From IMG/VR virus record IMGVR_UViG_3300035670_000017, positions 1 to 64,000 of that record: 64,000 bases of DNA. One strand, given 5' to 3'. Under the pieces are notes generated by a model. That model was not told the DNA's origin. It worked only from the letters and a program-made list of their open reading frames with translations, and ran no database searches. Position numbers and translations under genes: made by a program. Source of the stretch: a virus. This document shows, one piece after another, positions 1 to 64,000 of this stretch (within the stretch, counting starts at the first letter, position 1; each line of letters starts with the position of its first letter).

Positions 1-125
1 GCTGAGATGGTTCGAACAGCGATGCATTCGTAGACCTCATTGTTCTCTGTCGTGAACGGCGCCAAGAGAGTGAAAATCCCTTTGGTTCCGATGCCTGGAA
101 CTTGGTATTTATACAGTTCAGTCAT
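1..125 (-). CDS. Unknown protein, N-terminal part only
   Basis: The reading frame starts with ATG at 125-123 and runs open off the left edge, giving 41 codons beginning MTELYKYQVPGIGTKG. A GAGG ribosome binding site overlaps the stop codon of the upstream gene, only 7 nt away, so the two are translated together. Nothing in the fragment identifies a function. It shares the strand and spacing of the structural-looking gene before it and is probably part of the same virion operon; that is inference. Confidence 0.7.
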   Translation of the reverse strand, partial: MTELYKYQVPGIGTKGIFTLLAPFTTENNEVYECIAVRTIS

Positions 126-132
126 AAATACC

Positions 133-1443
133 TCACACCACTTCCAGCAAAGACTTGCGCAGCACCACTAGGTAGTTGGCCTTGTTGAAGTTACCCGACA
201 GATATGTCAGATTACCACGCTTGACTCGGCGGAAGCCTTGAGAGATGGCACTGGTGTAGTTAGCAGTTTCGGCTTCCGATACCAGTCGAATCATAAAGTG
301 CACCCACTCCTTTGTCAAAGGCTGCATGCGTTCGAAGTCTGGACTAGATGTATCGACGCAGATATAGTCTTTCCACAAATCAGCCAGATTCTTTTGGTCA
401 TCCATGTTGTTGTAGCCATTGACAGCCACCACGCTCACAGACTTATATGTCACTGGGAAGATATTGACGTTTTGTTCAATAAATACCTGAGGATAGAAGC
501 TGGTCCATTCCACTGCCTTGGTGATAGCCTCTCGTGCAGGTGTGAACGGAGAGTACAGCGCTGTCAGATTGGAGACGTTAGGAATCGACAGGCGGTCCCA
601 GCGTGGGTACATCACGAATTCAGTACGTTTGAAGAGTTCAGGGAAGATGGGTTCCCAAGCTGTCTCCGGATAACCTGTTTCTGTCACTAGTTTATCGATG
701 ATCGCATCTTTGACAGCATCTTCGCTGTTACCGCTTTCACCGTAGACCAAAGCAATCCAAGTTACTGGAATCTTCTGTGTGGGATTGACACGGTTGACAA
801 AGTCATACTGGAAACTCAGGGTGTAGGTTTCAGGATTTCCCTGCTTCTCTACTTGAGCCTGTGCCAAGAGTTTATTGAAAGGCCAATCCGCTAGTTTATT
901 AACAGCTTGTTGCCAGTTACCCGCGAAGTCAGCCAGATCAGGAAGAGGATTAACGATGGTGATGTCGTAATCAGGATACTCAGCCTTAAAGTATTCATCG
1001 GCTGTCCAGACGTGATATGTGTTAGCTACTGCACCCTTGGCTGTGAAGCTGACCCAAGCGGGGAGTTGTACTGAAGAAGTTACCTGGAGTTCACCAAAAG
1101 ACAACTCCTGGATTTGTTCAAACATCTCTGCTTGGACGCTGTTGCGAAAATCTTCTGGATCTAGGGGCAGCGGATGCGTGGTCGCATAGCGGTAGCATTG
1201 ATAAAAGACTTCGATAGCCAAAGACGACTCAGCAGTGGTCAGAGTGACATCTGCGCCAGTGGTGTCATTGGTGCTACTGAAGCTCACTAGTGTGAAGTCG
1301 GGTCGGGTAGCACTAAAGTATTCGCCTTTGGTCTTGCTGTAGGTCCTCGACCATGTAGAGAGTTCACCTACCTTAGCAATAACGCCAGGGGTGTTGTCAA
1401 TCAAATTGGAGATCGACATAAAGCCCAAGATATTTTTAGCCAC
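133..1443 (-). CDS. Unknown protein, probably structural
   Basis: A 436-residue protein starting MAKNILGFMSISN. The frame is open to a GTG at 1449, but the GTG at 1443 is 8 nt from an AAGGA site, while the first is only 2 nt away, so the later start is preferred. The protein has no signal peptide or clear membrane segment. Its middle is rich in aromatic and beta-type residues, and its C-terminus (VKRGNLTYLSGNFNKANYLV) looks like a folded beta domain. I do not recognise the family. The ordered, hydrophilic make-up and operon with another minus-strand gene suggest a virion or baseplate component. Confidence 0.75.
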   Translation of the reverse strand: MAKNILGFMSISNLIDNTPGVIAKVGELSTWSRTYSKTKGEYFSATRPDFTLVSFSSTNDTTGADVTLTTAESSLAIEVFYQCYRYATTHPLPLDPEDFRNSVQAEMFEQIQELSFGELQVTSSVQLPAWVSFTAKGAVANTYHVWTADEYFKAEYPDYDITIVNPLPDLADFAGNWQQAVNKLADWPFNKLLAQAQVEKQGNPETYTLSFQYDFVNRVNPTQKIPVTWIALVYGESGNSEDAVKDAIIDKLVTETGYPETAWEPIFPELFKRTEFVMYPRWDRLSIPNVSNLTALYSPFTPAREAITKAVEWTSFYPQVFIEQNVNIFPVTYKSVSVVAVNGYNNMDDQKNLADLWKDYICVDTSSPDFERMQPLTKEWVHFMIRLVSEAETANYTSAISQGFRRVKRGNLTYLSGNFNKANYLVVLRKSLLEVV

Positions 1444-1482
1444 AGTCACATTCCTTTGTTAAAGTTGAAGAGGTTATTCATT

Positions 1483-1821
1483 ATGGGATTCTTACCAACT
1501 ATCCTACGAGAAATTCTTTCCGTTCTCAAGCTGGACTCAGAAGTAGAAGTATCTAAGCTGGACAAGCAAAAGATGCTGATACGCAAAGCCTTGACCATCT
1601 TGACAGTGACGACTTTAGTCATGATGACTTATCGTCTCATGATCGTCTCTGACGAGTACGCCAAGTACCGCAAGGAACATGAAGAATTGCTCGAAACATG
1701 CAAGTCAAAAAATAACCGAGACGGTCCATCAGATAGCGGAACCGGCATATCCTTAAAGGATAATTGGTTGAAAAGAGGGTCGACCGAAACAACAGAAGTC
1801 TGCTTGACTTCTTGGTGTTAA
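1483..1821 (+). CDS. Small single-pass membrane protein, unknown
   Basis: 112 residues from the ATG at 1483, which follows AAGAGG at 9 nt. An in-frame TTG at 1456 has no such site. An N-terminal segment (MGFLPTILREILSVL) is amphipathic, and residues about 35-55 (KALTILTVTTLVMMTYRLM) form one likely membrane span, followed by a charged helix (EYAKYRKEHEELLETCK) and a Ser/Thr/Gly-rich tail. It is divergent from the minus-strand gene before it. The 3' end lies 23 nt upstream of the RNase H start. Function unknown; a small inner-membrane protein is all the sequence supports. Confidence 0.65.
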   Translation: MGFLPTILREILSVLKLDSEVEVSKLDKQKMLIRKALTILTVTTLVMMTYRLMIVSDEYAKYRKEHEELLETCKSKNNRDGPSDSGTGISLKDNWLKRGSTETTEVCLTSWC

Positions 1822-1844
1822 AAACAAATAGGGACTTAGAAACA

Positions 1845-3374
1845 ATGAACACTGAAATAGTGCTGGACACAAACAAAAAGTGGATGATGGTTGCATATAC
1901 TGACGGAGGTTGCCGCCCTAATCCGGGTAGCATCGGTTCTGGTGTCCATGCATTCATCGCTGAGGACGTCGAAGACACCAAGATGAAACCCTTGAAAATA
2001 ACGAAGGATGATATCACTCGATATTTTCTTCCGACAACTCAGGGGTATCAGTATTGCTCCAAGGATGGAGTGCTTTCGACGTCTTATCAAAAGAAAGGCA
2101 TGGTAGTCAAACCTTCGTATGTCGTTGAGTTGGCGGAGTCCTTTTCCAATGTCTATACGAACAACTATGCTGAGGCTAACGCAGCGCTTAATGCTTTGCG
2201 ATTAGCGCGGCGATACAATGTGGATTCTGTTCACATCATCGCTGACTCGGAATATGTACTCAAGGCCATCTCTGTTTTCCGAAGCAAATGGGAAGCAAAC
2301 GGTTTCATGACCCAACAAGGACTGCCTGTTAAGAATCAGGAAGTTCTCAAGGCAGTGTTCAAGGAATACGATGCCTGTGTGCATATGGGTGTGATTGTGA
2401 CTCTGGCTTGGATCAAGGGACACTCTGACCATCCAGGCAATCATGACGCTGACCAACTGGCAACTATCGGTGTTATTAAATCCCAACAGGGTATGGATGA
2501 CTCCGGCATCAAGACATACACACACAAGGAATACTGGGAACCCAAGAGAGATCGACATCCGCTCATGAGCTTGAAACGGATGTACTTCAATCGCCACGCC
2601 GAGCGCAATAGGCCCGGTGTGTACTATATGGGTGATCCTGGTAAAGACGACGCACTGATCGGCAAGCCATTGCCTGAAACAGTCTACGCCGTCGTTAAAC
2701 TGAAAGAACCTGACCCGATCGTTGAATCGGTTCTCAAAGCCCAAGGTCGATACGAGCAAGAGTTCAATGTAACAATGATGATGAAGATGGAATCAGTCTT
2801 TCAGCCTGACGCCTTCAGAATGATCAGTGCCCATAAGGAACACTGTATGCTCAAGGACTTGAAGAGTTCAGGGGTTGTTCTGCCAGATGGCCGTCCGATG
2901 ACCATTGAGCGCAACCCTATCGGCATCACTATGCGTGCCGTAGACGCTTTGAATGCACTAGAGAGCATCTTGGACAGCTACGAAGTAAACACAGGTATCT
3001 CTGATCTCGGAGATCCCGCTAAGCATCTGGAATTCACCATCAATGATGTCACTGAACACTTCTATGATATCGTCACCAAAGGCGATACAACAAAGAAGGT
3101 ATTCAAGAAAGATATCGTTGTTGGACAAAAGGTTTTGGACGTAACTCTTAAGTTTGGTGATATCGAAAGAAAGCTTCCCCTACGACTGGGTCTGGACATC
3201 ATGGACCGCAATGGCTTGAAACAACTGGAAACAAGTGATCCCGTGTTACATGTCATCACTTGGAGAGAATCTTCGGTTTCCCTCCGATACGCGAGTGTGC
3301 TCCTTTGTGATGAAGGACATGCTATTTGGTCCAACTTCTACGCAGATCGAATCATGCTTCCCAAAGCTGAGTAA
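1845..3374 (+). CDS. Ribonuclease H-like protein with long C-terminal extension
   Basis: A 509-residue protein. Residues about 10-210 form an RNase HI domain that should cut the RNA strand of RNA-DNA hybrids. The four acidic catalytic positions are visible: D20 in YTDGGCRPNPGS, E110 in NNYAEANAAL, D134 in IIADSEYVL and D203 in GNHDADQLA, with the GHSDHPGN loop before the last. The domain carries an insertion of about 60 residues between the first and second acids. The remaining 300 residues have no recognised domain. The start at 1845 is chosen because residues upstream of it look non-coding and AGGGA precedes it. phiKZ codes an RNase H near its recombinase, and a UvsX-like ATPase follows here too, so a role in replication or recombination is likely. 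Confidence 0.88.
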   Translation: MNTEIVLDTNKKWMMVAYTDGGCRPNPGSIGSGVHAFIAEDVEDTKMKPLKITKDDITRYFLPTTQGYQYCSKDGVLSTSYQKKGMVVKPSYVVELAESFSNVYTNNYAEANAALNALRLARRYNVDSVHIIADSEYVLKAISVFRSKWEANGFMTQQGLPVKNQEVLKAVFKEYDACVHMGVIVTLAWIKGHSDHPGNHDADQLATIGVIKSQQGMDDSGIKTYTHKEYWEPKRDRHPLMSLKRMYFNRHAERNRPGVYYMGDPGKDDALIGKPLPETVYAVVKLKEPDPIVESVLKAQGRYEQEFNVTMMMKMESVFQPDAFRMISAHKEHCMLKDLKSSGVVLPDGRPMTIERNPIGITMRAVDALNALESILDSYEVNTGISDLGDPAKHLEFTINDVTEHFYDIVTKGDTTKKVFKKDIVVGQKVLDVTLKFGDIERKLPLRLGLDIMDRNGLKQLETSDPVLHVITWRESSVSLRYASVLLCDEGHAIWSNFYADRIMLPKAE

Positions 3375-3395
3375 GATCTCAGAAAATGATAGGTT

Positions 3396-3842
3396 ATGCA
3401 GCAAACTCTTAACCCCACAGGAGTTAATTCGCTCACGTTACCCAAACTGCTAATTTCGATGCTGGGCTCAAGACTCAGTGAGCATCTCAAGAGAATCATA
3501 TTTGTTTTTAGCGTGTACGCTGTTATTGATAAACGCAAGGGCTCTAACCAAGCCATCATCTGTGACATTAATAACACGCTCAAGCTAGCTAAGAATGCAG
3601 ACATCTGCGTGACTAGCGCGAAAGCACATAATGATATCTGGGCGCACACGAGTATGGGCGGGTCCACTTATAGTGAACTACCAGTGTTGAAAGCTTCCAC
3701 CTCCCGAGTGGAGCGGGACATGATTGCGCAGTACTATTTGCGCAATTGCCCGGACTGGTTGCGATATGGAGACGGAGATGGCTGTGACATGCGACGCGAC
3801 CTTCAACGATTGTTCAGCGCCATTGTCACCAAGGACGCATAA
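3396..3842 (+). CDS. Unknown protein
   Basis: 148 residues. The N-terminal 35 residues are hydrophobic-amphipathic (LTLPKLLISMLGSRL, then RIIFVFSVYAVIDKR). The middle (SNQAIICDINNTLKLAKNAD) resembles an alpha/beta fold, and the C-terminus has a DGDGCDMRRD acidic loop. No family is recognised. The ribosome binding site is weak (TAGG close to the ATG), so the start is uncertain. It ends just before a strong bidirectional hairpin and is probably co-transcribed with RNase H, 21 nt upstream. Confidence 0.6.
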   Translation: MQQTLNPTGVNSLTLPKLLISMLGSRLSEHLKRIIFVFSVYAVIDKRKGSNQAIICDINNTLKLAKNADICVTSAKAHNDIWAHTSMGGSTYSELPVLKASTSRVERDMIAQYYLRNCPDWLRYGDGDGCDMRRDLQRLFSAIVTKDA

Positions 3843-3866
3843 GACCACTGACGACAGACATACACC

Positions 3867-3900
3867 ATAGACTCTTGGCTCTTCAGCCAAGAGTCTATGA
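3867..3900. terminator. Bidirectional terminator hairpin
   Basis: A perfect 15-bp stem (CATAGACTCTTGGCT with its complement) around a CTTC tetraloop, placed between two convergent genes. The loop and position fit a terminator used from both sides, although the T-tract is poor. Confidence 0.8.
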
Positions 3901-3909
3901 GTGTTATGT

Positions 3910-4770
3910 TTAAGCACGCATTTGCTTAGAGGCCATTTCGGACATGATGGAAGTTGCAGCGATAGCTTCCATGATACGGTAGCGCAGAACGCCAACGAAT
4001 TCCACGTAGCGAGCAGCCACCATAGCTCCTTCAGCAATGGCTGTGGCGGAAGGACCAGATACCTCAGGCATCTTGTCGTCTTCACTGGACTCAACAATCA
4101 AATCCAGCAACTGAGAGATACGTTCAGTCAGACCCAGAATGTTCTTGGTGTCCAGAGCCAAACGCTGGCGATTGAGATCCTTCGCCAACTTCACTGCAAC
4201 TTTGATGTCAGCAGAGCGATCGAATAAAGTGTCAGCTTGACGTAGTGCCGTAGTGCTTTTAGGGTCAAAGAAAGAAGCCAGTCCATCTTTCATGTCTTCC
4301 AGGGATTGTTGAAGTTTAGCGTACATCTTGGCCGAGTCTTTTTGGCTCAGCTTAGCGTCTTTGCTAGAGATGAAGATACTCAGTTCTGTGTAGTAAGCTT
4401 CCAGGAGAGCAGAAGCGCCATTGATAAAGCCTGTGCCATCTTTGATCAGCCACTCCAGATAGGGGACGTATTTGTCCTTGAAGCCTTCTGGAGTTTGCAG
4501 TAGCACATGACCATACTTAGTGAACTTGATATCCCCATCGGAGCTGTTAGCAGCGGCATCGAGCTGGCGAGCGGCTTTATTGATATCGAAATCCACCTTG
4601 TCACGCGTCTTGACTTCCAGAATCACATCCTGGATGTATTCCTTGACAGCGGGGATGGTGTTGCGAAAGATGTTGATCACATTGGCGGTGTTGTAAGACT
4701 CCACCGTCAGACGCAAAACGGCGCCAGTTGCAGTGCCGTGCGAGGAGATTGTCTTGTCGTTCAGTTGCAT
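3910..4770 (-). CDS. Unknown helical protein
   Basis: 286 residues from the ATG at 4770, preceded by AAAGGTC. Upstream in-frame codons exist but have no ribosome binding site. The protein is mostly helical and charged, with repeated amphipathic stretches (for example SQKDSAKMYAKLQQSLEDMKDGL and DLNRQRLALDTKNILGLTERISQLL). It ends with an Ala/Met-rich hydrophobic helix (GAMVAARYVEFVGVLRYRIMEAIAATSIMSEM). No enzyme motif is visible. It could be an internal virion protein or a scaffold-type protein, but this is guesswork from composition. It is divergent from the UvsX-like gene, leaving 163 nt between the two start codons. Confidence 0.7.
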   Translation of the reverse strand: MQLNDKTISSHGTATGAVLRLTVESYNTANVINIFRNTIPAVKEYIQDVILEVKTRDKVDFDINKAARQLDAAANSSDGDIKFTKYGHVLLQTPEGFKDKYVPYLEWLIKDGTGFINGASALLEAYYTELSIFISSKDAKLSQKDSAKMYAKLQQSLEDMKDGLASFFDPKSTTALRQADTLFDRSADIKVAVKLAKDLNRQRLALDTKNILGLTERISQLLDLIVESSEDDKMPEVSGPSATAIAEGAMVAARYVEFVGVLRYRIMEAIAATSIMSEMASKQMRA

Positions 4771-4933
4771 GGTAATTGATGACCTTTGTCGATTTATTGA
4801 TTCGAAATGTCCGAATATTTCCCAGACCACCAAGGCCATATGGAAAGTTTAGTACGTGACGCCATAGTATGAGTTCAGAGCATGCCGTCTAGTTTTGGAC
4901 AGATAACAAATAACGTAAGTGAGGAATTTTCGT

Positions 4934-6415
4934 ATGTTTCAAAGAAAAGCGCTTCCTGTCAAATCGAATATGCCTACATCCGCAGCAGCATTGATTATGC
5001 TCAACATCGGTGCCGGTTTGGATATTCCTACTGGTTCCTTCCTACCCGGCAAACACGGTGAGTTCATGCTCAATGGTGGTCTGGGTATTGTCTGGGGTGT
5101 GACAGGTAAGGGCAATAACTTCAAGACAACGATTCTTGAATGGGCCATGGGTCGCGCAGCGGCGCGATACTCCTATGACATGGAGACGGATATCACAACG
5201 TACGACACGGAGATGAACAAAGACTCCAATCGTATCTTGCGCCTGCTGCAGCGCAATCCTGAATTCGCTGAGCGCAATCCTTTCGAAGAAGGTATCTACA
5301 CCATCACTGGCAAGTCCGAGATGTATGGTGACAAGTGGTTTGAAGGTCTGAAGGAATTCTTGCTGGAAAAGGAAAAGAACGCCAAGGCTCTGATGCAGCC
5401 TACGCCTTTCTTGTCTGTGGACAAACGCTCCTTAATCGAGATCATGCAGCCTACGTTCAGCTTGATCGATTCCTTCTCCGAATTCGAGACATCTGACATC
5501 GCCAAGATCTTGGATGATAACCTTCTGGGTGAAGCTGGCGGCAACACGGTATACATGCGCCAGAACTTGGCCAAGAACCGTCTTTTGATGGAATATCCAC
5601 GTCTAGGCGTTGGTAATCAACACTATCTTCTGAATTCTGCTCACTTCGGTAAAGAGCTGCAAATGGCCAGCGGTCCATATGCACCTCCTCCTGAAAAGAA
5701 GATGAACTCGATGCGTCCTGGTGACAAGGTCAAGGGCGTACCAGATAAATACTTCTATCTTGTGCATTGGCTGGGTCATGCATCCGGTTCTACTGTGCTC
5801 AAGAACAAAGACAACGTGGTAGACTATCCCCGTGACACTGATGACAAGCGCGTCGGTGACACTGATCTATGGGAAGTTCCAGTGAACACACTGCGCTCCA
5901 AGTCGGGCTCGTCCAGCTGGAGCACTACACTGGTGGTGTCTCAGACAGAAGGCGTTCTGCCATCTCTGACTGAATTCCATATGCTGCGCAAATCTCGCTT
6001 TGCCCTGGTCGGTAATGATCAGAACTACGTTAACTGCTTCTTGCCTGATGAGAAGCTCTCGCGTTCTGTGATTCGCCGTAAACTGGATGCTTCGGCACAG
6101 CTGCGCCGCGCTACCAATATCGCATCTGAGTTGTATCAGATGACATTGTACCATAATGTGATCGAACGTGACATCCTCATGGATGGTCCCGAGTTGTTCG
6201 CGAAGATCAAAGAGCAGGGTTATAATTGGGAGATGATCCTCAACCGCACACGCGGCTGGTGGAAGACTTACAATGAGAACCATCCTTTGCTGCCTCTGTC
6301 GACCAAGGACTTGCTCAACATGGCCAAGGGTCGCTACCATCCTTTCTGGCTGGAGGCTGACAAGCAAACCATCAAAAAGGAATTCGATAATCCTACAGGT
6401 TATCAATTCTACTAA
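4934..6415 (+). CDS. UvsX/RecA-like P-loop ATPase
   Basis: 493 residues from ATG 4934, nine nt after GAGG. Residues 55-65 (GVTGKGNNFKT) form a P-loop in which Phe replaces the usual last Gly, as in T4 UvsX (...SFKS). The P-loop is followed by a helix and by an acidic stretch (DTEMNKDSNR), as in RecA-family ATPases, and a Walker B-like strand (FSLIDSFSEFE) lies near residue 180. The expected role is strand exchange in homologous recombination and replication. phiKZ gp152 is a comparable protein near its RNase H gene, as here. The similarity to RecA outside the P-loop is low, so a helicase-like or other RecA-fold ATPase is possible. Confidence 0.7.
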   Translation: MFQRKALPVKSNMPTSAAALIMLNIGAGLDIPTGSFLPGKHGEFMLNGGLGIVWGVTGKGNNFKTTILEWAMGRAAARYSYDMETDITTYDTEMNKDSNRILRLLQRNPEFAERNPFEEGIYTITGKSEMYGDKWFEGLKEFLLEKEKNAKALMQPTPFLSVDKRSLIEIMQPTFSLIDSFSEFETSDIAKILDDNLLGEAGGNTVYMRQNLAKNRLLMEYPRLGVGNQHYLLNSAHFGKELQMASGPYAPPPEKKMNSMRPGDKVKGVPDKYFYLVHWLGHASGSTVLKNKDNVVDYPRDTDDKRVGDTDLWEVPVNTLRSKSGSSSWSTTLVVSQTEGVLPSLTEFHMLRKSRFALVGNDQNYVNCFLPDEKLSRSVIRRKLDASAQLRRATNIASELYQMTLYHNVIERDILMDGPELFAKIKEQGYNWEMILNRTRGWWKTYNENHPLLPLSTKDLLNMAKGRYHPFWLEADKQTIKKEFDNPTGYQFY

Positions 6416-6440
6416 GAAGTAATTAGCTTCAAAACCAAAA

Positions 6441-6468
6441 CCATCTCTTGCTTCATAGCAAGAGATGG
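6441..6468 (+). terminator. Terminator hairpin
   Basis: A perfect 12-bp stem (CCATCTCTTGCT) with a TCAT loop, 26 nt after the UvsX-like gene. It is followed by ACTTTCC. Confidence 0.8.
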
Positions 6469-6509
6469 ACTTTCCATTAACAACACTTTCTTTTTAAACG
6501 GAGACTATC

Positions 6510-6905
6510 ATGTCCGAAGTTCAAACCCAAGCCGACGCTATCCGCTCGGAAATCCCCGCCAATCCCTTCGAAGCTGGTATGCGTCTGTATGAGACTCCTC
6601 GCAGCGAAGAAGACCGCGACCTGGTTCCTGAGGTGCGTCAGATCCTAGGTGAAGCCGGTATCACTGAACAATCCCTGACAAGCTACTACGACGCCAATCG
6701 TTTCGTGCAGGGTGCCGTCGGTCGAGTGCCACTGGTGCAACGTACCCAACTGAACCGCTTCTTCTCGATGGCTATCCAGATCTCTCCTGAAAACACCACA
6801 GCCTTGCGTTCGGAGCTGATCCCTCAAGGTCCCACTGACCAATGGGTTGATCTGATCCGCAACAAGGTCGCTCCCTTCCTGGTCGAAAAGAAGCTGATGG
6901 AGTAA
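6510..6905 (+). CDS. Unknown small acidic protein
   Basis: 131 residues, with CGGAG before the ATG. The protein is soluble and helical, rich in Glu and Gln, and has strongly biased C-ending codons, which suggests high expression. No domain is recognised. It follows a terminator and lies 3 nt before the next gene, so it heads an operon with the probable RNA polymerase beta C-terminal piece. Confidence 0.75.
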   Translation: MSEVQTQADAIRSEIPANPFEAGMRLYETPRSEEDRDLVPEVRQILGEAGITEQSLTSYYDANRFVQGAVGRVPLVQRTQLNRFFSMAIQISPENTTALRSELIPQGPTDQWVDLIRNKVAPFLVEKKLME

Positions 6906-6908
6906 GAC

Positions 6909-7580
6909 ATGGGTAATCGCAGAGCTTATGAACAATTGGTTTTGCAGACTATCGATAAATTAACTGAGCACAAAGAGAACGTCCAGTTCTATAAAGATAA
7001 GTTCGCTAGCTTGAAGACAGATGCTGAATTCGAGCAATTCGTGAACTCCATCAGGGATGGCGAAATCTCTTTGACGATCGTTGAGCCTAACTTCTCCAAA
7101 AAGCCTGTCAAGTCCACTAAGGAAATCATTGACATCGCTGAGTCGCTAGGTGTTAAGATCATGCAAAAGCTCTATGTCGAAGGTAAGAAGGGGATGCCGA
7201 CTTACCAGACAGAGGTGGAGTTCCCGGTAATCCCGGTTTATATTCGCCGAGCTTCTCAGTTACTCTCTAAGAAGATCTCAGTGCCTCCGCATACCCGAGT
7301 GCGTGACCTATTGACTGGTCAAGTGACTGGGGAGTCCAAGGGAGCTACTGTGTCTGGTCCTGAAAACCAATTACTCGGTGGCATGGGGGCATTGTCCTCG
7401 GCTATTGAGATGAACAAGTTTCGGGGCGGTGACTTACGTGGCGAAGCCGCATTGGTAGCCATGCTATCGAAATACGGACGAGCCTCGCAGTCGGTCCTTG
7501 ATCAATTCGCATCCGGAGTTCAAGCTGCCTCCGCTGTGAAGACTTTCCTAACAGCAGCGATGCATCGGACAAACCTATGA
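6909..7580 (+). CDS. Probable RNA polymerase beta-subunit C-terminal piece (phiKZ gp149-like)
   Basis: 223 residues. The C-terminal half matches the end of bacterial beta subunits in order. YIRRASQLLSKKISVPPHTR lines up with the segment after the active-site lysines, where E. coli has YMLKLNHLVDDKMHARST. Then come LLGG and, at residues about 170-192, FRGGDLRGEAALVAMLSKYG, against FGGQRFGEMEVWALEAYG. The long beta-like protein at 25161-29528 stops exactly before this segment, so the two would make one complete beta subunit. phiKZ splits its virion polymerase beta the same way (gp178 and gp149). The alignment was done by eye and is the main uncertainty. The next gene overlaps by 4 nt (ATGA). 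Confidence 0.65.
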   Translation: MGNRRAYEQLVLQTIDKLTEHKENVQFYKDKFASLKTDAEFEQFVNSIRDGEISLTIVEPNFSKKPVKSTKEIIDIAESLGVKIMQKLYVEGKKGMPTYQTEVEFPVIPVYIRRASQLLSKKISVPPHTRVRDLLTGQVTGESKGATVSGPENQLLGGMGALSSAIEMNKFRGGDLRGEAALVAMLSKYGRASQSVLDQFASGVQAASAVKTFLTAAMHRTNL

Positions 7581-8353
7581 TAGCCGCACCTGAGCACGGA
7601 CAACAGCTAGCATGTATGCTAGTGGAGCTAGATACGATTTACGACACTCGCGCTGGCACTCTTGCCAGAATGGGCAAGGACGTCTATGTCAAAGCTATTG
7701 CTCAGGGCTACTTCGGTCGAACAAGTGATCATTTTCCAGATGTAAATAGTGCGGAGTTTCAAAAACTTTACAGAGAGCGTGACGCAGTCACGCTCTCTCG
7801 CTCTATGACCACGCAAATCATTTCTTTGATCAAAGATTTCGTAGCCCGAGTGAACGTAACGTCGCTGTCTGCTCCTGTCAAGAAAGTTCCCAGAATAGAT
7901 ATCAACATCTATCCGTATGAGATCCCGGAGCCGATCATTGATAACATCGTCAAGGCTCTTAAGGCCGTGATCAATGACCGAGTGGAAGTGGGTTGGGTGA
8001 GATACTCTCCGGAGGACTTACACTATGACCTACTGAAGCACACCTACGATCACGCCATCATGTACTCGATTGGACCATTGATCGAAGCACAGGCTCAGGA
8101 TTGGGAAAAGCGCAATCGCGGTATTCCTGACCTGACAATCTTTACTCCCGTTCTATGTCATGCTCCTGATAAGGAGGATGTTCCTGAGGACATCACCGCT
8201 ATGGCTTCGGAAGTTGAGAGATCTTTGGCCCCTGTTTTGAATGTGATGCAAATTCCCGTTCAGTTTTTCTGTACTGTTTTGGATCCACGCATGTTAGCAG
8301 TCTCCAGTGCACCCGAAGGTGCACCGGAGAAAGCATCGGATCAATCTTCTTGA
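7577..8353 (+). CDS. Unknown protein
   Basis: 258 residues, starting in a 4-nt ATGA overlap with the preceding gene, which implies coupled translation. It has an alpha/beta look, with a central segment PRIDINIYPYEIPEPIIDNIVKAL and a Pro/Glu-rich low-complexity end (SSAPEGAPEKASDQSS). No family is recognised. Its last 13 nt overlap the end of the convergent gene on the other strand. Confidence 0.75.
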   Translation: MIAAPEHGQQLACMLVELDTIYDTRAGTLARMGKDVYVKAIAQGYFGRTSDHFPDVNSAEFQKLYRERDAVTLSRSMTTQIISLIKDFVARVNVTSLSAPVKKVPRIDINIYPYEIPEPIIDNIVKALKAVINDRVEVGWVRYSPEDLHYDLLKHTYDHAIMYSIGPLIEAQAQDWEKRNRGIPDLTIFTPVLCHAPDKEDVPEDITAMASEVERSLAPVLNVMQIPVQFFCTVLDPRMLAVSSAPEGAPEKASDQSS

Positions 8354-8790
8354 TTGTTTTGAGCAGCGCGAGACAAAGCGGTTGTATTAATAGGAAGGGT
8401 TCCGCGGTCCATGTGACCGGGTACAACAGTGGGCTCCAGCTTAGGGACCACGCGTTCAGCAACAAGCGATTCACGGTTAGCAGTTGAGCGATGGCTTTGA
8501 GCCATACGCACAGCTTCCACCAAGTTTTGAACTTGCTGGGCTTGGCTGACCACGGCTTCCTTGTCGAGCTTGAGTTTCTTGCTCGCCAAAGCACTGCGCG
8601 TGGCTCCGTCCATCAGGCTGAGCAAAAATGCCCGGTCATCTTTATCCCCGGGAGCCTTTCCATCTTTGACAAGGTCAGAAATGAATTTCTCTCTCAGCGT
8701 ATTCATCGACGCTATGATGCGATCGTTGTCATCTAGCTTCGGTGCGTCTTGGTCTTCTGTGTCGGTAATCAAGCTTTGGTTCTCAGACAT
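8341..8790 (-). CDS. Unknown small helical protein
   Basis: 149 residues with a good AAGGAA site before the ATG. The N-terminus is acidic (DTEDQDAPKLDDND); the middle is a long helix (SALASKKLKLDKEAVVSQAQQVQNL), followed by a disordered tail. No motif identifies it. It is a lone minus-strand gene between two plus-strand blocks, and it begins 40 nt from a promoter motif that points the other way. Confidence 0.7.
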   Translation of the reverse strand: MSENQSLITDTEDQDAPKLDDNDRIIASMNTLREKFISDLVKDGKAPGDKDDRAFLLSLMDGATRSALASKKLKLDKEAVVSQAQQVQNLVEAVRMAQSHRSTANRESLVAERVVPKLEPTVVPGHMDRGTLPINTTALSRAAQNNQED

Positions 8791-8808
8791 AGTGGTTCCT
8801 TATAAAAC

Positions 8809-8848
8809 CCTTTTGAAAAATATATGTTTCCATATACTTAACATGAAG
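8809..8848 (+). promoter_or_regulatory. Two-block promoter-like motif, copy 1
   Basis: A CCTTTT box at 8809 is followed 22 nt later by CATATACTTAACATGAAG at 8831-8848. This is the same two-block element seen eight more times in the window. Here the ATG inside the motif (8843) is also the best start of the next gene, so the transcript may have almost no leader. Confidence 0.7.
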
Positions 8849-9352
8849 GACCCCTTCAAGAAAATTGAAAAGGAGAAAATTTATGAAGTAAAAGTTAATC
8901 TACCCATTTATGACAAAGTATTGGAAGCTATCGATAAGATCGATCTCGACCGGCTTTTGCCTAGGCGTCCACTGGATACATCGGTTTCTCCGGTGTTTAC
9001 CTATGGAGACACGTATTGGCGACATCAGAACTACATGGACGTCCTAATTAACTTGATCAAAAATGATCACACGTTAAAGGCCAGACAGATCATGAGTGAC
9101 CGTCGCTTGTACACCTATGCAACATTCTTCGTAGCTCCTGACAATTGCTATGAGGATCCAAGAACTGTCATACGCATGTTGCTAGCGCAATTCGAAATAC
9201 TGGCGAACCTCGCACAGGAGATTGATTGCCGACAACACAAAACAGTGACGACTAAACACAACCTCAAGCTCTTGCAAGATTACATACTTGCTGACGCGCT
9301 TACGTTTTTGGAGAGTATCCTCCGTGAGCCCAACGACTTACCCGTTCATTAA
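8843..9352 (+). CDS. Unknown protein, start inside promoter motif
   Basis: 169 residues, MKDPFKKIEKEKIYEV at the start. The only in-frame ATG near the 5' end lies inside a promoter-like motif and has no ribosome binding site. An AAGGAG farther in is followed by an out-of-frame ATG-AAG-TAA. The product is mixed alpha/beta, with no recognised domain. The next gene's likely GTG start overlaps its last 29 nt. The start is the weakest part of this call. Confidence 0.6.
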   Translation: MKDPFKKIEKEKIYEVKVNLPIYDKVLEAIDKIDLDRLLPRRPLDTSVSPVFTYGDTYWRHQNYMDVLINLIKNDHTLKARQIMSDRRLYTYATFFVAPDNCYEDPRTVIRMLLAQFEILANLAQEIDCRQHKTVTTKHNLKLLQDYILADALTFLESILREPNDLPVH

Positions 9353-10076
9353 GTCAGGCACAGCTGATGCTGTCTTGGCTGGAATATGGAGAAAGATCTG
9401 TTATGACTTGGATATTGATGACGCCCGGTTAGACGACCTGATCATGGGCTATACCAAGAAAATGACGTATAACGACCCTCAGAAAAGAGCCCAGGACTAC
9501 GGTAACTGGTCTTCCGATCTGAAGCAAGGTCAAATGACTTGGACTACGTTCTTGCGTGGCCCTCGTTGCTTGAACGTCAAGCGCATGTCGATGGAATTCC
9601 GTCTTCATCATTTTCGGTATACCTCAGTGCATACTCTTGTGAAAGAGTACCCGGAGCCTGATGTCCCTACAGAGGACGCAGAGACTTCGGAGACCGTGAC
9701 AGAGTTGTCTCGGTTCTTGATGCAAATCATGCATGAGCTTGGAGTCACCATCTCTAAGATCAGTGAGTTGCTCAACGTGTTTGTCCGCAGGCAAACTCGT
9801 CTAGGTGGCGCTAAGCCATTTCTGAAAGGCAATGTCAAGAAAGAGTTTTTCCACCCTCGACTGTCTTGGGCAAGTTTCATACGTGCTCTGGACTTCTTGA
9901 CCATCCCGTCTTTTGATCTGAAGATCACACTGGAGTTCTATGGTAGGCGAAAGAAAGTAACCCATCATCGAATGTCGATTGTCATCAACACCATTGAAGA
10001 CCTTTTGGCCTTCATGGATGAAAGTGAGTTCCTAATCCCAAATGTCACTATTTCTACAACCGAAGATAAGCTTTGA
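9324..10076 (+). CDS. Unknown protein
   Basis: 250 residues if translation starts at GTG 9324 (MSPTTYPFIKSGTAD...), which has GGAG 11 nt upstream. The frame is open further up to 9288, but that part overlaps the preceding gene. The protein has charged alpha/beta segments, and a C-terminal stretch KITLEFYGRRKKVTHHRMSIVI looks like a beta hairpin domain. No family is recognised. The following gene starts inside its 3' end, so the three genes 8843-10638 form one overlapping unit. Confidence 0.65.
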   Translation: MSPTTYPFIKSGTADAVLAGIWRKICYDLDIDDARLDDLIMGYTKKMTYNDPQKRAQDYGNWSSDLKQGQMTWTTFLRGPRCLNVKRMSMEFRLHHFRYTSVHTLVKEYPEPDVPTEDAETSETVTELSRFLMQIMHELGVTISKISELLNVFVRRQTRLGGAKPFLKGNVKKEFFHPRLSWASFIRALDFLTIPSFDLKITLEFYGRRKKVTHHRMSIVINTIEDLLAFMDESEFLIPNVTISTTEDKL

Positions 10077-10638
10077 CGATCTGTGCCGAAAACTCCATTC
10101 GTTGATTGAAAATGAATACGCCATGGAGTTCATCTTTGCAGGAAACGAAACAGCTAGTAACTGGAGAACCCAGGCCACAAAACTGATGACTTTGTGGGGG
10201 AACATCTCTCCCGGTGATATGCTCTCTGACGTAGCCCGGAGCAAGATTGTTTCTGACTACATCAATGACCGCGAGTTTCAAGAACGCTGGTACTCCATCG
10301 GGGTACGTATGGCTAATTGGATTGAAGCGTCGACTGACATCAAACTGCATTCACTGTGCGATTTCATCAAAGGTCAATTGACTCTGCCAATACATCAGAC
10401 AGTCCCCGGAGGTACACTGCCAGTACAAATGCTCTCTCCGCGAGTTGAAGCAGGCTTACTGGATGCCAACTGGCTGCGCTCCGAAGAGATGTTCTGGTAT
10501 GTTTGCCTGATCATGGCTCGAATGAGTCTTGAGCACAGTAAGCTGATGACTGTGTTTGTGGAGCAATCCCAACAGCCTCAGACGAAAAGCGCTATTCGGC
10601 GCGAAGCAAAGCTGAAACCAGCTGAACAAAATAACTGA
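10042..10638 (+). CDS. Unknown helical protein
   Basis: 198 residues, MSLFLQPKISFDDLCRKLH at the start, overlapping the previous gene by 35 nt. It is mainly helical, with a basic disordered C-terminus (SAIRREAKLKPAEQNN). No motif is recognised. The overlap and shared strand make it part of the preceding unit. Confidence 0.7.
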   Translation: MSLFLQPKISFDDLCRKLHSLIENEYAMEFIFAGNETASNWRTQATKLMTLWGNISPGDMLSDVARSKIVSDYINDREFQERWYSIGVRMANWIEASTDIKLHSLCDFIKGQLTLPIHQTVPGGTLPVQMLSPRVEAGLLDANWLRSEEMFWYVCLIMARMSLEHSKLMTVFVEQSQQPQTKSAIRREAKLKPAEQNN

Positions 10639-10669
10639 CCCTTCACTACCTTAAGACTGGAAAAACATC

Positions 10670-11998
10670 ATGGCTTCTATTCGCGACTCTATCAAAAACA
10701 AAGGCAATGTTCAACCTGGCGTGGCCAAGATGCTGGACAAACATCAACAACGTGAAAGTACCCGTGACCGCAATGAGTCGCGTCGTGGAAATGAAACGCG
10801 TCGCGCAAATGAGCAATCTCAACGTGGTCGCAATGACAACCGTCGCAACGGAGTGTATCCCTATTTCAAGGACGGTATCGATCACATCAACATCTGGACT
10901 CGCGGAGAGACTCCCCTGGGCCGCGCATTGAGCATGGAAGCTCCGATGCATATCGAAACACAATACGGCAAGTTCCGGAACATCTATGCACTGTGGGTGT
11001 TCTTGACAACCAAGGGTCACCCTGTGGACATCGCTTCGTGGGATGACACCGAACTGCGCCGTTGGGTTCGGGCTCGTGTTGACATCGATCGCGAAGTGTC
11101 TTTGCCCAATACGGCATATGTCTGCATTCAGGAGCTGGCCAACTACATCACTGCTAATAAGGAGTTGGTGAATTCTCTGATCCTTTCGGGTGACGCATTC
11201 TTCGATAGCTACATCAACCATGAAGCTCATGGTCCCTTCCCTCACCAGCATCGCGATTGGTGGGTGGGTGGTATCAACTTGATCCGCGCTCAGCTGCAAG
11301 CTGGTCAAAAGGTCAACGTCTCGGCTTTCCTGGAAGACGAAGAGAATCCTTACCCCGTGATCGAAGCCAATCAGCTGCCACGCCTGGGTGAAATCGTGAA
11401 GGCTCCTTCTAGCAAGGAAAAACCAAAGGGTAAGACCAAAGCTAAGAAAGGTCCTATCACTCAGGAAGAGCGCGAGAAGATGCGTCAGGAGTGCCGCGTG
11501 GACCACGAGAAGTTCGTCGAATCGCTGAATACTCCAAATCCTGATCGGACTATGTATTTCAGCACCGAACAAGAGCGCCGGGAAGTCATGATCAAACTGG
11601 TCCTCAATCCGAAGACTGAACTGTCCTCGGATATGGCGACAGAAGGCACAGGTCTACCGTTGTTTGTCTGGCTGACTGAAGACGGTCAAGCTATCAAGAT
11701 GGTGTCCACGTCGATGTTCGGTAATCCTTATCGCAAGGACGCCGGTCAAGTCGTGACTGTGAACGATATGGAGACCTTCTACAAGGAAGTTCGTGAGATG
11801 CTCTGCATCCCTGATGCAGTCCCTAACGAACTCATCCATTACTACGTTCTTCAGTCTCCTGAGCCCAAAAAGCCCGAGGAGCAATTGACAATTCGTCACG
11901 ACGTCGTCAGCAATGAAAGCGATGTGACGCTCTTGCCGATCGCTGAACCAGCAAAAGCTTGGCTCTATCCTGATGACATTACTCCAGTCGCTGAGTAA
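10670..11998 (+). CDS. Unknown protein with possible NADAR-like domain
   Basis: 442 residues. Residues 1-60 are a very basic, Asn/Arg-rich disordered region (RDRNESRRGNETRRANEQ). Residues about 70-125 (HINIWTRGETPLGRALSMEA, then YGKFRNIYALWVFLTTKG) resemble the start of NADAR/YbiA-type phage proteins, which typically read IYS..T.LGR.LSNFA...G.F.S.E.FWYWL. NADAR proteins remove ADP-ribose from nucleobases or break down riboflavin intermediates. The usual SNF is changed to SME here, so the match is partial. A Lys-rich linker (SSKEKPKGKTKAKKG) divides off a C-terminal region of unknown fold. Codons are C-rich at third positions, suggesting strong expression. A very strong terminator follows. Confidence 0.7.
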   Translation: MASIRDSIKNKGNVQPGVAKMLDKHQQRESTRDRNESRRGNETRRANEQSQRGRNDNRRNGVYPYFKDGIDHINIWTRGETPLGRALSMEAPMHIETQYGKFRNIYALWVFLTTKGHPVDIASWDDTELRRWVRARVDIDREVSLPNTAYVCIQELANYITANKELVNSLILSGDAFFDSYINHEAHGPFPHQHRDWWVGGINLIRAQLQAGQKVNVSAFLEDEENPYPVIEANQLPRLGEIVKAPSSKEKPKGKTKAKKGPITQEEREKMRQECRVDHEKFVESLNTPNPDRTMYFSTEQERREVMIKLVLNPKTELSSDMATEGTGLPLFVWLTEDGQAIKMVSTSMFGNPYRKDAGQVVTVNDMETFYKEVREMLCIPDAVPNELIHYYVLQSPEPKKPEEQLTIRHDVVSNESDVTLLPIAEPAKAWLYPDDITPVAE

Positions 11999-12004
11999 TT
12001 GATC

Positions 12005-12058
12005 CTCCCCCAGTACCCGAAAGGGTACTGGGGGAGATGATCTTTTATTTTTTTTTTG
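12005..12058 (+). terminator. Strong rho-independent terminator
   Basis: A perfect 14-bp GC-rich stem (CTCCCCCAGTACCC) with a GAAA tetraloop, followed by ATGATC and a long T tract. It is the clearest intrinsic terminator in the window. Confidence 0.95.
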
Positions 12059-12107
12059 TCGAAAATGGTATGGTCTATCTATTTATAGAAAAGGAGGTAA
12101 CAGTTAT

Positions 12108-13163
12108 ATGTTTCCAGCACAAAGATTTCAAAGCCTAAGCTCAGCCGAAAACATCGGTTTGGCTTCTTTGAAAGACATCAAAGGCTCGGCTGTATATAAC
12201 ACAGTCAGCAACAAACTAGAAGAAGTATCAACCGGTCTCAAAGACTTGGTTAGCTCACTAACAGGCGGTGCTACTCCGCCGCTGGATGAGATCCGTAGTA
12301 AAGTCGATGACGGTATTCGCGCAACCAAGGATGTTTTCAGTACCATGCAGGATATGACAAAGCTGTCTCCTGTTGATATTGAAAAAGCCGTAAGCGATAT
12401 GCTGCCTGCTGATCCGGTACTACAAAACGCTTTTCGTCAGCTTTCCACTCAGTGTCGCGATAATGCACTAGGCACGGTTCCTGGGTTCCGAGGCTTCCAA
12501 GACAAACTCAATTGCGGTCAACCAGGTGACGGTCGTTGCTCCTCCTCGCAAGTATCTGGGTTTCTGGATAAGTTCACAGGGGGAGCTATTGGGTTTATCG
12601 CTAAGACTCTAACGAGCATGTTGCGTTCATTAACTGCTTTGGCAAACATGGGATACACCGCTGGTCTGTGTAAGATCTTCGGTGCATTGGCCAGCGGTAT
12701 GCCTGGTTCTGTGGTGCAAAAAGCAGCGGCTAGTACCATGGCTTTAGCAGCAGGTCGCGGAAACATGAATGCGATCTTTGATATCGCCTCGGGGATGGGG
12801 TCCTCTATTCCTTCTTTGGAGATACCATCATTGGTGGGTCGAGTCACACAAGGCTTCAAGATACCCAGTAACTATGAATCCAAGGGTAGTAGCGATCTCT
12901 ATGAGGCAACCATGGAAACCTATTCACTGATTGATCCCAATTACTCTACCAGCTCTACTGGTCTGAAGACCATTAGTAAAATGGCTCCGAGTAATTACAA
13001 CAGCGAATTTGGAAAAGTTAGCTCCTCGTATTTATCCTCGGGATTTAGCTCCGGTGGTTTGAACACAGTCGTTAGAAAAGATAACGATATGTTAGCCGCT
13101 GCTTACATCGGTAGCAAGTCCGTGGCTAAGGTCAATGACTCATTATCTAAATACGGGTTTTAA
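12108..13163 (+). CDS. Unknown protein, probably virion structural
   Basis: 351 residues behind an excellent AAGGAGGTAA site. The sequence is Ser/Gly/Ala-rich, with an N-terminal amphipathic region (NTVSNKLEEVSTGLKDLVSSL), a central Cys-containing part (CRDNALGTVPGFRGFQDKLNCGQPGDGRC) and Gly-rich hydrophobic helices (GGAIGFIAKTLTSMLRSLTALANMGYTAG). The C-terminal 100 residues are Ser/Tyr/Asn-rich. This composition is typical of internal or tail structural proteins. I do not recognise the family. It is the lone gene between two strong hairpins. Confidence 0.75.
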   Translation: MFPAQRFQSLSSAENIGLASLKDIKGSAVYNTVSNKLEEVSTGLKDLVSSLTGGATPPLDEIRSKVDDGIRATKDVFSTMQDMTKLSPVDIEKAVSDMLPADPVLQNAFRQLSTQCRDNALGTVPGFRGFQDKLNCGQPGDGRCSSSQVSGFLDKFTGGAIGFIAKTLTSMLRSLTALANMGYTAGLCKIFGALASGMPGSVVQKAAASTMALAAGRGNMNAIFDIASGMGSSIPSLEIPSLVGRVTQGFKIPSNYESKGSSDLYEATMETYSLIDPNYSTSSTGLKTISKMAPSNYNSEFGKVSSSYLSSGFSSGGLNTVVRKDNDMLAAAYIGSKSVAKVNDSLSKYGF

Positions 13164-13169
13164 TTATAA

Positions 13170-13214
13170 ACACTAATGCACATAGACCCGATAAGGGTCT
13201 ATGTGCATTAGTGT
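13170..13214. terminator. Bidirectional terminator hairpin
   Basis: A perfect 20-bp stem (ACACTAATGCACATAGACCC) with a GATAA loop between two convergent genes. Its last base touches the stop codon of the minus-strand gene. Confidence 0.85.
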
Positions 13215-13885
13215 CATACATATGACTCAATTAAAACTCTTCGGACAGCTCGCACTGGTCTAGCGGTTGTCTTAAGACTAGTTCCAGGGACTCCTGTGGA
13301 AAATGCCTGCATCCAATTCAGTGCTACTGCGTTCTGACTAGAGGCATGATGATAATTTGTATTGAATGCTTCCGATCCTCCTGATATGAAAGGAGATTCG
13401 GATGTCTGAGCCGGTGAGGTAGATGTATAAGCTTCTCCAACTGGAATACTGGAGGGATTATAACCTCTGGCTCCATATGGGCCACCTGATGGTCCTACCG
13501 AGTTAGCGGTCGTCGTTGGCTTAAAAACACGATAGCACATCTCCAATTCATCCACAGACGGAAGGTACCAATCTGTGTAACCACTGATGTTCAAAGACTG
13601 ACAGTATTTGGCAGCGGGATGCAGATCCGCGCCAGCAGTGATCATGGCCTGGGTGTTACTCCAGCCATCATTTAAGCTTCCAGTATTAGGAGTATCAGTG
13701 TCACTGGTCTTCCATTTAAGACTAATAGTTGACTCCCCCTCTGCTTTAGGAGCCAGCACAAGTGCGTAAGTATCAACACCGACTTTAATCTTTCCTACGT
13801 AATAACCGCCTTTATAAATTACACCAGGTGTCTCAGGTAAGACATCTTTAGTAATACTCGTTTGATTCAGTAATGCTTCTAACAT
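13214..13885 (-). CDS. DUF1566/Lcl-type lectin-like protein, probable tail adhesin
   Basis: 223 residues. From about residue 25 to the end it reads as a DUF1566 (Lcl) domain: VIYKGGYYVGKIKVG, DGWSNTQAMI, HPAAKYCQSLNISGYTDWYLPSVDELEM and, at the end, ARPVRAVRRV. The fold is C-type-lectin-like and in phages is found at tail-fibre tips and other host-contact proteins. The region between the DWYLP motif and the C-terminus is rich in Gly, Ser and Thr, as in variable binding loops. It lies between tandem copies of a terminator and a 20-bp hairpin, so it has its own cassette and may be swapped between phages. No reverse transcriptase or template repeat for diversification is seen nearby. Confidence 0.75.
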   Translation of the reverse strand: MLEALLNQTSITKDVLPETPGVIYKGGYYVGKIKVGVDTYALVLAPKAEGESTISLKWKTSDTDTPNTGSLNDGWSNTQAMITAGADLHPAAKYCQSLNISGYTDWYLPSVDELEMCYRVFKPTTTANSVGPSGGPYGARGYNPSSIPVGEAYTSTSPAQTSESPFISGGSEAFNTNYHHASSQNAVALNWMQAFSTGVPGTSLKTTARPVRAVRRVLIESYV

Positions 13886-13912
13886 ATCTTTCCCTTCATA
13901 AAAGTAACAACC

Positions 13913-13990
13913 ATAGGATGGCTCCTATACTTGCGGCTTTACGCCGCAAGTATAGGATGGCTCCTATACTTGCGGCTTTACGCCGCAAGT
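13913..13990. repeat. Perfect tandem repeat of 39 bp
   Basis: Two identical 39-bp units lie head to tail (13913-13951 and 13952-13990), followed by the first four bases of a third. Each unit carries a full terminator hairpin. Confidence 0.95.
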
Positions 13991-13994
13991 ATAG
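13923..13994 (-). terminator. Duplicated terminator hairpins
   Basis: Two hairpins with the stem CTATACTTGCGGC and a TTTAC loop (13923-13957, extended to 15 bp, and 13964-13994). They end the minus-strand structural gene at 14000-16090 just before the adhesin gene. Confidence 0.85.
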
Positions 13995-13999
13995 TGTGA

Positions 14000-16090
14000 T
14001 TATTGTCGTCCGTAAGAGGTCTCTGCTCCCCGTACAACAGCTTCAAGTACATTACCTGCCCCGAGGGTCAAGTATTGCATCACGCCCTGTGTAGAGGAGT
14101 TATAAGTGGCACTAGCCCAGAATGCAGGAGAAGTCCACTTACCCACATTCATTGCCAACTTAGCCAAACGCAAACGCGCAGCGGCCATCGGGTAGATCTG
14201 GGTGTAAATATCCTGGGATGCCAAAGTCGCCAGATAGTCAGACAAGATGTTGTCTTCGTCCATGGTGATATCCACATCCCCAAATGTACCGCTGGAGACA
14301 GGCATATGCATCACAGAAGAAAGATCAGCTACGGTAAAGGAGACCTCGAAGGCCAATGGGTTGCCACGAGAGTCAAACCCAATGTTCGATCCAGCACCTG
14401 CAGTAATACTCAGAGACTTGATCATCCCTAAGCGAATCTGAGCGCGGCCTTTGTCGAAGATCTGGCACAAGAACGGAGCTGTATATGCCTGCTTACCAAT
14501 CGAGCGAGGTAAGGCACCCGCCATGATCATGCATAGAGGAATATACAGATTCAACATTCGGGACATCGGCGTATTGTAAGTCGCCATCAAAGTCATGGTG
14601 TAGGTGGTCTCAGGTAGTTGGACACCCGAATTCATCCAGTGATCTGGGATATCCACAAAACCATCACCCATGATACCCTTGAGGAAAGCACCCATGTCCA
14701 TGGTTACACCAGCGAGCAAACCAGAGGCTGCATCCATCAGACTGTCTTGAATGTCTTTGACCAAGCCACCGATGATGTTACCCTCAGCCAAAGCGAAGCG
14801 TGCTTCGCGCACAGTTGCGGAAGTGCTATTGAGCTTTTGTGCCAATTGAGACTGACCTGTCTGGTTAGAGAAACTAGTAGTCACAGGACCCGTGTAGTCT
14901 ACGTTGAATGTAGCGAACTGGGAACCCATACGGAATTCAGCATCGAAGTACCTGGCGTAATCTTCGAGCCACGAGGGCTGAGTCTGTTGTCCCGTGGCTG
15001 GATCGATACGTGGGTCCATCGAGGTGACCTGAGAGTCAGTCGATTCCGCCTTGTACAGATTTGAAAGTTTCAGTGTTTCATCGATCAAATCAGCTAGTTT
15101 AAATTTACCGCCTTTATCCATTACTTTATGCGATCGAGTTCCGTCACCGGACATCTCCCGCATCAAAGTACCAGTAAAGTCAGTCGGAGACCCAGCATCC
15201 AAGCTATTGAATTCCTGTGTATGGATCTGGTTAGCTAAGCGCTGCGCTCGGTTAGCGATGGAGTGGATATCGAAGTAGTTCTCTTCGCCGAATACATCAG
15301 GAATGATCTTGCTCAAAGAGCTAAGATAGGCTTGGTCAATCGTGAAAGGGCGACCCAGCTTTTGCGTATCGTCCTTATTCATATTAGTGATCTTCGGAAA
15401 GATACCCAAATTGATAGCCAGTGTGTTGACCAATGTATTCACTGTCGACCAATACAGATGCATAGTCGGGCGCATGGTGTAGAACTTACTAGTCGAGCGG
15501 TTAAAGAAGAATCCAATTACACGCCCAGACAAAATTGTAATAGCGATCGCTGGTGCCGTAGTGACAGCTAAGTAAGTGCCGACATATTTCGCGGCATCGT
15601 AGAAAACACTAGGCATGCGACCTGTACGGGCCAGTGTTGACTGAGCTGGGTCAAAAGCTCTCAAGAAATAATTCAGCAAAGAGTTGAACTGAGGTACACC
15701 AAAACGCATATAGATCATCTGTTTGGTGTCGTCGATCGCTTCGCTGTAATACGGACCCCATCCATAGTTGCCGCTTGTGTCAGAGGGAGAAGGTATGCGT
15801 CGCCCTTCTAGTCGCCCGGGAATAGGGAAGTCACAGTACGGTGTGTATTGTGGTGGATTGTTGATACCGAAGTTACCGCCGATTCGAGAATCAGTGAATT
15901 TAGCCGAAGCAGTACTCCAGTATCGGTTGGCTTTGTCGTAGGGATTACTCAACTCAGCGTCAGTAATCATGAAAGAAGTACGAACCCAAGACTCATCCAA
16001 GAGGTCATAGGGATTGTACGGATTATCAGCAGCTGTCTCTGGAGAGATAGCTTTTCCGTTGATAACGGACTCACGGTAAGAAGAAGACAT
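14000..16090 (-). CDS. Virion structural protein, probably tail or baseplate
   Basis: 696 residues from ATG 16090, which follows AAGGAAATC. An upstream ATG at 16141 lies inside the preceding hairpin and is rejected. The N-terminus is Asn/Pro/Tyr-rich; residues about 170-200 contain a hydrophobic segment (TYLAVTTAPAIAITILSGRVIGFFF) and the C-terminal third is beta-rich (TMTLMATYNTPMSRMLNLYIPL; AFEVSFTVADLSSVMH). It lies directly downstream of the giant tail protein on the same strand, in the position of phiKZ gp182, so a tail role is likely. The only recognisable features are composition and place. Confidence 0.75.
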   Translation of the reverse strand: MSSSYRESVINGKAISPETAADNPYNPYDLLDESWVRTSFMITDAELSNPYDKANRYWSTASAKFTDSRIGGNFGINNPPQYTPYCDFPIPGRLEGRRIPSPSDTSGNYGWGPYYSEAIDDTKQMIYMRFGVPQFNSLLNYFLRAFDPAQSTLARTGRMPSVFYDAAKYVGTYLAVTTAPAIAITILSGRVIGFFFNRSTSKFYTMRPTMHLYWSTVNTLVNTLAINLGIFPKITNMNKDDTQKLGRPFTIDQAYLSSLSKIIPDVFGEENYFDIHSIANRAQRLANQIHTQEFNSLDAGSPTDFTGTLMREMSGDGTRSHKVMDKGGKFKLADLIDETLKLSNLYKAESTDSQVTSMDPRIDPATGQQTQPSWLEDYARYFDAEFRMGSQFATFNVDYTGPVTTSFSNQTGQSQLAQKLNSTSATVREARFALAEGNIIGGLVKDIQDSLMDAASGLLAGVTMDMGAFLKGIMGDGFVDIPDHWMNSGVQLPETTYTMTLMATYNTPMSRMLNLYIPLCMIMAGALPRSIGKQAYTAPFLCQIFDKGRAQIRLGMIKSLSITAGAGSNIGFDSRGNPLAFEVSFTVADLSSVMHMPVSSGTFGDVDITMDEDNILSDYLATLASQDIYTQIYPMAAARLRLAKLAMNVGKWTSPAFWASATYNSSTQGVMQYLTLGAGNVLEAVVRGAETSYGRQ

Positions 16091-16113
16091 TTTTGATTTC
16101 CTTAAACAACGAA

Positions 16114-16150
16114 AGATATAGCTTGTCCCTTGACGGGACAAGCTATATCT
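16114..16150 (-). terminator. Hairpin between giant tail gene and next structural gene
   Basis: A perfect 16-bp stem (AGATATAGCTTGTCCC) with a TTGAC loop lies between two minus-strand genes. It probably ends or weakens transcription from the 7.2-kb tail gene. Confidence 0.75.
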
Positions 16151-16161
16151 GCGTGTGTTAC

Positions 16162-19100
16162 TTACAGCACACGCCGATTATCAAAGGATGACGTATCGGC
16201 TTTGCGCGTTGGGTTACTGTTAGCGAAATTCCTCACGCTAGGTCCAGAGCTACCGCTACCGGAACCTTGCTCAGGAGACTTCATACCAGCCAGTCCCTGC
16301 GTATTTTCAGCGATGCGCTCCAGCAATGGAACGACCTTCTCAGTGATACTAGTATCCATCGACGACAGATGCTTGATCTGATCCTCAGCAGATTTAGTAA
16401 ACCGATCCAGTACTTGCGCAGTCAGCTGAATAGATGTATCCCGTGCCCCGTTGGTCGCGTAGCCTGGAGCACCAGGCACTGCTGCGGGAACCATGCTCCT
16501 AGCGGGTCGCACAGCAGTTGCGGTGTCGCCACTAGAAGTCAGCATAGCTACAGGATTGTAGTCAGGTAGATCGTATCCAGCGATAGACTTTGGATCATAC
16601 GTCTTAGGTGCAGTGGGGTTATAGGAAGCCTTCGAGAGTCCTCCGCCCATGATCGAACCACTAGCAGCTGTCGCTGCGGGTGTATCCGAACCTCCACCCA
16701 TGGCGATACCAAATTCATTAGCTTTCTTCGATACGCGTTTAGCCATGAACTCCTTGACTTCTTGGACTGTTCGTGGTCGCGAACCATCGAAGAATATCTC
16801 GCGATTCTTTTCAGCTTGCTTAGGTGACAAGCGATAAGCCAAGTCTCCAGGGTTGGCGCTATTGAGACGATTAGCACCGCCTGCGCCCAGCAAATGCGTC
16901 ATGTACCTGCTGGTAAAGTCTGCCCCACCCTTGTTACTCTTCATGTATTCATGGGCCAAGATGACGTTAGCACGAATATCGTCACGAGGAGTATTCGCAT
17001 CCAATCCATACTTACCGCCGTGTTTACCGATTTGCTCTTTCCATGTGCCATCGATGAAACCCATCAGACCGGTAGCTGAGGTCCCATTAGCCTTAGCCTT
17101 TGGATTCAAGCTACTTTCCATGGCAGCCAAAAGCATCATGTCATTGGGATTGGCTCCGATCTCAGCTGAGACCCGTGCAATCTCTTTCTTGATGTCCTGG
17201 TGAGGACCGGATCCCAAAGATGCAGAGGCATCATTGTTACCAGAGAACTCCACATTACCGCCACTGGAGCGACCCATGGAAGAGAAGCCCTTGGAAGCAC
17301 TTTCCTGGACAGCCTTAGCAGGGATAAGATCCTTGCCTTGAACCACAGGGGAGTTTAAGTTACTAGCAGGAGAAGGAGGAACACCTTGTGCATCCGACAA
17401 CTTGACAACAGTTCCACCGGACTGTTCGTACAGAGCTTTCGCCAATGCAGGATTGCGTCCTCCCACAGGAGAGCGAGGAGTAGCGCCTGCTCCACCGCCA
17501 CCTCGACCGAGAGACGCCAAAATGGCACTGTCGGCAAAGTTAGGATCACGCTTGGCCTGGTCGATGGCTGTCTGAATGCCAGCTGGTTCAATGTGCCAGG
17601 TCTCACCGTAAATAGGACGTGTAAATCCATACTTACGCAACAGGCCCAGCTTCTCCAATTCGTTCAAGTCTTGAGTCGACAAGTCCGCAGCCAAACCGTA
17701 TTCATGCAAAGATCCACCGGGACGAGCAGCGCGACCTGGGCCGTACTTAGCATACATTCTCTGTTGATCTTGGAACGAACGATAGGCGGACGTCACGTTC
17801 AATTGCTTGCCAGTAGCTTCGCCATATTCCTGAGCCATAGCGAGCAACTGTTGCTTCATGCGAGGATGCAGACCCTCGACATTCACACCGTTACCCAGCT
17901 TCAGATACTGCATACCACTTTCACCGGAAGCCAGTGGTCCATCAGCTATCTTCAAGGAAGCAGCTCCCATGCTCAATGTCCCAGCGCCTTGATTGCTAGA
18001 AGGTTTACCCAATGCCGCTGGATCCTCTACATCACCATTGGCGATCGCTCGACCCAAATGAGAGTTGGGAGGAATGGCTCGGCGCTGAGGCGCCGTCATT
18101 GGGGCTTGAGTAGGATTGTTAACATCCGTCTTAGGTGCATTAGGAATAGCGCTCTTGACAGCTTCATTTGCCATCTTAGCTTCCTGAGGCGATGGCTTAT
18201 TACCGCCAGCTTTAGCTTTCTTCGCTGCTTCGTCTTGGATCTTCTTACCAAGGGTTTGAATCTTAGCGTCAATGATCTTCTTGACTGGTTCAGGATTAGA
18301 GCTGAGAATATCCAAGCCCTTGAATGGACTTGTAGTATTTTCCCAGATGCTGCGAGGAATCTCAATCCCCGACAGATACTCCAGTTTCTCCGAATCAGTC
18401 AACGAATCGACCTTCTCCAAGGAAGCCTTGTTATTGACACGATACAATGCGGCGACGTGTTTTAGGAACACAGGCGAGAAACGATCCGTATACCACTTCG
18501 AGAACTTCGATGCAGTTTCAGTATCATCCGCAGCTATATCAAACAGCTCCGCAATCTCTTCAGGTTTAGCTGCGCGGCTATTGATAGTAGGGATACCGCC
18601 ATTGAAAGCCAACTTACCATCGAGCAGATACTTCTCCAAGGCGATGACCTTGCTGTTGTATTGCTTCGTGGCATCGGTACCGTCTAGACCGTACTGCATC
18701 ACACGGATGCGTTCCCATTCATCGATGTTATTGCGAGTCAGGTATTTATAGAGCTTATAGCCACCATAACCGACACCAGCGATTGCTGCTGCACCGATTA
18801 CGACAGGTGCACTCAAAGCGCTACCAATCAAAGAAGCTGCCCCAGAGAGCATACCTCCTGCTCCACCAGCAGCCAAGCCTACTACCTGTAGTGCTCTCAC
18901 TGCGGTAGTACCCACCCGAGCAACGCCTGCTGCTCCTGGAAGCGTACCAGCCACACCCTTAATAGCGCTACCCACTCCAGCTACCGCAGTACCGACTCCA
19001 AGTATTCCTCGACCAGCCCACATAGCACCTTGACCTAATGCTTTTACACCTGACCAGATACCCTTACCAGCTTTACTGATAAGTTTACCCGGACGACGAA

Positions 19101-22100
19101 TACCGCCGAGTAGATCAGCCGCTCCACCGATCAAGCTGCTTGCCATTCCGGCAATGGAGCTAAGACCAGCAGTTGCCATGGCGATCATCTTCTCGATGGC
19201 ATTATCAGCGGGAGAGTTACGAGAAGCCTTTTGCTCTGCTCCCTTCATGGAAGCTTCAACTGCGGCTTTCTTTCGCTCCTCATTAGCCATTTGGTTAGCT
19301 TGCGCGTTTTGCATGCGGTCAGCCGTACCACCGTCACGCTGCCCATCGCCGTCCGAGTCACCGAACATACCACGAATACGTTTGTAAGCGTTAGATGCTT
19401 TATTGCCGCCTAACTGAAGCAAGCGCATAGCGTGATCACGAGCGCTATAGGTATTAGCGCCTTGGTCAGCAGCACGCTCTTCGCGTTGCTGATTAGGATC
19501 CGCATTGGGGTTACTGAAGAAAGCGCTCAGCATATTAGCTGCGCCACCTACTGCAGAACCAATAGCTCCGAGACCGGTACTCGCCATTGTGCCCAAACGG
19601 GAACCGCGCAAACGACCACCCCAACGTCCAAGGCGACCTCGGGCTCCAGGGAAGCGTTGACTGAACGCACCTCCTAGGGAACTAGCAGCTTGCTTACCTG
19701 CTCCGAACAATCCTCCTAGTGCGCCTACGATACCACCCATCCCGTTATTACCCATGTAGTTACGTACTTGAGCTGGTTGCTGTGGTCCGACCATTTCAGG
19801 AGCAGGACCAAACATCTCGGGACCCATCTGAGCCATTGCATTTTGAGCACCGCCGATGCCCTTGATCTTTTCAAACCAAGACTTCACTGATGCACCATAG
19901 AGCGGAGCGTTCATGAATGCACGAGCATTACGAACCCGACCATAGATGTTATCAAGGATCTCTTTAGGCTTATCAGCGGCGGCCAAATCACGCAGCTGCG
20001 TCAACAGCGATGCATTGACCTTATCGGGATTTTCCTCGATAGAGTCTGCGCCACTTGACGAAGGCGGCTTGTAGCTCGTTGTGGTGTCTGAATCAGTAAT
20101 CGAACGACCCATGATCTCTTTGACCTTCTTGCCGGATTTACCGACAGCCAATAAGTCACGGATCTGGATCAAGATAGGCACCACACGAGGATCGGTTCCA
20201 CCAATGCCAAAGCGGAAGTCACTGAACTTGTCGATCACTCGGTTCTTGATACCCGTGGCCTTGTCACGAGCAGTACCCCACATCTTTTCAAGATTGGCGC
20301 TTTGAAGTTTATCACGTACATTGTTGTACATCCCCATTGCACCAGCAGCCAGATAGGAACCCGCAGCCTTCGCGGCGCCTAATGCATTCTGAGTGAATGT
20401 CTTGAGTACAGTTCCAGCGCGAGTCTTCAGTCCCTGAGCACGATCAGTGATACTGAGTTTGACTCGATTCATCCCGTCAACGATATCACCCTTAGCACGC
20501 GCCACGTCGTCCATGGTCTTCAGGGCTTTACCTGTTGCTGAATCGAAGTAGTAACCAGCGGCTAGCAAAGAGCCAACAATCACCGGGCTTTCCATGCCTT
20601 CGATATACAAGTCATCCACAGTCTGGAAAATGTTCTTAACACTATCCATGGCTGAGTCAAACGCACGCTTACCCATACCACCCAACTTAGGCATCTGGTT
20701 AAAGACGATATCGCTTCCGAACTCAATCGAACGAGATACAGCCTTCATAGTAGCTTGCAGGATATTATCCCGAGCATCCTTGATACCTTCTTTGTTGTTG
20801 GTCCAGAAGTTACTCATGGCCTGACCGGTTGCCTTAGCGGCTGACCCAGCACCTTTACCGAAAGACTTACCCCCCGCGATCGTAGTGTCGATCAAAGAAG
20901 TCAGCAGCGAGCCAAACGCAGCGCCGACACTGGTTGCCCCGGACATGACAAACTGCTTGCCTTTGCTAGCGCCAGCAGCCAATCCGGACAGATCGACGTT
21001 ACCGAACCCTGAGCCTTGCCCGGAAGCAATCAACTCAAGGATCTTTTTGGTATTCTCGTCAATGTTACGCAAGTGTTCAGTACCTGCCCCAGCACCCATT
21101 GATTCAACCATGTCCGCCAGCTTCTTGACAGCTGCCATGACGTGTCCGTTGAGATTAATCAAGTCAATCGTCTTGCCGCCAGGCGCAGCGTCGTCTCCGA
21201 AGTTTGCACGAACGTCTTGGGCCATAGGTCCAGTGTAATTCTGGCGCCCATAACCCTGAGGACCTGCGTATTTAGTTCCTGGTTTGTAATCCCAGTCATA
21301 AATCTGCGTCTTCTTGAAAGCGTTTACAGACTTAGTAGGATCGATCTTAGACTTGGAGATGTTGTGCTTCAAGTTAATGTCAGACGCCACGGTGACGCTG
21401 TCATCAAAGAACTTGTAGTACTGGTCTTCGTTGACCTTCCAGTTACCATCCTTGTCGCGGGTAATGATACCTTGCTGCTCAAGCAAGGGACCATAGCCTT
21501 CCCGGATAGCTTCCTGGATAGGGCCCATCAAGTTACCGATGCTGGACTTGACTTTAGCTGAGTTCGTGGCGAATTGGAATTGGTTCTTAGCAGTCTCCAA
21601 GGAGTCACCACTGAAGCGCTTATCCAAGATTCGCTCCACAATCTTCTTGACCCGAGGATTGAGAGATTGGAACTCTTTAGTCTTTTTGAGTCGATCGCCA
21701 GTGAAGTCGAAGTCCTCATTGGAGCGAGAGAGTTTGTTGATGAACATCTGCACTTCACGAGCATCTGTCGCATCTAGCTTTTCAGAACCCACAAACGTAT
21801 TGTAAGCTTCGCGTGATTCGTCGTTGTATGTCTTCATACCAGGCGCAGCTTCGCTGGCTGAACGCTTCAGACCAGAGACGATGTCACGAGCCAAGCTCGA
21901 CTGGGTCTTGAATGATTCACTCTTGACGTCGTACATCAAAAGAGGAGTCTTATCGTCACCAGTACGCAATGCTGTCACTTCACGCAGAATGCGAGCCAGA
22001 TAACCAGGAATGATTTCTGTCAAGCTGCGATTGACCTTCATCTGGGTATGGAGTTTATTCTCACCCTCTTTACCGATAGAAGTGCTTCGGATCAACATGT

Positions 22101-23406
22101 CCGGCTTTTCACCAGCTAGCAAATCAAAGATGAATCCCAGGCCGTTTTGAGCCAAGTCTCCAAATTCAGAACCATCCGCTCCGAGCTTCTTATACCAGTT
22201 GGAGTTTCTCATCATGTCGATAAGTGCTCCAGGGTTAGTCGCATAACGCCCAGCTTGGAAAGAACGCTTCATGAACTTAGGATTCTTTTCAGCCCTTTTC
22301 TTGACTGTCTTAGAGATCCAATCAGAGATGAAGTCACCCAGGATACTGCCGCCAAACACACCAGCGGTGCGATAGCCAGAAGACTCCCGGCCTTCCAGCT
22401 CAGCCATCTCCTTATCCATATCACGGCTGTCAATCGCCATGTCCAATGCGTCATTGAGCATCTCCAGGGCATCTTTACTACCCATGATCTTCTCGCGACC
22501 CATCTTCATCAGACGCTGGCCTGCTAGACCCACTCGGCTCTTACTGCCGAACAAGCCATCATTGATACGACCGAATACCTGCTCCTTAGAGACTTGCTTC
22601 CAGCGCTGGGTGTTAGAAGTCTTTGCATATTCAGGCAACGAAGTGTTGTGCAGCAATGCATCTTGGAATGCCAAAGAGCGCTTTTGGAATTCAATCGAAT
22701 GCTTGAGCATCGTCGCCGTTGCAGCGTATGTGCGGTACTGAAGTTCCAAAGACTTCTTCTTGTACGCAACATCAAAGCTCGACTGATAACGACGGATCGC
22801 ATGGATGTCATTAGCGATGATACCAAGCATCTTCTGGTTAGCTAGAAAACGCTTGTCCTCAACGCGAGACTGCACCATGTCGTAAGCCATCTTTTGCTTA
22901 TGACGGTTTTCCTCGTTATTCTCCCGATCACCTTCCAAGTCAGCCATCATTCGAGCGATGGTCTGGTCTTCGATGGATTCAGTATTGTAAGAAGAGGTGT
23001 TATCGATCTCATCGTCGAATTTATCTCGCAGATTACGAGCAAAATTCTTAGTACGTTGAGCCGAGTCAGGCACAAGTTGATCAAACTTGCGACTGATACT
23101 TCCCATCACCGGCTTGAGTTCCTTCGTAGCTTCATCGTATAGCTGGGTGGTGTCAGTAACGATTTGATCGATGCTGTCCCATGCCTGTCCAAAGCCATCA
23201 GGCAGTGCCTTACGAACCATGCCTCGGATATGAGACGAGTCAGTAAATTTGGTACGCAAAGAACTCTTAACACCATCAGCTATCTGGCTGATGGGTGTGC
23301 TCTTCTTGCTAGGTGGTTTTGGAATATCGAAGTCGTCATCAAAGTCGAAGTCGAGACTGGCATCCCAGGAATCTTTGCCAAAGTCTAATCTATCTTTCTT
23401 TGCCAT
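16162..23406 (-). CDS. Giant tail protein with S74, M15 peptidase and lytic transglycosylase domains
   Basis: 2414 residues, with AAGGAG before the ATG. In order it has an acidic start (DFDFDDDFDIPKPP); long charged helices to about 660; an S74-type intramolecular chaperone domain at about 672-768 (S675-D676, K680, then a WDY core, GPMAQDV and a final helix); helices and Gly-rich linkers; a calcium-type loop near 1350 (DSDGDGQRD); a hydrophobic Gly/Ala region at about 1405-1555, long enough to insert in or cross a membrane; an M15 D-Ala-D-Ala carboxypeptidase-like domain at about 1835-1942 (SAYRSFQDQQRM, GSLHEYGLAADLS, ETWHIEP); and an SLT lytic transglycosylase at about 2070-2185 with catalytic E near 2096 (AAMESSLNP, TGLMGF). 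The protein most likely serves as tape measure or central tail protein that digests cell wall during injection. It sits like phiKZ gp181, next to the beta' and beta genes. Confidence 0.9.
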   Translation of the reverse strand: MAKKDRLDFGKDSWDASLDFDFDDDFDIPKPPSKKSTPISQIADGVKSSLRTKFTDSSHIRGMVRKALPDGFGQAWDSIDQIVTDTTQLYDEATKELKPVMGSISRKFDQLVPDSAQRTKNFARNLRDKFDDEIDNTSSYNTESIEDQTIARMMADLEGDRENNEENRHKQKMAYDMVQSRVEDKRFLANQKMLGIIANDIHAIRRYQSSFDVAYKKKSLELQYRTYAATATMLKHSIEFQKRSLAFQDALLHNTSLPEYAKTSNTQRWKQVSKEQVFGRINDGLFGSKSRVGLAGQRLMKMGREKIMGSKDALEMLNDALDMAIDSRDMDKEMAELEGRESSGYRTAGVFGGSILGDFISDWISKTVKKRAEKNPKFMKRSFQAGRYATNPGALIDMMRNSNWYKKLGADGSEFGDLAQNGLGFIFDLLAGEKPDMLIRSTSIGKEGENKLHTQMKVNRSLTEIIPGYLARILREVTALRTGDDKTPLLMYDVKSESFKTQSSLARDIVSGLKRSASEAAPGMKTYNDESREAYNTFVGSEKLDATDAREVQMFINKLSRSNEDFDFTGDRLKKTKEFQSLNPRVKKIVERILDKRFSGDSLETAKNQFQFATNSAKVKSSIGNLMGPIQEAIREGYGPLLEQQGIITRDKDGNWKVNEDQYYKFFDDSVTVASDINLKHNISKSKIDPTKSVNAFKKTQIYDWDYKPGTKYAGPQGYGRQNYTGPMAQDVRANFGDDAAPGGKTIDLINLNGHVMAAVKKLADMVESMGAGAGTEHLRNIDENTKKILELIASGQGSGFGNVDLSGLAAGASKGKQFVMSGATSVGAAFGSLLTSLIDTTIAGGKSFGKGAGSAAKATGQAMSNFWTNNKEGIKDARDNILQATMKAVSRSIEFGSDIVFNQMPKLGGMGKRAFDSAMDSVKNIFQTVDDLYIEGMESPVIVGSLLAAGYYFDSATGKALKTMDDVARAKGDIVDGMNRVKLSITDRAQGLKTRAGTVLKTFTQNALGAAKAAGSYLAAGAMGMYNNVRDKLQSANLEKMWGTARDKATGIKNRVIDKFSDFRFGIGGTDPRVVPILIQIRDLLAVGKSGKKVKEIMGRSITDSDTTTSYKPPSSSGADSIEENPDKVNASLLTQLRDLAAADKPKEILDNIYGRVRNARAFMNAPLYGASVKSWFEKIKGIGGAQNAMAQMGPEMFGPAPEMVGPQQPAQVRNYMGNNGMGGIVGALGGLFGAGKQAASSLGGAFSQRFPGARGRLGRWGGRLRGSRLGTMASTGLGAIGSAVGGAANMLSAFFSNPNADPNQQREERAADQGANTYSARDHAMRLLQLGGNKASNAYKRIRGMFGDSDGDGQRDGGTADRMQNAQANQMANEERKKAAVEASMKGAEQKASRNSPADNAIEKMIAMATAGLSSIAGMASSLIGGAADLLGGIRRPGKLISKAGKGIWSGVKALGQGAMWAGRGILGVGTAVAGVGSAIKGVAGTLPGAAGVARVGTTAVRALQVVGLAAGGAGGMLSGAASLIGSALSAPVVIGAAAIAGVGYGGYKLYKYLTRNNIDEWERIRVMQYGLDGTDATKQYNSKVIALEKYLLDGKLAFNGGIPTINSRAAKPEEIAELFDIAADDTETASKFSKWYTDRFSPVFLKHVAALYRVNNKASLEKVDSLTDSEKLEYLSGIEIPRSIWENTTSPFKGLDILSSNPEPVKKIIDAKIQTLGKKIQDEAAKKAKAGGNKPSPQEAKMANEAVKSAIPNAPKTDVNNPTQAPMTAPQRRAIPPNSHLGRAIANGDVEDPAALGKPSSNQGAGTLSMGAASLKIADGPLASGESGMQYLKLGNGVNVEGLHPRMKQQLLAMAQEYGEATGKQLNVTSAYRSFQDQQRMYAKYGPGRAARPGGSLHEYGLAADLSTQDLNELEKLGLLRKYGFTRPIYGETWHIEPAGIQTAIDQAKRDPNFADSAILASLGRGGGGAGATPRSPVGGRNPALAKALYEQSGGTVVKLSDAQGVPPSPASNLNSPVVQGKDLIPAKAVQESASKGFSSMGRSSGGNVEFSGNNDASASLGSGPHQDIKKEIARVSAEIGANPNDMMLLAAMESSLNPKAKANGTSATGLMGFIDGTWKEQIGKHGGKYGLDANTPRDDIRANVILAHEYMKSNKGGADFTSRYMTHLLGAGGANRLNSANPGDLAYRLSPKQAEKNREIFFDGSRPRTVQEVKEFMAKRVSKKANEFGIAMGGGSDTPAATAASGSIMGGGLSKASYNPTAPKTYDPKSIAGYDLPDYNPVAMLTSSGDTATAVRPARSMVPAAVPGAPGYATNGARDTSIQLTAQVLDRFTKSAEDQIKHLSSMDTSITEKVVPLLERIAENTQGLAGMKSPEQGSGSGSSGPSVRNFANSNPTRKADTSSFDNRRVL

Positions 23407-23497
23407 AGAGGCTCCTTCAAGTACTCAATTTCATACCGTTTTTATAATGGTACATGGATTATTAAATGCATTTTTCTAATGCTCAAAGGATCTACCC

Positions 23498-25111
23498 ATG
23501 CCACGTAAGCTTGACCCATTTAAAATAGACCTTCTGATTCCCACTCGCGCAGATCTGCAAGGTGTGAAGAAAGTTGTTGTCATGGACATCATGGAAGGTT
23601 TCACTAAGAACTTCCACCCTGAAGGTTTGTTCTCCGCTGAGATCTTCGGTAAGGTCGGTGAAGAGCGCCGCTCCAAGACGTTCGGCTACATTGACCTGAA
23701 TCTCAAAATCTTTCACCCACTGATCTATAAGGTCATCATTGATCTGAAAGCTCTGTACGGTGAAATCATGGCCAGCAAGACCTATGCAGTGTTTGATGAG
23801 GAAGCTAAAGACTTTGTCAAAAGCAACATCGCTGAAGGTGAGACTGGTTACGAATTCTTTCTGAAACACTTCAACAAGATCAAGTTCGAAAGAACTAACT
23901 CCATCAGCCGCAAGGTGTATGTGCAGTTTGTGGAGAAATACCGAGAGAACCCATTCATCGAACAATTGATCGTGATGCCCGCTGGCCTTCGTGACTACAT
24001 GGTCGACGAAGATGGCAAACCGTCTGAAGATGAGATCAACGGCATGTATCGCTCGATCATGGCTGTTAGCTCGTTGATGCAAAACGTCAACACAGGCAAG
24101 AACCCAGAGATGGTGGATGCTTCGCGTGCCAATTTGCAAGTGAAGGTCTATGAGCTGTATCGCTACATCATGGGTCTGCTCTTGGGTAAAGGCAAACTTA
24201 TCCAAGGATCGTTCCTGTCTCGCAAGGTATCCAACACTACACGTAACGTGATCTCCAGCTACATCCCTAACGTCAGGCGCTTCGGGGATCCTACTTCGGT
24301 GGGAGCCAGTGACACCGTGATGGGCCTGTACCAGTATCTGCGGGACATCATGCCTTTGGTGGTGTTCCATCTGAAGAACAAGTACATGTACAAAGTCTTC
24401 TCTGGCACCAACACCGACATGACTGTAGTTGATCCTAAGACCCTAAAGAAAAAACAAGTGGGTCTGGACTCCAAGGCATACAACACCTGGATGACTTATG
24501 ACGGTATCGAAAAGATCTGTGATAACTTCTCCCAGGAAAACATGCGTCATTACCCTGTGATGATCGGACCTAACTATTTGGGTCTGGTGTACAAGGGTGA
24601 CGATATGACGTTCAAGTTCATTCAGGACATTGACGAAGTTCCTGAAGGTCGTGACAAGAAGTCTGTCACTCCGATCACCATGGCAGAGTTGCTTTACATG
24701 GCGGTCTATGAAGAAGCCAATGAGTCCTATGGCTGGAGTACCCGCTACCCGGTGACTCAGTTCGGTTCGACCTTCCCTGGTACTGTCTACCTGAAATCCA
24801 CAAGCGATTCCGAAGCTCGCTATGAGCTGGATGACATGTGGGAGAAAATGCCGATCCTGGCGAAGTCCTTTCCGGTCAACGGCAGTGAGTTCTTCAACTC
24901 CATGAGTGTTCCTGTCAGTCGAGTACCTCGTGCAGGTGCTGACTTCGACGGCGACATGATGAACCATTATTGCGTTTTGACCACTGAAGCAAAACAAGAA
25001 GTCAAGAGGCTGTTGGGTTCCAAGGAACACTACATGACCATTGACGGACAGCCTACTTTCAGTCTGGACAACGATTACATCAAACTGGCTTTGGCATATT
25101 TGACAAACTAA
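23498..25111 (+). CDS. RNA polymerase beta' N-terminal subunit (phiKZ gp180-like)
   Basis: 537 residues. The invariant metal-binding loop of multisubunit RNA polymerases is present as ADFDGDMMNH, with the three catalytic aspartates at D482, D484 and D486. Near residues 231-255, LIQGSFLSRKVSNTTRNVISS matches the beta' stretch FRQNLLGKRVDYSGRSVI. The protein ends soon after the catalytic loop, so trigger loop and bridge helix must be supplied by another gene not in this window, as with phiKZ gp80. It is divergent from the giant tail gene and 50 nt upstream of the beta gene, the order seen in phiKZ for the virion polymerase. The product would be packaged and transcribe early genes if it is the virion enzyme; that assignment is by position. 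Confidence 0.93.
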   Translation: MPRKLDPFKIDLLIPTRADLQGVKKVVVMDIMEGFTKNFHPEGLFSAEIFGKVGEERRSKTFGYIDLNLKIFHPLIYKVIIDLKALYGEIMASKTYAVFDEEAKDFVKSNIAEGETGYEFFLKHFNKIKFERTNSISRKVYVQFVEKYRENPFIEQLIVMPAGLRDYMVDEDGKPSEDEINGMYRSIMAVSSLMQNVNTGKNPEMVDASRANLQVKVYELYRYIMGLLLGKGKLIQGSFLSRKVSNTTRNVISSYIPNVRRFGDPTSVGASDTVMGLYQYLRDIMPLVVFHLKNKYMYKVFSGTNTDMTVVDPKTLKKKQVGLDSKAYNTWMTYDGIEKICDNFSQENMRHYPVMIGPNYLGLVYKGDDMTFKFIQDIDEVPEGRDKKSVTPITMAELLYMAVYEEANESYGWSTRYPVTQFGSTFPGTVYLKSTSDSEARYELDDMWEKMPILAKSFPVNGSEFFNSMSVPVSRVPRAGADFDGDMMNHYCVLTTEAKQEVKRLLGSKEHYMTIDGQPTFSLDNDYIKLALAYLTN

Positions 25112-25160
25112 TTAAATATATTGTCATAAGCTACAAAGTTTTAAAATGGAAGGTTAGAAA

Positions 25161-28100
25161 ATGAGTACAACTTCTCAACAGTTTCCCGAGTTTTATAAAA
25201 AGCACGGGATCTTGAGACTTGACAGTCTGACTGAACCAGATCCAACGCTGGTTAAACGACTTCCCGTGGAAAGCTGTCTGCACATCCTGGGTACCGATGA
25301 GAATCCGGAATTGGATGTATCCGATCCACTGCTCAAGGGTTACAGTGAGAAGGTCCGGTACATGGACATTGTCCATCATGACCCTGCTCACAACCATGGT
25401 ACCTACAGTCCCAAGAGCATCGTTCAGGACCAAGCGTTGTTCAAACGCAAGAATCGAAACTTCGAGCTGGTACGGGAACTCAAGAACACGAAGACTACGA
25501 CCAGTAAGCAGTTGCTGGTTTTCAATTACGGTTACATGGACTTGATGTACCGGTATCCAGAGGACAAGATCTCTAGCTATTACCGGATCGAAGATAAACT
25601 GTACGCAGTGACTTCGATTATCAAGCGCTCCCTAGAGATCGAGCCTCGTAACCACTTCGTCATCTTGCCTATTCCTGCGCAACTTATCGCAAAGAGTATC
25701 TTGGATCGCTATGCTCAAGAAACTCCTCCTAAGTTAGCCAGTCTATTTCCAGGGGAGGATGAGCAGCTGTTGCGTCAGATGTGGAACTTCATCAATCCTC
25801 AGTTGCGGCCAACTGGTATATGGGGAGAGATGACTCCTCAGCAATTGCGTAAGATCAATCTGGTTTTCAAGAGCTATGACGGTAAGCTCACTGTCTTGAA
25901 CTTGGGATACTTGCAAAGCTGGGTACGAGGCTCTGAGAACCTGACACTGATGAATTCGGTACTGGTCAAGGGCTTCGAAGATGTACAGAAGTACTATCTG
26001 CGCTCGATGATGACTTTGCGAGAGATCGACTTGCGCGGCGCAGCACTTGCTGCTCAGTTGGCTGCCGAGGAAGAGCAAAAGCGATTACTGCAAGAAGCAG
26101 ATGACGCACTGGAGACAGGGGAGGTGTCCGAGAAGGACGACCGATTTCTCCAAGACGTCGAACAAACCGAAGCAGCGCTACGTATTCAAGGTGAACTCTC
26201 CGAAGCTGAAGAAGATCCTTCAGTCCTTCTCGACGTAAAGAAAACCGGTACACCAGGTCAGACTGGGACACTGGGTGAAGTGGAGGCTGAAACGCTCGCT
26301 ATCAATGAAGAAGACGTTGATCGGGATATCCAGGCTCTGGAGGTGATTGAAGCCAATCGAGCCAAGTCTCTGGAGCAAGTCAAAGCTAACGAGAACGCCG
26401 ATACATACTCTTCAGACGTACCAGCTACGCGTGAAGAGATCATGCAAGAGTTGTTCAAGGAACAAACCCCTGAGCAAACAGTTTTGTCTAAGCTAGAAGC
26501 ACTGGCTCAAGAAGGTCGTGTGACTAGTCCTGAGTTCCGAAAGAAGTCTCAACTGGCAAAACAGTCAGGGGCTAATAAGGATCCTTACGGTAGCGGTAAG
26601 ACAATCCAGCAAGCTTCTTTGGTTCGCGTTGAAGACCTGGTGATTAAGGAGCAGGAAACTGTTCTGAACGTACCTGCTACTGTTATTGATAAATCGATGG
26701 CGAAGTCGACGCTTCCAATCATCGGTCGAAAATACAATAACACTGTTCTGAAGAAAGACATCTTGGCTTGCGTACAAGGCGTACAAAAGTCTGGTGTGAT
26801 CATCAAGAACCACCAGGTCGATCGCATCACAACTGCACTGGGTGATTATGACGTACACACACTGGAGCTGGTACCGATTGACGGTCAGCCTTCGATCATT
26901 CGTCAGCGTATCCCTGTGGTCAATGAAGACGGCACATTCACAGCCAAGGGTGTCAAGTACCGGCTGCGCTCTCAGTTCTTCGACGTACCTATCCGTAAAA
27001 TCGGAGAACACCGAGTAGGCTTGTCTTCGTACTACGGAAAGACGTTTGTTGATCGAGCGACTAAGAAGGCGAATTCATCGCTGGCCTATGTCATCGCACG
27101 TTTGAACAAGGCGACGATCCAGCCTGATGAATGGTTGCGTGATGTCTCTCCTGGTATGGTCTTCGATAACTACTTCGAAGCTCCTTATATCTACTCAGGT
27201 CTGTCGGAGCACTTCCAGTCCTTCCGTGCTGGAAACATGAACTTCGACTTCAACTGCAAGGGTTGGAGAACGACTATTGAGCCAGGTATCTTGGCTCGAC
27301 TGGAGAACAACGGCCGTGTGGTCTGTGGCTCTACTGACAAGCAAGAATACATCGTGGTGGATAAGGACGGAATGTTCTATAAGGTCTCGGAGAAGAAAGC
27401 CGAAGAGATCGGAAACATCTACAACATCCTCAAGCTCGATGAGTCTTTGGCTCCTGTTGACTACGCTGAGATCAGTGTCTACTCTAAGGGCGTGCCTGTG
27501 GGTATGTTCTTGGCACAGCAGATCGGTTTCCGTAAACTGGTCAAGATGCTGGGAGCTAAACACCGCATTGTGGAAGGACGCAAGCAAAAGGATTTGCAGC
27601 CGCATGAATATGTGGTTCAGTTCCGTGACTTCGCATTCATCTTTGATCGCCGTGAGGCTGTCAACTCCTTGATCCTTGGTGGTTTCATCCACTATGAAAA
27701 GGATATCAAGATGTTCGATGCAAAGATGTTTGATACACGCGACGTCTATCTGCGTATCTTGGAAGCCAAGGGACTTAACAGTTACTTCACTGGCGAGATG
27801 GCTAATATGCGAGATCTGTTCATTGACCCGATCACTGAACGTATCCTCAAGGAGATGGGTGAGCCCACTAACTTTAACCAGTTAGTGATTCGTAGCTGTG
27901 AGTTGCTCCAGACTTACTACTACCCTGACTCCCAAGACGCCAACTATCAGCGTATTCGTGGCTACGATCGCTTTGCTGGATTCTTCTACAAGGAACTGGC
28001 TAATGCTATTCGTCAGTACAAGAACAAGAACCGTACAGGCCGAGCCAAGGTCGATGCATCGCCTTATGCTCTGTGGACTACGTTGACTCGCGACTCCGCA

Positions 28101-29528
28101 GTCAAGCACGCAGAAGATATCAATCCTGTTCAAGACGTTAAGATCACTCAAGAAGCAGTGACTTATGTCGGTGAAGGCGGTCGCGGTAAGGAATCGATGA
28201 ACCGGGCTTCTCGTGCGTATACCAAGAGTAACCTGGGTATGCTTTCGGAAGCGTCTGTGGACTCGTCTGACGTGGGTATCAATGCGTTCTTGTCAGCAGA
28301 CCCTGGGTTTGCTAACTTGGACGGTATGCCCGCTCGTAACCGTCAGCACAAGGCAACCAATCTGTTGTCGACTTCCGCATTACTGGCACCGTTCTCGACA
28401 TACGACGACCAAAAACGTATTGGCTTTATCAGTATCCAGCAAGCACACACCATTGCAACTGACGGCTACCAGCCTTCTCCTATCCGCACAGGGTATGAGT
28501 CTGTGATCGGTATGCGCACCAGCGGCATGTTTGCACAAGTGGCAAAGATGGATGGCGTGGTTCGAAGTGTGACTGATACTGGCGTGATCGTGGAGTATTC
28601 AGATGGCACAAAGCAAGGCTACGAAGTGGGAACACTTTACGGCAAGGCTGAAGGTTCTGTCTATCCGCATAACGTCAAGGCCGTGGTGAAGGTGGGTCAA
28701 CGTCTGAAGAAAGACGACTACATCACATACAACACCAAGTTCTTTACCCCTGATCCGATTCTGCCTGGTGGCATCGTTTACAAGGGCGGCTTGATGGCTT
28801 TGGCTGTGTTGGTGGAAACTGCACGCACTCACGAAGACTCCTCGGTGATTTCTCGAAATCTATCGCGTCGTCTCAGAGCTACTACTACAAAGGTCAAGAC
28901 ATACACTGTCAACTTCAAACAGAACGTACTGGACGTGGTCAAGATTGGTCAGAAGGTCAAGCCTGAAGATATCTTGATGACGATTGAGGATGAGATCACC
29001 GCGATGGATGACAGCTTCAAGGATAGCTCCTTGCAGATCTTGTCTGAGCGCAGCAAGAACTCCCCTCGCAGTAGCTACATCGGTACTGTCTCCAATATCG
29101 AGGTGCTCTATCACGGTGATTTGTCTGACATGTCAGCGAGCTTGAAGTCTTTGGCTACCAAGAGCGATAAGCTCAAGGCGGAAAAGGCTAAGAGTGTCGG
29201 CAAGGAAGCGGCAAGCGGATTTGTCAACAGTGACTTGTCCGTGAACGGAACTCCTTTGGCTGTGAACAAAGCAGTGATTCGTGTCTACATCGACGTCGAA
29301 GATGATCCGGCTACTGGAGACAAGATCGTCGTTGGTAACCAGTTGAAATCCGTTATCGGAGAGGTGATGGATTATACACTGCGCACAGAGTCCGGTGAAG
29401 TAGTTGATTTGCAATTCGGTGCGAAGTCTTTCGCTGCTCGTATTGTGAACTCCCTGATTATGTTCGGGGTAAGAGCTGCTGCACTGAAGGGTCTGGAGAA
29501 AGCTGCAGATAAACTGTACCGCCAATAA
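25161..29528 (+). CDS. RNA polymerase beta subunit, main part (phiKZ gp178-like)
   Basis: 1455 residues, with GGAAGG before the ATG. Residues 1-290 form an N-terminal lobe. Residues about 296-483 are an acidic, coiled, low-complexity insertion (for example EADDALETGEVSEKDDRF) not found in bacterial beta. The core then follows the beta order. Near 1076, PFSTYDDQKRIGFISIQQAH corresponds to [20 protein letters not shown]. Near 1385, GDKIVVGNQLKSVIGEV corresponds to the active-site lysine segment GDKMAGRHGNKGVI. It ends with VVDLQFGAKSFAARIVNSL, matching the beta region just before the C-terminal clamp. The missing C-terminal clamp is probably coded at 6909-7580. With the beta' piece 50 nt upstream it forms the core of the phage's own polymerase. 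Confidence 0.92.
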   Translation: MSTTSQQFPEFYKKHGILRLDSLTEPDPTLVKRLPVESCLHILGTDENPELDVSDPLLKGYSEKVRYMDIVHHDPAHNHGTYSPKSIVQDQALFKRKNRNFELVRELKNTKTTTSKQLLVFNYGYMDLMYRYPEDKISSYYRIEDKLYAVTSIIKRSLEIEPRNHFVILPIPAQLIAKSILDRYAQETPPKLASLFPGEDEQLLRQMWNFINPQLRPTGIWGEMTPQQLRKINLVFKSYDGKLTVLNLGYLQSWVRGSENLTLMNSVLVKGFEDVQKYYLRSMMTLREIDLRGAALAAQLAAEEEQKRLLQEADDALETGEVSEKDDRFLQDVEQTEAALRIQGELSEAEEDPSVLLDVKKTGTPGQTGTLGEVEAETLAINEEDVDRDIQALEVIEANRAKSLEQVKANENADTYSSDVPATREEIMQELFKEQTPEQTVLSKLEALAQEGRVTSPEFRKKSQLAKQSGANKDPYGSGKTIQQASLVRVEDLVIKEQETVLNVPATVIDKSMAKSTLPIIGRKYNNTVLKKDILACVQGVQKSGVIIKNHQVDRITTALGDYDVHTLELVPIDGQPSIIRQRIPVVNEDGTFTAKGVKYRLRSQFFDVPIRKIGEHRVGLSSYYGKTFVDRATKKANSSLAYVIARLNKATIQPDEWLRDVSPGMVFDNYFEAPYIYSGLSEHFQSFRAGNMNFDFNCKGWRTTIEPGILARLENNGRVVCGSTDKQEYIVVDKDGMFYKVSEKKAEEIGNIYNILKLDESLAPVDYAEISVYSKGVPVGMFLAQQIGFRKLVKMLGAKHRIVEGRKQKDLQPHEYVVQFRDFAFIFDRREAVNSLILGGFIHYEKDIKMFDAKMFDTRDVYLRILEAKGLNSYFTGEMANMRDLFIDPITERILKEMGEPTNFNQLVIRSCELLQTYYYPDSQDANYQRIRGYDRFAGFFYKELANAIRQYKNKNRTGRAKVDASPYALWTTLTRDSAVKHAEDINPVQDVKITQEAVTYVGEGGRGKESMNRASRAYTKSNLGMLSEASVDSSDVGINAFLSADPGFANLDGMPARNRQHKATNLLSTSALLAPFSTYDDQKRIGFISIQQAHTIATDGYQPSPIRTGYESVIGMRTSGMFAQVAKMDGVVRSVTDTGVIVEYSDGTKQGYEVGTLYGKAEGSVYPHNVKAVVKVGQRLKKDDYITYNTKFFTPDPILPGGIVYKGGLMALAVLVETARTHEDSSVISRNLSRRLRATTTKVKTYTVNFKQNVLDVVKIGQKVKPEDILMTIEDEITAMDDSFKDSSLQILSERSKNSPRSSYIGTVSNIEVLYHGDLSDMSASLKSLATKSDKLKAEKAKSVGKEAASGFVNSDLSVNGTPLAVNKAVIRVYIDVEDDPATGDKIVVGNQLKSVIGEVMDYTLRTESGEVVDLQFGAKSFAARIVNSLIMFGVRAAALKGLEKAADKLYRQ

Positions 29529-29536
29529 TCGTTATC

Positions 29537-29565
29537 GACTACTAGCTCCTGGTGGGCTAGTAGTC
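29537..29565 (+). terminator. Terminator hairpin after polymerase beta
   Basis: A 10-bp stem (GACTACTAGC) with a 9-nt loop, followed by TTTAATTTG, 9 nt after the stop codon. Confidence 0.7.
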
Positions 29566-29635
29566 TTTAATTTGCTATCAATCTATTGAGTGTCGCGAAC
29601 AACTGGCGACTTATTTAACTTTTCCGAGGTTCAAC

Positions 29636-29884
29636 ATGTCCGACCCTAATTTCAAAATGACGCAAGCCCCCAAAGACATTTCCAGTGCATTGGCCTTGGC
29701 CAACGTCGCCACTATCGCCGCTGGTGTGATGCGCGGCATCGCTAGCTCTTCTATCGCTGATTCGATTAGCGGCAGCCCTCTCCTGCAAGACAAGATCGCC
29801 CAGATGGTTTCTTCTCGCGTTATCAAGAACCTGCAAAAGCGCCAGCAAGCTGCAGTTCAAATGCGTCTGAACGGTTACAAATAA
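29636..29884 (+). CDS. Unknown small protein
   Basis: 82 residues, with CGAGG before the ATG. An Ala/Ser-rich helical middle (ALALANVATIAAGVMRGIASSSIADSI) could touch a membrane or pack in an oligomer; the end is basic (KNLQKRQQAAVQMRLNGYK). Codon use is strongly biased, which suggests high expression. It is the first gene of a unit with the following two unknown proteins and the prohead protease, so a capsid-assembly role is possible. Confidence 0.7.
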   Translation: MSDPNFKMTQAPKDISSALALANVATIAAGVMRGIASSSIADSISGSPLLQDKIAQMVSSRVIKNLQKRQQAAVQMRLNGYK

Positions 29885-29895
29885 GGAATACAAGA

Positions 29896-31356
29896 ATGAT
29901 CTCCGCAAATGTTTTCAATATCGCATCGGTAAACGCCGATGCTCTGCGTGAAGTGACGAAGATGGGTGTGATCCCAGCTGGTCGCTCGGTCTTGTCCAGT
30001 CTCATGGGTGTGAGCTGCGTCGGTGGCTTCTCTCAAGAAGGTGATGTTTCTTACGCTGACATCCTGGCGGCAAGTACGCAAGACTCGACTGATGGCCCTT
30101 CTGAGCACAGCGCCATGATCGGTACCTATATCGACACTCTGGTGCCTATGGTCACACAGCAGATCGCTTTCATTCAAACACAAGTGGTTCCTCGTGTGTA
30201 TGAATTCGAAAGCAAGATGGATGGCGTTTTGACTCGCCTGGAAGCCATGAGTCCAATGGCTGACTTTAACATCATTCAAGTCAGCGACGTTGCTGTGCTG
30301 CGAGAAACTGAGTTCATGGAAATGGTCCAGCGTTACGCTGATCCTGATATCAACATTCCTGACTCGCCTGGTTCTTTGCCAGCTATGAGCACGGAAGAAT
30401 TGCTCAAGATCATGACAGTCAGCTCTGGTGCTCTGGATCAATCCCTGAAGGCTTATCTGGCTACCAAGGGTGATGGCTGGCTGCAAGACATCTGGCATTA
30501 CTACTTCGCTCGTCAAAACACAACCCCCAGTGGTTCAGTAGGTGCTAACATCTACCAAGGCGGTTTGGCTGGTATGGAGCGCATGGCTTCCTATGACCGC
30601 CAGGCTGTAGCTTTGGCTGTCTTCCTGCTGTCGCGCGGTCTGTTGGATGAACCCCTGGATAACTCGGGTATCTCTCTGTCCAACTGGCGTTCTCTGATGG
30701 ATGCTATCTCTCGCTGGAGCGCCCATCAAGCAATTACTGCTACCCGTCAACTGTCTTCCATCGCCCAGAGTGAAACCATTGTGATCTCTACAGCGGACAA
30801 CGGTCGCACCATCGTGGTCAATAGCGAAGCTTATGCCAAGTACCTGGAACAAGGCGGCGAGCTGACAGACATCATCGGCGCTGTTCTGAGCAACCGTTCT
30901 TTGAACTACTCTATTCAGGGTATGCAAGAAGCCGGTGATCGTTATCGCCAAGTCTGGGATAACTACTGCGCTATCTCTCGCTCACACATGGACTCCAAGG
31001 CCGCTTCCATGCTGCGTGCTGAAGCCATGCATGCATTTGTTCAGCTTTGCAAAGTCTGTAATGAAGACGAACACGAGTACATGACTACATGTGGTGTGAG
31101 TTTCGAGGGTATGCAAGCCCAGGTCAAGGAAATCGTGGACGGTATGAGTCTCAAGCAATTGCGTCATACGCGTGATCTGGCTCTGTGTTTGGTCGCCGGT
31201 GTTCGCTTTGCACACACCCCTGCTAAACAGTTCCTGCTGGATATGCAAGAAGCCCAAGATGCTGGTTGCGAAAAGCCTGCCGAAGCCGCAGCTGTGGCTG
31301 CGCTTGGCTACATCGCTGACTTCCTGTCCTGTGACCTGGCGTTGACACCCGCATGA
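29896..31356 (+). CDS. Unknown protein, probably virion-related
   Basis: 486 residues behind ATAAGGAATAC. The N-terminus (ISANVFNIASVNADALREVT) and the rest are helical and moderately hydrophobic, without signal peptide or enzyme motif. A Cys-rich spot (CKVCNEDEHEYMTTCGV) lies near residue 400 but does not form a standard zinc motif. The gene overlaps the next by 4 nt, and the prohead protease follows, so it is likely made late and used in head assembly. The family is not recognised. Confidence 0.75.
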   Translation: MISANVFNIASVNADALREVTKMGVIPAGRSVLSSLMGVSCVGGFSQEGDVSYADILAASTQDSTDGPSEHSAMIGTYIDTLVPMVTQQIAFIQTQVVPRVYEFESKMDGVLTRLEAMSPMADFNIIQVSDVAVLRETEFMEMVQRYADPDINIPDSPGSLPAMSTEELLKIMTVSSGALDQSLKAYLATKGDGWLQDIWHYYFARQNTTPSGSVGANIYQGGLAGMERMASYDRQAVALAVFLLSRGLLDEPLDNSGISLSNWRSLMDAISRWSAHQAITATRQLSSIAQSETIVISTADNGRTIVVNSEAYAKYLEQGGELTDIIGAVLSNRSLNYSIQGMQEAGDRYRQVWDNYCAISRSHMDSKAASMLRAEAMHAFVQLCKVCNEDEHEYMTTCGVSFEGMQAQVKEIVDGMSLKQLRHTRDLALCLVAGVRFAHTPAKQFLLDMQEAQDAGCEKPAEAAAVAALGYIADFLSCDLALTPA

Positions 31357-32072
31357 AGTACGTCCATAACCCCAAAGCAGTCCGAGACAACTTTGAGGTT
31401 AACAAAGCAAAGCAGGTGATTTGCAAGAATCCCTGCTATATCCAAGTGCCTATGTCCTACTTCGATAGTGGGCTAGGTACCTTGGGTGCTGAGACCCAAA
31501 TCTACGGACTATTCGTTGTTATTTTGGAGACTGGTCAAATGTCTGTGGTTAACACCACTGCGATGTTCAGTATTGCTCCAACCGCTACCAATGTGAAGAT
31601 CATTGAAGGCGTGGAATACTACGAGTTTTACTTTGCGGCTAACTCGGTGATCTTCAAGACCACCGGACTGCTCAGTAACTCGAAGCTGATCTTCAATCCC
31701 TTCCAGACTTTCCTCTTCATGGGCCGAGTGCCATGGTTTGTCGGTTACGATGACCATGGTCGTATCTTTGACACTGCTCCTAAGTTCGCAGGTTTCGGTG
31801 CGTTGAAAAACCCCGAGGTGATGGAATTGCTGACAGCAGCTTGTGCTCGCAAGGCCAACGACGACAGCAATGAATTCCTGCGTGTTTTGATTAAGAATTA
31901 CTCAGAGGGAGATCCGGGTAATGTCGATTTTGTTCCTCTAGGCTCTGTGATCGCCACAGTGCGTTCTTCGTTGAATAAGATCTCGGGAGCATATGGTCAA
32001 GATGGTGTGATTTCCGCCACTGTCTCGCCTTACAACAAGGTGGGTACGATGGAGAGAATCGTGCGAGCGTAA
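31353..32072 (+). CDS. Unknown protein
   Basis: 239 residues, starting in an ATGA overlap with the upstream stop. Beta-rich segments (QIYGLFVVILETGQMSVVNTTAMFSI; YEFYFAANSVIFKTTGLL) are followed by a helical end. No family is recognised. Tight coupling to both neighbours suggests the three act together, and the next gene is the prohead protease. Confidence 0.75.
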   Translation: MKYVHNPKAVRDNFEVNKAKQVICKNPCYIQVPMSYFDSGLGTLGAETQIYGLFVVILETGQMSVVNTTAMFSIAPTATNVKIIEGVEYYEFYFAANSVIFKTTGLLSNSKLIFNPFQTFLFMGRVPWFVGYDDHGRIFDTAPKFAGFGALKNPEVMELLTAACARKANDDSNEFLRVLIKNYSEGDPGNVDFVPLGSVIATVRSSLNKISGAYGQDGVISATVSPYNKVGTMERIVRA

Positions 32073-32094
32073 AAACTAGAAGGTAAGGGAATAT

Positions 32095-32904
32095 ATGTCT
32101 TCCAATTTAACATTCCAGGCAGCGGTGCTTCGCGCTGGCAAACAAGGTATCATCAAACCTGATCCAGATGGATATTACACCCAATGTATCGGGGGCCTTG
32201 ATATCGAGAATGCAGCCGGTGTCACCTATGCATCTGAAAAAGCCAAGAATCTGTTCTTGGAAAGCTCTTCTTTGATGCGCCGCATCCGTGACCGGGCATT
32301 GCGCGGTGAAGTGGGTCACCCACGACGTGGTCCTGAACACGCAAACTTCGACGCATGGATGCATCGACTCAATGACATCTTCGAACCAAACGTCTGCGTG
32401 TATTGGTCTGAAGTTAGTTTGGATGAAAATTATGGACGTAACAATCCGTATCTGAATCGTCCAAACATGATCGGTATCATGGCGCGCTATCGTCCAGGCG
32501 GCGCACATGGTCATATCCTCGAAAAGGATTTGGCTGACCCCATGGCCAATGTCTCGTTCTCGATTCGGGCATTCTCTATTCCTCGCACCACAATGGGTAA
32601 GCAGTTCTATGATCTGCAAAGCATTGTGACTTGGGACTATGTGAATGAACCAGGCATCGCGCAAGCACAAAAGCTTTTGTCGGCCACTATGGAATCCCGT
32701 TACGAGGAAGCCATTGCAATGACAGCTGCTCGCCGGGTCATCGACAATGCCAAGCGTATGACACAGGCTGCAGACCCGATGGTGGCTATGGCCACTATGG
32801 AGTCTAAGGCTCACCAGAACCTGATGCAATTGGATCGGGTACTGACTATCGACACTGGCATCTCCAAACCTGTTTCCATCTACGTGAACTGGGCAAATAA
32901 ATAA
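32095..32904 (+). CDS. Prohead maturation protease (phiKZ gp175-like)
   Basis: 269 residues, with AAGGTAAGGGA before the ATG. Two signatures of the herpesvirus/T4 gp21-type serine proteases are present: a catalytic His in RALRGEVGHPRRGP (H75) and a serine followed by a basic residue in NVSFSIRAFS (S154 or S156, R158). In T4 and phiKZ these proteases are carried into the prohead, cut scaffold and internal proteins, and then destroy themselves. The C-terminal 90 residues are Met/Ala-rich helices (AIAMTAARRVIDNAKRMT, MVAMATMESKAHQNLM), which may serve as scaffold-binding tail. The length and the place downstream of beta fit phiKZ gp175. Confidence 0.82.
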   Translation: MSSNLTFQAAVLRAGKQGIIKPDPDGYYTQCIGGLDIENAAGVTYASEKAKNLFLESSSLMRRIRDRALRGEVGHPRRGPEHANFDAWMHRLNDIFEPNVCVYWSEVSLDENYGRNNPYLNRPNMIGIMARYRPGGAHGHILEKDLADPMANVSFSIRAFSIPRTTMGKQFYDLQSIVTWDYVNEPGIAQAQKLLSATMESRYEEAIAMTAARRVIDNAKRMTQAADPMVAMATMESKAHQNLMQLDRVLTIDTGISKPVSIYVNWANK

Positions 32905-32907
32905 ACC

Positions 32908-32947
32908 TATATCCTCTCACTGACCATGTGGTCAGTGAGAGGATATA
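32908..32947 (+). terminator. Terminator hairpin
   Basis: A perfect 18-bp stem (TATATCCTCTCACTGACC) with an ATGT loop, just after the protease gene. It separates the late block from the following promoter motif. Confidence 0.85.
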
Positions 32948-32949
32948 TG

Positions 32950-32990
32950 GCTTTTATAGAAATATTCATTCACATATACTTAACTTGAAG
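32950..32990 (+). promoter_or_regulatory. Two-block promoter-like motif, copy 2
   Basis: A GCTTTTATAGAAAT box at 32950 is followed 23 nt later by CATATACTTAACTTGAAG at 32973-32990. A 10-bp stem-loop (32986-33010) begins at the motif's final TTGAAG and would form the 5' end of the transcript. Confidence 0.75.
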
Positions 32991-33069
32991 AAGAATAGTT
33001 TTCTTCTTCAGGGTACGAGATGCTGTAACATCTCGTTTAAGTAAACATGTTTGAATATATGGAGAGAAA

Positions 33070-33231
33070 ATGAAACATCTGTTTCACAGCGACGAAAACT
33101 TCAAGTTCATTCCTATCAAGGAATATCGTCGAAAGCAGCAGGTTGAAACCGCGACGCTTACCCACATGCTTAAATCGCTAGGCACTGTCATTGAACCTAC
33201 TTCACGGGAGCTAATGAACAAACCTAACTAA
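33070..33231 (+). CDS. Small basic protein, unknown
   Basis: 53 residues (MKHLFHSDENFKFIPIKEYR at the start), with GGAGAG 5 nt before the ATG and an ordinary stop. The product is basic and helical, with no recognised motif. It is the first gene after a promoter motif, as expected for a small early host-takeover protein; that role is inference. Confidence 0.7.
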   Translation: MKHLFHSDENFKFIPIKEYRRKQQVETATLTHMLKSLGTVIEPTSRELMNKPN

Positions 33232-33240
33232 TCACTACTA

Positions 33241-33360
33241 AGAGGGGAAGTCCTTAAAAGGAGGCTCACTTTCCCTCACTATATAAAGATATTAAATTAA
33301 AAAGGCCCTCGAAACTATATTCAACAACTGACGTCCGCTATTCACAAGGACTTCCCCTCT
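33241..33360 (+). ncRNA. Possible structured leader: 15-bp inverted repeat with 90-nt loop
   Basis: AGAGGGGAAGTCCTT at 33241-33255 is perfectly complementary to 33346-33360. The arms enclose 90 nt without an ORF, containing an AAAAGGAGG stretch and an AT-rich part (ACTATATAAAGATATT). The right arm ends 17 nt before the next start codon. It could be a structured mRNA leader or a small RNA; the sequence alone does not decide. Confidence 0.45.
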
Positions 33361-33377
33361 AAGCAAAAGGAACAAGC

Positions 33378-34007
33378 ATGAAGAAGATTATTTTTGGTGC
33401 CCGTGAAAAGGTTACCCAAATGGATGCCTCTAAAGTAGGTGTATTGGTTGAATGCGCAGGTGTTCCTGTGATCTTCCGCCAAGGCTCCACTGAAGGTATG
33501 ATGACCGTCGATGCTTATGGCATCTGCAATCACAATCAACCTTTGCGTGAAAACGAAGATACGCTCATCGAGTTGTTCAATCACATCAAACAGCCCGGTA
33601 AAGATATCGTCTTTGCCTGTGATTATGGTAAAAACCGTTCTCGTGAACTGGCTACAGCTTTCGGCATCTTTCTCAATCAACCCATCCATAAAGCAATTAT
33701 GGATGAAGATTGCGAAACTTTCAAAGTCGAATGGGACTACACCACAACGGCGACGAACTATACTGATCGACTGAAACATCTACTTGACAAAGGCGCGATT
33801 TCTTTACCTGAAGATTTCAAACCACTGCAAGTGTGTATCACTAATTCGACTCGCTGGCCGGAGAACTACGCTATCGAAGAACTCCGCTCCGATGGAGAGT
33901 TATCGTTCCTACGTGCCGGATACTGGTCAGCTGAAGAAGCCGACGCAGCAGCCAAGGCTTACAACATGCAAGTCGTGTACCACCGTGTCGTCCCTCAAGC
34001 CAAGTAA
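33378..34007 (+). CDS. Protein tyrosine/dual-specificity phosphatase-like protein
   Basis: 209 residues behind AAAAGGAAC. Residues 78-90 (VFACDYGKNRSRE) carry the CX5R phosphate-binding loop of cysteine phosphatases: C81, G84 and R87, preceded by a hydrophobic strand and followed by a helix starting with Ser-Arg. The preceding part has a DAYGI and ENEDTLIELFNHI helix, consistent with the small phosphatase fold. The C-terminal 60 residues form a separate alpha/beta unit. It could remove phosphate from host proteins, RNA 5' ends or nucleotides; the substrate is not predictable. A general-acid Asp is not clearly visible. It lies in an early-type island behind a structured leader. Confidence 0.6.
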   Translation: MKKIIFGAREKVTQMDASKVGVLVECAGVPVIFRQGSTEGMMTVDAYGICNHNQPLRENEDTLIELFNHIKQPGKDIVFACDYGKNRSRELATAFGIFLNQPIHKAIMDEDCETFKVEWDYTTTATNYTDRLKHLLDKGAISLPEDFKPLQVCITNSTRWPENYAIEELRSDGELSFLRAGYWSAEEADAAAKAYNMQVVYHRVVPQAK

Positions 34008-34037
34008 ACCCTCTCTTTAAACAAAAGGAAACTTATC

Positions 34038-34868
34038 ATGCCTCAACTGAAAAACCTCAAGTCCACTGATATCATCTTCACTGAAAAGACAGAGCCTGGT
34101 CTGTACGTAGCCAAAAACGGCTGGTACGCAAAACAGCTCGACAACTTACAGATTCAACTCTTTAACCCACAAGGGGAGCCTGTGTCGGAATCTCGATACG
34201 GCTGGGAAGACTTTGATACAGGGGAAGATTGGACAGTCTTCTTTTTATCCTTTGCTGATCGTTACGGGCGTTCCATTGACGCCGTCACGAAATGGAACCC
34301 AGCTCACTTTCCGCGCGGTACGATCGTCTTCGTCGATAGTCTCGCCTATTCCTGTGATGAAGATCGTAGACAGTTTTACACTGTCGACAAGATTATTCAA
34401 AACGGAGGACATAGCTTCGTAATTGAAGCTATGGAGGTTAACGACGAAGAAGGCTCATTCAAGGGTCGGCCTGAGTCCTTTAACATTAACTGGGTGACAG
34501 GTATCATGTACCGCCCACCGGTGTCAGGGGTAGTGACCGAAGAGCCTGTCTCGGCTTATGATTACCCTGGAGCTATGTCTGATAGCCGTGACTTCTTTAC
34601 TTGGCTCACTCATAACCATCCTCATCCTTTCAAAAAGCACCCAGTTCAATGGGTGAACTACGATAAGGCACTGAAGCGCCTAATGAGTATGAACCTAGCG
34701 ACCAGCTCCGGCTGGGAATACAGGATCAAGACCAAAGAGGCAGCTAAATTCCTGAAGAAAAATCCGCACTGGATGTTCATGACTGTCAAGGAGGTCGAGA
34801 AGCAAGAAGCGGAAGAATACGAGCGCTTGAATTCCTCCTTCAACTTCTACGAGCAATATGACTATTAA
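34038..34868 (+). CDS. Unknown protein
   Basis: 276 residues after AAAAGGAAAC. The N-terminal half looks like a small beta-barrel type fold (PGLYVAKNGWYAKQLDNLQIQLF; FPRGTIVFVDSLAY); the second half is rich in aromatic residues and His (WLTHNHPHPFKKHPVQWVNYDK). No family is recognised. It is co-transcribed with the phosphatase-like gene and ends just before a terminator. Confidence 0.7.
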   Translation: MPQLKNLKSTDIIFTEKTEPGLYVAKNGWYAKQLDNLQIQLFNPQGEPVSESRYGWEDFDTGEDWTVFFLSFADRYGRSIDAVTKWNPAHFPRGTIVFVDSLAYSCDEDRRQFYTVDKIIQNGGHSFVIEAMEVNDEEGSFKGRPESFNINWVTGIMYRPPVSGVVTEEPVSAYDYPGAMSDSRDFFTWLTHNHPHPFKKHPVQWVNYDKALKRLMSMNLATSSGWEYRIKTKEAAKFLKKNPHWMFMTVKEVEKQEAEEYERLNSSFNFYEQYDY

Positions 34869-34886
34869 GTCATCATGAAAAATACA

Positions 34887-34922
34887 CATCTACACAAGGG
34901 TCGAAAGGCCCTTGTGTAGATG
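34887..34922 (+). terminator. Terminator hairpin
   Basis: A 14-bp stem (CATCTACACAAGGG), extendable to 16 bp with a GAAA loop, followed by CTGTTTATTTTTTG. Confidence 0.9.
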
Positions 34923-34937
34923 CTGTTTATTTTTTGT

Positions 34938-34978
34938 CCTTTTATAAAAAATTTCATTCACATATACTCTACATGAGG
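34938..34978 (+). promoter_or_regulatory. Two-block promoter-like motif, copy 3
   Basis: CCTTTTATAAAAAATTTC starts at 34938, and 23 nt later CATATACTCTACATGAGG lies at 34961-34978. The following leader (GAGGAC...CAATAGTCC) is almost the same as that behind copy 6. Confidence 0.75.
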
Positions 34979-35037
34979 ACAACATCAATAGTCCAAACTT
35001 TATCACATCAATCCCCTCTTTCATAAAGGAAATCAAA

Positions 35038-35379
35038 ATGTCCTTCAAACACAAATTCATGGATGCTCATCAAACTGAAATCCTGTCTCAAGCACAACTG
35101 CATGAGAAGATGGATAACATCACTGAATGCGCTGGTATCGTCTCTTATTCGGACGACACCATTGTATTCTTCGCACCACATGGCGAAAGCCCTAGCTGGA
35201 TGCGCCACCTGAACAAGCTGGGCTTTGTCGAAATCATCTATCGCACCCACCCCGGTGTTAATGGCAGCATCGATACAGCTCAAAAGCTGGTGCAGAAATT
35301 CTACGCAGGTCAATACGCCATCTACGACATCGGCGTACTGCGCAACTACCTCGAAACAACCCTGTCCATGGACTTCTAA
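35038..35379 (+). CDS. Unknown small protein
   Basis: 113 residues (MSFKHKFMDAHQTEIL at the start) behind AAAGGAAATCAAA. Acidic and aromatic alpha/beta protein without recognised motif. It is the first gene after a promoter motif. Its ribosome binding site and first codons resemble those of the next gene (MPFKLKV), which suggests an old duplication of the start region. Confidence 0.72.
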   Translation: MSFKHKFMDAHQTEILSQAQLHEKMDNITECAGIVSYSDDTIVFFAPHGESPSWMRHLNKLGFVEIIYRTHPGVNGSIDTAQKLVQKFYAGQYAIYDIGVLRNYLETTLSMDF

Positions 35380-35389
35380 GGAAATCAAA

Positions 35390-35902
35390 ATGCCCTTCAA
35401 ACTCAAAGTAGCCAAAGAAACACTCCCAGGTAAAGGCCCTGGTGTCTACCTCTACGGTCCTTACGTGACCCCTCGTATCCATGATGCGATCTCGCAGTTC
35501 ATGGCGGCGCACCGGATCGATGATCCTCGGTACATCGCTCGCACCAAAGTCACAGCTTTCTTCCAAGGCGGCTGTGACAAGCGTGATGGTCAGTTCATCT
35601 TCTTGGAACTGCTGCGTTCCTGGGAAAGTCTGGATCCTGCTGATGTGGCTGAATTTGAGCGCTTGCTCAATGAAGCCATCGAAGGCAAGGTTCCTACTTG
35701 CCAGACTGAAATCCGTATCGCACCTAACACCCAGGGTGCGTATTATTTCATCACAGAGATCAGTAAGGAAACTGGATGTAGCTACAACTCCGGCAATGCC
35801 TTCACTCCTGTTTACTTCTTCCCGGAGAACAATGAACAGTGGTGGAAGGTTTACAACCTGTGCAAGGAAATGGGTCTGACCATCGGTTTCCCTCAGTTCT
35901 AA
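35390..35902 (+). CDS. Unknown protein
   Basis: 170 residues from ATG 35390, which follows AAGGAAATCAAA; the longer open frame upstream overlaps the previous gene. The product contains a helix-rich middle (LDPADVAEFERLLNEAIEGK) and several aromatic loops. No family is recognised. It is part of a four-gene run with 10-14 nt gaps. Confidence 0.72.
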   Translation: MPFKLKVAKETLPGKGPGVYLYGPYVTPRIHDAISQFMAAHRIDDPRYIARTKVTAFFQGGCDKRDGQFIFLELLRSWESLDPADVAEFERLLNEAIEGKVPTCQTEIRIAPNTQGAYYFITEISKETGCSYNSGNAFTPVYFFPENNEQWWKVYNLCKEMGLTIGFPQF

Positions 35903-35913
35903 GGAATTTAATC

Positions 35914-36303
35914 ATGCGGTCTATCTCTGTTGAAAAGTTGAATCAGTCTAATTTCTTCCGTCTGATCATGAATGTGTTGTTTCAGAACCTGACTTTGGTC
36001 GTTGTTCTGAAGCAATCCACGGCTGGAACTAATCGCCGCAGCTACGCGATCCATCACGATGAATGGGAAGTGAGCGCAGTGTCTGAAAGCACTATTCGTT
36101 TTCAACACTGCCATACGTCCAACTATATCGTTTTCTGGAGTAAGGGCGAACTGACCCTATCTAATAATCCGGATTTTTATCTGGAATCCATTACATGCGT
36201 CGATAGTCGCATGAACCCTCAGTTCATCTACACAGCTGGATCGAATAAGATCTTGGTCGGCAATAAAGTCGACATCCCTTTTGAACTGCAAAACACCAAT
36301 TAA
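35914..36303 (+). CDS. Unknown protein, possible relative of the next gene
   Basis: 129 residues from ATG 35914 after AAGGAATTTAA. It reads as a small beta-rich domain (LTLVVVLKQSTAG, RSYAIHHDEWEVSAV, FYLESITCVD). The order of elements and the phrase YLESI...D resemble NLESMHLIAAD in the next protein, so the two may be distant paralogs. No family is recognised. Confidence 0.7.
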   Translation: MRSISVEKLNQSNFFRLIMNVLFQNLTLVVVLKQSTAGTNRRSYAIHHDEWEVSAVSESTIRFQHCHTSNYIVFWSKGELTLSNNPDFYLESITCVDSRMNPQFIYTAGSNKILVGNKVDIPFELQNTN

Positions 36304-36316
36304 AAGGAAATACAAA

Positions 36317-36697
36317 ATGCACGCTTTCACTCTTGTAAACCTGACACTCACCCGAATGGGTGCAATTCTGAAAGAGCGATTCGAGCAGCAAGACGTCTTG
36401 CTGCTGCTGGCCCGCAACGAAGAAGACAACGAAGTGACTGCTATCTTCCTGGATAGCAACACATACGCTTGGTGTATCGATCCCATGAAAAACGCATTGG
36501 TCTTCACGTCCAATCAGGTAACGTCTCCTGTTATCCAGCTGTCTCCATTGGGACTGAGCGTCGTCTATGGGAATACACAACTGAATCTGGAATCGATGCA
36601 CTTGATCGCCGCTGATCGTTCGGTCAAGTTCAGCCTGGATCAAAACCTTCGACCAGAATGCAGCTTCGAGCTGTACACCAAGTACCTGGTCAACTGA
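36317..36697 (+). CDS. Unknown protein, possible relative of the previous gene
   Basis: 126 residues from ATG 36317 after AAAAGGAAATA. Beta-rich (QDVLLLLARNEEDNEVTAIFLD; LSVVYGNTQLNLESMHLIA), with no recognised motif. It is the last gene before a strong hairpin. Confidence 0.7.
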   Translation: MHAFTLVNLTLTRMGAILKERFEQQDVLLLLARNEEDNEVTAIFLDSNTYAWCIDPMKNALVFTSNQVTSPVIQLSPLGLSVVYGNTQLNLESMHLIAADRSVKFSLDQNLRPECSFELYTKYLVN

Positions 36698-36720
36698 CCC
36701 TCTCGTCCTTCGACAACCCA

Positions 36721-36759
36721 CATATAGACTCATGACCGCAAAGGTCATGAGTCTATATG
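36721..36759 (+). terminator. Terminator hairpin
   Basis: A perfect 17-bp stem (CATATAGACTCATGACC) with a GCAAA loop, followed by CTTTTTGATG. The T tract runs straight into the start of the next gene. Confidence 0.85.
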
Positions 36760-36766
36760 CTTTTTG

Positions 36767-37303
36767 ATGACTAACATGTCAAAAGAAGATTTCACATCCG
36801 ACACAGCTGCCGTTGAGCAGCTGTGTCGGAGTATGAAGATAAGTTCAGATGCATTCACAATGCTGACACTGCTATGTTTCTTGGCGTTTTGCTTGCTCTC
36901 ACCGCGTGAGGTCAAGCTTTATAGCTACGGAATATCAGTGCTTACTATTGTCTTGGTCTGGATAGCGGTCTGGCGTTTCAATATGATCCTCATTGGGTTA
37001 AGCAACCTTCTTGAGGAAACCATTGAAAAACCAGACACCCCCAGTAAGCACCAAAAGCTCATACTCAACACGATGCAATTTGTCATGCGCACAGCGATTC
37101 CGATTTATCGGCGTTGCGCTGCGATCAACATTTGCGTCGGCGTATGTGCCGTGGTACTGACTGTGTCGGGTATAGGCGTAGAGACCTACATATGGCCTGC
37201 GATAGCCATAGGTTTTTGCGTTCTCAACTGCCTTGTAGCCTACAGCGCAAGGTATCAACTCTTCTTACATCGCGAGAAGATTTTCAACCCCGCCTTAGGA
37301 TGA
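36767..37303 (+). CDS. Four-helix membrane protein, unknown
   Basis: About 178 residues. The start is ATG 36767 or 36776; neither has a ribosome binding site. Two hydrophobic helices (about residues 30-70), a charged middle (LLEETIEKPDTPSKHQKL) and two more helices give a likely four-span inner-membrane protein. The same plan, two helices, a cytoplasmic middle and two helices, is seen in the next gene and in the gene at 47902. Function unknown. Confidence 0.65.
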   Translation: MTNMSKEDFTSDTAAVEQLCRSMKISSDAFTMLTLLCFLAFCLLSPREVKLYSYGISVLTIVLVWIAVWRFNMILIGLSNLLEETIEKPDTPSKHQKLILNTMQFVMRTAIPIYRRCAAINICVGVCAVVLTVSGIGVETYIWPAIAIGFCVLNCLVAYSARYQLFLHREKIFNPALG

Positions 37304-37361
37304 CGTGAGCCCTTGAAGATTCAAGAACACCGTCCTGAGGTAAACAAATCGGAGATTTCCA

Positions 37362-37910
37362 ATGACTTTCATTGATTACCACAAGATTAAGTTCTTTCAT
37401 TCCTTCCATGTTGCTCAAGCTACTCAGTTTCTGACGATCATCTTCACGATCACTTTGACTGGCATGCTTGATCTGTATAACCTGCCTACATGGTACACCG
37501 CAATGCCCTATGTGTTTTGCGCTGTTACCTACGCCGGTGTCATGGCTGCGAATATGATCTTCAAGGACTACATCCAGCACGTTGAATACATCTCGATCAA
37601 ATACAAGCTGACTCGTGAGAGCCAGTTTGGTAGCCATGCTGCTGGCATCAACCGCATGTGCACCTGGCTGCGCCGTTGGATGGTGTACGGTCTGACTGGC
37701 TCTTTCGCCATCAACGCCAACATCATGATCGTGCTACTCATCGCATACATTGAATACGACTTCACATATGTGCCCGAACACTGGTTGGACTTCCTGTACA
37801 ACTTCGGTGTTGGGTACTGTGTCTTCGTTGTTATCGTGACTTTGATCTTTGGCATCATCAAAGAGATTGCTGTCAAGCGCATGCGCAAGATGCTCAATCG
37901 CCGCCATTGA
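37362..37910 (+). CDS. Four-helix membrane protein, unknown
   Basis: 182 residues with CGGAG before the ATG. Hydrophobic helices lie at about 18-37, 44-66, 108-130 and 142-165, and a basic tail follows (KEIAVKRMRKMLNRRH), which points to a cytoplasmic C-terminus. The middle loop is charged (YISIKYKLTRESQFGSH). No family is recognised. It is in a small-gene island, so it may act at the host membrane early in infection. Confidence 0.72.
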   Translation: MTFIDYHKIKFFHSFHVAQATQFLTIIFTITLTGMLDLYNLPTWYTAMPYVFCAVTYAGVMAANMIFKDYIQHVEYISIKYKLTRESQFGSHAAGINRMCTWLRRWMVYGLTGSFAINANIMIVLLIAYIEYDFTYVPEHWLDFLYNFGVGYCVFVVIVTLIFGIIKEIAVKRMRKMLNRRH

Positions 37911-38021
37911 AAACTTCAAATAGTCAGTAGATACAATGTATAAACGCACCTGTTAATTCAGGTCAGGCTACTTCCCTTCACAAAATTCTCCTATCAACTC
38001 TTTCATAGTCAAAGGTACATC

Positions 38022-38063
38022 ATGTCTAAAAGCATAGTGTATAAGGACTGTGTGAACTCATGA
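38022..38063 (+). CDS. Possible 13-residue leader peptide
   Basis: The reading frame MSKSIVYKDCVNS has its own AAAGG site 6 nt before the ATG. Its stop codon TGA (38061-38063) overlaps the GAGG ribosome binding site of the next gene and lies inside the stem of the hairpin that covers this site. The layout resembles translational coupling or attenuation, in which a ribosome on the leader opens the hairpin. No protein evidence exists for a peptide this small. Confidence 0.4.
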   Translation: MSKSIVYKDCVNS

Positions 38064-38090
38064 GGTAAGCAATGATCTTGCCTCATGAGT
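38055..38090 (+). promoter_or_regulatory. Hairpin covering the ribosome binding site and start of the next gene
   Basis: ACTCATGAGG pairs perfectly with CCTCATGAGT, and four more pairs (one G-T) continue inwards. The GAGG site of the 38072 gene is in the left stem and its ATG is in the loop. It could block translation, or it could be a terminator for the upstream gene. Confidence 0.55.
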
Positions 38091-38407
38091 CTTACGCATC
38101 GCCTGTCTTCCATGTACTTGGGGAAGGTAAATATGCAGCGGCTCTAGAAGGCACTCCATATCCAACCCCAGTATTTTACATTGATCGACTACCCACGGAT
38201 GAAAAGTCCTTGTGGCGTGTAAAGGTTGATTACTCCATCGGCTTTAGTGAAAATATGCTCCAGCGCTCAGATGTACTGGAGTATATGATCCAAGCCCAGC
38301 AGTTCCTGGATTCGTCTAGTCTCAAAGCTGTACGAAGTTCGGTGACTCGTTTACTAGAGTACTGGAAAACGAAATTCCCTCGCGGGGTTCCTGACGCCGT
38401 GCTCTAA
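38072..38407 (+). CDS. Unknown small protein
   Basis: 111 residues from ATG 38072, with GAGG 6 nt upstream. Mixed alpha/beta, ending with a helix (VRSSVTRLLEYWKTKF). No motif is recognised. The start lies in the loop of a hairpin and just behind a possible leader peptide, so its translation may be controlled. Confidence 0.62.
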   Translation: MILPHESYASPVFHVLGEGKYAAALEGTPYPTPVFYIDRLPTDEKSLWRVKVDYSIGFSENMLQRSDVLEYMIQAQQFLDSSSLKAVRSSVTRLLEYWKTKFPRGVPDAVL

Positions 38408-38414
38408 CCAGCCC

Positions 38415-38451
38415 GTATATGCCCTTTGTAAAAATAAACAAGGGCATATAC
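38415..38451 (+). terminator. Hairpin overlapping a promoter motif
   Basis: GTATATGCCCTT pairs with AAGGGCATATAC across the AT-rich part between the two promoter blocks. It may end transcription of the previous gene, but it may also be only a by-product of the promoter sequence. Confidence 0.45.
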
Positions 38452-38462
38452 TTCAATTGAGG
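38423..38462 (+). promoter_or_regulatory. Two-block promoter-like motif, copy 4
   Basis: CCTTTGTAAAAATA starts at 38423, and 22 nt later CATATACTTCAATTGAGG lies at 38445-38462. A 6-8 bp stem-loop (AGGATA...TATCCT) follows directly. Confidence 0.75.
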
Positions 38463-38516
38463 ATAGCATAGAAGTTATCCTTTATCAACCTTCCCTTTCA
38501 AATAGGATACATCGTT

Positions 38517-39014
38517 ATGTCCGATACCAAAATCAAGCAACTGTCCGAAGCCGCCGCAGCTATCTCCAAGGACATCCAAGCCGCCGTCGGTGGTTTCTCC
38601 AAGGACCGCAAATCGGCTGAAATCGACGAAGGCAAGATCTACCTGGAACACGCAGCCAAGGAAGGTCTGACTCAGGAGATCATCGACCAGAAGGAAAACT
38701 TCGACAAGACTTTCCTGGCTGGTAACATCCATGCCACCACTGTGATGGCTGAAGAAGCAGTCAAGGCTGACAATTCTCTGAAGGACGAAACCTTCGAAGT
38801 CAGCATCAAGGGCAGCAAGTCCACCCAGTTCACTGCTCGTGTGACTCCCTTCAAGGAAGGTGTGATGGCTGGCCGTGACGGTCAACCTGATCGCCCCTGG
38901 GTCAAGAAGGGCGGCGCCACTGGCTCCATCAAGACCACTACCGGTTCGCGTGGCGATCTGGGCGCTGCCATTCAGCACGCCGAGACCACCTTCTCCGAAC
39001 TGTTGAAGGGCTAA
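38517..39014 (+). CDS. Unknown, probably highly expressed protein
   Basis: 165 residues after TAGGATACATCGTT. The third codon positions are strongly biased to C and G, more than in neighbouring genes, which suggests very high expression. The N-terminus is a long amphipathic helix (KQLSEAAAAISKDIQAAVGGF); the C-terminus has a Gly/Ser/Thr-rich region (KKGGATGSIKTTTGSRGDLG). No family is recognised. It has its own promoter motif and terminator, so it is a single-gene unit. An abundant early protein is the best reading; its job is unknown. Confidence 0.75.
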   Translation: MSDTKIKQLSEAAAAISKDIQAAVGGFSKDRKSAEIDEGKIYLEHAAKEGLTQEIIDQKENFDKTFLAGNIHATTVMAEEAVKADNSLKDETFEVSIKGSKSTQFTARVTPFKEGVMAGRDGQPDRPWVKKGGATGSIKTTTGSRGDLGAAIQHAETTFSELLKG

Positions 39015-39035
39015 GCCTAAAAGCATTAGCTACCA

Positions 39036-39071
39036 CTACTCTCTCCAGACCTTTCGGTCTGGAGAGAGTAG
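39036..39071. terminator. Bidirectional terminator hairpin
   Basis: A perfect 16-bp stem (CTACTCTCTCCAGACC) with a TTTC loop, followed by GTAGTTTATTTTTTTC, between convergent genes. Confidence 0.9.
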
Positions 39072-39089
39072 GTAGTTTATTTTTTTCGC

Positions 39090-39965
39090 TTAAGCGATAG
39101 GTGCCACGTTAGCAGCGGCGGTGCGCTCAGCATCGGCCTTGAAGCCAGCATTAGCGGCAGCCAAGACGTCAGGAGCGATTTCCTTGATAAACGATGCCTT
39201 GTTGAAAGGATCAGCGTTAGTCAAGTTGGTAAAGTCCATAATTTCCTTAGCAAAGGCATCAATGCCGTTACCCACAGCAGACACACCAGCGTAACCGATG
39301 GTCAGGCGACCCAATTCGGAAGCAGTCGTCAGATCACGAACACCAGTGATTTCACCGTTACCCAGAGGCCAGAAGTTGGTGGTCAGCCAAGCCTTCTCAA
39401 TACCACGGTGGATAGGATCTGGTTCGTAAGCCAAGATTGTAGCCGAGTACCAGTCAGCCAACAGGTCAGTAGGTGTGTTAGCACCCAAAGTAGTCAGCAT
39501 AGCAAACTTGCTGTCTGGGTCCATGATACCGTAGCGGATCCAGATGTCATGGAAACGCTGGATAGGACGACCATACAACTCGATGAACGAGAAGCTTGGC
39601 TCCGTGCGAGCACGAACCACGTTGGTAGGTTCTTGCATCATTTCACCAGCGCCACCGGCGGCGTGATCGTCAGCTTCCACAGTCAGACCAGCGTTATAGC
39701 CATCAACACGGATAGCCTTACGCTCCATCAGGTTACGGAACGAGGCATGCCATTGTGCAGGATTGGGCATCAGGTTGAAGAATCGAGGAGATTCAATAAC
39801 CACGATTTCCAGAGGTTTGCGAACATAGCCCTGTTCGCTCAGTGTGTTGGCCAGGTCTGGCGACCAGCCGAAAAAGCCACCTTCGGCAAGGTTCAGCATG
39901 TTGGGGTTGTTACCCATACCACCGTATGCCGAGTTGCCAATGAGTGTTTGTTCATTGCGCTTCAT
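39090..39965 (-). CDS. Tail tube protein (probable)
   Basis: 291 residues, with GGAG before the ATG. The gene lies directly downstream of the sheath gene on the same strand, the usual place of the tube gene in contractile-tail phages and in phiKZ (gp29-gp30). The middle is beta-rich and contains ARTEPSFSFIELYGRPIQRFHDIWIRY, in line with a tube beta-barrel; an Ala-rich helical C-terminus follows. Codon use is strongly biased, as expected for a protein made in many copies. The assignment is mainly by position. Confidence 0.72.
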   Translation of the reverse strand: MKRNEQTLIGNSAYGGMGNNPNMLNLAEGGFFGWSPDLANTLSEQGYVRKPLEIVVIESPRFFNLMPNPAQWHASFRNLMERKAIRVDGYNAGLTVEADDHAAGGAGEMMQEPTNVVRARTEPSFSFIELYGRPIQRFHDIWIRYGIMDPDSKFAMLTTLGANTPTDLLADWYSATILAYEPDPIHRGIEKAWLTTNFWPLGNGEITGVRDLTTASELGRLTIGYAGVSAVGNGIDAFAKEIMDFTNLTNADPFNKASFIKEIAPDVLAAANAGFKADAERTAAANVAPIA

Positions 39966-39992
39966 CTATATTTCTCCAAACATTTAAAAAGG

Positions 39993-40030
39993 CTACCTAG
40001 GGACAGACCGAGACCTATTTACCTAGGTAG
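39993..40030 (-). terminator. Hairpin between sheath and tube genes
   Basis: A 9-bp stem (CTACCTAGG/CCTAGGTAG) with a 20-nt loop. It may adjust the ratio of sheath to tube transcripts rather than stop all transcription. Confidence 0.5.
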
Positions 40031-40043
40031 TAACTTTCATTGA

Positions 40044-42110
40044 TTACTCAGCGTTTTGCAGACGCTCGATACGGTCCGATTGGACGTACAGAGTTTGAAC
40101 CGTCTTCATGCCAGGGGCGCCGAAGCCAATTGGCAGAGTCCAGCTGAAGTTGCGCATTTCATCCAGCTCTGTCACCACAGCCTTCGGAACGATCACGAAG
40201 CGATCGTCGAAGATACCCTTGCAGGCATTAGCCACGCTGTTATTGACACGCTGCACCAGCTGCAGATTCGTCAGATCCGAGCGACCGGTGAACAGACGCC
40301 ATGTGCGGTGACCAATCTTGTTCAATTGGCACACACCCATCACGTTGATCATGCTGGTCAGCACAGAGGTATCGTCAGGATAGACGGTACGGTATGCAGG
40401 GATGAAGTAGCTGCGACGGTCAAAGCGTTGGATCCAGTTCAGACCCACATCCCAGAAACGGTTACGCACCGATTCAGGCACAAACACCATGTTGATGTCT
40501 GTCAGCTCTTCGATCAGGTTACCAGGATTACCGTCAGGACGAGCACTGCCCTTCCAGCGACCATCCGAAGCACCCATGTAGCGAGCCATCTTGATCAAGA
40601 TCTCGTACGTAGCAGGCACACGGTACTGAGTGTTACGGATAACACCCGAGCAGCCCATGATCAGCGCACGCGTAGCGGGAGTACCAAACCACAGCGATTC
40701 AGGATAGCTCAGCACACGAGCGCGCAGCGACACAGCCGAAGAGTGCTCTTCGCTTTCTGTCAATGGACGCGCACCGAAGACGTGAGTGCCCAATACCAGG
40801 AAGGTATCGTGACGTTGAGAGATGAAGCTTGGCAGATCCATCTTGGTTTCCATAGGGAAACCGCTATCGTAGAAGATCGACTGGATGTGGTAAGCCAGAT
40901 CCATCACGGGGTCCTTGCGATCACGGTAACGCTTGATGTAAGCGGAGACCATCTCGGCAAAGATCTCATCGTTCATGGTGCCATCAGAGCCTCCAGCAGC
41001 AGTCACGTCCGTGTAACGAGAGAATGTCAGAGCATCGCTGTCGTTCGAGAAGATGAAGCTGTGGTAAGGAACACCAAAGGTGCTTTGGCCGGTGATCACG
41101 TTGAACAGACCGCTATCTTCAGGAGAGTCACCGAAGTCACTCCACTGATCGATGAAGGGGATTTCCGCTTCATGGAACGCAGCCAGCAGGGTATCCAGGT
41201 AGTTCTGGTAAATATAGAACTTACCAAAAGGAGGATACTCGATGGGGTAGCGAGGATCAGTCAGATTGCTGTAAGCGCTCTTGACACGATCACCGATGAA
41301 CAGGTCTTGATTGGACACAGGGTCCTTCACACCAGGCTTGAACGTCACACCCACCTGCTGCTCGCCGAAGATGGTCTTGACCACGCTAGCTGCGCTAGTA
41401 GGGGTCTCGCGGTCCACGATCGAGAAGTAATAAGGGAACGCCTTGTAGGTGTTCATCATGTTGTATGGAACGTCTTCCATGTTCGAATTGGGAGTCCAGA
41501 AACGAACACCCAGACGGTTGCCATAAGCGCCTTGGCTATCCACGACGAAGTCGAAGATAGGGTAACGCTCAGAGACCGTACCAGTGGTGGGATCAATTTG
41601 ATTGCCTGCCACCATCGTGTAGCCACCGACTGCATCTGCATCGCCGGTGTTCTTGGAAGTCACCACCCACTTGACCTTGTAACCATCAGCAGTACCGATG
41701 ATCTGAGGATCACCCAGAGCGTCAGTCCAGATGGAGCCATCGGCGTTACGACGATACTGGTCGACCTTGGTCTTCAGTACGTCCAGCCACAGCGTCAAGT
41801 TGGCCTTAGGGCCTGCGTCTTCAGGAATCAGACGCTTGTAGACACAAGCGTTAGCTTCTTGATTGGCGCGGTTTGCAAAGATAGTTGCGTGGTTGTAATA
41901 CGCGCTACCTGCGGAGAAAGTGTTAGAGCCATAGATGTTCTCACGCTCGGCACCAGCCAAGAGCAGTTCATCCGTGGAGCCTTTTTCTGCCCAAATCAGA
42001 AAAATTGGAAGATGTTGTGGAGCAGCTTCCGACTGGGTAGGTATTTGCTGAGTCGAGAGATCCTCAATACCCAGGTCTTCGACCATTGGCGCGCCATTGA
42101 CGATTGCCAT
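40044..42110 (-). CDS. Tail sheath protein
   Basis: 688 residues, with AAAGGATCG before the ATG. The N-terminus (GAPMVEDLGIEDLSTQQIPTQSEAAPQHLPIFLIWAEKGSTDE) follows the plan of phage sheath proteins, where an early strand is followed by a P.HLP.. turn. The C-terminal region contains the conserved sheath core: TSMINVMGVCQLNKIGHRTWRLFTGRSDLTNLQLVQRVNN, in which a cysteine/asparagine loop and the final helix-strand unit interlock neighbouring subunits. The protein forms the contracting outer tube of the tail. Codons are strongly biased, as in other abundant structural genes. The size is in the range of phiKZ gp29. Confidence 0.88.
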   Translation of the reverse strand: MAIVNGAPMVEDLGIEDLSTQQIPTQSEAAPQHLPIFLIWAEKGSTDELLLAGAERENIYGSNTFSAGSAYYNHATIFANRANQEANACVYKRLIPEDAGPKANLTLWLDVLKTKVDQYRRNADGSIWTDALGDPQIIGTADGYKVKWVVTSKNTGDADAVGGYTMVAGNQIDPTTGTVSERYPIFDFVVDSQGAYGNRLGVRFWTPNSNMEDVPYNMMNTYKAFPYYFSIVDRETPTSAASVVKTIFGEQQVGVTFKPGVKDPVSNQDLFIGDRVKSAYSNLTDPRYPIEYPPFGKFYIYQNYLDTLLAAFHEAEIPFIDQWSDFGDSPEDSGLFNVITGQSTFGVPYHSFIFSNDSDALTFSRYTDVTAAGGSDGTMNDEIFAEMVSAYIKRYRDRKDPVMDLAYHIQSIFYDSGFPMETKMDLPSFISQRHDTFLVLGTHVFGARPLTESEEHSSAVSLRARVLSYPESLWFGTPATRALIMGCSGVIRNTQYRVPATYEILIKMARYMGASDGRWKGSARPDGNPGNLIEELTDINMVFVPESVRNRFWDVGLNWIQRFDRRSYFIPAYRTVYPDDTSVLTSMINVMGVCQLNKIGHRTWRLFTGRSDLTNLQLVQRVNNSVANACKGIFDDRFVIVPKAVVTELDEMRNFSWTLPIGFGAPGMKTVQTLYVQSDRIERLQNAE

Positions 42111-42160
42111 ATTCGATCCTTTCTTGCGAAATAAAATACTTCGATGGAGAAGTTTATAAA

Positions 42161-43363
42161 ATGACGATTTATATTGATCCCTACCATACCACTTCTGGTA
42201 TGGTTCTCGACATGACCAAGGTCATCACACCACTTAAGGAATCAACGATCCGCGATCCCCTGGATGGAACGAACCTGGGCGTGAGGAGCGCTAACTCGAT
42301 CACGCCCGTCTTTATCACAGGATGTCGTGCTAGTGAGAGAGATATCCCATCATTCGCCCACCCGATATTGATTAAAAATTTCAACGGCAAGTCATATCTT
42401 TTCACAGACATGACTTTGTTCGTGAAAGCGAACGCGAATCTTCAGACGATTGACTCAAACATCCGCAGCCGTGAAGAGTTTGAATTCACAAAAGCCCGGG
42501 CAATTGCGTCTCTGGCTTGGGCTGCTGGAGAAGAATCTCGTTTCAGTAACGGCATGAGCTTTGTGAGCGTGGTGTTCGCTGCGTTGATCTCTCAGACTCT
42601 GTCTAAGTACTTTGCGCTGATCTTCACTGACACCATGAAGCTCCAGATGATCGCCCTGGGGTACTATGAGAGCCTGTACGTCGATGGCCCTGTCAACTAC
42701 TCTCAGGACATGGATATGTCCATGATGGTCGCTCGACGTGCTAGCGAAGCCTTCAAGATTCCTTTTGCTCAAGCTCTGGCTTTCTACAAGCAACTGGACA
42801 CTCCGATGGCTGACATCAGTGATCTATGCTCCGTGATCGTCAAGCAGTTGGATAACGTGAACCTGAATCCTATTCCTGGACGCCCAGAAAGTGGTTTCAA
42901 TTCGCGAGTGCTACTGAATCTGATTGGTAACGTCTGGTTCTCGACCAACTCCAAGTTGATCCTTCCGATCGCTATGGAACATCCTCCGACACTGGCAGCC
43001 ATTGTTTACTACTGCTTGAACTACAACAACTTCAAGAAGCAGCAACTTGGTCAAACCATCCAGTCTGTGGGTCGAAGCGGCAAAGCCAATGTCTTCAATG
43101 ACTCTTTTGCTAGTATGCTGGAAGAATACATGCAACCAATGCAAAGTATCCGTCCTGTGATGGAATACCTGGATCCAGCTACGTACTTGGATATCGACGA
43201 CGAGGCGCAGTTGTCCGAGGTGCAAAAGCTATTGACTGAACTGGAAGAAGATCCTAACGGAATCAGCAAAGTCAGTAACGAAGACAACAACAATATTCCG
43301 CCAGTTGAAATCGATCGTCCGTTGAATGCGGATGATGTGGTTGATGGGCGGCCTATCGTGTAA
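42161..43363 (+). CDS. Unknown protein, probably structural
   Basis: 400 residues from ATG 42161 (MTIYIDPYHTTSGM), with GGAG upstream. It is divergent from the sheath gene, and 50 nt separate the two starts. Mainly helical with hydrophobic segments (GMSFVSVVFAALISQTLSKYFALIF), ending in an acidic disordered tail (ELEEDPNGISKVSNEDNNN). It holds the place of phiKZ gp28, next to the sheath gene. No motif proves its function. Confidence 0.72.
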   Translation: MTIYIDPYHTTSGMVLDMTKVITPLKESTIRDPLDGTNLGVRSANSITPVFITGCRASERDIPSFAHPILIKNFNGKSYLFTDMTLFVKANANLQTIDSNIRSREEFEFTKARAIASLAWAAGEESRFSNGMSFVSVVFAALISQTLSKYFALIFTDTMKLQMIALGYYESLYVDGPVNYSQDMDMSMMVARRASEAFKIPFAQALAFYKQLDTPMADISDLCSVIVKQLDNVNLNPIPGRPESGFNSRVLLNLIGNVWFSTNSKLILPIAMEHPPTLAAIVYYCLNYNNFKKQQLGQTIQSVGRSGKANVFNDSFASMLEEYMQPMQSIRPVMEYLDPATYLDIDDEAQLSEVQKLLTELEEDPNGISKVSNEDNNNIPPVEIDRPLNADDVVDGRPIV

Positions 43364-43392
43364 GCTTACTTAGTCTTATATAGCCCTCATAA

Positions 43393-43422
43393 CTGCAAGA
43401 CTCTCACTTGAGAGTCTTGCAG
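43393..43422 (+). terminator. Terminator hairpin
   Basis: A perfect 13-bp stem (CTGCAAGACTCTC) with an ACTT loop, in the gap between two structural genes. Confidence 0.8.
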
Positions 43423-43455
43423 GTGGTGCTTATGTAATTTAGAAAAGGATCTTTC

Positions 43456-46098
43456 ATGCAACAGTATCTCATAGAACAAGCAAGAGATCAGATTTGGTGC
43501 AATCCAGGGCAGGACAACCAATACGTGATCAGACCAGATCGCGTGACCTTTGGCGCGGGTGCCATTAGTCAAGTCTTTGCCTTGTCGCGCTACATCGATC
43601 TCCCATTCAAGGACTCGTACAGTCAAGTCTTCCAAGTAGGCCAATGGCCTCCTTTCCTTTTGGGGTTGTTTGAGCAAAACCCTTCTTGGCTTAAGGAAAA
43701 ATGGTTCAGTCTCAAAGACGCCATGAATACCATGCCTCTATATGCAAATGCATATACGAATCGTGGAGTGAATATCCCTCGGGAAAACGTGTACTTCATG
43801 TACACCCGTGAAAAATGCCTGTTGTTCTGTGTCAAGAGTGATCCGGCGATCAAAGTCAAATACACAACAGACATCTTTTACTTTCGCTTTTACTCCAGTG
43901 CGTATCTGCGCAATCTCAACTCCGCTACACCGGCTCTCCCGTTTATTGAAGTCAAGACTTTCAAGCCTCTGGGTGTTCAAGGTATTCTGGAAGCGCGTGC
44001 TGCATGGCTGGATCTAGGTAAGCGACCTGGTTATACTGAGATCTGGGTCAACGGGCATATCGCTGATAATATCGATTTGAATAACGTCGAACCAGGTGAC
44101 TACGTCGAGTTGATCTATGATGCTTCGGTCAAGCGCCTGGTGACTTGGAAGAGCAATGAACTAGTTCCATTCACCTCGACCATGGATCAAAAGCTCAAGT
44201 ACCTTTTGCATTACACGAAAAACATCGCGGTCAATCAGATTGATTTCCAAGACGACATTGATGTGTTCGTGAAATACATCAAAACTCCCGATGTTAAGAT
44301 CGGCTACTATTATCCAAAGAACTCACCAGACGCTATGCGCATGGTCACTCACCGTGACTATAGCTTGACTGGCGACTATGTGGATTATATCGCCCGCTGC
44401 ATCGTCCAAGACTTTGAGATTCCTGGTTATGACTTCTCGGACTTTGAGATCACTCTAAAAATCCGACACAGCGGCTATAGTCGTCCTTTGATCTATGATG
44501 CTAACCGTATCCATGAGCTGTACAAGCTCAGCGATGAACGCATCATGATGAGTATGTCCGGTGTCGACACACTGGTGCCTGTTTGGAATGCCGCTCACTT
44601 GGAAGCCAGTGACTATACCAAGATCATGCGCGAAGACTTCCGTGACATCACTATTGACCAGGTTGAAAATGCCTATGGTTACAACGGCCTGTCGATTATG
44701 TTAGCGGATACTCCAACAGCTACCAATCTGAGCTACGGGCAGCCTTTCTCACCGTTGCCCTATGAACTGGCACTGGGTCCTTCCACGGTGTATGAGTACG
44801 ATCCAGAAGGTTATCTGCTTGGTGTCTATAAACATCTGTCTAAGGACGATGATTACAACGCCACGAACCCTATGTGTCGGCTGATTGAAGCTTTAGTGGG
44901 TGAAGGAAGTCAGCGTCCTAACGACATTTATGGACGCAATAACATCCCGATCCAAAAAGATGCCTCATTCCGTGTCTATCATACACGACTGGATTACAGC
45001 GTCAATCCACCTGTTCCGATGAACCAATGGTCTGACATCACTGATAGCTCGGAGATGTATAAGATTGAAAATGGTGTGCTGAAATGGATCAGTCCTGAAA
45101 CTGACCAATACCTGTTGGTTCGATTCGACAACACCTTCTTGTCCTATACCTTTAGTGCAGTTCAAAACGAAGGTACTCTCTTGTTCGGCATTCAGCAAAT
45201 TGAAAGCCGCGACGGAGTGGTGGCTAACCGATTGATGCAGGTGCCGCGTGGCGATCTCCAGATCTGGCTCAACGGCAAGAACTTGGTAAGAGATATTGAT
45301 TACGTGCTGAACTTCCCCTACGTCTGCATCAATAATCAGTCTTTCTTCAAACAACCAGCACAGACTGCTGCGCAGAGCATCCATGTTCGCTTCACAGGCT
45401 TTTGCTCCTCTGATATGCAAGTGCTTCCTTTGAAGAGCACAGGCTTTGTCATCAACGGCGCTTTGTCCAATGACCAAGCCTATACGTTGCATGATGACAA
45501 GGTGATGCATATCTCGGTGGCAGGTGGCGTCTATGCGAAGAATGAAGTGACGTTCTTTGAAGACAATCCTCAGTGGGATCCCCGTAGCCCCTATAACGGA
45601 ACTCCTTACCAAATCAACGACATCATCGTTCCTTTGAAGGATTTCGTTAATGAAGATACTTACACCTTGCTTGATAAGGCACTGGAGATTGACGTATTGG
45701 TTGAGTCTTATATGTCTCAGTATTATCCCAAACCTACTGATCAACCAGTCAGCTCGGCAACCAATCGCTGGCGCTTAACGTCTCCGTTTATCGCTAAGTT
45801 GGTGGATTTGTGCGTGAAGAATTCGATAACTTTCCAAGACAGTGATCAAGTCACAGACCAGAGGGTGCTACAAATATGTAAACCCTATGAGGTGCTATTG
45901 ACCTATGATCCTATCAACGAGGAGCATAGCCTTCCTGAGAAGTTTGTCAATATCACGCCGACCCGTTACAACTCTGCTGTCAATGTGACACGAGCGCAAT
46001 ACCGCTTCTTGCAAGCGGTTGTGCGTTTGTATGCCAACAACGCAGTAGGTTTGAATAACTTCATCACGTTCACAGCTCCGACTGTGCCGAATCAATAA
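43456..46098 (+). CDS. Large structural protein, probably neck, tail or baseplate
   Basis: 880 residues after AAAAGGATC. It is rich in Tyr, Asp, Asn and Pro and in short beta segments (for example WVNGHIADNIDLNNVEPGDYVELIYD and GDLQIWLNGKNLVRDIDYVLNFPYV), which recur as similar beta-sandwich-like units. No enzyme motif is seen. This is typical of large tail or virion-surface proteins. It lies between the sheath-flanking gene and the next structural gene, in the position of phiKZ gp27. Confidence 0.78.
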   Translation: MQQYLIEQARDQIWCNPGQDNQYVIRPDRVTFGAGAISQVFALSRYIDLPFKDSYSQVFQVGQWPPFLLGLFEQNPSWLKEKWFSLKDAMNTMPLYANAYTNRGVNIPRENVYFMYTREKCLLFCVKSDPAIKVKYTTDIFYFRFYSSAYLRNLNSATPALPFIEVKTFKPLGVQGILEARAAWLDLGKRPGYTEIWVNGHIADNIDLNNVEPGDYVELIYDASVKRLVTWKSNELVPFTSTMDQKLKYLLHYTKNIAVNQIDFQDDIDVFVKYIKTPDVKIGYYYPKNSPDAMRMVTHRDYSLTGDYVDYIARCIVQDFEIPGYDFSDFEITLKIRHSGYSRPLIYDANRIHELYKLSDERIMMSMSGVDTLVPVWNAAHLEASDYTKIMREDFRDITIDQVENAYGYNGLSIMLADTPTATNLSYGQPFSPLPYELALGPSTVYEYDPEGYLLGVYKHLSKDDDYNATNPMCRLIEALVGEGSQRPNDIYGRNNIPIQKDASFRVYHTRLDYSVNPPVPMNQWSDITDSSEMYKIENGVLKWISPETDQYLLVRFDNTFLSYTFSAVQNEGTLLFGIQQIESRDGVVANRLMQVPRGDLQIWLNGKNLVRDIDYVLNFPYVCINNQSFFKQPAQTAAQSIHVRFTGFCSSDMQVLPLKSTGFVINGALSNDQAYTLHDDKVMHISVAGGVYAKNEVTFFEDNPQWDPRSPYNGTPYQINDIIVPLKDFVNEDTYTLLDKALEIDVLVESYMSQYYPKPTDQPVSSATNRWRLTSPFIAKLVDLCVKNSITFQDSDQVTDQRVLQICKPYEVLLTYDPINEEHSLPEKFVNITPTRYNSAVNVTRAQYRFLQAVVRLYANNAVGLNNFITFTAPTVPNQ

Positions 46099-46106
46099 GG
46101 ACAAAC

Positions 46107-47783
46107 ATGAGTACGCTAGTAAATGTCGCGACAACCGACAATCAACAGCCGCTGTATGACGAAAATGCTCCATGGAAGATGTGGGGTATCGACGACATCT
46201 ATCTAGGGCTTGATGGCGCCAATCGCTATGTTCCCAAAGTCAATGACTACGTGATCCGTCCTCAGACCTATGAGACATGGATCGTCAAGAGCGTTGACCC
46301 TGTGACATATATTCCTGAACTGATCCCCATCTCTCCTTACGGAGCTGCAGGCGACACGACACGGGAAGACGTACTGTTCGGTGTGGGGCCCGGTACACAA
46401 GCCCAACTGCTGCGCATCTATATCAACCGAGCCAACTATCCCTATAAAGCCACTGTGGACACACATTGCTTTGTGGGTGGTATGTTCAACGCCTACGCCA
46501 TCGTTTATAAGAACGGAGATCCCTCCATCGGAGGTGAACCTATCTCTCGACTGTACGACAGCTCCGGAAACCTCATCGATGTCAAGGTTCCTCTTGAAGT
46601 CGTGGCTTTGGATACCCACACCAATCACTCCATCAAAGTGGTGCAAGAGTTCTCGGTTACGGAAGACATTCCTGACGGAGAGCCTCTGCTTGTGATATTC
46701 TACACAGCGGATGGTAACCCTGTGTCTAAGGCAATGCTGCTTGTGGAAAACACCAGCTACATCCGTGGCCTGGATATCCAGCGCAAATTCGTCACTAGTA
46801 TCTCCTTGGAGTCTCCATGGCTGTCGGCTGCGGACTCCAACGTACTGAAGTTCCCCTTGAACATTCCTTTGAATGCTCTGGACTTGGTGGGCGTGGTGAA
46901 CTACAACGTCGGACCTCCTTTGAAACTGGCTGTGGATGGCGGTAAGTTCCGTATGGATGGACTGGACGGCTATGTCTCCAGTATTCCTGGTGAGAAGTTC
47001 GATCTGTCCTTGGTTTACAGTCTGTCTGAAAATGAAGTGGCGTTTGCCGGTCAAGGGGTGTATGTGGATCGTAAGGTCACGCAACCCTACTCCGTGATCA
47101 CTGAGATCGTGGAGCCCGGCTACACTGTCAAACTGTTCGTCTATCCATTCTGGGATACTGCCCTGGGAGGCTACCGCCTTCGCTACTGGCTCTATAACCT
47201 CGCTCGTAACTCGAACGTGGAAGTGACGCAGTATGTGACATACAGTTCACAGATGCCAGCGTTTGATCCACGGGGTTACGGATACAAGCAACGACTGCAA
47301 GTCAACTTGAATCTGCGTAAGGTCTCCATGTCCTTCAAGCCCATGATCCATACGCAGATGTTCGAAGTGACCTTGTTCTCTGAGCCTCAGGATAACGTGA
47401 CTCCATGGGTCGTGTCTTCTCAGCTGTCTCCGACGATGCCAGGCTTTGGGCGCGAGACTTACGCCAAAGTGATCGGACCACGCACATACACACTGCGCTC
47501 CGGCTTCGATACCAAGGACCAGTGGCTCAAGGCTTTCTACTATGACGCTGATCCACTGATCGACCGTCGCAGTGAAGTCAATGCACCAATGCCTACAAGC
47601 ATGGATGTCTCGACTAACAACGGCACCACCTGGACTCGATACTTCATCGACACCAGCTGGAATTTGAACCTGACCAGTGCAACCGCCCTGGAAAACTACA
47701 AGAATGTGCTGATTCGTTTCATTCGTCCCTCTGGGATCAATGAAAGCCAATTGGCTATCTCTGCTGTGACTTTGCGTCCATAA
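46107..47783 (+). CDS. Structural protein, probably tail or portal-region
   Basis: 558 residues, 8 nt after the previous gene, with AAGGACAA before the ATG. Beta-rich throughout (EKFDLSLVYSLSENEVAFAG; YTVKLFVYPFWDTALGGYRLRYWLYNL). Codons are well adapted. It is probably made together with the previous protein and used in the same part of the virion. No conserved family is recognised; the phiKZ counterpart by position would be gp26. Confidence 0.75.
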   Translation: MSTLVNVATTDNQQPLYDENAPWKMWGIDDIYLGLDGANRYVPKVNDYVIRPQTYETWIVKSVDPVTYIPELIPISPYGAAGDTTREDVLFGVGPGTQAQLLRIYINRANYPYKATVDTHCFVGGMFNAYAIVYKNGDPSIGGEPISRLYDSSGNLIDVKVPLEVVALDTHTNHSIKVVQEFSVTEDIPDGEPLLVIFYTADGNPVSKAMLLVENTSYIRGLDIQRKFVTSISLESPWLSAADSNVLKFPLNIPLNALDLVGVVNYNVGPPLKLAVDGGKFRMDGLDGYVSSIPGEKFDLSLVYSLSENEVAFAGQGVYVDRKVTQPYSVITEIVEPGYTVKLFVYPFWDTALGGYRLRYWLYNLARNSNVEVTQYVTYSSQMPAFDPRGYGYKQRLQVNLNLRKVSMSFKPMIHTQMFEVTLFSEPQDNVTPWVVSSQLSPTMPGFGRETYAKVIGPRTYTLRSGFDTKDQWLKAFYYDADPLIDRRSEVNAPMPTSMDVSTNNGTTWTRYFIDTSWNLNLTSATALENYKNVLIRFIRPSGINESQLAISAVTLRP

Positions 47784-47787
47784 AAGC

Positions 47788-47822
47788 TATCTCTACCTAG
47801 GCTTTTGGCCTAGGTAGAGATA
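47788..47822 (+). terminator. Terminator hairpin
   Basis: A perfect 15-bp stem (TATCTCTACCTAGGC) with a TTTTG loop, closing the structural block. Confidence 0.88.
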
Positions 47823-47825
47823 TGC

Positions 47826-47865
47826 CCTTTGTATATTTTTTAATTACTATATACTTTACATGAGG
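47826..47865 (+). promoter_or_regulatory. Two-block promoter-like motif, copy 5
   Basis: CCTTTGTATATTTTT starts at 47826, and 22 nt later TATATACTTTACATGAGG lies at 47848-47865. An ATG within the motif is in frame with the next gene, but a later ATG has the better ribosome binding site. Confidence 0.75.
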
Positions 47866-47901
47866 AATAGCCCTCTAATTCTAGTACAGGAAAAAACAAT
47901 C

Positions 47902-48408
47902 ATGGGTAACAGTTGGATTACAGAAACTTTGGCTACGTCTATATATCGGCGAATCATCTTGGTACTATCATGCGTTTCATTACTCGCATCGGTCATCTAT
48001 TCTAACGCCAACAGCGTGCCGGAAACACTTTCTTTATGTGCAGCAGTATTCTTGGTAGTGTCTAATCTACTAACCATGAATAATCTACAAGAAATGCTCA
48101 AGCATCTCAAAAATCTTGATGACAGCAAAATTTACTTCTCTAGTGATATCAAAGAGAGTGTCAAGAGTCAAGTTCTAAAGTTCAATCTCGTTTCGATTTT
48201 GATGATTGCTTATGCGATCCTGATGAACGTACAGATGCTCCCTATTCCAGACGCATTCCCTTTGAAGGAATTTAAGACAATAGTCGCCTTCATCATGATC
48301 GTCACCTGCGCCTTAGTAATAGTAACCGATCCTATCGCTATCCTCAGTGAAATTAAGGAAAAACAAGATGAGCAAAAATCTATCTGCCACACACACCACC
48401 ACCACTGA
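47902..48408 (+). CDS. Four-helix membrane protein with His-rich tail
   Basis: 168 residues from ATG 47902 (MGNSWITETLATSIY), with CAGGA upstream. An in-frame ATG at 47860 lies in the promoter motif and is not preferred. Helices at about 15-37, 43-62, 96-115 and 125-147 suggest four spans with a charged middle (LKHLKNLDDSKIYFSSDIKES). The C-terminus ends SICHTHHHH, a natural Cys/His cluster that could bind metal. The end overlaps the next gene by 41 nt in another frame, so the His run is coded by the same bases as the next protein's THTTTT run. Confidence 0.7.
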   Translation: MGNSWITETLATSIYRRIILVLSCVSLLASVIYSNANSVPETLSLCAAVFLVVSNLLTMNNLQEMLKHLKNLDDSKIYFSSDIKESVKSQVLKFNLVSILMIAYAILMNVQMLPIPDAFPLKEFKTIVAFIMIVTCALVIVTDPIAILSEIKEKQDEQKSICHTHHHH

Positions 48409-49321
48409 AGCGTTGATCAATCGGATCCGTGGATGTATGAGTAACTGGAAATCCATACAACCAGGAGCTACTAATGACTATAGTCTAATTTTAAGATATA
48501 TAGGTAGTGAAAACGCTGAAGAAATATCTTGGTGGGTAGGACAAAGCATCCAGAAAGATTATATTGATAACTTCTTCTCACACAAAAAGCACATCCGTGA
48601 TCCCAGAGCTGCTTTCGATGAATTGTTCTCAGTAGAGAGACTTAAATATCTTCCTGAAAGTTATCTGGTAGTAATTCTCAAAAGAGTCTTTGGTAGTCGC
48701 TATGATGCAAGGGCAATTGGAACAGGACGGTTGTACCGACAAATTCGTCGTGAGATGAACATCTTGATTCGTAAGGAAAAAGGACGTATCTTTCAACTCA
48801 AGAAAGAAGCCAATCCCCTTAAGTTTCCAGAGTTCAAAATTCTGTACATCGGACCAGAGTTCCATTTGGACTCAAAGCCAAAACCGAAGCCTCTTCGCAT
48901 ACCGAGTAAGCGAGAACAGGTGATGGAGGATATTTTCAAACACTTGAAAAAATGGGAATATCCCCAAATGCCCGATGGCTTCGATAAAGTTCTAACTTAC
49001 ATCGACTCGAAACAATCTCGCAAGCTACTGCAGCCAGAAAACTTCTTTCCTGGTAAAATACAGAGTTATATTGAGAACTTCAGTACAGATCCTCGCCTTG
49101 TCGTCGATCCATATATTAAGTTCAATAATCTCCTGTCATCAGAAACACTGATGAGGCTGCCTCTGAGCTACTTGTATGTCATTCGAAAGCGAATCGTATT
49201 CGCGACGACAAACGAATATAAGTGCAAGCAAGTCAGTTCGTTGTTCCGTCAAACGAGCAACGAGATCGCAGCTATCTTGAGAGAGCAACGAAAGATCATG
49301 CACCGTCTTCGTAGCTGTTAA
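48368..49321 (+). CDS. Unknown protein with internal duplication
   Basis: 317 residues from ATG 48368 after AAGGAAAAACAAG; upstream codons overlap the previous gene. Two halves repeat the same pattern: near residue 80, DPRAAFDELFSVERLKYLP then ESYLVVILKRVFGSRYDA; near 240, DPYIKFNNLLSSETLMRLP then LSYLYVIRKRIVFATTN. Each is followed by a basic helix (RQIRREMNILIRKEKGR and RQTSNEIAAILREQRKI). A Lys/Pro linker (SKPKPKPLRIPSKR) joins the halves. The basic helices could bind nucleic acid, but no known domain is recognised. Confidence 0.72.
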   Translation: MSKNLSATHTTTTEALINRIRGCMSNWKSIQPGATNDYSLILRYIGSENAEEISWWVGQSIQKDYIDNFFSHKKHIRDPRAAFDELFSVERLKYLPESYLVVILKRVFGSRYDARAIGTGRLYRQIRREMNILIRKEKGRIFQLKKEANPLKFPEFKILYIGPEFHLDSKPKPKPLRIPSKREQVMEDIFKHLKKWEYPQMPDGFDKVLTYIDSKQSRKLLQPENFFPGKIQSYIENFSTDPRLVVDPYIKFNNLLSSETLMRLPLSYLYVIRKRIVFATTNEYKCKQVSSLFRQTSNEIAAILREQRKIMHRLRSC

Positions 49322-49328
49322 TGATATT

Positions 49329-49363
49329 TATCTACCTAGGAGCCAAAAGCTCCTAGGTAGATA
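49329..49363 (+). terminator. Terminator hairpin
   Basis: A perfect 15-bp stem (TATCTACCTAGGAGC) with a CAAAA loop, followed by GTATTATTTTTTCC. Confidence 0.9.
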
Positions 49364-49375
49364 GTATTATTTTTT

Positions 49376-49417
49376 CCTGTTTCTAACGATTTTCATTCAC
49401 ATATACTTCACTTGAGG
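49376..49417 (+). promoter_or_regulatory. Two-block promoter-like motif, copy 6
   Basis: TCCTGTTTCTAACG at 49375-49388 is a degenerate first block; CATATACTTCACTTGAGG follows at 49400-49417, in the usual distance. The leader GAGGACAATACCAATAGTCC is nearly the same as behind copy 3. Confidence 0.72.
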
Positions 49418-49473
49418 ACAATACCAATAGTCCATTTGTTTACTCCCTTAACCCTTACTGAAAGGACATCAAA

Positions 49474-50532
49474 ATGAGCAATCGTGAACGCCCTGGTCGT
49501 CGTGAACGCAAGGCCAGCAAGCCTGAGCAGGAAAACAACCACAACACACAGCACACTGGTGACGATAAGCCAACTGGTCTTATCTATCCTGAGATCATGG
49601 ATGAGCTGAAAGCTTTCTATGAATCTAACCCAGCGTATCATCTCGACACGCTGCCCATCATCTACCGTACTGCTCAACACCAGGACGATATCGATGAAGC
49701 CCTGACTCGAATGATTTGTTTGACTGAGGAAATCTATTCCGCTACAAACAAAGAAGTCGAAGTGTTGCGCAGCCTGCAAAACGGTCGCGTGATCGTAACT
49801 TACATCGGTCTGAAAGACCGCGTTGTCAAACAAACTCCTCGTAAGGAAAACACCATGCCCGATCAAAACCAAACTCCTGCTTCCGAAGAACCCAAGAAGC
49901 CAGAGGCCCAGGCCCAAGCCACTGAAGCTGAGCAAAAGCCTGCTGAAGAAAAGGAGCCAGTTAAATCTGACTTCGATGTTCTGTGGGACAAGATGGCAGA
50001 AGCCTGTGAAAAGGACGGTCTGCCTGATATGAACCTTGTGGAGTACACGGATAGCTCCATCCTGAATCAGATCAATAATCTGATTCTGGGCGGTGATCCT
50101 AAGGGTCGTCATTTCGCTCGCGGCGAGCACCGTATGGCTAACATCATCGCCACCATCAGCGATCCCGCTTTGGTGAACATGATTCCATACATCCACCATG
50201 TGGGTGCGATGACTGATCCAGAGTACTACGACAAGGACTACACCAAGGCCACGCTGCGGTACGACTTCGGTAAGTATGGCGTGATCACCTTCATCGCTGA
50301 ACGGTACGACCCCCTGCGTCACCCATCACGCTTCAGCAATTACGCCAGTGTGATGCGTGTGGTCAAGGAAGGTGAAATGGCTGACAATCTGCTGACCAAG
50401 CCAGAACACAAGCCATCGTTCATCTTTGATCACCGGGTGTACGCCGCCATCATCAATCGTGTTCACTTGGCTCACTGGGCATTCAAGTACGTGATGAACC
50501 AAGAAAAGCAAACTGCCGAGCAACCTAAGTAA
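49474..50532 (+). CDS. Unknown two-part protein
   Basis: 352 residues after AAAGGACATCAAA. A basic N-terminal tail (MSNRERPGRRERKASKPEQE) is followed by a helical part (about 35-125), then a disordered Pro/Glu/Ala linker (PASEEPKKPEAQAQATEAEQ) at about 130-165, then a second folded part (about 170-345) with His- and Tyr-rich segments (NMIPYIHHVGAMTDPEYYDKDY). No family is recognised for either part. Strong codon bias and its own promoter motif suggest an abundant early protein. Confidence 0.75.
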   Translation: MSNRERPGRRERKASKPEQENNHNTQHTGDDKPTGLIYPEIMDELKAFYESNPAYHLDTLPIIYRTAQHQDDIDEALTRMICLTEEIYSATNKEVEVLRSLQNGRVIVTYIGLKDRVVKQTPRKENTMPDQNQTPASEEPKKPEAQAQATEAEQKPAEEKEPVKSDFDVLWDKMAEACEKDGLPDMNLVEYTDSSILNQINNLILGGDPKGRHFARGEHRMANIIATISDPALVNMIPYIHHVGAMTDPEYYDKDYTKATLRYDFGKYGVITFIAERYDPLRHPSRFSNYASVMRVVKEGEMADNLLTKPEHKPSFIFDHRVYAAIINRVHLAHWAFKYVMNQEKQTAEQPK

Positions 50533-50538
50533 TGGAAA

Positions 50539-50568
50539 AGCCACAGGAGATGTAAATCTCCTGTGGCT
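50539..50568 (+). terminator. Terminator hairpin
   Basis: A perfect 12-bp stem (AGCCACAGGAGA) with a TGTAAA loop, 7 nt after the stop codon. Confidence 0.8.
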
Positions 50569-50619
50569 AATCCTTCAATTACTTTTAGACAAATACCCTC
50601 TAGTGAAAAGGAAAACAAA

Positions 50620-51690
50620 ATGATTCTCGACTCCTCCAATGGTATTCAGGGAAAAATCAAGACTGATCTCGAAAAAGAACGAGTGATCCTCCCTGAAGAA
50701 ACAACCAACACCGCTAATGAGCCCAAAAAGCCAGTCAGCTGTGTGGTGGTCTATTCCTTTGACTCCATCAGTTCGATCATGGCAGCTGGGCTTTTGCTGG
50801 GTATCGTTGAAACCCATACGAATACATCGGGTCAAAAGCTGGATGTGAAGTTCGTCGAAGTGGGTGCTCTGAATATTCAGAAGATGCCGGATGAGTTCAT
50901 CTGGCTGGGCGTGGAACCTGCTGAACAATGCTCGGATGCTTCCATCCGAACCAAATTCAACCGCCACGAGCACATCGTCATTAACGATGATAGTCTGTGG
51001 CAGTTCCCGAACACCAAGTTCGTTCAGCAACTGGCGACGTTTGCACAAAGCAATCTGCTGCAGATCAAGACAGTCACCTCCAATGATCAAATCGCTTTTA
51101 GTCGCGAACCTGAATCGGCGCTGTACTACGGAATGCTTTTGTCAGCCATCAATGCCTTGACAAAAATCTATCCTGATACATCCTTCGATTCGCTAGCTTC
51201 TGAGATCGGTGTGATTTCCGGCTTCCAAAAGCGTTGCGCTCAGTTCTATGATCGCCAAGCTCCTATTCACCGGGTCTTGGAGACGTACATGATCGTCAAC
51301 AACCTGTTGGTGGATCTGGGTCAACCCGGTATCCGTATTCCAACGGACATTTCTATCGAAGCTTTGAGTGAGCACTACAAAGCCCGGTACGACTTGACTG
51401 CCAAGCAAATCACCAACCAGGCAACCACTCGCTATGTCCAACTGACTAAGCAAGTGTTCAAAGACCGTGCTCCTTACAAGGGAAACACGGGTGTGACAGT
51501 GCCGGTGATCTGCACGTTCCTCAGCCAGGACTTCTGGTTGGCTCGTCGGATCATCAATTTCAGTCAGAAGTATTACCACAATACTCGACTGGTTTCCTAT
51601 GGCAAGCATCAGACTACCAATCTGTTGCAAACCTCGGTGGCTGACATGGCTGGTCAAAGCGACAACGCCATCATCATCAATAAATCCTAA
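50620..51690 (+). CDS. Unknown protein, faintly DHH-phosphoesterase-like
   Basis: 356 residues from ATG 50620 after AAAAGGAAAACAAA. After a disordered N-terminus (about 1-38), SCVVVYSFDSISSIMAAGLL starts a Rossmann-like unit, and later EFIWLGVEP and HEHIVINDDSLW recall the strand spacing of DHH phosphoesterases, which read SH.D.DG..SA. and, later, DHH. The catalytic Asp/His residues are not conserved, so if related it is a degenerate, non-catalytic version. The C-terminal part is alpha/beta (GVTVPVICTFLSQDFWLARRI). The similarity is weak and should not be taken as a function. Confidence 0.7.
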   Translation: MILDSSNGIQGKIKTDLEKERVILPEETTNTANEPKKPVSCVVVYSFDSISSIMAAGLLLGIVETHTNTSGQKLDVKFVEVGALNIQKMPDEFIWLGVEPAEQCSDASIRTKFNRHEHIVINDDSLWQFPNTKFVQQLATFAQSNLLQIKTVTSNDQIAFSREPESALYYGMLLSAINALTKIYPDTSFDSLASEIGVISGFQKRCAQFYDRQAPIHRVLETYMIVNNLLVDLGQPGIRIPTDISIEALSEHYKARYDLTAKQITNQATTRYVQLTKQVFKDRAPYKGNTGVTVPVICTFLSQDFWLARRIINFSQKYYHNTRLVSYGKHQTTNLLQTSVADMAGQSDNAIIINKS

Positions 51691-51700
51691 GGACTTTCTG

Positions 51701-52006
51701 ATGGGTAAAATACCTAACAAACCCGCAAAGGGAGAATCCCTGTATTATCTGGGGTACTTCCCGAACATGCAATTTCTTCAGCGTGTCATCCGTGGAAGAA
51801 ATTACAGCGATGAATATTTCGCTGTGGTGGATGGTGAGATCGTTCTCATTTACAATATCCAGCCTGATCCGGGATGGTTGGAGACGGACATGGTCTCTTA
51901 TCGAAACAAACAGGGTATGCTGATTGATAAGGATACTTATTATCAGGCGGCAGCTACAGCTGAATTGATTCGTATCGGTATTCTTGAGGCTCCTAAGGAA
52001 TCTTAA
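51701..52006 (+). CDS. Unknown small protein
   Basis: 101 residues from ATG 51701 (MGKIPNKPAKGESLYYLGYF), with AAGGA 8 nt upstream overlapping the end of the previous gene. Small alpha/beta protein with no recognised motif, last gene in its unit before a strong terminator. Confidence 0.72.
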   Translation: MGKIPNKPAKGESLYYLGYFPNMQFLQRVIRGRNYSDEYFAVVDGEIVLIYNIQPDPGWLETDMVSYRNKQGMLIDKDTYYQAAATAELIRIGILEAPKES

Positions 52007-52014
52007 ATAACCAG

Positions 52015-52055
52015 CTCTACTCACTCCACGGCTTTTGGCCGTGGAGTGAGTAGAG
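52015..52055. terminator. Bidirectional terminator hairpin
   Basis: A perfect 18-bp stem (CTCTACTCACTCCACGGC) with a TTTTG loop and TGTTTTCTTTTTTTT on the plus strand, between convergent units. Confidence 0.93.
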
Positions 52056-52068
52056 TGTTTTCTTTTTT

Positions 52069-54216
52069 TTATCGCCTAAACGATTTCTTACGCTGTTGGC
52101 GTAGTTTCATGATCAGATCGTCGACTGCAAGGATATCGCGTTCGTTTTCACTGAGCATGGATTCATTATGACGAAGTTTATGCTCTAGTCGCAACGCTAT
52201 CAGAGGATCCTTTTCCTCTTCCAGCTCACGCACTAGGTCATCGATCTCTTGTTTGATACGGTCTTGCAAGTACTTGTCGTATAGGCTATCTTCCGTCAAC
52301 TCTTCGTCAAGCGACTTGTTATTAGCCAATACGTCCTTGGGATCAATTCCGTAGTGGATCAGGTTCTTGGCACTAGTCAGGAACCAGTAAGTCAACAGCC
52401 ACGCCACCACCGAGTCATCCTTGCCGTCTTTAGGGTGATCGATACGCCCGTCCCGAACAACCAGGCTCAAGATCTGACTGATGGTTACTGGGTCATGGAC
52501 AAAGTCTCCAGTGTATTTCACTGCAGCCATAAACACAGATCCATACAAACCACTGCGAGAGAACTTACCAGACGCAGAGGTCTTGAAGCCAAAATAGCGG
52601 CGATAAGCCGTGACAAACTCCTTAGGCACCTTACCGTTGGTTACGATGTCTTTGTAGCGTTGCTTGAACTCAGCAGCTTCATCCACTACCAAGTTAAAGA
52701 TACGCCTGAACGGATCGATGTTGTGTGCTACCAATTCCAAAAGGACGTGGTCAATGATGGATGAGCCGTTGAGTTTGTTTTCAGGAATCCAGGTAATGTT
52801 AGGATACTTGATCAACATATGCGAAATGAACTTAGCCATCACGATAGTGTTACTGTCATTGATGTTCGCAGCAGCGACCACCTTGCCAGTCTTTACATCC
52901 CGGAAGTTCAAAGTCGAGTCATCTCGACCAATATTCTCCGATGGGTCAGTTGACATGATGACCTTATTGAGAGTCATGAATGTATCGACCTTATTCAAAG
53001 GCATTTGCCAACGCAGGATATAAGGCCAAGGATCACACTTTTGACCATAGTAAACCATCTCAGAGGCACGGATACGCCGAGTGTCTTCCACTGACAAGGG
53101 AGAGGCTTGAGAGCCGTCAGTCCAGACGTTACCATAGTCACGGTCAGCTGCTTCACCTTCAGACTTAGCAGCAGCCATGGCGCGGCGCAGCCAGTCATCG
53201 GACTTACCCAACTGGCGGTGGTTGAATGCGCAATGCACTTCAGGACTCACAGGAGCTTGACCGTCGGCCCGTGCGGGCATAGCGTGCAAGATTGTCTTTT
53301 CCAGATCAGCGCGATCTTTGCAGTCAAGGAAGGCTTCAGTCCAGTCGGCTGCTTCAGTCACCAGCTTATAAGCGTAGGCGCCATCAGGGTCATCTTTCTT
53401 GCCAGCGGTAGTCGAGAAGATAGTACCGTAGAAGATACCGTCTTTCTCAGCTTGCGTACGTGCATCGTTACCACCGGCGAGCATGGCTGGAATAGAGATG
53501 GAGGCATAGCGCAAGAATGCAAATTCGTCAACCAGGTACGAGGGCGCAGTAAAACCACGACCCACGTTGTTGGCGAACTTTTCCGATGTCGCAGGGATGT
53601 GGCCCTTGAAACGATTCTTCGTTGCACCGAAGTGAATCTCTTCTGTGTTATTGACGTCACCCTTCTTGTGACCAGACAAGAACCAAGGCAAGTAAGCATC
53701 CAATTCACGAAGACGCTCCATATTCTGCTTGCGCAGACCATCATCCTTAGTCAGCAAGTTCACTAGCTTCTTATAGTAGTGAAGGTTGCACAGGTACAGG
53801 GTCAACTGGTCCATGGTCAGAGATTTACCAGTCTGACGAATCTGGATCAGGTAAGACGTGATGCTATTGAAGAACAACCAGTACACCGACATGTTACCAC
53901 GGTTAGCCAAGATAGGCTTTGGGTTCTCCAGCGTGTGACCAGGAGCCTTGGCGATCTCGCGGAAATAGTAAAACGGATTGACTACGCATTCTTCACGGAT
54001 CATCAGCATCTCATTCATTGTCAACCCTGGGTCATTGGGGTCAATGAACTTCAAATCCGGATTGTGCAGCTGTAAGCACCAGGCGTTATTCTTAACACCC
54101 ATCTTAGCTAACAGATTGGCATACTCGATGAACGAAGTATTGAGTGTGTTATCATGGATGATCGCGGTGGACTTACTCCAGTCCTGATCAAACAAAATGA
54201 TTTTATGTTTCGACAT
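52069..54216 (-). CDS. Terminase large subunit
   Basis: 715 residues, with GAGGAC before the ATG. The ATPase domain shows the packaging-motor P-loop IQIRQTGKS (K131, S132), typical of T4-type terminases in which RQ.GKS replaces the usual GxxxxGKS, and a Walker B with catalytic glutamate in SYLVDEFAFL (D230, E231). IFSTTAGKK after it is the usual coupling motif. The C-terminal half should be the RNase H-like nuclease: an acidic patch lies in MSTDPSENIGRDDSTL, and NITWIPENKLNGSS follows like the TIxIE.N..G motif. The protein cuts concatemeric DNA and pumps it into the prohead. It is the equivalent of phiKZ gp25. No small subunit is recognised nearby. Confidence 0.93.
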   Translation of the reverse strand: MSKHKIILFDQDWSKSTAIIHDNTLNTSFIEYANLLAKMGVKNNAWCLQLHNPDLKFIDPNDPGLTMNEMLMIREECVVNPFYYFREIAKAPGHTLENPKPILANRGNMSVYWLFFNSITSYLIQIRQTGKSLTMDQLTLYLCNLHYYKKLVNLLTKDDGLRKQNMERLRELDAYLPWFLSGHKKGDVNNTEEIHFGATKNRFKGHIPATSEKFANNVGRGFTAPSYLVDEFAFLRYASISIPAMLAGGNDARTQAEKDGIFYGTIFSTTAGKKDDPDGAYAYKLVTEAADWTEAFLDCKDRADLEKTILHAMPARADGQAPVSPEVHCAFNHRQLGKSDDWLRRAMAAAKSEGEAADRDYGNVWTDGSQASPLSVEDTRRIRASEMVYYGQKCDPWPYILRWQMPLNKVDTFMTLNKVIMSTDPSENIGRDDSTLNFRDVKTGKVVAAANINDSNTIVMAKFISHMLIKYPNITWIPENKLNGSSIIDHVLLELVAHNIDPFRRIFNLVVDEAAEFKQRYKDIVTNGKVPKEFVTAYRRYFGFKTSASGKFSRSGLYGSVFMAAVKYTGDFVHDPVTISQILSLVVRDGRIDHPKDGKDDSVVAWLLTYWFLTSAKNLIHYGIDPKDVLANNKSLDEELTEDSLYDKYLQDRIKQEIDDLVRELEEEKDPLIALRLEHKLRHNESMLSENERDILAVDDLIMKLRQQRKKSFRR

Positions 54217-54259
54217 ATAAAGTCCTCTGCACTGACATGGTTATCTAAGCATACATTTC

Positions 54260-54292
54260 CATCTCCTAGAGCCCATAAGGCCCTAGGAGATG
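54260..54292 (-). terminator. Hairpin before terminase gene
   Basis: A 14-bp stem with one mismatch (CATCTCCTAGAGCC/GGCCCTAGGAGATG) between two minus-strand genes. It separates the terminase transcript from the genes upstream. Confidence 0.7.
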
Positions 54293-54327
54293 TCCATGTA
54301 ATTAGCACTTAGTAAGCCAAGCAGTGT

Positions 54328-55572
54328 TTAGCGACCACGGTCACCAACCAATACGCGCAAGATGATATACAAGATAACAGCCGAGCGCGTGGCTGATATC
54401 AAAGACATGGAAGCCTTCTTGTTATAGGCTTTCAAGAGCTTTTCTCCCTGCTCTCGAATGCTCAACAATTGCGGATCTACGGAACGCGTGGAAAGATAGA
54501 GGTTTTTGAGTGTCACCAAGATGAAAGGCCAATCCTGGCGTCTTCCAATCGGGATATTGTGTTCGATGTAGTACATCGACTGCACGATCACATCAGTCAT
54601 GAACTTATCAACTGCTTTGCTGTACTTCGGATCATGGTAGGATTGCGCCAACCACGACAAAGTGCCACTGATCATTTTATATGAACTATTTCCATTCATA
54701 TCGGCAACCACAGTTACCAGATCAGGGTCAATAAACCCAGCAGGATCGTTCATGAGTTGTCGAGCATAATTAATATGCGCCTCAACTCCCTTGGTCTTTT
54801 CACGGATGACAATATCCCCATCCACGTCTTCAATGGTCGCTGTGGTCACGGAGATAGACTGGCCGTCTTTGTGTACCTTATCGAACTCATCATAGTAGAT
54901 TGAGAAGATAGACTTGAAACGCCCTTGGGAGTCCTGGATGATCGACGTAACAGCCAAGTCATCGTTGAACAAATACAGGCGTTCGTAGTTCAAACCCTTG
55001 GAGCCGTCTTTGCTTACCTTCTCCACGATGCGAGTAGCACGGTAGTCGCAAAGGTTCTTCCAGGTCTTGAGCTTTTTGATCAAATGCTTTTGGCTCAGAT
55101 TGGCGTAAGCAGCTTGTGCTACCTTGGGGTCGACTGGATATCGGAAGTAGTTGTTCGTCAATGCAAAGCAGCAACGATAACAGAATACCAAGGCACAGTC
55201 ATACGCACCACGCATGCGGTCAGCTTCTGGCAAAGTTGCCGAAGTGTAGAACCGATGGATCATGTAAAACAGCGTCAGGTTCAAGACGTCACCTGAGATA
55301 CTGTTGTCATGATAAATGGTGGGGACCTTGCGCAGGTCAGTCTCCAGCGTAGCGTAGTCGACGTTGATCACTGTGTCAAAGAACTTGCGAATATCCCGAG
55401 GGGTAAAGCGCAGGATGTTCACACCCAGTAAGTTACCTCCGAAGAACTGCATGTGTTCCGAATTCGAAGACGACATAAAGATGTGAAAGCGGTTGACTTC
55501 CTTGGCTAAGTTGCGATCGAACTTAACATGGGAGAAGTGCCGGGTAAAGACATCATTCAAACTTGCATCCAT
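54328..55572 (-). CDS. Unknown protein, terminase-linked
   Basis: 414 residues from ATG 55572; a GTG three codons earlier is less likely because AAGGGTGA is spaced for the ATG. Mixed helices with aromatic and Cys-rich stretch (CALVFCYRCCFALTNNYFRYP), and a hydrophobic C-terminal helix followed by basic residues (SAVILYIILRVLVGDRGR), so it may be anchored in a membrane at its C-terminus. It overlaps the upstream gene's region by a few bases, which implies coupling. Its job is unknown; it sits like phiKZ gp24. Confidence 0.72.
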   Translation of the reverse strand: MDASLNDVFTRHFSHVKFDRNLAKEVNRFHIFMSSSNSEHMQFFGGNLLGVNILRFTPRDIRKFFDTVINVDYATLETDLRKVPTIYHDNSISGDVLNLTLFYMIHRFYTSATLPEADRMRGAYDCALVFCYRCCFALTNNYFRYPVDPKVAQAAYANLSQKHLIKKLKTWKNLCDYRATRIVEKVSKDGSKGLNYERLYLFNDDLAVTSIIQDSQGRFKSIFSIYYDEFDKVHKDGQSISVTTATIEDVDGDIVIREKTKGVEAHINYARQLMNDPAGFIDPDLVTVVADMNGNSSYKMISGTLSWLAQSYHDPKYSKAVDKFMTDVIVQSMYYIEHNIPIGRRQDWPFILVTLKNLYLSTRSVDPQLLSIREQGEKLLKAYNKKASMSLISATRSAVILYIILRVLVGDRGR

Positions 55573-55577
55573 CGGTA

Positions 55578-56174
55578 TCACCCTTGCAGATAAGAATGCA
55601 TCATCGACAGCGCGGAGCGTTCAGTAAAAACAATCTGAACACCTAGTGGCTGAACACAGCGAATCAGCGATTCCAAAGCAGGCGTTGTGTTGTCTTCGAC
55701 GATAGCAGCCAAACCCATCTTAGACGACGGATGCTTGATGCGGTGATCGATCATTTTCTTGCTGATCTCACCGAGTGCTTGAGACTCCAAGCTATTGACT
55801 TTGAACACATAAACATAACCCAGATCGTTGTTGGGTTGCTCGATGCTCGCCAGACCGTTAGAAACAGCCACAGTGCCCGGAGTAGCATTGGTGTCTACCT
55901 CGCTATCCATTACCTCGTCTGCGGCTGCTACGATGGCTCCCATGCTCTCCAGGGACAACTCTCGATTGAGCAGCTCTGTATACATATGTCCCAGTGGTCC
56001 ATCCAGCTTGAGCTTAGGTGCTCCAGACTTATCGATAGTGATAGCTCCATCAGTAATTTTCTGTGGTTCCATCTGTCCAGTCTTAAGATCTTTCACTTTG
56101 GAATACTGTTCACTGGCTTTGACAGTAGAGACAGCCTCAGGCTTAGTAGCTAGGCTCAAATTAAACGTACTCAT
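55578..56174 (-). CDS. Unknown protein
   Basis: 198 residues from ATG 56174 (MSTFNLSLATKPEAVST), with AAGGAAA upstream; the frame is open further up to 56240 but without a good site. Residues 1-110 are disordered and acidic; the second half has alternating strands and helices (GYVYVFKVNSLESQALGEI, PLGVQIVFTERSAL). No family is recognised. It is the first gene of the minus-strand unit that ends with terminase. Confidence 0.72.
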   Translation of the reverse strand: MSTFNLSLATKPEAVSTVKASEQYSKVKDLKTGQMEPQKITDGAITIDKSGAPKLKLDGPLGHMYTELLNRELSLESMGAIVAAADEVMDSEVDTNATPGTVAVSNGLASIEQPNNDLGYVYVFKVNSLESQALGEISKKMIDHRIKHPSSKMGLAAIVEDNTTPALESLIRCVQPLGVQIVFTERSALSMMHSYLQG

Positions 56175-56269
56175 GATGGTTTTTCCTTCTTGCAGTTTTA
56201 TTCTACCAGGTACCCTTGCGGTACAGTCAATGGATAGCATCTAAAAATAGAGCGTACAAAAGCTTCACC

Positions 56270-56295
56270 CACACAGCCTGGAATAGGGCTGTGTG
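56270..56295. other. Orphan hairpin in divergent region
   Basis: A 9-bp stem (CACACAGCC/GGCTGTGTG) with an 8-nt loop. It has the style of the window's terminators, yet no coding transcript is expected to reach it from either side. Confidence 0.55.
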
Positions 56296-56547
56296 AGAAG
56301 ATGGTCTATGAGAATAAAACATTACGAATATATTCAATGACGTTGTTTAAAGTAGTAGTATATATACGTTCTTTGTCCAGGGTGTTCTTTCCAGTACTTA
56401 CCAAGGGTATATACAAGGTTGCTACCGTCTAATCTTCGAAGATATAGAGAGCGATTAGGTATATAGACAGGTGTACAGGTAGGGTGTCAGTGTGCTATTC
56501 ACAATATAGTCTCAGCTAGTTTTATTTTCACAAGACGAAAAGTCTTG

Positions 56548-56588
56548 CCTTTTCTAGAAAAGTTGATACCCGTATACTTTACTTGATG
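56548..56588 (+). promoter_or_regulatory. Two-block promoter-like motif, copy 7
   Basis: CCTTTTCTAGAAAAG starts at 56548, and 23 nt later CGTATACTTTACTTGATG lies at 56571-56588. It would give a 5' leader of about 230 nt before the endolysin gene. Confidence 0.7.
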
Positions 56589-56816
56589 TATCTAACGGAA
56601 TGCTGTTAAAGGAGTTTTCAAATTACACAATCTTTGTAGATAACATGTAAAGAACCGGCTGCCAGAAATACGTCACTAGGCAGCGTAGGTATTTGTTCAA
56701 CCGCGTATAATTTATCCCAGGAGTATTTGCGCACAATATGGAGCCGAGCGAAAGTTCAAGGATGTTTTAGGATATCCAAAGACTAGATCTGAGCAGGCTC
56801 TAAGGAGGTTACTCTC

Positions 56817-57347
56817 ATGTTTTCCCGTATCACCACTACCCTCGTGGGTATTCTCTTGATGTTCCTGTCTATGACACAGGTGCACGCCCAGTCGCTTCAA
56901 GACGTCATTGATAAGTACTGCCGCAAGGATTGCATCAGTGCTCAGACTCTGAGCGAAATCACGAACAAGATTGCTCGCTCGTATGGAATAGACCAACGAG
57001 CCATCATCGCTATTGTTCACATTGAGTCCAAGTACCACACCAAGGCCAAGAATGGCTCCAGTGTTGGCTTGTCTCAAGTTCTACTTCGGTACCATAAAGG
57101 AAAGTTCCGAGGTAAAAACTTCTTTGACCCAGAAGACAATCTATTTGCAGGCATGAAAGTCTTTTCAGACTGCCTGAAGAAAACAAAAGGAAACTACAAC
57201 CGGGCATTCGGTTGCTACAACGGTGGAGGCGATAAGAACTATCGCACCAAAGCACAATCAGCATACAGAATGGTCAAAGGCTTGGAGTTGCCGTCTTTCA
57301 ATGACGACCCTCTGTACGAATTCTTGATGAAGAAAAAGGTTATGTGA
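56817..57347 (+). CDS. Secreted lytic transglycosylase endolysin
   Basis: 176 residues behind a very good AAGGAGG. Residues 1-24 are a signal peptide (basic start, hydrophobic core GILLMFLSM, cleavage after VHA). The mature part is a short SLT lytic transglycosylase: catalytic E70 in IVHIESKYHTKAKNGSS, then VGLSQVL and a NLFAGMKVFSDCL helix, then the AFGCYNGGGD loop typical of the family. It cuts the murein glycan backbone. phiKZ's endolysin gp144 also is a lytic transglycosylase. The signal peptide means it can be exported by the host Sec system, so it does not fully depend on a holin. Two cysteines near the N-terminus (C35, C39) may form a disulfide in the periplasm. Confidence 0.85.
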   Translation: MFSRITTTLVGILLMFLSMTQVHAQSLQDVIDKYCRKDCISAQTLSEITNKIARSYGIDQRAIIAIVHIESKYHTKAKNGSSVGLSQVLLRYHKGKFRGKNFFDPEDNLFAGMKVFSDCLKKTKGNYNRAFGCYNGGGDKNYRTKAQSAYRMVKGLELPSFNDDPLYEFLMKKKVM

Positions 57348-57348
57348 A

Positions 57349-57699
57349 ATGAAGGCATACATTTTTAACTTTATCTGCTTTTTGATGTTTCGATCCTTAG
57401 CCAAAGAAAAGATCGAGTATCTGAAGGAACAAGCAGATATGAACCGGTGGTTTGCTACTACCTTCCAGAATGACTTACTGGAGCTAGAGCGCAATGACGA
57501 CGCAACGCAGCCAGACATGTTGGAGATTGCTGAGCTTCGTTGGAAGTGCGATGATCTCAATAAGCTGGCCTTTTCCCAAGAGTCGGCCATAGTCTTACTG
57601 AAATTGGCTCGAAGTTTCAGAGCGTTCCGAGCTAATCCATCGTTTTGGTCAATAAGCAAGAAAACGATTGACATGTTCTTGATTGAAAAGAAGTCGTAA
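57349..57699 (+). CDS. Unknown small protein, lysis-region
   Basis: 116 residues, starting 1 nt after the endolysin stop, with AAAAGG upstream. An N-terminal hydrophobic stretch (YIFNFICFLMF) is followed by charged helices (AKEKIEYLKEQADMNRWF). This plan, a short anchor and a coiled rod, is like an inner-membrane spanin or other lysis accessory, but the hydrophobic part is short and no outer-membrane partner is seen. Function is open. Confidence 0.65.
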   Translation: MKAYIFNFICFLMFRSLAKEKIEYLKEQADMNRWFATTFQNDLLELERNDDATQPDMLEIAELRWKCDDLNKLAFSQESAIVLLKLARSFRAFRANPSFWSISKKTIDMFLIEKKS

Positions 57700-57711
57700 T
57701 TCAAAGCGATC

Positions 57712-57744
57712 AAATGGGAGATGGTTACAAACTGTCTCCCGTTT
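57712..57744 (+). terminator. Possible weak terminator
   Basis: AAATGGGAGAT pairs with GTCTCCCGTTT, including wobble pairs, and is followed by ATAACTTTCTTTTTG. It may reduce transcription into the next gene. Confidence 0.45.
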
Positions 57745-57769
57745 ATAACTTTCTTTTTGGAGCGCAGCC

Positions 57770-58108
57770 ATGTCGTTTATTGTAGGAGTCATGAATTTCG
57801 TCACCACGTTGATGGTGAAGAAGCAAATCCTGAAGAACTCAAAAGTCCTTTTGGAAAAACGCAACGAGACGTTCAATACGAAACTAGCTGTATTGGACAC
57901 CAAGATCAAGGATCTAACTGTGGATATCCAAACCCGGATGTCCCAGCCGTACCGAGAATCTCTGGGCATCAAGACCCATGTAGCGAACGAGCACTATCTG
58001 GATCATCTACGTGGACAAGTCCAAGCATTGAGCTTGCAACGCCAGGAGATGATCGACGAAGAGCTGAAGTATCAGCGAGAAATCATCAAAACCATCCACC
58101 AGGACTGA
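57770..58108 (+). CDS. Coiled-coil small protein, unknown
   Basis: 112 residues behind TTTGGAGCGC. A short hydrophobic start (SFIVGVMNFVTTLMV) is followed by long charged helices (KNSKVLLEKRNETFNTKLAVLDTKI), probably a coiled coil. It might sit at the membrane with a cytoplasmic or periplasmic rod. No family is recognised. The stop is directly followed by the next start. Confidence 0.68.
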   Translation: MSFIVGVMNFVTTLMVKKQILKNSKVLLEKRNETFNTKLAVLDTKIKDLTVDIQTRMSQPYRESLGIKTHVANEHYLDHLRGQVQALSLQRQEMIDEELKYQREIIKTIHQD

Positions 58109-58109
58109 T

Positions 58110-58478
58110 ATGACAATTGATCGCTTCATCCATCGAGTTCGCTGTTTTCTCTCTCCCAAGTACCGAGAAGAAAGACGCCAAGCCACAATAGCCTTAATCG
58201 AGGACCTCAAAGGTAGTCGACAAAAGCTGATTGAATACATTGAACAGTCTTTGCTGTTGATGGAGCACTATTATGGACAGATGTGCCGCGCACACCGCCC
58301 GGGTGACGATTACTCGAAGATAGAGGCGATCGAAGTCAAGTTAGTGACCCATCGGCAAATCCTGGAAGACATCAAAACCGGTAAACGAATCCAGCAGGTC
58401 GACATCGACAAGCTGAAACAAACCCTTAGCTTGTTAGGACAAATCAATGAAGCTGCTCGGACAAATAGCCTCGGCTAA
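58110..58478 (+). CDS. Helical small protein, unknown
   Basis: 122 residues, 1 nt after the previous gene. It is almost wholly helical and charged (YREERRQATIALIEDLKGSR; KLIEYIEQSLLLMEHYYGQM). It overlaps the next gene by 32 nt. With the gene before it, it may form a coiled-coil pair; that is only a guess from shared composition. Confidence 0.68.
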   Translation: MTIDRFIHRVRCFLSPKYREERRQATIALIEDLKGSRQKLIEYIEQSLLLMEHYYGQMCRAHRPGDDYSKIEAIEVKLVTHRQILEDIKTGKRIQQVDIDKLKQTLSLLGQINEAARTNSLG

Positions 58479-58929
58479 TAACACCCCTACTTATCTGTAC
58501 CATGGTTCTGGTTTCAAGCAAACGGAACTCAAGCCAGGATACCAGCACACTAAGAAATTAGTGACCTGGGACCGCTATGAGAGTAATGTCTTTTTGTACG
58601 CTACCAGTGACAAACAAGAAGCCATTACCCTCGGGATATCCAGTAAGTGGGAAAAAGAGTGGAAACTCGAATCTACACGCATCGACCATGACAAAAAGAC
58701 AATTGACCTGGTCTTCGATGGCAAAACTCCTTCCCTTGAAGATCTCTGTAAAGTCCAGTGCTGGTTGTACACTATTTTGTATAACCCAGAGCAGTGGATA
58801 AAAAATCGCAACCCTTATAACGGTATCGACACCGAGTACAAGACGAAGGACACAATCAAGGACATTCTTGATGTACAGCAGATAGATGTAGAGGAAGTAC
58901 TTAAGTCGTACCAAGTCAGCATAAAGTAA
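58447..58929 (+). CDS. ADP-ribosyltransferase-like protein (candidate)
   Basis: 160 residues. The N-terminus PTYLYHGSGFKQTELKPGYQ, then ESNVFLYATSDKQEAITLGI, matches the plan of the ART/PARP-like fold: a strand with the YHGS His that holds NAD, then a strand with FLYAT plus a helix with Ala. The third residue of the H-Y-E triad could be one of the glutamates near the C-terminus (VEEVLKS), but I cannot identify it. Related phage proteins include small ART-like or RNA 2'-phosphotransferase-like domains. If active it would modify host proteins or nucleic acid; if not, it is a binding domain. It lies in the lysis-region operon, overlapping the preceding gene. Confidence 0.5.
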   Translation: MKLLGQIASANNTPTYLYHGSGFKQTELKPGYQHTKKLVTWDRYESNVFLYATSDKQEAITLGISSKWEKEWKLESTRIDHDKKTIDLVFDGKTPSLEDLCKVQCWLYTILYNPEQWIKNRNPYNGIDTEYKTKDTIKDILDVQQIDVEEVLKSYQVSIK

Positions 58930-58942
58930 TGGAGACTTGTAC

Positions 58943-59182
58943 ATGTATATCAATTTGAATAACCCGGAGGTAGCAGGATTTTATCACGTCACTCAGATGG
59001 TGGTGTTTTGCGTGATGTCGATGCTGGCATTTATTGGCTTGACACATTTTGAAGCTTGGCCGACTTGGTTCAAGCATGTGCGCAACGCCCTGGTGTCTTT
59101 GTTGACCGGAGCATTCGCTTCGACCTTTTTGTCTGTTGTGGTTGGCCTGGCTAACTACATCTTCCCTTATTTTAGCAAATGA
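58943..59182 (+). CDS. Two-helix membrane protein, holin candidate
   Basis: 79 residues from ATG 58943 (MYINLNNPEVAGFYH), with GGAG 8 nt upstream. Two hydrophobic helices (about 17-36 and 50-72) are joined by a short loop (THFEAWPTWFKHVRN), and the C-terminus is short. Size and plan fit a class II holin, and the endolysin is 1.6 kb upstream in the same direction. Many small phage membrane proteins look alike, so this is a candidate only. The stop overlaps the DHFR start by 4 nt. Confidence 0.55.
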   Translation: MYINLNNPEVAGFYHVTQMVVFCVMSMLAFIGLTHFEAWPTWFKHVRNALVSLLTGAFASTFLSVVVGLANYIFPYFSK

Positions 59183-59703
59183 CATTCAAGACTTCGATTA
59201 CATTGGTAGCAGCGATCACAAGCGATCGCGGCTTAGGTAAAGATGGACAACTCCTGGTGGATTGTCCTGAGGATATGCGACACTTTCGTCAGGTTACCAA
59301 AAACGGTATCGTGATCATGGGTCGAAAGACCTGGGAGAGTTTACCTGAACGATTCCGTCCGTTACCTGGCCGGGCAAACATCGTGATCACTTCTTCCAAG
59401 GATCAGTCCGAATTCCCTGGCGCTTACCTGGCTGAGTCGATCGACAAAGCCAAGGAAAAAGCCCAACTGCTGAGCTATTGCACAGGACAGGAAGTGTTTG
59501 TGATCGGAGGCGGTACTGTGTATGAAGGTTTCAAAGACCACATCACACACGCCATCATCACGGAGTACAGCTGGACTGTCCCTAGTGACACGAAGCTGTT
59601 TGAATTGGATAATACCTGGAAAAGGGATATGTCCAAATCCAGAAGCATCGTCACTGATGAAAAGACCATCAACTTCAATTACTACTATCGACTGAAAGCC
59701 TGA
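59179..59703 (+). CDS. Dihydrofolate reductase
   Basis: 174 residues, starting in an ATGA overlap. All DHFR landmarks are in order: ITLVAAITSDRGLGKDGQLL, CPEDMRHFRQVT with the active-site Asp equivalent to E. coli D27, GIVIMGRKTWESLPERFRPLPGRANIVIT, and FVIGGGTVYEGF for NADPH. It reduces dihydrofolate to tetrahydrofolate, keeping thymidylate synthesis going during phage replication. The Trp normally next to the active site (W22 in E. coli) is Val here, which should change substrate or inhibitor binding. No thymidylate synthase is found in the window. Confidence 0.95.
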   Translation: MTFKTSITLVAAITSDRGLGKDGQLLVDCPEDMRHFRQVTKNGIVIMGRKTWESLPERFRPLPGRANIVITSSKDQSEFPGAYLAESIDKAKEKAQLLSYCTGQEVFVIGGGTVYEGFKDHITHAIITEYSWTVPSDTKLFELDNTWKRDMSKSRSIVTDEKTINFNYYYRLKA

Positions 59704-59705
59704 AA

Positions 59706-60308
59706 ATGTTCATTCTTGTTCCTGGTGTATTCATGTGCTTGGTTCTAGCCGTGTACAACTTTCTCGGACACGAAGATATCAACCTTCGAGCCCTGGTGCA
59801 TTATTACTTCTCAGCGGCCTTGACGTTCACTACGCTGTACATCCTGGCTACGGTGAGACAGAAGATGATCGCTCATCACGGCATCAAACTGCTGGATAAG
59901 TCTGAGTGTTGGAACTTCTTGTTCAAAGACCATGTATTCTGGGGTAAGTTAATCATCTTGCAATCTCTGGGTTGTTTGTTCTATACCAGTATCTTCTTGA
60001 TCGATATCATTCATCAGCCTTTCAACGCGATGGCGGTGATGTCGATCGCGATGAGTATTGGGGTAGCGCTATTTACAATCGGGTACGCGATCTCGTTTAT
60101 TCAGAATAACAGCATTTTGGATTTCCTCGATCGCGGTATCGTGAGACTTGTGTTCTATGGATCATTTATCGTTCTCGCAGCAAGTGCAGGTCTGAGTCCC
60201 TTGACTGGACTTCATGTCGTGATCGTTACTAGTTTCATGGTCTTTATTTGGATGGTGTCAGTGATCTCGAAACGTATGGTCGCAGAAGTATTCCGAGGCT
60301 TCACCTAG
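59706..60308 (+). CDS. Polytopic membrane protein, unknown
   Basis: 200 residues, ATG 2 nt after the DHFR stop. About six hydrophobic helices fill the chain (for example PGVFMCLVLAVYNFL, LTFTTLYILATV, MSIAMSIGVALFTIGYAI), with a basic end (SKRMVAEVFRGFT). No transporter family is recognised. It is the last gene before a terminator. Confidence 0.7.
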   Translation: MFILVPGVFMCLVLAVYNFLGHEDINLRALVHYYFSAALTFTTLYILATVRQKMIAHHGIKLLDKSECWNFLFKDHVFWGKLIILQSLGCLFYTSIFLIDIIHQPFNAMAVMSIAMSIGVALFTIGYAISFIQNNSILDFLDRGIVRLVFYGSFIVLAASAGLSPLTGLHVVIVTSFMVFIWMVSVISKRMVAEVFRGFT

Positions 60309-60311
60309 GAC

Positions 60312-60343
60312 TATCCACTATCCCTTTGCAGGGATAGTGGATA
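60312..60343 (+). terminator. Terminator hairpin
   Basis: A perfect 13-bp stem (TATCCACTATCCC) with a TTTGCA loop, 3 nt after the stop codon and just before a promoter motif. Confidence 0.85.
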
Positions 60344-60346
60344 TAC

Positions 60347-60386
60347 CCTTTGTAAAAGTTTCAGCTCCTATATACTTAACATGTAG
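60347..60386 (+). promoter_or_regulatory. Two-block promoter-like motif, copy 8
   Basis: CCTTTGTAAAAGTTT starts at 60347, and 22 nt later TATATACTTAACATGTAG lies at 60369-60386. It drives the unit that includes PhuZ. Confidence 0.75.
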
Positions 60387-60409
60387 GAAACCCTTATAGA
60401 AATTAATCT

Positions 60410-60703
60410 ATGGTTGATGAATCCAAAACCCTTCGCAAGATCGAACCGTTTTACAACGAAGAACGTGTCCGAGTGTGCGTGGTGCATCACTTAGGTGTTC
60501 ACCAGGAAGCTCTCCTGATCGAGCGCTTCAATGATCAATTGCTGGTAGTGGCTGTGGTAAAGGTCAATGATCGATACCATGTTTACAACTACTATCCAGG
60601 GCGCACTGAGTTGGCTAAGACTTCCACTTACCCGATCTCTGTTGCCACGCCTGAAAGTTTGGCCAAGGACAGCATGAGTTCTCTCAAGCGTCTGTACGAC
60701 TGA
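60410..60703 (+). CDS. Unknown small protein
   Basis: 97 residues, MVDESKTLRKIEPFYNEERV at the start. No good ribosome binding site precedes the ATG (only the AT-rich leader), so the start is uncertain. Alpha/beta, with NDQLLVVAVVKVNDRYHVYN as a beta hairpin. It is the first gene of the PhuZ unit. No family is recognised. Confidence 0.65.
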   Translation: MVDESKTLRKIEPFYNEERVRVCVVHHLGVHQEALLIERFNDQLLVVAVVKVNDRYHVYNYYPGRTELAKTSTYPISVATPESLAKDSMSSLKRLYD

Positions 60704-60767
60704 TCCCTTTTCACCCTTTTCCGGCAAGCGTCGGAATTTTCACCCTCCTCAACAATAGGAAAACAAC

Positions 60768-61760
60768 ATGACAATCGCAATCCCTCAAGACCGTCCCCTG
60801 ATCGCCATCTACTTCTGCGGCGGTACTGGTTTTAACAACGGCGCCCGTTTCCTGGAAGCCACCAAGGACAACCAGATCCTGAAGGAAACCACCCAGACCT
60901 ACTTCGTGGATGCATCGACAAGCAACCACCGTCCATTCAACACAGACGAGAACACCATGGTTGTGGGCTCGGGCCAAGGCTCTGGCGCGCACCGTGCTGA
61001 AAATGCCGAAGACATCCGCAACGAAGTTCCTCAAATTCTGAAGAACTTCAAGCCAGGCGTCTTCAACATCCTGGTGGGTTCGGCCTCTGGTGGTTCTGGT
61101 TCTGTCATCATCAACGAACTGCAACGTGCGTTGGTCATGCGTGACATCAATGTGGCTGCTGTGATGTCGGGCTCTCGCTCGACACGCACCAACATCGAGA
61201 ACATGAACAAGCTGTTCCAGTCGTTCGGCCTGGTGACCAAGAAGTACCAAAAGCCTTCTTTGATCAACCTGCGTGTCCAAGAACACGGCGAGACCCGTGA
61301 AAAGGTCGACGCCATGATCTTGAACAACCTGCTGCTGCTGACTCTGTTCTTGTCGGGCCGTGACGACAAGCTGGACATCACTGACCTGACCCACTTGTTC
61401 AACTACCCCAAGGTCACAGGCTTTGCTCCTGCTGTGGCTTCCCTGGATCTGTTCATCAATGAACTGAAGCTGGACAAGAATGAAACACTGTACGCAGTCG
61501 GCACCATCGCTCGTCCTGGTACTGTGACAGACATCACGCCTGTGCCTCAGTACCAACCAGTAGGCTTCATCCATGAAGACCTCAGTGGCATCTTTGATGA
61601 GATCTCGGTGCTGCACTGGGCCATCACTGGTAACAGCTTTGACCGCCTGGTCAAGGAACTGGAGACCGCAGTGGCTGGCTTCAAGGAAGAGTCGACCGCA
61701 CACCGCGCCAGCACTCTGCTGGAGACTGTGCCTGATACTGACGACGACATCGTGGTCTAA
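60768..61760 (+). CDS. phuZ: PhuZ-like phage tubulin
   Basis: 330 residues after AATAGGAAAAC. The tubulin/FtsZ GTP-binding landmarks occur in order: IYFCGGTGFNNGARFLE for the first loop, GSGQGSGAHRAENAEDIRNE, then the G-box at residues 104-112 (GSASGGSGS), which replaces GGGTGTG, and an NLLLLTLFLSGRDDKLD helix. The C-terminus is acidic (ETVPDTDDDIVV), as in PhuZ, where the tail contacts the next subunit. PhuZ filaments centre the phage nucleus and carry capsids to it. This gene places the phage in the nucleus-forming phiKZ-like group. Strong codon bias suggests high expression; a promoter motif lies upstream. Confidence 0.88.
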   Translation: MTIAIPQDRPLIAIYFCGGTGFNNGARFLEATKDNQILKETTQTYFVDASTSNHRPFNTDENTMVVGSGQGSGAHRAENAEDIRNEVPQILKNFKPGVFNILVGSASGGSGSVIINELQRALVMRDINVAAVMSGSRSTRTNIENMNKLFQSFGLVTKKYQKPSLINLRVQEHGETREKVDAMILNNLLLLTLFLSGRDDKLDITDLTHLFNYPKVTGFAPAVASLDLFINELKLDKNETLYAVGTIARPGTVTDITPVPQYQPVGFIHEDLSGIFDEISVLHWAITGNSFDRLVKELETAVAGFKEESTAHRASTLLETVPDTDDDIVV

Positions 61761-61771
61761 TAAATAACACC

Positions 61772-61801
61772 CTACCTAGGCTCCGCAAGGAGCCTAGGTA
61801 G
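61772..61801 (+). terminator. Terminator hairpin after phuZ
   Basis: A perfect 13-bp stem (CTACCTAGGCTCC) with a GCAA loop, then TAAGTGTTTATTTTTTG. Confidence 0.92.
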
Positions 61802-61858
61802 TAAGTGTTTATTTTTTGTTTTTAACTGTAAATAGATTTCTAAAGACCTGAAACTATG

Positions 61859-61899
61859 CCTTTTCTAGCCATTTACAAGGACATATACTTAACTTGTAC
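61859..61899 (+). promoter_or_regulatory. Two-block promoter-like motif, copy 9
   Basis: CCTTTTCTAGCCATTT starts at 61859, and 23 nt later CATATACTTAACTTGTAC lies at 61882-61899. It drives the tandem gene set up to the right edge. Confidence 0.75.
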
Positions 61900-61989
61900 A
61901 GATACGAAATGTGTCGTAAAATACGACTAAGTCGACTCATCCAGTGTCTATATGAATAGGGTATGACTGCCCGTATTGGAGGAATAGTC

Positions 61990-62709
61990 ATGATTAAGGA
62001 TTTTGAAAATCGAGCGCAAATGTATGCGTATGTGGAAAATCGGATCGTCGTAGATCTGGACCGGTACGCTAAAACATTGATGCGTATCGGTGACATCTTT
62101 CAACCAGACCCAGTAGGAATATATAACGCAAACACAGGAGAGTGCATTGTTGATTTTGGTAAGGGCTACTACTGGACATCAAGCAATAGTCGCCGCAGAG
62201 CGCCGGTGCGCCATTATGTAACTGATTATGACAGCTTTGTCAACGCCGGTGGCGATATCTATAACCATCAAGGGTTCGTCACTATTCGGCATCAGAACAT
62301 CAAGCGCGTGCCTTTGTCCGATGATCGACCAGTATTCTTTAAGGCAAGATACGCAGCATGTGGTTTAGTGGACAATGTTCTCAGGGAGTATCATGACCAC
62401 TATCTCTCAGCCAAGAATATCCCAGCGTGGGAGGATCTTGTCAATCTCGACTATATCAATGAGTCTACCCGAGTCTCCGAACAGATCGAGACACTGAAGA
62501 CTGCTATCTGTGCAGACTATCGAGAACTGCTCGAAAAGTGCATGTGGAAGGAACTCTTGCTTTCCATGCGAGGTGGAGTCGCCGTGGTCGATGTGTTGCT
62601 GGATATTCGAATCAAAGATTACTACGAACGCAAGTTCGACGAAATGGATGCAGAACAACGCCGAAAAGACGAAGATGAATATGAGGGTCGAACCATCCAC
62701 TGTACATAA
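61990..62709 (+). CDS. Unknown protein, first of a tandem set
   Basis: 239 residues from ATG 61990, 7 nt after GGAGG; an in-frame ATG at 61963 has no such site. The first half is alpha/beta (IVDFGKGYYWTSSNSRRRAPV), the second half helical. KCMWKELLLSMRGGVAVVDVLL near the end recalls the W....TALI helix of the three following proteins. The C-terminus is highly charged (DAEQRRKDEDEYEGRT). No family is recognised. Confidence 0.7.
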   Translation: MIKDFENRAQMYAYVENRIVVDLDRYAKTLMRIGDIFQPDPVGIYNANTGECIVDFGKGYYWTSSNSRRRAPVRHYVTDYDSFVNAGGDIYNHQGFVTIRHQNIKRVPLSDDRPVFFKARYAACGLVDNVLREYHDHYLSAKNIPAWEDLVNLDYINESTRVSEQIETLKTAICADYRELLEKCMWKELLLSMRGGVAVVDVLLDIRIKDYYERKFDEMDAEQRRKDEDEYEGRTIHCT

Positions 62710-63199
62710 GTACGACTTCCTTCCTGATACAGGTGTGATTATAGATGTGTCCGCAGTCTTCGCATACATCTATGACAACCCGTCGTTAAGGGCAGTTGCT
62801 AGTTTTACAGGAATTCATGACTTTCTCAGCAACATGTGCTGGGACGCCTCATTGGGCAGACAGTCTAGTACATGGGAGTATATTGAATCCATCGAGTACC
62901 GTCTGATGGAAGAAGATATCAACGCTCAGCCTTTGCTCGACTCCATCGGTGTCGAACCCCATGAACTGGCTGCTGCCATGAGAGGATTAGAAGACTATAT
63001 TGAAAAGGACCTATTTCGCTGCTTAGATCAAAGGACACACAATGAGTTTGTTAACCGAGGCTTTTGTATCGGGAAATGGATCTCGCAGACCCAGGCGGTA
63101 TTCGAAAGTATCTCTGGGCAAGACGTCCCATATACTGACAAAAGAGCTGAATTCCGCCGCCGTACCTTTGCGGACATGGGGGATGCTCCTAGATTTTAA
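62681..63199 (+). CDS. Unknown protein, member of a tandem set
   Basis: About 172 residues from ATG 62681 (ATG 62675 is also possible); it overlaps the previous gene by 29 nt. Helical, with DVSAVFAYIYDNPSLRAVASF, IHDFLSNMCWD and GKWISQTQAVFES near the end. The last phrase recurs in the next two proteins in altered form, so they look like paralogs. Function unknown. Confidence 0.65.
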   Translation: MRVEPSTVHKYDFLPDTGVIIDVSAVFAYIYDNPSLRAVASFTGIHDFLSNMCWDASLGRQSSTWEYIESIEYRLMEEDINAQPLLDSIGVEPHELAAAMRGLEDYIEKDLFRCLDQRTHNEFVNRGFCIGKWISQTQAVFESISGQDVPYTDKRAEFRRRTFADMGDAPRF

Positions 63200-63530
63200 G
63201 GACATACTCAGCTTATGTGAGCCAGGGCCCCAGCTGCATGACCTATACATGCATCTGGAGCCTAAGAAAGTTGTTAGCTCTTTGATCGTATCTCCTGATG
63301 CGTTTGAGGCTTATGACATTTACGACTATATCTATGAGAACTACCTCGGCTATGCCAGCCCACAGCAGTTGGATATAGTGACAGATCACATCGATCATTT
63401 GTACAAAGCCATTCACGAAAAAATCAACAGACACATCCAGATAAGACATGCTAACGACACATATATTCTCCATCGCTGGGTCACACCAACGACAGCGCTT
63501 ATCGGGGGCGCCACGCGGACCGATACCTAA
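63183..63530 (+). CDS. Unknown protein, member of a tandem set
   Basis: About 115 residues from ATG 63183, which overlaps the previous gene by 17 nt. The frame is open from 63042, but that part lies under the previous gene and is not supported. The layout (LDFKDILSLCEPGPQLHDLY, then HRWVTPTTALIGG near the end) follows the same plan as its neighbours. Confidence 0.6.
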   Translation: MLLDFKDILSLCEPGPQLHDLYMHLEPKKVVSSLIVSPDAFEAYDIYDYIYENYLGYASPQQLDIVTDHIDHLYKAIHEKINRHIQIRHANDTYILHRWVTPTTALIGGATRTDT

Positions 63531-63540
63531 GCCCAACTCC

Positions 63541-63966
63541 ATGCTGATGCTGGTAGATATGTCGCCGATCATTAAGCGACTTCGCGATAATGAGCACCTA
63601 CGTACAGCTGCGTTACATACGAGTCCACATTACATCATCGAGGGACTTCTGGAGGAACCCATGGGACCACGCGAGTGCCCCTTGGTATTTCCTTATATCC
63701 AGCAAGTTCTGGAAGAAGCTCCTCCGGTCAGTCCTGTTGTATTGGGACGAGACTATTTTGTTCAACCGGTCATCGATGCTGATTTCCTAGCAGAGTTAGA
63801 GATCGAGCTAGAAAAACTTCAGCTGTATATGGATATGTATCTTCAGAGCTTTCATGAAGAGATGACTCAGGGACAAACCATAGAAGCTGAACTGATTAAA
63901 TGGCTAGGAGCGTACCAAGCGCTTATCGCTGTGCGTGTAGATGGAGCATCGAGGTATGACGTCTAG
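63541..63966 (+). CDS. Unknown protein, member of a tandem set
   Basis: About 141 residues if it starts at ATG 63541; ATGs at 63547 and 63559 are also possible, and none has a clear ribosome binding site. The product contains DMSPIIKRLRDNEHLRTAAL at the start and IKWLGAYQALIAV near the end, the same plan as in the two genes before. Confidence 0.6.
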   Translation: MLMLVDMSPIIKRLRDNEHLRTAALHTSPHYIIEGLLEEPMGPRECPLVFPYIQQVLEEAPPVSPVVLGRDYFVQPVIDADFLAELEIELEKLQLYMDMYLQSFHEEMTQGQTIEAELIKWLGAYQALIAVRVDGASRYDV

Positions 63967-64000
63967 TGCTATCATCGAACTACCATCGAGTCTGTTCGTG
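63956..64000 (+). CDS. Unknown protein, N-terminal part only
   Basis: ATG 63956 overlaps the end of the previous gene and opens a frame MTSSAIIELPSSLFV that runs off the right edge. GAGG lies just upstream, rather close. It may be the next member of the tandem set. Confidence 0.4.
   Translation, partial: MTSSAIIELPSSLFV

Follow-up and report, generated by a model that had tools for sequence, protein, structure and literature searches.

A mid-protein S74 autoprocessing domain in a putative tail tape measure protein of phiKZ-related giant phages

In other jumbo phages, peptidase S74 domains, also termed intramolecular chaperone autoprocessing (ICA) domains, occur in tail fibres and spikes (PMC7824862). 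That such domains are normally C-terminal, as the initial annotation of the DNA studied here stated, holds with one known exception, MYRF, in which a mid-protein S74/ICA domain cuts (PMC3742443). Both a Ser and a Lys are required for the cut in MYRF, which falls just before the Ser and takes place in trimers only (PMC8326128). In the literature searched, no report of S74 domains in tape measure or internal virion proteins was found.

The tape measure protein of phage lambda, gpH, is trimmed near its C-terminus during tail assembly by another protease. The tape measure of diffocin, the only complete tape measure structure cited in this comparison, is a coiled-coil trimer with its N-termini at the collar and its C-termini on the spike (PMC10996793). 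In the giant phage SPN3US, gp239 (259 kDa) has been named the tail tape measure protein, was detected in virions, and is treated as a tail protein (PMC5694885, PMC7411985, PMC10052503). For phiKZ gp181, an older proposal was a trimeric needle that punctures the cell (Briers 2008, cited in PMC5380687). Here we describe a homologue of these two proteins with an S74 domain in its interior.

A gp181/gp239 homologue and its domain layout

The window, i.e., the whole 64,000-nucleotide stretch analysed, comprises positions 1 to 64,000 of the 167.7-kb virus record IMGVR_UViG_3300035670_000017. An ORF on its minus strand (16162-23406) encodes 2414 amino acids (~258 kDa at full length), and the product is, judged by sequence homology, a homologue of phiKZ gp181 and SPN3US gp239 (phrog_3201, E 3.3e-185). 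The homology to this family covers the N-terminal region and the SLT domain, and the protein also matches a tape-measure PHROG. In the reference phages, the gp181/gp239 gene lies beside divergent virion RNA polymerase subunit genes; likewise, the conserved neighbour in the window is a divergent gene for the beta-subunit of the virion RNA polymerase on the plus strand (23498-25111; phrog_2986, E 1.8e-184). A mutation of SPN3US has been listed at position 210826, codon 501 (PMC7411985). This position is exactly codon 501 of the homologous gene at 205209-212327, which is therefore gp239. Based on homology, synteny, the SPN3US gene name and the literature, we file the window protein as a putative tail tape measure protein with murein hydrolases; the designation goes back to published annotation and to tail mass spectrometry rather than to localisation, and a location in the tail tube is putative. 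RefSeq calls the homologue a "tail fiber protein" across phiKZ-related phages (NC_010821, NC_041994, NC_048668, NC_027402 and others), an automatic name that conceals a group of S74-bearing tape measures.

Residues 1-674 (21385-23406, minus strand; 76.4 kDa if released) form the most conserved region across the tape-measure/gp181 family, as seen in the alignment with the reference phages and in further alignments (A1 and A3). In the AF2 model, this region is nearly all helix and ends in a compact helical domain, with residues 500-673 as the well-predicted part. Foldseek returned no meaningful match for the N-terminal model, and the model of residues 1-674 holds no beta-helix stalk or fibre upstream of the S74 domain. 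The suggestion that this first part is a rod does not fit its conservation, its helical make-up and its compact end. Both murein hydrolases follow the S74 domain, as had been noted from the sequence: a VanY (D-Ala-D-Ala carboxypeptidase) domain at residues 1846-1917 (17656-17871, minus strand; Pfam E 3.5e-8) and an SLT lytic transglycosylase domain at residues 2085-2161 (16924-17154, minus strand; Pfam E 1.9e-5; phrog_4067, E 6.4e-30). They lie among the ~1640 residues downstream of the S74 domain, which is internal, and hydrophobic stretches are located at residues ~1408-1545.

The internal S74 domain and its catalytic pair

Pfam assigned residues 675-736 of the ORF to PF13884 (Peptidase_S74) with an E-value of 5.3e-6 and 27.1 bits, the curated cut-off for this family being 22 bits. 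When the entire record was searched with PF13884, a single match was obtained (21199-21384; E 1.2e-8, 32.9 bits). The match to a subfamily profile gives the whole domain an extent of residues ~671-775 (21082-21396, minus strand); the domain thus lies where the initial annotation had placed it (21100-21390) and is slightly longer. A profile made from alignment A2, which contains the window S74 domain and 10 relatives, matched solved S74/ICA domains in the PDB, namely those of a tail fibre (8jov, 3.4e-6), the GA-1 neck appendage (3gud, 6.7e-5) and human MYRF (7dc3, 2.4e-4); the SD...K and G..AQ motifs line up in these alignments. A PDB search with the single sequence of residues ~581-801 gave nothing relevant. 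The AF2 monomer of the domain was of modest quality (overall pLDDT 67.8), and its best Foldseek matches were both MYRF ICA chains, with E-values of 0.9-1.1 that are not significant; the S74 homology therefore rests on the sequence profiles. By profile and catalytic motif, the domain is a genuine member of the S74/ICA family and is probably active, its cleavage being a prediction. A mid-protein S74 domain had been recognised initially by S675, D676, K680, WDY (residues 705-707), GPMAQDV (residues 726-732) and a final helix, and each of these features was found as described, the helix as a prediction with a pLDDT of ~80. Two trivial explanations were also considered. A chance match was rejected on the grounds that the A2 profile reaches solved S74/ICA structures, and an assembly chimera on the grounds that the identical join occurs in 14 other contigs.

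The predicted catalytic pair consists of S675 (codon 21382-21384, minus strand) and K680 (codon 21367-21369, minus strand) in the motif SDINLK, with the Lys five residues past the Ser. In the profile alignment, S675, the predicted nucleophile, corresponds to S587 of MYRF and S911 of endoNF, and K680, the predicted general base, is equivalent to K592 and K916, respectively. Ser and Lys are retained in all 14 distinct tape-measure S74 domains. The positions of S675, D676 and K680 are conserved in 13 of the 14 aligned rows; the 14th is L027, in which SDINVK is present and an insertion of ~35 residues separates it from the remainder of the domain. The Ser, Asp and Lys positions are also held in all 22 podophage rows used, and the ten residues ahead of the cut and the three between Asp and Lys vary. 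The predicted cut lies between A674 and S675, the position proposed initially, and its main support is the conservation of Ser and Lys, which is indirect. The computed masses of the predicted products are 76.4 kDa and 181.8 kDa.

Two relatives differ at the front of the domain. In L027 (residues 677-784), the motif is found ~50 residues upstream, ahead of the insertion, and L024 (residues 667-687, and from 702 on) has a second SD...K segment upstream. The extra SD...K-like segment or split motif of these two proteins gives the impression of a partial duplication at the domain's front.

Distribution, inheritance and podophage kinship

None of the 20 reference isolates carries an S74 domain in its gp181-type protein, and the idea that all gp181 homologues have the domain was therefore rejected. 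S74 domains were detected elsewhere in the genome in five records of the reference search, four of them among the 20 isolates. Clusters of three or four S74 genes were seen in some of the giant-phage records, within a few kb in G035 (140690-145774) and G067 (169154-171991) and within ~11 kb in LucasX (MW825358; 265822-277100). These clusters are presumably arrays of tail-fibre genes.

A scan of viral contigs for close relatives, with the N-terminal 1135 residues as query, found none. A search with the N-terminal alignment gave 253 metagenomic relatives, and in 11 of the best 80, which were kept, S74 is present at the same place. Three more tape-measure carriers (L118, L124 and L133) came from an S74-subfamily scan. 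The carriers beyond the window amount to 14 metagenomic contigs with 13 distinct sequences or, with the window, 15 contigs with 14 distinct proteins. Their N-termini are ~22-39% identical to that of the window protein, and in every carrier S74 lies between the conserved helical N-terminal region and the rest. The unusual mid-protein position pointed out in the initial annotation thus recurs in 13 further distinct gp181-like proteins, all of them metagenomic, and in none of the reference isolates. Relatives devoid of S74 have a low-complexity linker at this place, which is variable in the reference isolates. A search with the subfamily profile found no trace of a degenerate S74 domain in the other relatives, and the presence of such remnants was rejected.

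On a tree of the N-terminal region, 12 of the 14 S74 rows fall into one group together with a few negatives, and two fall into another. The presence of S74 on this tree needs four changes, two of them forced by strong branches, and the S74-negative relatives L028, L030 and L058 lie inside the S74-bearing clade. Several closest pairs are common to the tape-measure and S74 trees (WIN/L023, L024/L026, L044/L059 and L029/L043). This agreement, together with the same junction in divergent N-termini, suggests that the domain was inherited and kept, and speaks for inheritance over repeated capture. These comparisons indicate that, among phiKZ-related giant phages, one lineage has the S74 domain built into its putative tape measure. 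L044 (3177 amino acids) and L059 (3343 amino acids), two related tape measures with S74, are ~800-900 residues longer than the others, which points to added domains or to much longer tails.

Besides the tape measures, the subfamily scan yielded about two dozen contigs where S74 of the same type forms the end of a protein of ~360-400 amino acids. These podophage-type proteins match phrog_8003, "virion structural protein," and in most contigs with long enough flanks the order is S74 protein, an ORF of ~400-690 amino acids, and a giant ORF. The giant ORF has at least 2500 amino acids, running past the end of the fetched region, and matches endolysin, tape-measure and DarB-like families. S74-capped phrog_8003 proteins of ~365 amino acids upstream of this giant DarB-like/lytic ORF were located in the podophage-type contigs of L112-L143, in L008 (5844-7031) and in L146 (5680-6936). 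Their cultured relatives are Bcep22/Parlo-type podophages of ~58-63 kb. Serratia phage Parlo gp78 has S74 at residues 326-375 of 418, with S326 and K331, and Erwinia phage PEp14 is another cultured phage with this arrangement; in BcepIL02 gp66, Pfam detects no S74. JC1 gp64, for which nine unique peptides were detected in purified virions (PMC9144972), would be the equivalent of the S74-capped protein by gene order. The S74 tree unites the podophage and tape-measure domains (support 95/96) and sets them apart from the five fibre-type S74 domains included, with one very divergent row placed among the tape-measure rows. This branch of S74 therefore appears to be tied to DNA-delivery proteins, not to receptor fibres, and the domain appears to be an optional module in both the tape-measure and the podophage families. 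The podophage proteins carry public names such as "tail fiber domain-containing protein," which probably mislead. The initial assignment of the window domain to S74 is retained, but the domain is not the usual tail-fibre chaperone: it falls into a subfamily of tape-measure and podophage DNA-delivery proteins, and it follows no beta-helix stalk.

Possible mechanism and relation to known systems

On balance, the evidence favours a model in which a trimer-dependent, self-cleaving S74 chaperone splits the tape measure into parts of 76 and 182 kDa, as in MYRF; we hold this predicted cleavage to be probable with moderate confidence. We infer trimer formation, cleavage, its timing and the orientation in the tail as follows. 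Three chains would pair via the final S74 helix, which would set the rods in register and close the active site; the bond between A674 and S675 would then be cut by S675 together with K680. The products would be a 76-kDa N-terminal trimer and a 182-kDa C-terminal trimer, the latter headed by S74 and with both murein hydrolases close to its end. If other tape measures are a guide, correct trimer assembly would be followed by a cut that releases the head-proximal part from the lytic part anchored at the tip, and the two may leave separately at ejection. S74 requires a trimer and the diffocin tape measure is trimeric, which suits trimer-dependent cutting, and a cut is likely to be tolerated since the S74-negative relatives have a loose low-complexity linker at this place. 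The tail channel of P1 has a minimum of ~40 Å (PMC12810830), so that a folded S74 trimer may not fit; either the tape-measure location is doubtful or the domain lies at an end. With such a channel, the folded domain would need a place at one end of the tube, or would have to do its work while the tube is still open. Further points speak against self-cleavage of a tape measure: all S74-bearing members are metagenomic, the domain being absent from the 20 reference isolates; the S74 model is of modest confidence, and its best structural matches fall short of significance; and the usual S74 client, an upstream beta-helix, is absent.

It is also conceivable, if rather unlikely, that the domain does no more than bring the chains together as an aligned trimer, a folding clamp placed within a long linker, with no cut occurring in the virion. 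Most of the family functions without S74, including the three negative proteins inside the S74-bearing clade, the functional parts after the domain stay useful while attached, and the L027 insertion parts SDINVK from the remainder of its domain. A clamp, however, would have no need for both Ser and Lys, yet both are kept in 14 of 14 domains while their neighbours drift. Even less call exists for regarding the domain as a functionless passenger recently captured in a permissive linker. The hypervariable linker and the patchy presence of S74, with its four changes on the tree, are what such a capture would leave; the 14 divergent proteins, however, retain the fold residues and the catalytic pair, and several closest pairs recur in both the tape-measure tree and the S74 tree, so that we regard this explanation as very improbable.

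The protein might instead be an external, needle- or fibre-like component of the baseplate outside the tube, which S74 would mature as it does ordinary tail fibres, the C-terminal lytic half being held by interactions. A folded S74 trimer would be easier to fit there, and the needle proposal for phiKZ gp181 and the RefSeq name of many homologues point the same way. Against it, the SPN3US authors name the homologue a tape measure protein, the sequence is helical, rich in hydrophobic segments and matches a tape-measure PHROG, fibre-like beta structure is absent, and the S74 subfamily is separate from fibre S74 domains (95/96). We consider an external component improbable.

In a wider and more tentative reading, which we find plausible rather than likely, this S74 branch would be a module of DNA-delivery proteins that cuts the tape measure of giant phages and trims a virion protein of Bcep22/Parlo-type podophages, the cut serving as an assembly check and separating the parts before ejection. 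For tape measures, which are long trimers with little folding, a cutter that is built in and depends on the trimer would offer a simple explanation of both their register and their later release. If the tape measure does cut itself, S74 chaperones would extend from receptor fibres to the DNA-delivery channel, and phages would have a counterpart to the mid-protein cut of MYRF; in the wider reading, the parts separated would be the head-proximal and the tip-anchored lytic one.

Compared with the described systems, the window protein shares homology of the N-terminal region and the SLT domain, as well as the gene neighbourhood, with phiKZ gp181 and SPN3US gp239, whereas the reference isolates have a variable linker in place of S74. 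Unlike lambda gpH, it would carry its own protease, and in its middle. The phrog_8003 podophage protein has the closest S74 subfamily and a gene beside that of a giant lytic/DarB-like protein, but its S74 is C-terminal on a protein of ~365 amino acids. The S74 domains of fibres and spikes (K1F endosialidase, GA-1 neck appendage 3gud, tail fiber 8jov) share PF13884, SDxxxK, the GxxAQ core and the final helix with the window domain; they stand at the C-terminus behind beta-helical fibres and are discarded, whereas the window domain lies inside its protein, comes after helices and is of another subfamily. With neither the C-terminal position nor the beta-helical client, the window protein lies outside the classical fibre-chaperone arrangement. 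MYRF has a mid-protein S74/ICA domain with a Ser-Lys pair as the window protein does, and its own trimer-dependent cut gives two trimers (PMC3742443, PMC8326128). MYRF is a membrane transcription factor of eukaryotes in which a beta-helical stalk precedes the domain, whereas the window protein is a phage virion protein with helices before S74, murein hydrolases after it, and a predicted cleavage. Among these systems, it is MYRF that the window protein, with its predicted cut, seems reasonably likely to resemble most in how it works.
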